A stretch of DNA of 22,258 nt from positions 1 through 22,258 of IMG/VR virus record IMGVR_UViG_3300023104_000130. One strand, written 5' to 3'. Positions 1 to 22,258 of this stretch are shown piece by piece. The stretch is from a virus. The notes under the pieces were generated by a model. The model was given only the letters and a program-made list of their open reading frames with translations. It was not told where the DNA came from and ran no database searches. The translations under genes and the position numbers were made by a program. Position 1 is the stretch's first letter. Each line of letters opens with the position of its first letter.

Positions 1-1221
1 ATGAGAATTTTAAACACTCCCGATCACATTTTCGACACACAAATCGACACAAGGAAAATCTTTGTGCCAATGAAACATAAATTCTATCTTAGAAATAATG
101 TAGGAGCTGACGGAAAATCACTCCTATATTTAAAATTGACAATGAAAGGTCAATTAAAAAGAATCTCCATCGATCAATACACCTACAAATCATTATGGGA
201 TCCAATTTCACAAAGGCGTATCGACAAAACAAATGAAGCGATAGACTTTAATCTTGTTTTGGAAAATATCGAAAGTAAAATCACAACAATCAAAACCGTG
301 TTCCGACTTTCAGAAACCGTTTTAACCCTTGAAGCTTTTGAAAATGAATTTAGAAACGGAATGCCGAGGATTGATTTCCTTGCTTTTTTCAAATATGAAC
401 TCGAAAAGCAAAAGGAAATCTGTCATCCAAACACTATAAAAAAGCAAAAAAGCGTGTACAAAGCCCTTAAAGATTTTAGAGAGAAAATCCTGTTCTCTGA
501 AATTGATGTTACATTGATTGAAAAGTTTAAAACCTTTAGGTTTAAAAAAGGAATGAAAAAAACCACAGTCAATTCAAATGTTGGAGTTATCAAGAAGTAT
601 ATCAATATAGCACTTGATTCGGGCATAAAAATGCCGATAACTTCAAAGCAAATCAAAGCAGGTTCTACAAATGGTAATAGAGAAAGTTTGACGGAAATTG
701 AACTGAATAAATTGCGGGGTTACTTTGAAAGTTCCTACTTGAGGGATAATCACAAACTCCCTTTGGGAATGTTCATTTTTTCTTGTTTTACAGGATTAAG
801 AATAAGTGATGTTCAACAGTTGGAGGAAAAATTTATAAGTGAGCGATATCTTAAATTTGAATCTGTCAAGACTAAGAAAAACCAAAAGATTAGACTTGCT
901 GCAGCTGCAGAAAATGTCTTGGATAGATGTCCTGAGATATTTACACACAAACATACGGACCAACACATTAATAGGATATTAAAAGATATCTGCAATCTTT
1001 TAGGGATAAAAAAACAGGTAACATTTCACTATGCTCGACATACATTTGCAACAAATTATCTAAGATTAGGAGGGAAAGTAGAAGTTCTGCAGAAAATGTT
1101 AGGGCATAGCAACATAAAAGAAACAATGATCTATGTAACAATTCTCCAGGAACAGCAAGATAACGCAATGTTGCTCCTGGATAATATTAAAATCACAAAA
1201 GACTCTCCGACTTGGCAGTAA
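1..1221 (+). CDS. Tyrosine recombinase (phage-type integrase)
   Basis: Site-specific recombinase expected to integrate and excise the element by breaking and rejoining DNA at att sites through a 3'-phosphotyrosine. The catalytic set is visible in order: Arg267 (FTGLRISDV), a Lys near 290-293, His343-x-x-Arg346 (HYARHTFAT), His369 (LGHSNIKET) and the nucleophile Tyr378 (MIYVT). Residues about 25-110 look like an arm-binding N-terminal domain (FYLRNN..DGKSLLYLKL), and residues about 120-220 like the SAM-like core-binding domain. It is about 406 residues, normal for Bacteroidota phage and conjugative-element integrases. The frame is open to the first base of the window, so the start is uncertain: Met1, Met24 at position 70 (MKHKFYLRNN resembles the usual N terminus) or a start further left are all possible. 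It is the only plus-strand gene, and its 3' end overlaps the last tail gene by 29 bp. Family is firm; which att site it uses is not visible. Confidence 0.93.
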   Translation: MRILNTPDHIFDTQIDTRKIFVPMKHKFYLRNNVGADGKSLLYLKLTMKGQLKRISIDQYTYKSLWDPISQRRIDKTNEAIDFNLVLENIESKITTIKTVFRLSETVLTLEAFENEFRNGMPRIDFLAFFKYELEKQKEICHPNTIKKQKSVYKALKDFREKILFSEIDVTLIEKFKTFRFKKGMKKTTVNSNVGVIKKYINIALDSGIKMPITSKQIKAGSTNGNRESLTEIELNKLRGYFESSYLRDNHKLPLGMFIFSCFTGLRISDVQQLEEKFISERYLKFESVKTKKNQKIRLAAAAENVLDRCPEIFTHKHTDQHINRILKDICNLLGIKKQVTFHYARHTFATNYLRLGGKVEVLQKMLGHSNIKETMIYVTILQEQQDNAMLLLDNIKITKDSPTWQ

Positions 1222-3082
1222 CACGCCACCAGGACAGATTCAACCTTTCCTTCTCAATTTCAGAAAAAAGATGGTAATTTTTATAGGCAAAAAACAAGCT
1301 CTGGATCTTTATGGCCCGGAGCTTCTCCACTGGGATGAGGAAATCCCAATTCCATCCAATTGAATTAATCCTGTATCGCAACCAATCTGAATAATCATTT
1401 TCGTATAGCTTGGGAATCAGTACATTTTCATTCAAATAAGCAACCGGCAAACCCCCTTCCGGCATCGGTCTGGAAAATAACAATCTCAATTTGGAATTGT
1501 CATCTTCAAAACTAAGAGCGGTCGTAACACCTTTTCTGGCAACAACCGGCAAGGGAAGAAGATTGATCTTAATCTCGCTTGTAGAATCACGAGTAATGTA
1601 ATCATTTATTATAGTTGAGCCGGCCTTCACAAGCATAGAATCATACTTATACTTTTCGCTATTTCCATCTGAAAAGGCGAGTTCAAATTCTCGATCATCA
1701 TGGAAACTTCTTACCGGTTCCACAATTTCAAAATCTACCAAATCAATTGCAGACTGACGTTTCAAAGCATTTTGATTCTTATTCATTGAAACCACAGAAC
1801 CTTCGACCAAAAAATTATAATTTTTAAAATTCTTGATCGCTGTAAAAAGATCGCGAACCGTCATATCCGGAACACAACGTGCCAAGTGTATTTCATTTAA
1901 ATTTAAAACAGAAAGAATAGGGGTTCCATCAGGGTTCCTGAATCTCACAGGTGTTAATTGAAGTGAGATTGCTTCAGGAAAATCCGGAGTTTCTGAAGGT
2001 ACAGAATCTCTTTGAGGCTCAATTTTTAAAATTTCCAAAATATCTCCTTCCTCAAAGGATATTAATTGCTCAAAACTTTGAGTTTTCATTCTTTGCAAAT
2101 AGTTTGCAGGTATTCCAGGGATTCCATTATGCTGATATAAAAAAAGATTTGAACTTACTCCCCCTGATATCTTTGCTATCGAGAGAACTAAATTTGATCT
2201 CAGTCCATTACTGGTATCCCTATAAACAACACTTAAAACTTCTCCACTTAAGACATAATCACCTTTCTTTTCAATTGTGATTTGCTTAAAAAATGAATAG
2301 TGCTTATAACCATTAAAATTGTATAAAAAACTATCCCATTCACGGTTTTTATACCTTATCTGGACTGCATCTTCAGACAATCTGGTATAATAATTGCCAT
2401 CACGAAAAATCAAAGCATCTCGCAAATCCGTATCATTCAAGATATCTCCTTGAAGACTATATCCTGAAGATTGAACAGCAACCTGGACAACATGCATTAG
2501 ATAAGGAAAAGGTTGCATTATATTCCTAATCAAATCAATGTTGGAATCCTCCTGAATGGCATTCTCAATAAATGCACCGGACTTATAATTATTAATGATT
2601 TTTTCGAAACCATTCCAATTCTCATCTGTTGGATCATATTTGTCCGTATGAACCATTCTAAAATTATAATTTGTTTCAGGATAGGCCTTATCGATTACTG
2701 ATTCTGCTTCCGACAAAATATCAACTACTGTTTTCAATTCAAGAGGCAAATCAGATAGTTTTTTATCAAATCCAGGAAAGGCTTGCAATCCAGAATTTAT
2801 AACAGCGTTTGCAATTCTACCCTTGACTTCCTGAATCTTAAGAACAGCTGAATCAACGACTCCATCCCGATCAAGTTTTCCCTCAAAGGAAGCTTTTTCT
2901 TGATGTGCATTATAATGGCCAGAAAAACCACTTTTTCGGGTAAATTCAGCATCCAAAGGAATTTCAAATGGAAAAGATATCTCAAGAGAAAAATCATCCT
3001 TGAACATTTGATTTTCTTCCAGGAAAGTGACTTTTAAATAAGTTAGATCTAACTTGAATTTTTCGTGTATAAAAACTAGCAT
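1193..3082 (-). CDS. Tail-tip / baseplate hub-like structural protein
   Basis: Last gene of the minus-strand late array, 629 residues, starting 2 nt after the stop of the 726-residue gene. It has no signal peptide or membrane segment. The N-terminal part (FSLEISFPFEIPLDAEFTRK, then a G/N-rich turn and a hydrophobic beta pattern) and the stretch DKYDPTDENWNGFEKIINNYKS near residues 147-168 resemble large tail proteins that I associate with the position after the tape measure in Bacteroidota phages. From that position I infer a hub or tail-tip role in cell contact and DNA entry. The C terminus is rich in W and Y (LNLSWWRVTAKSESLL). The fold cannot be assigned by eye, and a receptor-binding role is an alternative. 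The coding frame is secure: long, uninterrupted and tightly packed. Confidence 0.6.
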   Translation of the reverse strand: MLVFIHEKFKLDLTYLKVTFLEENQMFKDDFSLEISFPFEIPLDAEFTRKSGFSGHYNAHQEKASFEGKLDRDGVVDSAVLKIQEVKGRIANAVINSGLQAFPGFDKKLSDLPLELKTVVDILSEAESVIDKAYPETNYNFRMVHTDKYDPTDENWNGFEKIINNYKSGAFIENAIQEDSNIDLIRNIMQPFPYLMHVVQVAVQSSGYSLQGDILNDTDLRDALIFRDGNYYTRLSEDAVQIRYKNREWDSFLYNFNGYKHYSFFKQITIEKKGDYVLSGEVLSVVYRDTSNGLRSNLVLSIAKISGGVSSNLFLYQHNGIPGIPANYLQRMKTQSFEQLISFEEGDILEILKIEPQRDSVPSETPDFPEAISLQLTPVRFRNPDGTPILSVLNLNEIHLARCVPDMTVRDLFTAIKNFKNYNFLVEGSVVSMNKNQNALKRQSAIDLVDFEIVEPVRSFHDDREFELAFSDGNSEKYKYDSMLVKAGSTIINDYITRDSTSEIKINLLPLPVVARKGVTTALSFEDDNSKLRLLFSRPMPEGGLPVAYLNENVLIPKLYENDYSDWLRYRINSIGWNWDFLIPVEKLRAIKIQSLFFAYKNYHLFSEIEKERLNLSWWRVTAKSESLL

Positions 3083-3084
3083 AC

Positions 3085-5265
3085 TTATTCTGGTAATATG
3101 TTAAATTCAATATCAAAATCTTCTTCAGAGATTGAAGTATCTTGAGTAATAATCTTAGTTGAAGTAGCGTCAACTTTCAAATATGGACCTGCCGGACTAT
3201 CAAAAGACATCCAAACATTTAGCGAGCGAATTATCGAATTGACAATAATGTGCTCTGATTTGCCTAATTGCCCGGTGTTTAAAATAACCATCTGCCCATC
3301 TTCAGAATCAATTTTAGTATCGAATCCCTTAAGTTTTTTAAATTTAGATCCCAGAATGTGCTTAGTTGTCGATGTTATTCGTCTCCGTCCGGAAAACTCG
3401 AAAGGCTCAATCTGATTATTCTCATTCTCAAAAAAGATATAAGTCGACTCAAGTCCATTTTGAAAAACCAAATATCGTCTTGATCTGGTTTCCAAACCTG
3501 ATGAGATCATCATCTCAATGATGTCCCCAGGCTTGAAATCATTTGCGAAACGAAAGTAAGAATAGATCATCTTTATATTGTCTCCAGACGAAAAAGACTG
3601 AATTTCAACATCATCAATGATCCTATTATTTTTCTTAACCAAAAGCTTTGGGGTTCCTGGAAAAGAAAAGGAAATACCCAAGACAGAATTGGGAGTTATA
3701 CGTATCAATTCCTGCTGAGAAACTGTCAACAAAGAAAGTTGAGAGTCTGTCATATACGGCTTGTTTCCTTTTATCATTCGAAAAGTTTGGAGATTTCCGC
3801 TATAATAATCCAAAGCAGGATTCTCAACTTCTCCGGCGTAAACTTTCTCGATATAACTTATAGAAACTAGAGCCGGTTGTATTTGAGGTTTATGGTAATT
3901 CAACTCGAAATTTGGTACAAAATCTACTAAATTTTCAATATCATCGAGCAATTGATGAACAACGGTTCCGGGATGAAAATCAGCCTTGCCTTTATAAATC
4001 GGCAAATCAAAAACACGTGTGTAAGTAGTGCTCACATTCGTGTTTATCTTAAAGACCTTCAAGACCAAAGTAACTTCGATGTACGTGTTAATTTTGGAGG
4101 TTGAAAAATTCATAAAATCCAATTCTTTAGTGAAATAAAGATTACCTGGAACAAAAGGACTAGATAGAAATGTGATAAGGTTCAATGTAAAATCAACTGC
4201 AATTTTCTCACCGAAACTTTCAAAAACCAAAGGAAAACGATATGAGCCAGCTTCAAGACCATTTAGGTCTCCAGGAGTAACAAAAAGCATCTGATTTCCC
4301 GTACCCGAATAAACGGAAATATTCAACCAAATTGGAATTGATGATATAAGCTTCCAAGCCCCTGTAGACTCAATATTAATAATACTCATATTTGATACAG
4401 CTGCCCCCGCAACGACAGTCATCTGAGCAACTGTTGGATTAATTGAAAAACCGCCACTTGTGGACTCAACCACATATAGCTTAACCGGCACATTTACTTC
4501 AGTCAAACCATTCGAAACGGTAAACGAATAATCATATTGGCCAACAACAAACGACTCAATATCAGATAAAGATACTGTCAGTATTCCGTGATTCTCAGAA
4601 ATCAATTCTTGAGAAATATTCAGAATACCATCTCCAGTCGCAATTTCAAGTTCAACTGCAGGAAAAAAGGCAAAATTCTGTTCTAAAGGAAGTGGACCGC
4701 CAAGAACATGACTAAAGCTTAATCCTTGCTCAAGGTTAGGCAAACTTAAATATAGTGGAGGCGATGCAAAATCCGTAAAAACATCGAGTAATATAGGCAT
4801 ATTCTTAGCTGAAATTACCTCTCTAAAAGGAACAAAAGAAGGTCTCAATGCATCAATTGGAGGAATAGCACTGACTTTGAAATTTACTTCAAAAAGATAC
4901 GTTCCAGCAAACAAAAGATTGAGATTTTCAAAACTAAAAATAGGGTAATTTTCCCAAAACAGAGGATCCTCTGCCACGCTTCCCAACGGACCAGAATAGG
5001 AAGATTCTCCATTAACTTTCATCACAGGTAATGATACCTTACCGTTAAGGATAATTTCAAGTTTCCATTCAGTAAAACCGCTGTATTCTGGCAATAAATT
5101 ATAAGCTGGAAAGGTTATTTTATGTGTAAAAGGAGTAATTCCGTTTGCCCCCATCAAAAAAGGAAAATATAAGGATCCTGGATCAAGTTTCCAGTTGACA
5201 GAATTCACCTCATAGGTTCCATAAAGAGCAGGAGAAATATTCGGTATTAAAATTGGTAGTGGCAT
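3085..5265 (-). CDS. Tail protein with BACON-like / Ig-like domains
   Basis: A 726-residue beta-rich structural protein. Residues about 272-363 read as a BACON-type domain: a beta start (FSINPTVAQMTVVAG), the core W-x-L...P-x-W-L (GAWKLISSIPIWLNISV), then GTGNQ and a turn-rich beta run. Residues about 172-266 look like a second related beta-sandwich ending in FTVSNGLTEVNVPVKLYVV. BACON domains are known from Bacteroidota surface proteins and some of their phages, and usually extend proteins towards a surface. With the gene lying between the tape measure and the hub-like gene, a distal tail or fibre-connecting role is inferred. The N terminus (MPLPILIPNISPALYGTYEV) carries no signal peptide, as expected for a virion protein. 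Its start lies 2 nt after the stop of the 131-residue gene. Domain call is moderate, exact role low. Confidence 0.6.
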   Translation of the reverse strand: MPLPILIPNISPALYGTYEVNSVNWKLDPGSLYFPFLMGANGITPFTHKITFPAYNLLPEYSGFTEWKLEIILNGKVSLPVMKVNGESSYSGPLGSVAEDPLFWENYPIFSFENLNLLFAGTYLFEVNFKVSAIPPIDALRPSFVPFREVISAKNMPILLDVFTDFASPPLYLSLPNLEQGLSFSHVLGGPLPLEQNFAFFPAVELEIATGDGILNISQELISENHGILTVSLSDIESFVVGQYDYSFTVSNGLTEVNVPVKLYVVESTSGGFSINPTVAQMTVVAGAAVSNMSIINIESTGAWKLISSIPIWLNISVYSGTGNQMLFVTPGDLNGLEAGSYRFPLVFESFGEKIAVDFTLNLITFLSSPFVPGNLYFTKELDFMNFSTSKINTYIEVTLVLKVFKINTNVSTTYTRVFDLPIYKGKADFHPGTVVHQLLDDIENLVDFVPNFELNYHKPQIQPALVSISYIEKVYAGEVENPALDYYSGNLQTFRMIKGNKPYMTDSQLSLLTVSQQELIRITPNSVLGISFSFPGTPKLLVKKNNRIIDDVEIQSFSSGDNIKMIYSYFRFANDFKPGDIIEMMISSGLETRSRRYLVFQNGLESTYIFFENENNQIEPFEFSGRRRITSTTKHILGSKFKKLKGFDTKIDSEDGQMVILNTGQLGKSEHIIVNSIIRSLNVWMSFDSPAGPYLKVDATSTKIITQDTSISEEDFDIEFNILPE

Positions 5266-5267
5266 AT

Positions 5268-5663
5268 TTATTTAGTTTTACGTAAATCGTTGATCATTAT
5301 TCCGTGGTAATCATATAGTTTCAATTCATAGTCAAGAAGCCTAAATTCAAAAAAAACTTCACTGTTTTGTAAAACAATCACATCTTCATTTATTGTAAAG
5401 CTTGATATGTCCAAGCTCGCAATAGCCACTGAAAGAGCATCGAAAACCGATTTTTTTTGTATTGAAAATTCAATCTTTAAAACTGCATCATCTAAAGTTT
5501 GACCGAGTAAAAGACGAGCAATTTTGCCGTCTAGAATCAAATTATTTACAATTGTAGCTTGATCGATCCGGTTTATCAAAAATGTATAAACCTGGTTTAA
5601 AAAAACATTAAGCCTGGCATCGGAAAATACTTGCTGTTCGGAATATTTAGAGTAATAGATCAT
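5268..5663 (-). CDS. Small tail-module protein, unknown function
   Basis: A 131-residue protein I do not recognise. The first half is probably helical (LNVFLNQVYTFLINRIDQAT...LILDGKIARLLLGQTLDDAVLKI). The second half alternates in a beta pattern (FTINEDVIVLQNSEVFFEFRLLDYELKLYDYHGI). There is no signal peptide or membrane segment. The start codon shares one base with the stop of the tape-measure gene (TAATG), so the two are probably translationally coupled. The next gene begins 2 nt after its stop. Genes directly after a tape measure usually encode distal tail proteins; that is the only functional hint. Confidence 0.6.
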   Translation of the reverse strand: MIYYSKYSEQQVFSDARLNVFLNQVYTFLINRIDQATIVNNLILDGKIARLLLGQTLDDAVLKIEFSIQKKSVFDALSVAIASLDISSFTINEDVIVLQNSEVFFEFRLLDYELKLYDYHGIMINDLRKTK

Positions 5664-8600
5664 TATAATTTTGCATTAGATTCGTGATCGCTGAGTTCTT
5701 TAATTTTTTGTTTCATTTTTCTTGCTGTTTTCAGATCATTTACCAGGTAAGTTTCGAGGCCATCAGCTTCGAGCTTCTCCAGAACCACAACAGCTCGTTC
5801 AACCAATCCTGTCAACATCGCATTTTCGTACTGCAGAATAGGATTTATAGATTCTCCCGCATTTTCAGGAGTTTGTCCAGGATTAAAAACAGGATTTTCG
5901 CCTTGACGCTTTCGCTCGAGATAATCCACAACATTCGGAACTACAGGGTCATTTGAAAAAAGAACGTTTTGTGGCACAACATATTCATTCTTATGAACTG
6001 GCCCCGCTTCATCGTTGGAATTTCCAGAACCAGTAAATCCTCCCTTTTTATAACCGGCTTTAGGAGGAAGCGGAGTAGCTAATACTAACCCCAATTGTGC
6101 AGCTCCAAGCGCACCAATGATCGCAGTCCAAGGCATTCCACCAGTCCATGGTGAAGCAGCCATAGCTTTAGCAATACCAATACCCGTATTAACAGTTATT
6201 TCTAGGGCAGCTTGAATTTTTTGACGTTTAGCTTTTTTGTATTCAAGTTCGGCCTGCTTTTTCTCCAGACTAGCTTCTAAGTCTGCTACTTTGGAGTTGT
6301 ATTGTTCCTGTGTAATATAGCCTTTGTCAAGCTGATCCTGGAGCGCCTTCTTTTTCTTGTCAACACTTGAACGATACTTATTTAGAGAATGTTGATCTTT
6401 AGCGTCTACATAATCAAAAAACATCCCGAAAGCTTGTTTCATAGCCCCCGCAACAACTTCTACGGCTCTGATCTTTTCTGCAAAAGTATCCAGGCTATCA
6501 AATGCAGATTGCCAATCTTCAGGAGAAAAACCAAGAATATCTATACCCGATAAACTTTTGATTGCTTCAGCACCCGTGTCAGTATCTTTCTCAGTTTTCT
6601 TGACTCCAAGCTGAGAAAGTTTCAGAGCCGCATCATCAAGAAATTTTAAAAGAACTTCGCGTTCTTCCGGAGATATAAGGCTTATACCCTCCCATTGTTC
6701 CTGAGCAAAGATGCTTTGAACCATCGCCATCAAGGAAATCAGATGCTGCTGCTGCATTTCAAACTCTTCCTTCTGATGCTGCTCCTTTATTTTTTTCTTG
6801 GCTCCCTCAAGTGTTTTAACTTTTGTAAGCTCAGCTTCTGTCAAATAATCAGAAAGAACTTTTTTTGCCTGCTCAAGCGTATTGATTGCCTCGATTTCGT
6901 TGTTATGACGTGTCTGAAGCTGAGCCAAAGCCCTATCATTATCATCCTCCTGCTTCTTCAGACTCTTCTCAATGTACTTTTCTTGCAAAGCGGCAAGTTT
7001 CAAATCACGAGTTTGGTCTAGGGAAACCATCGTATCATTAAAAATCTTTTGAAGAGCAATCTTGTTTTGGATCTGTTTTCGCAAAAGCTCAACATCTCCT
7101 TTGGAATTTTTAGGGTCTTTTATTTGTTGATTGAGAGCGTCAATTTCTTTTTGTTCCTTGGAAATATTATTTTTAAGATCTTCAATTTTACGATCGTATT
7201 CCCTATTAAGAAGCACACGCTCTTTTTCAAATCCATCTTTAAGTAAATCAGAGCTGATATCCTGAAATGCACGTTTTGTCTCAAGCAAAGCTTTCTCCGA
7301 ATCCACAAAATCTTTTCGAAGATCCTCACTGTGTTTTTTTGCATCCTCTAAAGCTTTGGCTTTTTTCTTTATATCCTCTTCAGATAATTCATCAGTGTAC
7401 AATGCCTTCTCTTTTTCTAAATCAATCCATCGCTTGATTTCTGCAGTTGTGTTAAACTTGGCATCTATCATTCCTAGTTCCGTAGCCTGCTTGATCAATT
7501 GTTCACGCACAAGCATTCCTTCTTTCTGAAGCTGCAATTTTTCATTTTCAGTTTCCGTCTGAATATTTAATGTTTTCTGAAGAAAATCTTGTTTTTTCAA
7601 TTCCTCATCTAAAATTGCCTGACGTTCTTTAATATCAATATTTATCAGCCTGATTTTTTCTAAAGCATCCGAAATAACTCCTGATTCAGCTTGGCCTACC
7701 AAACTTCCTGATCCCCTACCAAATCGCTTATCCATCACAGCTTTCATTTCTCTGGCACTTTTCTCCAAATCGCCTTCATCAATTTCAACTCCCAGTTTAT
7801 ACTTGAGATTTACACGGTTAAGATTTTGGTATATCCTATAAATTTCTTCCTGCTGCTTCATCACCTTGTCCGCAACCTTGGCAGAGGCTTTTTCAACAAT
7901 TTCGACTTGTTTCTGAAGCGTGATTCGTTTTACATATTCCTCATTGACTTTTCTTAATGCCTTCCAAACTTCATCAGTCGTGGCATTTTCATCTTTCAAA
8001 TACTTGTTAAAAGCAGGATACTCTTGCTTTAGCTGGATGATCAATCTTTTCCTTTCCTCATTACTCGTGTTGGATGAGTTTATCTTGTAGACAAGCATAT
8101 TCATTTCGAACTGCTCCTCTTTTAGCTGGTCTGAAACTTGTTTCATTGGAGTTATAAGGCTCAAAAAGGAAGTTCCAAGATCTATAATGCTTTTAATTCC
8201 CTTACCAATAGCACCGTCGCCTTTCTCTATATTTAGAATAAAACCTTCCCAGGCAGAAGAAAAATTCTTCGTAGACCCAAGAATTGAATTCATTTTTTCT
8301 TTGGCCAATTTATCTGCAGAACCTGCAGAATTTTCCAAAGCTTTGGTTTGCTCATTGATTTTTGCAGACGAATTGGCCATAATCACGGCCACGGTTGCAT
8401 TCTCTTTACCAAATAATTCTACTGCTTTTTTACTTTGATTTGCGGATTTTTTTATCTCATCCAACATCTCCTGATAAGGCTTACCAGCTTTTGCAGACTC
8501 CAATAATATATTTCGGAAACCAGTTCCCGCAGTTTCAGCAGCGACGTTCTCATCCGCAAGTACTCCAAGTGTGGCATTCAATTTTTCAAAAGTCACGTTA

Positions 8601-9349
8601 TTCAAGGCGGCAACCTTGGAAACTTTTGGCAACGCAGTGTTTAAAGATTCAAAGCTCGTGGCCGAAACATTGACAGAATTGGCCATAATATCAGAGTACT
8701 TTCCTGCTTTGTCCGCACTCTCCCCATAAGAGTTCAATTGACCTCCGATAAGAGTTGCTGCTGAACCAAGATCAGTTTCCAAAGCCGTGGCGGCATTCAA
8801 AACATCCTGAGTCATTGCCTTAATCTCAGGTGCAGTTTTACCCAAACGGGCTAGTTCTGTTTGAAGAATAGAAACTTCTGCAGCTGAGTAAGACGTTGAC
8901 GCCCCATACTTGATCGCGTCAAGTGTCAAGCCTGCAATCTGTACCCTTGACTTTTGCATAATAGCAGCTAAATCGGCTTGCTTCTGGTCAAAATCAACAA
9001 TAATCCTTGCCGCTTCACGAACCTTATTTGTGAAGCCCGAAACTAAAGCGGTAATAGAAAAGGCAGAAAGCATCCCTGTAGCAACAGGACCTAGCGCCGT
9101 CTTTATCTTATTAAGAATGCCGGGGGTTTTGTTTAGATCATCACGAAATCTGGCTTGCTCTTTTTGAAGTTTAGAATATGTATCTCTCAACTCCTTTAAC
9201 TTCTGATCATAATCAGCAGCACCACGATTCAGATTCTTTATGGAATTACGAACTTTAGACATTTCAGCCGTAACCCCCCTCATAGAGTTGGTAACTTCTC
9301 TGTCGTTTATGTAGATATTTAACCGTCTGTTTATATTATCTCCCGCCAT
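5663..9349 (-). CDS. Phage tail tape measure protein (TP901 type)
   Basis: This 1228-residue protein should set tail length and fill the tail lumen during assembly. Residues about 110-370 match the TP901-type tape-measure core: AREAARIIVDFDQKQADLAAIM, TSYSAAEVSILQTELARLGK, then the A/G/S-rich helices with SADKAGKYSDIMANSVNVSA and FEKLNATLGVLAD. Residues about 440-880 are long, K/E/Q-rich predicted coiled coil. Near residues 1095-1130 is a hydrophobic Gly/Ala stretch (GIGIAKAMAASPWTGGMPW, then IIGALGAAQLGLVLATPLP). This is followed by GYKKGGFTGSG and VHKNEYVVPQNVL, the Gly-rich tail seen at many tape-measure C termini. The start ATG overlaps the stop of the preceding gene. The length implies a long tail; the family contains both siphovirus and myovirus members, so tail type stays open. 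Confidence 0.95.
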   Translation of the reverse strand: MAGDNINRRLNIYINDREVTNSMRGVTAEMSKVRNSIKNLNRGAADYDQKLKELRDTYSKLQKEQARFRDDLNKTPGILNKIKTALGPVATGMLSAFSITALVSGFTNKVREAARIIVDFDQKQADLAAIMQKSRVQIAGLTLDAIKYGASTSYSAAEVSILQTELARLGKTAPEIKAMTQDVLNAATALETDLGSAATLIGGQLNSYGESADKAGKYSDIMANSVNVSATSFESLNTALPKVSKVAALNNVTFEKLNATLGVLADENVAAETAGTGFRNILLESAKAGKPYQEMLDEIKKSANQSKKAVELFGKENATVAVIMANSSAKINEQTKALENSAGSADKLAKEKMNSILGSTKNFSSAWEGFILNIEKGDGAIGKGIKSIIDLGTSFLSLITPMKQVSDQLKEEQFEMNMLVYKINSSNTSNEERKRLIIQLKQEYPAFNKYLKDENATTDEVWKALRKVNEEYVKRITLQKQVEIVEKASAKVADKVMKQQEEIYRIYQNLNRVNLKYKLGVEIDEGDLEKSAREMKAVMDKRFGRGSGSLVGQAESGVISDALEKIRLINIDIKERQAILDEELKKQDFLQKTLNIQTETENEKLQLQKEGMLVREQLIKQATELGMIDAKFNTTAEIKRWIDLEKEKALYTDELSEEDIKKKAKALEDAKKHSEDLRKDFVDSEKALLETKRAFQDISSDLLKDGFEKERVLLNREYDRKIEDLKNNISKEQKEIDALNQQIKDPKNSKGDVELLRKQIQNKIALQKIFNDTMVSLDQTRDLKLAALQEKYIEKSLKKQEDDNDRALAQLQTRHNNEIEAINTLEQAKKVLSDYLTEAELTKVKTLEGAKKKIKEQHQKEEFEMQQQHLISLMAMVQSIFAQEQWEGISLISPEEREVLLKFLDDAALKLSQLGVKKTEKDTDTGAEAIKSLSGIDILGFSPEDWQSAFDSLDTFAEKIRAVEVVAGAMKQAFGMFFDYVDAKDQHSLNKYRSSVDKKKKALQDQLDKGYITQEQYNSKVADLEASLEKKQAELEYKKAKRQKIQAALEITVNTGIGIAKAMAASPWTGGMPWTAIIGALGAAQLGLVLATPLPPKAGYKKGGFTGSGNSNDEAGPVHKNEYVVPQNVLFSNDPVVPNVVDYLERKRQGENPVFNPGQTPENAGESINPILQYENAMLTGLVERAVVVLEKLEADGLETYLVNDLKTARKMKQKIKELSDHESNAKL

Positions 9350-9828
9350 CAGAAATCAATTTGGGATGAAATATTCACGATACGGTTTTCTCCAAGTTCA
9401 GTAGCCAGAACCTCAAGAGCATTTGTAGCTTTAAGAGCTTCAGATATATGATTCTTGGATTTGTAATCGATTCCCTTATTATGGGCAACCACAAATCCCC
9501 CAGAACGTTTGTGAGCGCTTACTTGACGAACCATCCCCTCTAGGTGGCGAGTGAAAGATTTAACATCGGCTCCATCCCTCTGCAGCGAACCCGTTTTACC
9601 TGTCTTTGTTGATCCGAAATGATGCATGAAAGAGTAGCGTGGAGAAGCCAGAACCAAGCGGTCAAGAACACCATCCCTGTATCGAGGTGTGACGGTGGAC
9701 CTATCCTCCATTGCTCCGGTACGCCTATGAAAAGTAGATTGAATTTTAGAACGGAAAGCTCCTCTTAAAGCCGCTGCGGCCTTATTCCCCGCTTTCCTTT
9801 CTTCAGCTTGAAAATTTGATTTGTCCAT
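9349..9828 (-). CDS. Tail-completion / neck-like protein
   Basis: A 159-residue basic protein just upstream of the tape measure, its stop overlapping the tape-measure start (TGATG-type junction). The run HRRTGAMEDRSTVTPRYRDG, followed by LASPRYSFMHHFGSTKTG, resembles the RTGxL...Y...HxFG pattern of HK97 gp10-like and tail-completion proteins, which act at the head-tail joint; that assignment is by pattern only. A longer frame reaches 9891, but that start lies inside a terminator hairpin. The ATG at 9828 (MDKSNFQAEERKAG) is the natural start, placing the hairpin and the ATGTCCTTTTT leader motif upstream of the gene. Confidence 0.6.
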   Translation of the reverse strand: MDKSNFQAEERKAGNKAAAALRGAFRSKIQSTFHRRTGAMEDRSTVTPRYRDGVLDRLVLASPRYSFMHHFGSTKTGKTGSLQRDGADVKSFTRHLEGMVRQVSAHKRSGGFVVAHNKGIDYKSKNHISEALKATNALEVLATELGENRIVNISSQIDF

Positions 9829-9880
9829 CTGTAGAATTTTGATGCAAATTCCAATTTGACAGACCGTGAAAAAAGGACAT

Positions 9881-9906
9881 AAAAAAACCACTCGAATGAG
9901 TGGTTT
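9881..9906 (-). terminator. Intrinsic terminator after the accessory genes
   Basis: Perfect 9-bp stem (9885-9893 with 9898-9906) around a 4-nt loop. On the minus strand it is followed by seven T (9887-9881). It lies between the stop of the 81-residue gene (9940) and the start of the tail-completion gene (9828), so it would cut the accessory cassette off from the tape-measure genes unless read through. Confidence 0.8.
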
Positions 9907-9939
9907 CCTGCTGAAAAATGTTCTTACCCTTTTCTCAAG

Positions 9940-10185
9940 CTATATTCTCTGAAAATACCAAAAGTAGTTCAGAGGCGTATTTTCTTTTGGTTCATACCCC
10001 AATTCCATTAAAGCTTCATAAACCATGTGGCTGTCGATGCTGTTTTGCGGTAATATATTTGAAAGATTCGAAACGATCTGATCAGTTGTCATTTCAAATT
10101 CCTTGCTGACAGTATCAGAAGGAATATAACTCTCTGATATTAGTCGTTTTACTTCTTCTTTGTAATCTATAAAAAAAGGGGGCAT
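9940..10185 (-). CDS. Small accessory protein, unknown function
   Basis: An 81-residue protein I do not recognise. It is acidic and looks helical, with an aromatic C terminus (LGYEPKENTPLNYFWYFQRI). The segment EFEMTTDQIVSNLSNILPQN suggests a small helical, perhaps DNA-binding-like, fold, but there is no firm match. The upstream in-frame TTG at 10191 overlaps the previous stop. The ATG at 10185, 2 nt after that stop, is the better start. Codons 2-5 are a C5T7 run, so this end is sensitive to sequencing indels. It is probably co-transcribed with the 94-residue gene and ends about 34 nt before a strong terminator. Two small genes just upstream of a tape measure could in principle be tail-assembly chaperones. 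Confidence 0.55.
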   Translation of the reverse strand: MPPFFIDYKEEVKRLISESYIPSDTVSKEFEMTTDQIVSNLSNILPQNSIDSHMVYEALMELGYEPKENTPLNYFWYFQRI

Positions 10186-10187
10186 AA

Positions 10188-10472
10188 TCAATGAGGTAAA
10201 AGGTTAGAAAAATCATCAGATTGCAAATCCCGTATTTCAGGAATCTCATACAAATAAAGTAAACTTTCTGACAAGGCCTTGAAAGCTGGGGATAATTCTC
10301 TAGCGGAAAAATTATCCATCTCATCATCATCGGCATTTTCAAGCGCCTTTGTGAACATATGATCAAGTTGAATTTTAACCTGAATCAAACTTACACCGCA
10401 AAGTATTAGCGGTTCAACTGCAGCCATAACGGCGGCGTTAATTTTTCTTCGTTTTTTCTCTTGGTTCTGCAT
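10188..10472 (-). CDS. Small accessory protein, paralogue of the gene at 11524-11739
   Basis: A 94-residue protein of unknown function. From about residue 15 to 70 it aligns without gaps to the 71-residue protein at 11524-11739, with about 23 of 55 positions identical. Shared blocks are P-L...C-G-x-S-L, I-x-L..-M-F, and N-A-x-D-D-E-x-D-N followed by A and P...A-L. The basic N terminus (MQNQEKKRRK) and helical acidic body are compatible with a small regulator, but no family is recognised. The start codon and next four codons are perfectly complementary (13 nt) to a segment of the upstream RNA at 10507-10519, so translation may be controlled by RNA pairing. Its stop is 2 nt before the ATG of the 81-residue gene. 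Confidence 0.6.
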   Translation of the reverse strand: MQNQEKKRRKINAAVMAAVEPLILCGVSLIQVKIQLDHMFTKALENADDDEMDNFSARELSPAFKALSESLLYLYEIPEIRDLQSDDFSNLLPH

Positions 10473-10564
10473 AATAAGAAATTTTTAAAAAGCCCACAAC
10501 AAAGACTGCAGAACCAAGAAAACTTGAAGATGCCCGATCTTCCTTCGAGCTTCGATGTTGTGGG
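10459..10564 (-). promoter_or_regulatory. Structured leader RNA (RNA B) pairing with the downstream start codon
   Basis: Two perfect inverted repeats interleave. Pairing 1 joins 10564-10557 with 10500-10493 (8 bp, CCCACAAC/GTTGTGGG) and is followed on the minus strand by five T (10491-10487), which resembles an intrinsic terminator. Pairing 2 joins 10519-10507 with 10471-10459 (13 bp); its downstream arm starts at the second base of the ATG of the 94-residue gene. Between the arms of pairing 1 lies a further 6-bp hairpin (10542-10537 with 10531-10526, 5-nt loop). The order is arm1, arm2, arm1', arm2', so the pairings form a pseudoknot or exclude each other. The pairings are read directly from sequence; a regulatory role for translation or termination is inferred. 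Confidence 0.6.
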
Positions 10565-10622
10565 TGGATTTTTTTACTTTTTAATTGAAACATATAGTTT
10601 CTGTTTTAATGATTCTGCAAAG

Positions 10623-10630
10623 CAAAGATA
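10623..10630 (-). promoter_or_regulatory. Possible Bacteroidota -7 promoter box upstream of RNA B
   Basis: TATCTTTG matches the TAnnTTTG consensus of the main Bacteroidota sigma factor. Upstream TTG triplets sit about 15 and 23 nt away, so the -33 element is not at the usual spacing. It would start transcription about 50 nt before the first RNA B stem. Confidence 0.35.
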
Positions 10631-10750
10631 TTTTTTTCTCAGAAACAACAGTGCAATTACCCCAAGTATTTTAATAAAAATTGCAGGTATTACATTGATT
10701 AATGGATGTTTAAGAGGTTTTAAAAAGAAATATACATTAAATTGTAGATA

Positions 10751-11266
10751 TTACCTGTATGTTATCTCGTTATAAAAACAATCAATTGAATCATTAAACT
10801 TATCAGTCCATTTTTTCTTTTTCACATCGAAATCAAAATTAGATTTTGAACTTTCAACACGAATCTTTTTAATACCAATCTTCCTAATCAGCTCAATTTG
10901 ATTTAAATTAATAATGTAAACACTCTGAATTTCAGTTTGATTTTGTGAATTAATTTCTCCATATGTCAAATCAAGAGCAGACAAATTAATAACATCATCG
11001 TTTTTCAACAATATACTAATGGGTGCATCCCGACCAATAACAACGGATTTGGAATAAGTAAAAGTTAAATCTGAAACAAGAAATAGTTCATCACTTTTTT
11101 TTAATGATAGCTTTAAGTACATAGCATTACCTTCTGAAATAGTTTGGCTTTTTGTTTTTACCTTTTTTAGTTTAGTAAAACTATCAACTTCATTATAATG
11201 AAACTTACAATCTTGCGAAAAACCCTTAATAGACATAAACAACAATAATAAAATAATTTTTTTCAT
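10751..11266 (-). CDS. Secreted accessory (moron-like) protein, unknown function
   Basis: A 171-residue protein with a clear Sec signal peptide: MKK, a hydrophobic core (IILLLLFMSIKG), and a likely cleavage near FSQ-D at residues 17-19, a pattern common in flavobacterial exported proteins. There is no lipobox Cys. The mature part is K/S-rich and beta-patterned (LFLVSDLTFTYSKSVVIGRD), with two Cys (CKFHY near the N terminus, DCFYNE near the C terminus) that could form a disulfide. A virion structural role is unlikely; an exported product expressed from the prophage is plausible. A terminator-like hairpin lies upstream and RNA B lies downstream, which fits a self-contained inserted cassette. 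After the stop the same frame stays open for 58 more codons. Confidence 0.65.
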   Translation of the reverse strand: MKKIILLLLFMSIKGFSQDCKFHYNEVDSFTKLKKVKTKSQTISEGNAMYLKLSLKKSDELFLVSDLTFTYSKSVVIGRDAPISILLKNDDVINLSALDLTYGEINSQNQTEIQSVYIINLNQIELIRKIGIKKIRVESSKSNFDFDVKKKKWTDKFNDSIDCFYNEITYR

Positions 11267-11288
11267 AAAGATTTGTTTTAGTGAGTTG

Positions 11289-11296
11289 TAAATATA
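11289..11296 (-). promoter_or_regulatory. Weak -7-like box before the secreted-protein gene
   Basis: TATATTTA differs from TAnnTTTG only at the last base. It sits directly after the T-tract of the upstream terminator and 22 nt before the ATG at 11266. It could simply be part of the A/T-rich tail; no -33 element is evident. Confidence 0.25.
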
Positions 11297-11323
11297 AAAA
11301 AAGCCACGCTAAAACATGGCTTT
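11296..11323 (-). terminator. Intrinsic terminator at the 3' end of RNA A
   Basis: Stem of 7 bp (11300-11306 with 11317-11323, AAAGCCA/TGGCTTT) with a 10-nt loop. On the minus strand it is followed by a run of T ending at 11296. It would end RNA A before the secreted-protein gene. Confidence 0.7.
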
Positions 11324-11477
11324 AATTATAATATAAAGGAGCTCTCTTTGCAGTCTTGACCAATCATTCAACGAGAAATGAGTCCGGGTTCGTTTCCTAA
11401 TCCCCGAAAACCTGAAAGCTCCAGTATCAATCAGTTGATTAATATGGAGCATTTCTCGTTTATCGAAATAATTGGTC
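11297..11477 (-). ncRNA. Candidate structured non-coding RNA (RNA A)
   Basis: Several nested inverted repeats give one consistent minus-strand fold. The outer helix is 11477-11471 with 11364-11358 (7 bp, GACCAAT/ATTGGTC). An internal loop of 10 and 5 nt leads to a perfect 11-bp helix, 11460-11450 with 11380-11370. Inside are two hairpins. Hairpin 1 (11449-11419) has a 5-bp and an 8-bp stem, one bulged base, a 4-nt loop and one G-U pair that exists only in minus-strand RNA. Hairpin 2 (11408-11403 with 11388-11383) has 6 bp and a 14-nt loop. A T-tract terminator follows. A TAnnTTTG box ends 5 nt before the outer helix, so a start near 11477-11475 is expected. An 86-residue open frame crosses the region, but nested helices explain the sequence better. 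No known RNA family is claimed. Confidence 0.65.
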
Positions 11478-11481
11478 GGGG

Positions 11482-11489
11482 CAAATATA
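11482..11489 (-). promoter_or_regulatory. -7 promoter box for RNA A
   Basis: TATATTTG is a full match to TAnnTTTG and lies between the terminator of the preceding gene and the first helix of RNA A. The expected start, about 5-7 nt downstream, coincides with the 5' end of the predicted structure. No TTG is present at the -33 position, which lowers confidence. Confidence 0.45.
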
Positions 11490-11490
11490 T

Positions 11491-11513
11491 AAAAAAACCA
11501 CGCATTGGCGTGG
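11491..11513 (-). terminator. Intrinsic terminator after the 71-residue gene
   Basis: Perfect 6-bp G/C-rich stem (11498-11503 with 11508-11513, CCACGC/GCGTGG), 4-nt loop, and seven T on the minus strand (11497-11491). It lies 10 nt after the stop at 11524, and directly before the promoter-like box of RNA A. Confidence 0.8.
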
Positions 11514-11523
11514 AGCTTTAGGA

Positions 11524-11739
11524 TCATTTCTTCTTTCGTTTTTTTCTGATGTTCTCGAGTAGTTGGCATAGTGCCAGATAAACGGGAGTAGTTCTTTTTG
11601 CCGTGTAATTGTCAAGCTCATCATCTGGAGCATTGCTCACGGCGGCCGCAAACATTTCGTGCAAAATAATTCTTTGATCCGACAGCGATAATCCGCACTC
11701 TAAAAGAGGTGCAATTGTTTTTTCTAGTTTCTTACTCAT
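11524..11739 (-). CDS. Small accessory protein, paralogue of the gene at 10188-10472
   Basis: A 71-residue protein (MSKKLEKTIAPLLECGLSLS...) with a strongly basic C terminus (NIRKKRKKK). Its core aligns without gaps to the 94-residue protein, including C-G-x-S-L, M-F and N-A-x-D-D-E-x-D-N. The frame extends to a TTG at 11772, but the ATG at 11739 matches the N-terminal alignment limit and follows an A-rich leader, so it is preferred. It is followed by an intrinsic terminator. The function is unknown. Two copies flanking the RNA A, secreted-protein and RNA B block suggest duplication around, or during, insertion of that block. Confidence 0.6.
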   Translation of the reverse strand: MSKKLEKTIAPLLECGLSLSDQRIILHEMFAAAVSNAPDDELDNYTAKRTTPVYLALCQLLENIRKKRKKK

Positions 11740-11792
11740 TTGTTTTGTTATATTGGTCAATTTATAAAACAACCTAATGTAAGATTTTAGTA

Positions 11793-12314
11793 TTAAGAAC
11801 TAGTACAAATAACGTTTCCATCAGTCCATTTTTCAGGATTCACCACCAATGGCTCAAGTGTTTTCAAATCAAAATGAAAATCCATGCCTACAAAACCTTC
11901 AGCACCTCGAGGGTCAAACTCAGCATAATTGATGGATTCTTTAATAAAGTTTTTGTAAAGCCATCCAATGGAAGGCAATTTACTGTCGAATTCAATTCTT
12001 GATAAAACTTCAAGTCCTATCTGTTCGGCATTTGAAACAGCATCCCGACGACCAAGATGATCATCTGCCTTGATTCCTCCAATCGTGATAGCAAAAGAAA
12101 TGGATCTGTTATTAAAGGTTCTTTGTTGATTTCCCGAAAGCTTAGAATAAACTTCAAAAAAAACCATTCCCGGACTTCCGAAACCAGCCACAGAACTTAT
12201 CTTATCAGCCAACTCATCTGGAGATGTGCCGCAATAATCTTTTATCTCTATATGGCGATTAGCCAGGCTATTCAGATAGTCATCTACTTTTTTAAACGAT
12301 AAAATTCTTTCCAT
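11793..12314 (-). CDS. Tail-terminator-like protein
   Basis: A 173-residue protein resembling minor tail/tail-terminator proteins by pattern: a beta-rich middle (NNRSISFAITIGGIKADD), a helix with AEQIGLEVLSRIEFDSK, and a closing beta segment (GAEGFVGMDFHFDLKTLEPL). Such proteins cap the tail tube and meet the neck. This is a weak, pattern-level assignment. It begins 2 nt after the stop of the 281-residue gene with the AATAATTATGG leader seen at other starts here. Twenty nt downstream the accessory stretch begins, so this gene marks the left edge of the conserved structural block. Confidence 0.5.
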   Translation of the reverse strand: MERILSFKKVDDYLNSLANRHIEIKDYCGTSPDELADKISSVAGFGSPGMVFFEVYSKLSGNQQRTFNNRSISFAITIGGIKADDHLGRRDAVSNAEQIGLEVLSRIEFDSKLPSIGWLYKNFIKESINYAEFDPRGAEGFVGMDFHFDLKTLEPLVVNPEKWTDGNVICTSS

Positions 12315-12316
12315 AA

Positions 12317-13162
12317 TTATTTTCGATTGCGGTCAAGTTCTTTTTGTTTCTTAATTTTTTCCTCATAAACAGCAAGGAATTTAGGAGCATACACTTTTTC
12401 CGTTTCTTGATGATTTCCAAAAACCTGAACTTCGTCCATCGCCATCGAATCGATGATTCTTGAAAACGGTTGATACGGTTTTTTTGTTACCGGAACCTGT
12501 GGTTCATCATCTGCCTCCGATACTTTCTTTTTCGGAAAAACATTGGGGTGACGATCGATGATCATCTCCCGGCAACCTTGGTAACAATGTGCAATCATAT
12601 ATTTCACATGAAGCGGAATCTGATCTGAAAACTCAGCATTTTTCTCAAGTGTCAGATTAGAAAATTCAACACGGATATCATCTTGAGTAACACGTTTGCT
12701 TTTTGGTCGGTAAAGTATCGCTGTAAGTCTGTGTAATTCATCAGTTTCTGACTCAGTAATCCATTTATAAAAAAAAGTATCAGCATAAGATAACTCATTT
12801 ATTGTCACGTTGGCCAATCTCGGAGCGGGTCCGTAAAGTTTTTTCCTGAACGGCCACTTCCCCACTTTTATAAACTCTGGAAATCTTGTCAAACGTTGTT
12901 CCTGGTCGAAAATAAAATCGGTATGATGCTCCAGTTCCCTGAAGGAAAAATAGTAAAACAAGATTATAACCTTGGTTATATTTTTGAATGACGGCTTTGG
13001 AAACGCAAGGATAAACAAGAGAACATTTTTAAATAGGGTCTTTTCAGTTTCTTCAGTGCGATTCAAAAAAAGAAAGTGACCAACCATTCTAAGTTGCCAT
13101 TCTGTCAAGTCATTCCACTTTTGAGGAATACTTATTGGAACATTAATTTCAAATCTCTTCAA
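12317..13162 (-). CDS. Structural-region protein, unknown function
   Basis: A 281-residue protein I cannot place in a family. Residues about 40-75 are hydrophobic and aromatic (LFILAFPKPSFKNITKVIIL). A middle section is rich in charged helices with HCYQGCREMIIDRHPN, and the last 70 residues are charged and probably flexible. The start is a TTG at 13162 (TTG-AAG-AGA-TTT), because a TAA lies four codons upstream and the next in-frame Met is at residue 26; N-terminal KRFEINVPISIPQKWNDL looks genuine. This TTG lies inside the end of the 56-residue gene, so the two overlap by 14 nt. By position it might be a tail-assembly or chaperone-like protein, but nothing in the sequence proves this. Confidence 0.55.
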   Translation of the reverse strand: MKRFEINVPISIPQKWNDLTEWQLRMVGHFLFLNRTEETEKTLFKNVLLFILAFPKPSFKNITKVIILFYYFSFRELEHHTDFIFDQEQRLTRFPEFIKVGKWPFRKKLYGPAPRLANVTINELSYADTFFYKWITESETDELHRLTAILYRPKSKRVTQDDIRVEFSNLTLEKNAEFSDQIPLHVKYMIAHCYQGCREMIIDRHPNVFPKKKVSEADDEPQVPVTKKPYQPFSRIIDSMAMDEVQVFGNHQETEKVYAPKFLAVYEEKIKKQKELDRNRK

Positions 13163-13319
13163 AGTGGTTTTTTATTTTTCTTAATTCTTTTTTTTGGAGT
13201 TTCGATATTTCAAAAATTACTTTACCTAGGCGGAGCAAAAGTATGGGGGATTCCTTTTGCTCCAGTTCCAGGAGAAGCTTTGCTTTTTCAAATTTGAAAG
13301 CTTGAATTTTTGAATCCAT
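13149..13319 (-). CDS. Small coiled-coil-like protein (56 residues)
   Basis: A short gene below usual ORF cut-offs. Its ATG shares one base with the spanin-like gene stop (TGATG), the classic arrangement for translational coupling, and its end overlaps the start of the 281-residue gene. It fills what would otherwise be a 156-nt gap. The product (MDSKIQAFKFEKAKLLLELE..., ending IKNHFEEI) is rich in K, E and L and should be a single amphipathic helix or coiled coil. There is no signal peptide or membrane segment. The function is unknown; a small assembly helper or an accessory to the adjacent lysis genes are possibilities. Confidence 0.65.
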   Translation of the reverse strand: MDSKIQAFKFEKAKLLLELEQKESPILLLRLGKVIFEISKLQKKELRKIKNHFEEI

Positions 13320-13858
13320 CAGACAACAGCTTTTGGCCTAAACAATCGACTGATCTTATATATTATAAATGCCAACAAACCAAAGAGCATACAGCCCCCG
13401 AGAATAGCAAATATCAAAACATATTTAGGAATAAACTTTACAGGTATTTCCTTTTCCGATAAAACAACTTCTTTGGTATGGACCGTTGCATTGTTTACAA
13501 TCTTTGTATTTTCTGTTGGCCCGACAGTTGCTGAAGCTCGCAATTCCTTCAGTACATTGTCATAAAAAAATGAGAATGAGTTATCTCCAGATACTTTAGT
13601 TGTATTTAGATTTGAAAGAATTGACTCAACGGCATTATTGACGGCATCGTCGAATTTTTTGTCTCCAGTTTGACTTTGTACAATTTTCAATTTCAGACTA
13701 TCCTGTATCTTCCTGTTGATTTCTACAATATTAATACTGTCTTTTTTCGAAATATTAGAAGTAGTCGTTTCGACTTTTTCTTTTACCACCTTGGTAGCTC
13801 CACAACTGCAGATGAATGCCAGGAACAAAAATGCTATAAAATATTTAAGCGTTTTCAT
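13319..13858 (-). CDS. Unimolecular-spanin-like lipoprotein with C-terminal membrane anchor
   Basis: A 179-residue protein with both ends membrane-linked. Residues 1-19 are a lipoprotein signal (MKTLKYFIAFLFLAFICSC, Cys19 as lipid site, lipobox I-C-S-C). Residues about 147-168 form a transmembrane helix (YVLIFAILGGCMLFGLLAF), followed by a basic tail (KISRLFRPKAVV) that should stay in the cytoplasm. Between them lies a periplasmic stretch of about 125 residues. This is the layout of u-spanins such as T1 gp11, which join the inner and outer membranes and disrupt the outer membrane in the last step of lysis. It follows the endolysin and holin-like genes directly, which supports the role. The alternative is a membrane-bound lipoprotein of other function. 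Confidence 0.65.
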   Translation of the reverse strand: MKTLKYFIAFLFLAFICSCGATKVVKEKVETTTSNISKKDSINIVEINRKIQDSLKLKIVQSQTGDKKFDDAVNNAVESILSNLNTTKVSGDNSFSFFYDNVLKELRASATVGPTENTKIVNNATVHTKEVVLSEKEIPVKFIPKYVLIFAILGGCMLFGLLAFIIYKISRLFRPKAVV

Positions 13859-13860
13859 AA

Positions 13861-14238
13861 TTATTTAGATTTAAATTTATCAATTAATGCAGCAACAAAA
13901 TCCCTTACACCAGCTTTGAAACTATCAAAAATCGACTCAAGCAATTCCTCTGTCTTCTTATGCAAAACTGTGCTCATTGAGCCAAGCAGCGCACAAATTG
14001 AATAAGTAAAAAAAGGCTTGAAGTTTAAAAATTGATCAAAAACAGCATATACGATTATTGCGATGAAAAAGGAAAGTATCGTTTCAGTGAAGAACCAACC
14101 AAACGAGAGCTTGCTTCCCTGCTGAATTGCACGGATGATCTTAACGACAGATCCGAACATAACAAATGCTGAAAAGAAAACACCTTCGTGGATCTCGTTT
14201 TTATATTCCTCGTAAAACTTGGTCAGAGCTTCGATCAT
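13861..14238 (-). CDS. Holin-like membrane protein
   Basis: A 125-residue protein with three likely membrane helices at about 18-36 (GVFFSAFVMFGSVVKII), 47-66 (FGWFFTETILSFFIAIIVYA) and 75-92 (PFFTYSICALLGSMSTVL), and an amphipathic charged C-terminal region ending KFKSK. Size, topology and the position between the amidase and the spanin-like gene fit a phage holin, which permeabilises the inner membrane to release or activate the endolysin. No specific holin family is claimed. It starts 4 nt after the amidase stop, and the spanin-like gene starts 2 nt after its own stop, so the three form a compact lysis cassette. Confidence 0.7.
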   Translation of the reverse strand: MIEALTKFYEEYKNEIHEGVFFSAFVMFGSVVKIIRAIQQGSKLSFGWFFTETILSFFIAIIVYAVFDQFLNFKPFFTYSICALLGSMSTVLHKKTEELLESIFDSFKAGVRDFVAALIDKFKSK

Positions 14239-14242
14239 TGTT

Positions 14243-14788
14243 TTAAATTAAATTATCGTACTTGATTAAAATTTCAGCAATTGCCTTGGCCAACTCAACT
14301 TTGTGAATATCGAAAGCCAACATGTCGGAAACATTGGAAAGGAAACAAACTTCTAATAAAACAGAAGTTCCAACTTTGTTGACGATACCAATCTTTTTTC
14401 TTGGAGTTTTGCTTTCAGCTATAACCCCACGGTTTCTAATTCCCAATATCCGAGCGGTGGCATCAGTCAACTCGATAGCCATCTGCTTACTGTTCGCAGT
14501 AGCGCTATCAGATATCACCGCTTCTGTTCCGGTAGCCGTTACATTGGATGCTGCATTAAGATGAAACTCGCATACGACAGAACCATTTCCGGTTTTAATT
14601 CGACTTTGATGCTGGCTTGCGGTTTCAGAATCTAAATCGGGAATATTAGAATGATTCCTCTGATTTAAAAAACCTACAACCAAATCTCGTAAACACATCA
14701 TTTCCTGTGCTTCTTTTCGGCCGTTATATACAGCGCCTGGATCTTTAATATTATGTCCCGCAGAAGGGAATACTACCGTTACACTCAT
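14243..14788 (-). CDS. N-acetylmuramoyl-L-alanine amidase (Amidase_3 endolysin)
   Basis: A 181-residue zinc hydrolase that should cut the bond between MurNAc and L-Ala of peptidoglycan at lysis. Amidase_3 signatures are visible: His12 in SAGHNIKDPGA and Glu26 as metal ligands, His76 in CEFHLNA as third ligand, and catalytic Glu146 in SVLLEVCFLSN. The protein is only the catalytic domain, without signal peptide or cell-wall-binding domain, as expected for a holin-dependent endolysin of a Gram-negative phage. It precedes the holin-like and spanin-like genes. Its leader is A/T-rich (AAATAAATTATG) with no Shine-Dalgarno. Confidence 0.92.
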   Translation of the reverse strand: MSVTVVFPSAGHNIKDPGAVYNGRKEAQEMMCLRDLVVGFLNQRNHSNIPDLDSETASQHQSRIKTGNGSVVCEFHLNAASNVTATGTEAVISDSATANSKQMAIELTDATARILGIRNRGVIAESKTPRKKIGIVNKVGTSVLLEVCFLSNVSDMLAFDIHKVELAKAIAEILIKYDNLI

Positions 14789-14819
14789 AATTTATTTATT
14801 AAAAATTTTATATTCAGTT

Positions 14820-17045
14820 TTAATTAAAGTATAATTTAATATGGGAATACAGATAGTTAGCCTGCAACTTATGCCCAATCACATTGAGATGAGCACTATT
14901 AGAAACGAATTTAAAACTTGGAGGAATCAACCCACTTGCGACAGCTACCGCATCAGCCTCAGTTTCGACAAAAGCAGGATCCACAACCGCTGCATCTTTT
15001 AATGCTCTATTACTCGCCAAATACTTCCTCATATTACAGAACCTTGTTCCAAATTGTTTTTCTAAAAAATCTTCCAACGCCAAACAGATCGACAATTCAC
15101 CTGCTGAACGTATATTCTGACTCCAAACTAAAACGTTAGGATGTTGTTTGGCAAAATCAGAATACCACTTCATAACCTGATCAACTGTCTGTTCATTAGA
15201 GCTAATCAATGAAGTGTTGTTAGCTCCGAAACTAACGATCATGAGATTAGAAGATACCGAGAAATCAAGTAAATTTTTTGAAGTCACCCGTACTAAGCCA
15301 TTGGTTGTATTTATCGGCTCGGTACCCAATTGCATAAATCCGGTAGTCCTATTTAAGTTCCCTGCTACAAGCTTACCATCTTGCAGGATTAAATAGGCAT
15401 CGAAGGAAGGAACGGTAGAAGTCCTAAAAGGATTAAATTCGCCATTATAATTGACAGCCACTCTTGTTCCTGTAGCTGGAATTAAATTACTTGCCAAAGT
15501 CACATCTACCGATATACCTCCTTGCCAAAGAGTAATCTCCTCAGCTCTGGCTCCCGAAAATCCATAATTCGAAATTGGAATGTTTAATCTGGTCTGCAAT
15601 ATAGTAGTCCATCTATCAACGGTCGGGTTAGGCAAATCAGCGCCGTAAGTAGTACTATCACCTATTGCAATAATATTCGTGATAATCGGTTTATTGCTAT
15701 TTGAAGCTATATCAATACCATTAATCTTTGTTACCCTATTGTTTTGAACAGTAAGATCTGTATCAAATATCGCTTTTTCCAAAACTCCCGTAGAAACATA
15801 TTTTACCATTGTAAAATACTGACCTGTATTCCGAACACAGGTACCAACAAACTTAGTTCCTGTGGGGTATTGTAGTTTCTTCTTGTTTAAAACTAAATCG
15901 GGGTTAGGATATGCTCTATCGGCAAAACCTAGATAAAGCATATCTTTATCAAAAAAAACTTCTCCCGCAATATTGGAAGCTGAAACAACCGTTCCGGAAA
16001 CGGCATAATCCGAAACACCGTCTATTTCAAAAACCTTTCTTTTCCAACCTAACAAGCTTGTCGATATCACTCCATTACTATACAAAAAGTATCCCGAATC
16101 CATACCAAATTCAACACCCGATACAGCAACCTCTTGAAATACTTCATTAGCTCTTACTACAGCACCATCCTGATTGACCTCAGTAGTTTTTCCTGCAAGC
16201 AGTTGATTAATTTCTACTTTATCATAAAGATCTTTGATTTTAGATTTTGGCTTATAAGTTGGCATAGGAATCTCTCCAATGTTCCATGTAAACTTAGTTT
16301 CATAGCCAGTGCCTGGTTCTGATGCTTGAGTTCCTGCTGATAACAACAATTTCAAACCTATCATTTCAGGTGTAATTGTAAATGATATAGGATGTAAATC
16401 ATCGGCAGAACCTGTTCCGGCAATATTTATTAAAAGAGTTGAAATTCCTTTTACAATTACAAAACTGTAAGCAGTGGGCAAAATACCCCTCCCGTTAATC
16501 CAATTCTTTCCTACCATTTCAGCAGTGATAGTAATTGAAGGAATAGACTTTACTGCCGCAGTAGTTACCAAATCACCATTGGTGCTTCTATAGCCTCCAA
16601 TGATAAATTCATTATCTGATAAATTCTCAGATATTTCAGTTAAAGCATTTATAACCGGATCCACATAGTCAGCAACAGCTTTTCCAGTAGTCGCTTCATT
16701 CGTATTCAAACCATCAACTTCCTGAGCTAGACTAACATTTCTTTTGGCGCTCAAAACTTTGGTACTGACGCCTTCATTAATATAAATGTAACCGTAGTTG
16801 ACATCCAGTTCCTCTTGAGTAAAGACTAAAGCAACACCTCCCGCATCTAGAAAATTAAGGTAAGTACCGGCAGTCTCAACATCTCCTTTAAAACGACCAA
16901 CAGCAGGAATCGAATCCGTGACCGAAAGCAATCCTAAATTATAATTCTCAATGTTGTTTGCCGTTTCCTGAGCTTGTGCTGCCGCATCGATGGCCGCCTG
17001 AGCCGAATTCTCATCGATAATAACTTCTATATAAACATTTTCCAT
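14820..17045 (-). CDS. Fibre-like tail protein with C-terminal SGNH/GDSL hydrolase domain
   Basis: This 741-residue protein probably contacts the host surface. The N-terminal 150 residues (SAQAAIDAAAQAQETANNIE, then a fibre-like region with EEATTG-type turns) look like a virion-attachment and fibre segment; residues 150-440 are beta-rich. The C-terminal third is an SGNH/GDSL hydrolase: block I IAIGDSTTYG (Ser464), block II with Gly around YGFSGAR (497), block III SFGANN (Gly607, Asn609) and block V SAHLN (His719). The position of the usual catalytic Asp, three residues before the His, is Asn716. About 80 residues appear inserted between blocks II and III. Such domains in tail fibres deacylate surface glycans. 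The start follows the previous stop with no gap. Confidence 0.75.
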   Translation of the reverse strand: MENVYIEVIIDENSAQAAIDAAAQAQETANNIENYNLGLLSVTDSIPAVGRFKGDVETAGTYLNFLDAGGVALVFTQEELDVNYGYIYINEGVSTKVLSAKRNVSLAQEVDGLNTNEATTGKAVADYVDPVINALTEISENLSDNEFIIGGYRSTNGDLVTTAAVKSIPSITITAEMVGKNWINGRGILPTAYSFVIVKGISTLLINIAGTGSADDLHPISFTITPEMIGLKLLLSAGTQASEPGTGYETKFTWNIGEIPMPTYKPKSKIKDLYDKVEINQLLAGKTTEVNQDGAVVRANEVFQEVAVSGVEFGMDSGYFLYSNGVISTSLLGWKRKVFEIDGVSDYAVSGTVVSASNIAGEVFFDKDMLYLGFADRAYPNPDLVLNKKKLQYPTGTKFVGTCVRNTGQYFTMVKYVSTGVLEKAIFDTDLTVQNNRVTKINGIDIASNSNKPIITNIIAIGDSTTYGADLPNPTVDRWTTILQTRLNIPISNYGFSGARAEEITLWQGGISVDVTLASNLIPATGTRVAVNYNGEFNPFRTSTVPSFDAYLILQDGKLVAGNLNRTTGFMQLGTEPINTTNGLVRVTSKNLLDFSVSSNLMIVSFGANNTSLISSNEQTVDQVMKWYSDFAKQHPNVLVWSQNIRSAGELSICLALEDFLEKQFGTRFCNMRKYLASNRALKDAAVVDPAFVETEADAVAVASGLIPPSFKFVSNSAHLNVIGHKLQANYLYSHIKLYFN

Positions 17046-17591
17046 TTATCTTGTAATTGATTTGTTAACAGTGATTTTCCCTTCTAAATAGTAGACATTA
17101 GAAGTGGGTTTTTGAAACAAGACATCGTAATAATAAGTATCACGATCCAAGAGCATTGTTTGTCCTGAGGAAAAGGAAACATTTAAAATTTCATTGTCAT
17201 CTCCAGAAATATCTAATCCGGCACCAATTGAAACTTCAAAAATAGTATCGCCTCCTTTATTCAATTTCACTTGAATCCTGATTCCGGTATATTGCGTCAA
17301 ATCGATTGGTCCCGATTGATTTCTAAATTTCAGACCTAATAGAAAAGTTTGATTTTGACGTACTCTAAAATCGTAAAGACCAATGCTATTTGCTTGTGAA
17401 AAGGATCCTGTTTCAGAATCAGAAACGACTGAAATGGCTCTAAAAACAATTGAATCCGCAACTTGACGGCTTAAAGATGTAAGCGTTCCGGCTTCTGCCA
17501 ACTGCTTAATAAACAATCGCTCCTGTGTGGTTTCGCCTATCATCTTGACATCATCAATACCGTTGGCGGTTGGGATTTTTATTACTCTCAT
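17046..17591 (-). CDS. Baseplate/fibre-associated beta-rich protein
   Basis: A 181-residue protein. After an N-terminal helix (ETTQERLFIKQLAEAGTLTS) it has a beta-sandwich pattern: LGLKFRNQSGPIDLTQYTGI, then RIQVKLNKGGDTIFEVSI, then a turn-rich run and DRDTYYYDVLFQKPTSNVYY. This resembles the N-terminal domain of baseplate upper proteins (BppU-like), which attach receptor-binding proteins to the tail. The gene abuts the fibre/SGNH gene with no gap (stop then ATG), so the two probably work together. The call is by pattern only. Confidence 0.5.
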   Translation of the reverse strand: MRVIKIPTANGIDDVKMIGETTQERLFIKQLAEAGTLTSLSRQVADSIVFRAISVVSDSETGSFSQANSIGLYDFRVRQNQTFLLGLKFRNQSGPIDLTQYTGIRIQVKLNKGGDTIFEVSIGAGLDISGDDNEILNVSFSSGQTMLLDRDTYYYDVLFQKPTSNVYYLEGKITVNKSITR

Positions 17592-17632
17592 TTAAATAAT
17601 TTTATTCAAAAGTATCCGTTGCTGCAGTCTGC

Positions 17633-17643
17633 AAAAAGGACAT
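17633..17643 (-). repeat. ATGTCCTTTTT leader motif, copy 2 of 3
   Basis: ATGTCCTTTTT on the minus strand, 41 nt upstream of the ATG at 17591 and 3 nt after the stop of the preceding gene. Matching copies lie at 9870-9880 (41 nt before the ATG at 9828) and 20310-20320 (31 nt before the ATG at 20278). Each copy could start a short leader peptide beginning Met-Ser-Phe; here it is 13 codons long. The role is unknown. Confidence 0.35.
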
Positions 17644-17646
17644 CGA

Positions 17647-18600
17647 TTATAGTGTTAATCCGGATTTCTTTTTGATGAGTTTGGCATCTAATCCTTTTTC
17701 AATTTTATCTTCATAACAATTGAAAACAGTTTGATTAGCAACTATCAATTTCTTTAGTTGCTTGAGATATTCTTCTCCAGCAGTTTGGCGAGCTCGCTGC
17801 AACTTCTCCAACCGGATATCGGACAATTGTTGTTTTTTCTCCCAGGGCAAAACATCCATACTATAAGTCATAGAAGTCTCAGTAAAAGAGAAAGCTCCAT
17901 TTTCAGCAGTTTTTGCAACTGTCAAAGCCACCATTGCTCTCTGTGCAATCTCTTGAGCTTGAACTACAACTGCAACTGCAGATTTCTTCTTAAGAAAATC
18001 CAACGTGCACTGGCCAAGCATTCCTACAAAATATTGCGATTCAACTTCACGCATGTAAGGTTTCAAAGCCAGGAACGTGTACCGGTTCTTTTGGATTGAA
18101 AAATAATTGTCGAATTCTTTGGTTTGAGAAACCAGTAAGTCCTTGAAGACAGTGTAATGATCAGAATTAACCCATTCCTGAAAGTCATCAGGGTTATCTT
18201 CCATGATCTCGAAAGCTTCATCGAGAGCTTCAGTGTAGATTTTTACAATCGAACGATCCAAATCTAATTTATCTTTCCAATCTGCATTGGCTGATTCAGT
18301 TGTTTCAATTTTTTTTGTTCCTGAATTCGTAATCAATAAATTGAGAGTAGGCATAGCCATGAAAAGAGCATAATGCGAAACAGCTTCTTCAAATAAGCCT
18401 TTCACCAAATTAAGAGGTTCATCACTATCTTCATCGTAATTATGCTCAATAATTTTAGCCGATTGTTCGCGGCCAATAAGACCTACAAAAATTTTTCTAT
18501 CTGCTCGTTTGGCATGTGGCAAAACTTTTTCGAAATCGAAAGTTGCCGACAAAATTATATGTCTTTTTAAATCTTCTTTTGATGCTATCAGTCTAGCCAT
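17647..18600 (-). CDS. Helical structural protein, DUF6712-like
   Basis: A 317-residue, mostly helical protein directly after the portal-like gene. The N terminus (MARLIASKEDLKRHIILSAT, then FEKVLPHAKRADRKIFVGLIG) resembles proteins named DUF6712 in Bacteroidota phages, which I recall as following the portal; the match is from memory. Further on there are helices with LVKGLFEEAVSHYALFMAMP and a Lys-rich C-terminal end (KLIKKKSGLTL). It has no membrane segments. Given its place, a head or connector function is the simplest idea; a divergent capsid protein is possible, since no other capsid candidate is seen. It starts 2 nt after the portal-like gene stop with an AATAATTATGG leader. Confidence 0.55.
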   Translation of the reverse strand: MARLIASKEDLKRHIILSATFDFEKVLPHAKRADRKIFVGLIGREQSAKIIEHNYDEDSDEPLNLVKGLFEEAVSHYALFMAMPTLNLLITNSGTKKIETTESANADWKDKLDLDRSIVKIYTEALDEAFEIMEDNPDDFQEWVNSDHYTVFKDLLVSQTKEFDNYFSIQKNRYTFLALKPYMREVESQYFVGMLGQCTLDFLKKKSAVAVVVQAQEIAQRAMVALTVAKTAENGAFSFTETSMTYSMDVLPWEKKQQLSDIRLEKLQRARQTAGEEYLKQLKKLIVANQTVFNCYEDKIEKGLDAKLIKKKSGLTL

Positions 18601-18602
18601 AA

Positions 18603-19937
18603 TTATTCGTGTATTGTGTTTTCTTGCCCTGAAGGATTTTTATCCAGAGTGGTAAGATTCACTCCTGGGAACGAACCTATAAGCGATTTATCCCAACCAT
18701 TGTATTGTTGCCAAAGTTTCCAATCATCCAGAACATAAACACGTTTGGGTACTTGATTAGCAGAAAGAACAGTGTAGGCTTCACGAATATTAGAACCTGA
18801 CCCGCCAAGATTGGAACCACCTGGAGTACCCGCACCAATAATAGCCGGATTTACACCCATTGCCCAAAGTATTTCCGAGTTGGCCGCTGAAGCATCAGGG
18901 AGATACGAACCGTCTTTTAATTTGTTTTCCAGAGGAACGACCTCAATGCCTTTAACAATTTTCCCATTTTCCTCGAACACAGGCGAAGTTAATGAACGAC
19001 CACCGGCCTTATTACCCGACATATGTTCATCGATGGCAGCTGCAAGTTTTTCACGAAGCTCCTGGCGTTTTTCTGCATCATATTCATCCCATTGTTCCTT
19101 GTAATAATTTTCGAAATAATAATCGGAAACATAAATTAAATGCTTGAAATGCAACTGATTCTCGAAGATAGCTTGTTTCAGTTCTGGAACTGAGTTGGCC
19201 ACATCCATCCATCCATTACGATCTACAGCATGCCAATCGGTTTTGATGTAGTAGGATTCATCAATCAAAGGCTGGACTGATGAAGTTGCAAAATTGTAGA
19301 TTTTCTTTGCTTTGCAATATTCCTTTATCTCCAGAGCGGTCATTGCTTCAGTATCGATGAAAGGAATTTTAACAGTAAACTTTTTATCGTTTGCAGACCA
19401 ATCTGTATTGACATAAACAAATGGGATTGTCCCTGAAGTATCCATAGGAGCGAATCGACAATGAGCCATCTTTAGCCTTTTTACCCTAACAATTTCTTCT
19501 TGCGTCCAGGACAATACATGTTCAGTAATTGACATTTGCCACATTGCCTGATCTGATATTTTCTCAAAAAACATTTTATCCAGATTGTTTTCTGCCAGGA
19601 ACAATTCTATTTCTGGAAAATCTTCAATCAATTGTTCCTCAATAATAATTTCCCGGCTTCCTTCAGGCCTTACTTTTTTGAACAGATGAAATCCATTACC
19701 ATTGATTGCAGCTTTAAGCAATCCCAAACCTCCAACAGCAGCACCATTTTTCAGGTACTTTTTAAGATAGAAGTTCTGAGGATACAAGTTGTCGGAACCC
19801 CACGGAACAATTTCATCCTGAACCTCTTGATTTGAATTATCAATAATAATTTTTATAGGTTTAGGTGTTACTTGCTTTGGTACGCTTGTTAAAACGAGTG
19901 AGCTTGAACCGACGTGTACGTTTTTGAAATGCTTCAT
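18603..19937 (-). CDS. Portal-like protein
   Basis: A 444-residue protein second after the terminase gene, the normal portal position. The N-terminal run DEIVPWGSDNLYPQNFYLKK is followed by GGLGLLKAAINGNGFHLFKK, and residues about 115-300 form a mixed domain. Near the C terminus, LWAMGVNPAIIGAGTPGGSN is followed by GSNIREAYTVLSANQVPKR; the I-x-G...G-S...E-A pattern matches the clip/wing region of many portals. A portal would form the dodecameric DNA channel at one capsid vertex and dock the terminase. The length is close to HK97-type portals. Its ATG overlaps the stop of the 113-residue gene by one base (TAATG). Confidence 0.65.
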   Translation of the reverse strand: MKHFKNVHVGSSSLVLTSVPKQVTPKPIKIIIDNSNQEVQDEIVPWGSDNLYPQNFYLKKYLKNGAAVGGLGLLKAAINGNGFHLFKKVRPEGSREIIIEEQLIEDFPEIELFLAENNLDKMFFEKISDQAMWQMSITEHVLSWTQEEIVRVKRLKMAHCRFAPMDTSGTIPFVYVNTDWSANDKKFTVKIPFIDTEAMTALEIKEYCKAKKIYNFATSSVQPLIDESYYIKTDWHAVDRNGWMDVANSVPELKQAIFENQLHFKHLIYVSDYYFENYYKEQWDEYDAEKRQELREKLAAAIDEHMSGNKAGGRSLTSPVFEENGKIVKGIEVVPLENKLKDGSYLPDASAANSEILWAMGVNPAIIGAGTPGGSNLGGSGSNIREAYTVLSANQVPKRVYVLDDWKLWQQYNGWDKSLIGSFPGVNLTTLDKNPSGQENTIHE

Positions 19938-20278
19938 TAGTATATTACTTCTAAACCGTTAAATTTTGTTATGTATAAAATATTGAGCTTCCGGATTTGA
20001 CCAGATGCAAGCTCGATGTTTCGTGTTTTGTTTTTCCAATGGTTGGGGTTTTTCCTTTCTTTTTCAATTCTATAAAAATGCTCCATTGGGTCGAAAGCTT
20101 TTCCTTTCAGCTTTGTTCCGATCAATAATTTTGCATTCGTATATTTTTTTAATCCACCACCACCTTTATTATTCCGGTTGAAAGTCCTGAATTCAATATC
20201 AAAAGGAATTGCATTTCCCTTGGTATCAGTTTTCTTCATTTCTTCCAGAATTTGTCTCAAAAGAATATGCTCAATCAT
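19937..20278 (-). CDS. Small basic protein between terminase and portal, unknown function
   Basis: A 113-residue, Lys/Arg-rich protein that I do not recognise. It has a likely N-terminal helix (MIEHILLRQILEEMKK), a Gly-rich turn (NNKGGGGLKKYTNAKLLIG) and a basic segment (IEKERKNPNHWKNKTRNIEL) before a beta-like end. The charge suggests contact with nucleic acid or with an acidic partner. Its stop overlaps the portal-like start, so the two should be coupled. A small HNH nuclease was considered and set aside, as the His/Asn motif is missing. Confidence 0.55.
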   Translation of the reverse strand: MIEHILLRQILEEMKKTDTKGNAIPFDIEFRTFNRNNKGGGGLKKYTNAKLLIGTKLKGKAFDPMEHFYRIEKERKNPNHWKNKTRNIELASGQIRKLNILYITKFNGLEVIY

Positions 20279-20529
20279 ATTTCAAAATTCGTTTTAATCA
20301 ATTTTTATAAAAAGGACATCAAAAAAAGTATCCTTTTAAACCCTTCATTCTCACGTTTTTTTCAAACTTTCCTTTATTTGCAAGGCTTCAAATCTCAAAA
20401 ACATTTTAAAATTCTCATTTTGCGTCCGCTTTGGCCGGCCTGCCCCTATTCTGTTTCTATACTTAACCTTTTTAAATTTAGCGATATATGTGGGGGTAAA
20501 ACAGCAAAAACATCAGTAAAATAAAGGGT
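20279..20529 (-). other. Non-coding spacer after the terminase gene
   Basis: 251 nt without a supportable gene. It contains a G/C-rich island (about 20420-20447) with the 8-bp palindrome GGCCGGCC inside otherwise A/T-rich DNA. It also has a weak 7-bp hairpin (20311-20317 with 20332-20338) whose right-to-left side ends in T5, overlapping the ATGTCCTTTTT motif at 20310-20320. The 90-residue plus-strand frame here is low-complexity and not credible. It could hold a leader or regulatory region for the portal-like genes. Confidence 0.4.
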
Positions 20530-22191
20530 TTAGTTCATTTGATGACCTTTGAACAAAGGAATGAATGACTTCTCGTCCTTACGCTGGATCAGACGGAGTA
20601 CTTGCTTATAGTACTTCCAATACAGTGGGATATCGAATGTATCAGAGAAGTGAGTGGCATGCTGTTGCGGCAATGTCTTGGACTTTTCGTTACGTTTGTC
20701 TTTGATAATTGTATTGGGCTTGTTACCTTCCATCGCCGGAGCATTCTCCAGGGAAATTATCAGATCATTACAATTGTTCTCATTGATTTCAATCACAGGC
20801 AAACCATTGGTACCACCATGCATCAACAGATAGTTGATGACAATGAACTTCTCATTGTGGGGCGGGTTCTCCGATCCCTTCCTTACTTTGGTATTAACTT
20901 TCCATCCTGATCGCTTGAAGCAATCTACAGCCTGTTCGGCAAAGGTTACACGAGCATTAGGAGTCTTATTGTTACCGTTACGATCATAGTAGAACTCAAT
21001 CACGTTGTTCGACTTCTTCTTATCTTCATAGTATGGAGCAAAGTGCTTCTCGATCACATCATCGATGATCTCAGGAGATGTGACATAGAAAGTCTTGAGC
21101 ACCCGGTACCTTTCCCCCTGGTCTTGTGATACCGTCATAGTAATAATGTTCCCCCAGTCGATAGATACAGTAAGAGGCTTACTCTTCATATAGTCAGTAT
21201 CCTGCTTACAATTGAAGTCTCTCTTATTAGCGTTAACACCAATAGACTGCAGGTAGTCGTTATCATAGGCATCACGATAATAATGCTTCTTAGGGTCTAA
21301 TCGTGGATAGAAGCCATTGGCAGTCTTCTTAGGCCTGATATTAAGTATCTCTGCATCATAATGCATCTGGGAGGGAGCATTGTCCCTCATCCGCTCAAAC
21401 CAATCCACTGCCAGATTGTATTTGTTAGCGAAAGCATTAGCTTTAATAAACAATACTTTCCAAGGCTCACGTTTAGCCAGGGCTTCCATATCAGTGAACC
21501 ATTGCCCCTTTTTAGTCATAGCGACTGAAGAAGCATATATTTCTGCATTACACAATGGCTTATCGGCATAGAGGCCTCCACAAGTAGAACGGTTTGTTGT
21601 TTGAACATTATTAAACAATCGCTCCTTATCCAACAAAGCAGCCTCATCTCCAATTACAAAACTGGAGTTGATTCCACGCCCGGCATTAGGAAGATCATTC
21701 GATACTAGGATAAGAATAAATCCATTCGAAAAGTGGATCACATTGTCCCATCCTTTCGATGGCGATTGGAAAGGCATCTCAAATCCTAAAGACTGGCCAC
21801 TTTTCCCGACAACATAATCTATACCTTCAAAAAGACCAAACATTTCAAGACCTTCTTTTGTAGAAGGAAGTGTCCTGGACAATATCTGCAGATAAGTTTC
21901 CCCAACGATAATACCTGTAGCCCTAGGCATCTGGATGACCGCTTCTTTGATAAACCACCCCAAAATGGTAGATTTTCCAGTTCCACGTGCCCACTCCAGG
22001 ATAATTGTTTTAATAAACGTCCATTCAGTCTTTTTAGGGTTGTAAACCTTTTGTCCAGATTGATAAATGGCAGTGTATTGAGGTGCATTTAATTGGATCT
22101 CGTTTTGCTTTTGCTTGACGATCCTTTTAACCCTTTTCTTGCTTGACAAATCGGATGAGTCTTTAATCTTCTTCTCCATCATCATTATCAT
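20530..22191 (-). CDS. Terminase large subunit-like packaging ATPase/nuclease
   Basis: The motor that should drive DNA into the capsid and cut it. From the preferred start (553 residues): Walker A at about 68-75 (ARGTGKST), Walker B with acidic pair Asp182-Glu183 (FVIGDEAAL), and a C-terminal RNase H-like nuclease with Asp in SIDWGN, Asp in YYDRNGN and Asp in HFSDTFD. The frame runs up to 22251, but those first 20 residues overlap the end of the upstream acidic gene and look non-native. Starts at 22191, 22185, 22182 or 22179 (MIMMMEKK) are all plausible. By eye its codons are less A/T-rich than the neighbours. A 251-nt spacer, rather than tight packing, separates it from the next gene. Confidence 0.88.
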   Translation of the reverse strand: MIMMMEKKIKDSSDLSSKKRVKRIVKQKQNEIQLNAPQYTAIYQSGQKVYNPKKTEWTFIKTIILEWARGTGKSTILGWFIKEAVIQMPRATGIIVGETYLQILSRTLPSTKEGLEMFGLFEGIDYVVGKSGQSLGFEMPFQSPSKGWDNVIHFSNGFILILVSNDLPNAGRGINSSFVIGDEAALLDKERLFNNVQTTNRSTCGGLYADKPLCNAEIYASSVAMTKKGQWFTDMEALAKREPWKVLFIKANAFANKYNLAVDWFERMRDNAPSQMHYDAEILNIRPKKTANGFYPRLDPKKHYYRDAYDNDYLQSIGVNANKRDFNCKQDTDYMKSKPLTVSIDWGNIITMTVSQDQGERYRVLKTFYVTSPEIIDDVIEKHFAPYYEDKKKSNNVIEFYYDRNGNNKTPNARVTFAEQAVDCFKRSGWKVNTKVRKGSENPPHNEKFIVINYLLMHGGTNGLPVIEINENNCNDLIISLENAPAMEGNKPNTIIKDKRNEKSKTLPQQHATHFSDTFDIPLYWKYYKQVLRLIQRKDEKSFIPLFKGHQMN

Positions 22192-22258
22192 CTGTGGACA
22201 CTTCCTGATAATCAATATCATCAGTCTCCAGGTTATTAAAATCGAACACACCGCCTTC
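22163..22258 (-). CDS. 3' end of an upstream gene with acidic C terminus (partial)
   Basis: The right edge of the window is open in a second minus-strand frame for 31 codons, ending in TAA at 22163, and overlaps the terminase start by up to 29 nt. The visible residues are strongly acidic (EGGVFDFNNLETDDIDYQEV, then STDDNDDGEED). Position immediately before the large terminase suggests a small terminase subunit, which often ends in an acidic tail that contacts the large subunit, but only the tail is seen. The start lies outside the window. Confidence 0.55.
   Translation of the reverse strand, partial: EGGVFDFNNLETDDIDYQEVSTDDNDDGEED

Follow-up and report, generated by a model that had tools for sequence, protein, structure and literature searches.

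The c4 antisense RNA of phages P1 and P7 lies on the same transcript as its small-ORF target, near an antirepressor gene. In P4 immunity, the CI RNA acts together with the sequences seqA and seqC, transcription is terminated prematurely and CI is processed from the transcript (PMC4825925). The Gifsy-1 prophage RNA IsrK is made from one prophage promoter as short and long isoforms, in which alternative structures open or close initiation at a small ORF, with anrP translated behind it (PMC4825925). In Escherichia coli, the passages on tisB in PMC7708055 describe a structured leader with a pseudoknot, a sequestered initiation region and a ribosome standby site.

We analysed a 22,258-nt stretch of viral DNA (the window), which is a virus record of IMG/VR and in which a structured RNA, here RNA A, had been predicted on the minus strand among tail genes. 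RNA A and a second RNA in the window, RNA B, are members of one undescribed family in Flavobacterium-type phages, and it appears probable that they represent prophage antisense/leader riboregulators of translation initiation. To our knowledge, this would be the first phage antisense/leader system of such a kind described in Bacteroidota. By our comparison, P4 seqA-CI-seqC and Gifsy-1 IsrK would be the nearest known devices. As in P4, a strand within a prophage leader is antisense both to a copy upstream (seqA in P4) and to one downstream (seqC) on the same transcript, a feature found in RNA B and its relatives assuming one transcript per locus. However, the downstream copy is here the start codon region, whereas P4 acts by premature termination, and no sequence relation was found between P4 CI and the present RNAs. 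IsrK is likewise a prophage RNA whose alternative structures govern initiation of a small ORF, but the short IsrK RNA activates in trans, and the present RNAs have no Rfam match. The likeness to c4 lies in the antirepressor (Ant) gene near the RNA in Polaribacter phage Leef_1 (gp31), in Flavobacterium genome G318 (phrog_524 match) and, by sequence resemblance, probably in G008; such an arrangement recalls the c4-icd-ant and P22 immI regions. In contrast, no antirepressor gene was identified in the window, and the c4 covariance model in Rfam gave no match to the present RNAs. The structured leader, pseudoknot and sequestered initiation region are shared with tisB as described in those passages, which differ in presenting a standby-site mechanism and in describing no 5' copy of the start region.

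Fold, signals and conservation of RNA A

The computed minimum free energy (MFE) of the minus strand of 11297-11490 was -62.3 kcal/mol, a value reached by none of 200 dinucleotide shuffles (-38.8 +/- 3.8 kcal/mol; z -6.15), whereas the plus strand folded less strongly (z -4.6). The MFE structure contains an outer helix (GACCAAU../..AUUGGUC), a perfect inner helix of 11 bp (AACGAGAAAUG/CAUUUCUCGUU) and a junction with two hairpins, as the original prediction had described; what that fold lacked was the antisense strand and a conserved pseudoknot helix (B:T), which is formed between the 3' tail (GAGAGCUCC) and the 3' arm of hairpin 1 (GGAGCUUUC) and crosses the outer helix. Because the tail is similar to the hairpin 1 5' arm, strand B of RNA A can pair with either, so that B:T and the lower part of hairpin 1 are alternatives. 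An extra pairing at the 5' end (CCCCGA/UCGGGG) was dropped as most of its bases lie before the predicted start, and a local T hairpin was judged by eye not to be conserved.

The -7 box and the terminator of RNA A were located where they had been proposed, and a further terminator that had been missed lies just upstream (Table 1). The TATATTTG box is invariant or near-invariant across RNA A homologues; the DNA upstream of it diverges, and TATNTTTG is kept in all homologues of the RNA A type. Mapped promoters of F. psychrophilum have the -7 box at -12 to -5 (PMC9723704), and as the spacing from box to start would be the same here, transcription is predicted to begin at G11477, in agreement with the 5' end proposed before.

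Table 1 Predicted features of the two RNA loci in the window
Feature	Position	Strand	Remarks
Intrinsic terminator, just upstream of RNA A	11491..11513	-	CCACGCCAATGCGTGG-TTTTTTT
RNA A, -7 box TATATTTG (sigma-A type)	11482..11489	-	
Predicted transcription start G of RNA A	11477	-	4 nt past the box
RNA A, P1 5' arm GACCAATTATTT	11466..11477	-	
RNA A, P2 5' arm CGAGAAATG	11450..11458	-	covaries: CGAGGAATG, CGAAGAGTG in relatives
RNA A, hairpin 1 (5' arm A, 3' arm B)	11418..11450	-	
RNA A, B strand GGAGCTTTC	11414..11422	-	partner is hairpin 1 5' arm or T
RNA A, hairpin 2	11383..11408	-	
RNA A, P2 3' arm CATTTCTCG	11372..11380	-	
RNA A, P1' strand GAATGATTGGTC	11358..11369	-	predicted antisense strand
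RNA A, T strand GAGAGCTCC	11338..11346	-	partner of B (pseudoknot helix); three covarying pairs
Intrinsic terminator of RNA A	11296..11323	-	
fam0a, 71-aa gene	11524..11739	-	predicted RNA A target; homologues in related phages holding the region
UUGACCAAU, fam0a initiation region	11752..11760	-	predicted trans target of RNA A P1'; 9-bp complement
Motif TTGGGGTNNNTGCACYNTTG	10646..10665	-	possible operator and -33 TTG; common to five class-B leaders
-7 box TATCTTTG of RNA B	10623..10630	-	
RNA B, second member, 146-nt leader	10473..10618	-	predicted +1 at 10618; directly upstream of the 10188-10472 gene
RNA B, 5' arm GCAGAATCA	10610..10618	-	imitates start region
RNA B, strand B CCACCCACAACA	10556..10567	-	
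RNA B, P1' TTTCTTGGTTCTGCA	10507..10521	-	9 bp with 5' arm or 15 bp with start region
RNA B, strand T TGTTGTGGGC	10492..10501	-	
fam0b, 94-aa gene	10188..10472	-	start ATGCAGAACCAAGAG complementary to RNA B P1'

A DNA similarity search of 50,697 phages gave no match to RNA A, the tape measure protein used as bait recovered no relatives, and the matches to relaxed DNA patterns were mostly chance. Terminase relatives led to two phages carrying RNAs 69-71% identical to RNA A amid the same genes, and a DNA pattern, a genome collection and a covariance model led to further homologues, the added members being G008, G009, G010, G003, G324, L183 and two Flavobacterium prophages. RNAs of the RNA A type are carried by prophages of F. 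kayseriense F-47 (the same as G002) and Flavobacterium sp. 14A (the same as G009). The covariance model, a search suggested with the original prediction, scored 134 bits for G003 and 76 bits for G324, neither of which was in its training set. RNA A type RNAs are rare, as the model matched only 2 of 399 evenly sampled genus genomes and 1 of 397 family genomes, and they lie amid phage genes wherever the surroundings were read.

In an alignment of six phage RNAs (mean column identity 83%), 98% of the base-pair cells of P1, P2, upper hairpin 1, hairpin 2 and the crossing B:T helix were paired, and pairing fell to 38-53% in a control in which the partners were slid. The compensatory changes that had been proposed as a check were found, with seven pairs changed on both sides compared with 2.6 +/- 1.1 in shuffled alignments (0 of 500 as high), three of them in B:T. 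The aligned RNAs also differ by indels of 1, 2 and 4 nt, which are evidence against a conserved overlapping reading frame, the finding that had been named as contrary to an RNA. In G010 (L078, 2400-2550) hairpin 1 has a changed 5' arm (GCGCUCU vs GCUCCUU) and B:T is intact, which suggests that B:T may be of greater importance than the lower hairpin 1 stem.

A single G-U pair had originally been cited in favour of the minus strand; there are many, and as they would be A-C mismatches on the opposite strand, the structure can be attributed to minus-strand RNA. These mismatches, together with a crossing helix that covaries and a promoter box at a constant distance from the 5' end, also argue against an operator, recombination site or packaging site mistaken by chance for an RNA; the strong inverted repeats, and a place that varies among phages, would suit such a DNA-level element, which we disfavour as extremely improbable. 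The varying position of RNA A amid the same genes instead marks it as a separable unit. The proposal of an independent RNA unit among tail genes holds in that RNA A is separable and has its own promoter-like box and, in the window, its own terminator, but in relatives it mostly has the position of a leader to a downstream gene. Its assignment to no known family was borne out, as none of 4227 Rfam models matched the window at the gathering threshold, and at E<=1 no match overlapped the RNAs in the window, L208, L212, L100 or L056.

The wider RNA family and RNA B

RNA A had been treated as unique, but it has a sister, RNA B, in the same window, and the family comprises 16 RNAs with the common order 5' arm, P2, hairpin 1, B, hairpin 2, P2', P1', T. 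P1, formed by the 5' arm and P1', interlocks with B:T to give an H-type pseudoknot with the hairpins in its loops. Every one of the 16 RNAs has both P1 and the crossing B:T helix, and 0-7 of 300 shuffles equalled the B:T of a given RNA; P2 in the most diverged members is a by-eye judgement. The promoter box (TAnnTTTG) lies 4 nt before the 5' arm in all members shown, with the exception of L183 B, which has TACTTTAG.

Scans with structural descriptors identified RNA B and the members in G008, L100, G318 and Leef_1 (24538), and the second member of L183 was spotted by eye and confirmed afterwards. The members are few and partly related by descent. On 3 x 4.36 Mb of shuffled sequence the descriptor gave 10 matches when the reading-frame filter was left off, and on the real 4.36 Mb with that filter it gave eight matches, seven of which were family modules. 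A match in L234 looks like chance, and the descriptor search found no member in the related phages 6H, laban6-1 and BT-TP2 or in a Microcystis phage. The prophage G400, missed by the covariance model, carries an RNA that follows a homologous promoter and precedes the same gene, and in this RNA P1 (GACUUACCGUUU/GAACGGUAAGUC vs GACCAAUNAU/AUNAUUGGUC) and the B:T core (GCCCUUGC/GCAAGGGU) keep their pairing with wholly different letters. The motif TTGGGGTNNNTGCACYNTTG, a possible operator plus -33 element, also lies upstream of the -7 box in G008B, L183B, G324 and G400.

Predicted pairing of the antisense strand with initiation regions

Eight members are of the leader type (class B). Several of them were found with a descriptor that required start complementarity, so that their number should be weighed against the matches in shuffled sequence given above. 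In all eight, P1' is complementary to the start region of the following gene, whose product has 91-107 aa. The match is strong in five (RNA B (winB), G008B, L183B, L100 and Leef_1) and modest in three (G324, G400 and G318); in most RNA A type members complementarity to the next gene is absent. The computed energy of P1' with the start region, against that of P1' with the 5' arm, was -23.8 (15 bp) vs -17.2 kcal/mol in RNA B, -18.9 vs -16.7 in G008B, -22.9 vs -15.5 in L183B, -24.6 vs -18.5 in L100 and -17.3 vs -20.6 in Leef_1, with weaker pairing to the start in G324, G400 and G318. When compared with 275-276 other start regions, the member's own start ranked first or second in the five, and 10th, 25th and 26th in the three. 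As the arm pairs with P1' more strongly than the start does in four leader-type members and more weakly in the other four, the resting state may differ between them. In each, the predicted +1 G lies 4 nt past the -7 box, and the 5' arm repeats the gene sequence starting at the G of AUG. P1' remains complementary to the 5' arm as well as to the start even though the letters change between members, and the MFE fold of the RNA B leader with its gene start (186 nt) sequesters the start codon.

The complementarity among these three elements points to the following mechanism. The transcript would begin on the first base of the 5' arm and fold into the pseudoknot of P1 interlocked with B:T, and P1' would be antisense to the initiation region of a small fam0-type phage gene. 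Where that gene lies directly 3', as with RNA B, the 5' arm and the start codon region would compete for P1': with P1 formed the start would be free, with P1' on the start codon translation would be blocked, and the 5' arm could pull the P1' strand away from the start. Judged from sequence, the leader RNA thus probably switches translation of the small gene on or off, in a presumed direction and on a presumed trigger signal. Flavobacterium mRNAs lack a Shine-Dalgarno sequence and are initiated in dependence on the structure surrounding the start codon (PMC6847099), so that blocking the start region would be a sensible mode of regulation. Bacteroidota do not rely on Shine-Dalgarno sequences, and the covariation, the predicted target and the members in the isolated strains F-47 and 14A and in phage Leef_1 make RNA-based translation switching by their phages testable.

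An attenuator or antiterminator of the tail operon, in which B:T and a U-rich stretch would form a conditional terminator for downstream late genes, would draw on the U-rich DNA that follows T in several family members and on the real terminators that flank RNA A in the window. However, the P1' match to start codons would be left unexplained, and by eye six homologues have no terminator between RNA A and the next gene, making this very unlikely.

RNA A would end at its own terminator in the window and could act as a separate small RNA on the upstream fam0a gene. Its P1' has no start match at the next gene in the window, and P1' (AUUGGUCAA) is complementary to UUGACCAAU, located 13-21 nt upstream of the fam0a start. 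Ranked against initiation regions of the same phage, the fam0a site was first in G002, G005 and G008, first or second of 34 in the window, by the stretch used, and second of 20 in L183, and was thus among the top two sites in five of eight phages. G003, G009 and G010 have no good P1' match at fam0a (ranks 12-15), yet P1 is conserved. We favour RNA A as a candidate small RNA acting on fam0a, less confidently than the role proposed for RNA B. As a general rule, a role as plain leader of the gene behind it (fam3) was rejected, since complementarity to fam3 was found only in G002 and G010 and the RNA precedes other genes in the window and in G324. Combining both types, we tentatively suggest that the family may form a class of riboregulator in which the 5' end of the transcript would be a start-codon decoy, with a pseudoknotted antisense strand common to decoy and start, and in which RNA A-like copies would be trans-acting sRNAs against a sister gene.

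Small proteins and gene neighbourhood

The window genes 11524-11739 and 10188-10472 are two diverged copies of one small-protein family, each adjoining its own RNA. The small protein is predicted to be all-helical (pLDDT 84.8). Searches of the small proteins against Pfam, PHROGs and NCBIfam gave no family match, and a fold search against solved structures gave none. When profiles were compared, fam0b showed no relation to the proteins of Leef_1, L100 and G318, and a fam0 profile search of 389 genus genomes returned only three already known.

An all-helical domain predicted with fair confidence, encoded directly behind the RNA in leader-type members, would be consistent with a leader bound by the fam0-type or another phage protein in autoregulation, the likeness of 5' arm and start being a common binding site. 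We consider this unlikely, as complementarity that is kept while the letters change is explained by pairing and not by a sequence-specific site. The combination of a promoter, a pseudoknotted RNA, a small gene of about 93 aa and U-rich stretches after T would also be expected of an RNA-antitoxin pair, in which the RNA would be the antitoxin of the small protein, either of type I (antisense) or of type III (pseudoknot upstream of the gene). Against this, the proteins match neither those family collections nor a solved fold, there is no sign of toxicity, and each locus has a single pseudoknot unit in place of the tandem pseudoknot repeats of type III systems, and no ToxN-like protein was recognised in those family collections; such a pair is distinctly improbable. 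Regulation of initiation by pairing is the preferred reading.

In Leef_1 (L229, NC_062750), gp29 is annotated at 24539-24991, which places its start inside the leader RNA; the true start is likely 24710 (MQHPENENK..., 93 aa), and this gene is followed by gp30 and then by the antirepressor gp31. A variable, moron-like island lies between tail genes in the window (10751-11266), in L065, L072 and L076 (fam8) and in L072 and L212 (fam11), holding unrelated kinds of secreted or membrane small proteins at the same place. In both phage 6H and phage laban6-1 (L230, L231), a type I toxin gene of the SymE family is annotated close to the terminase.
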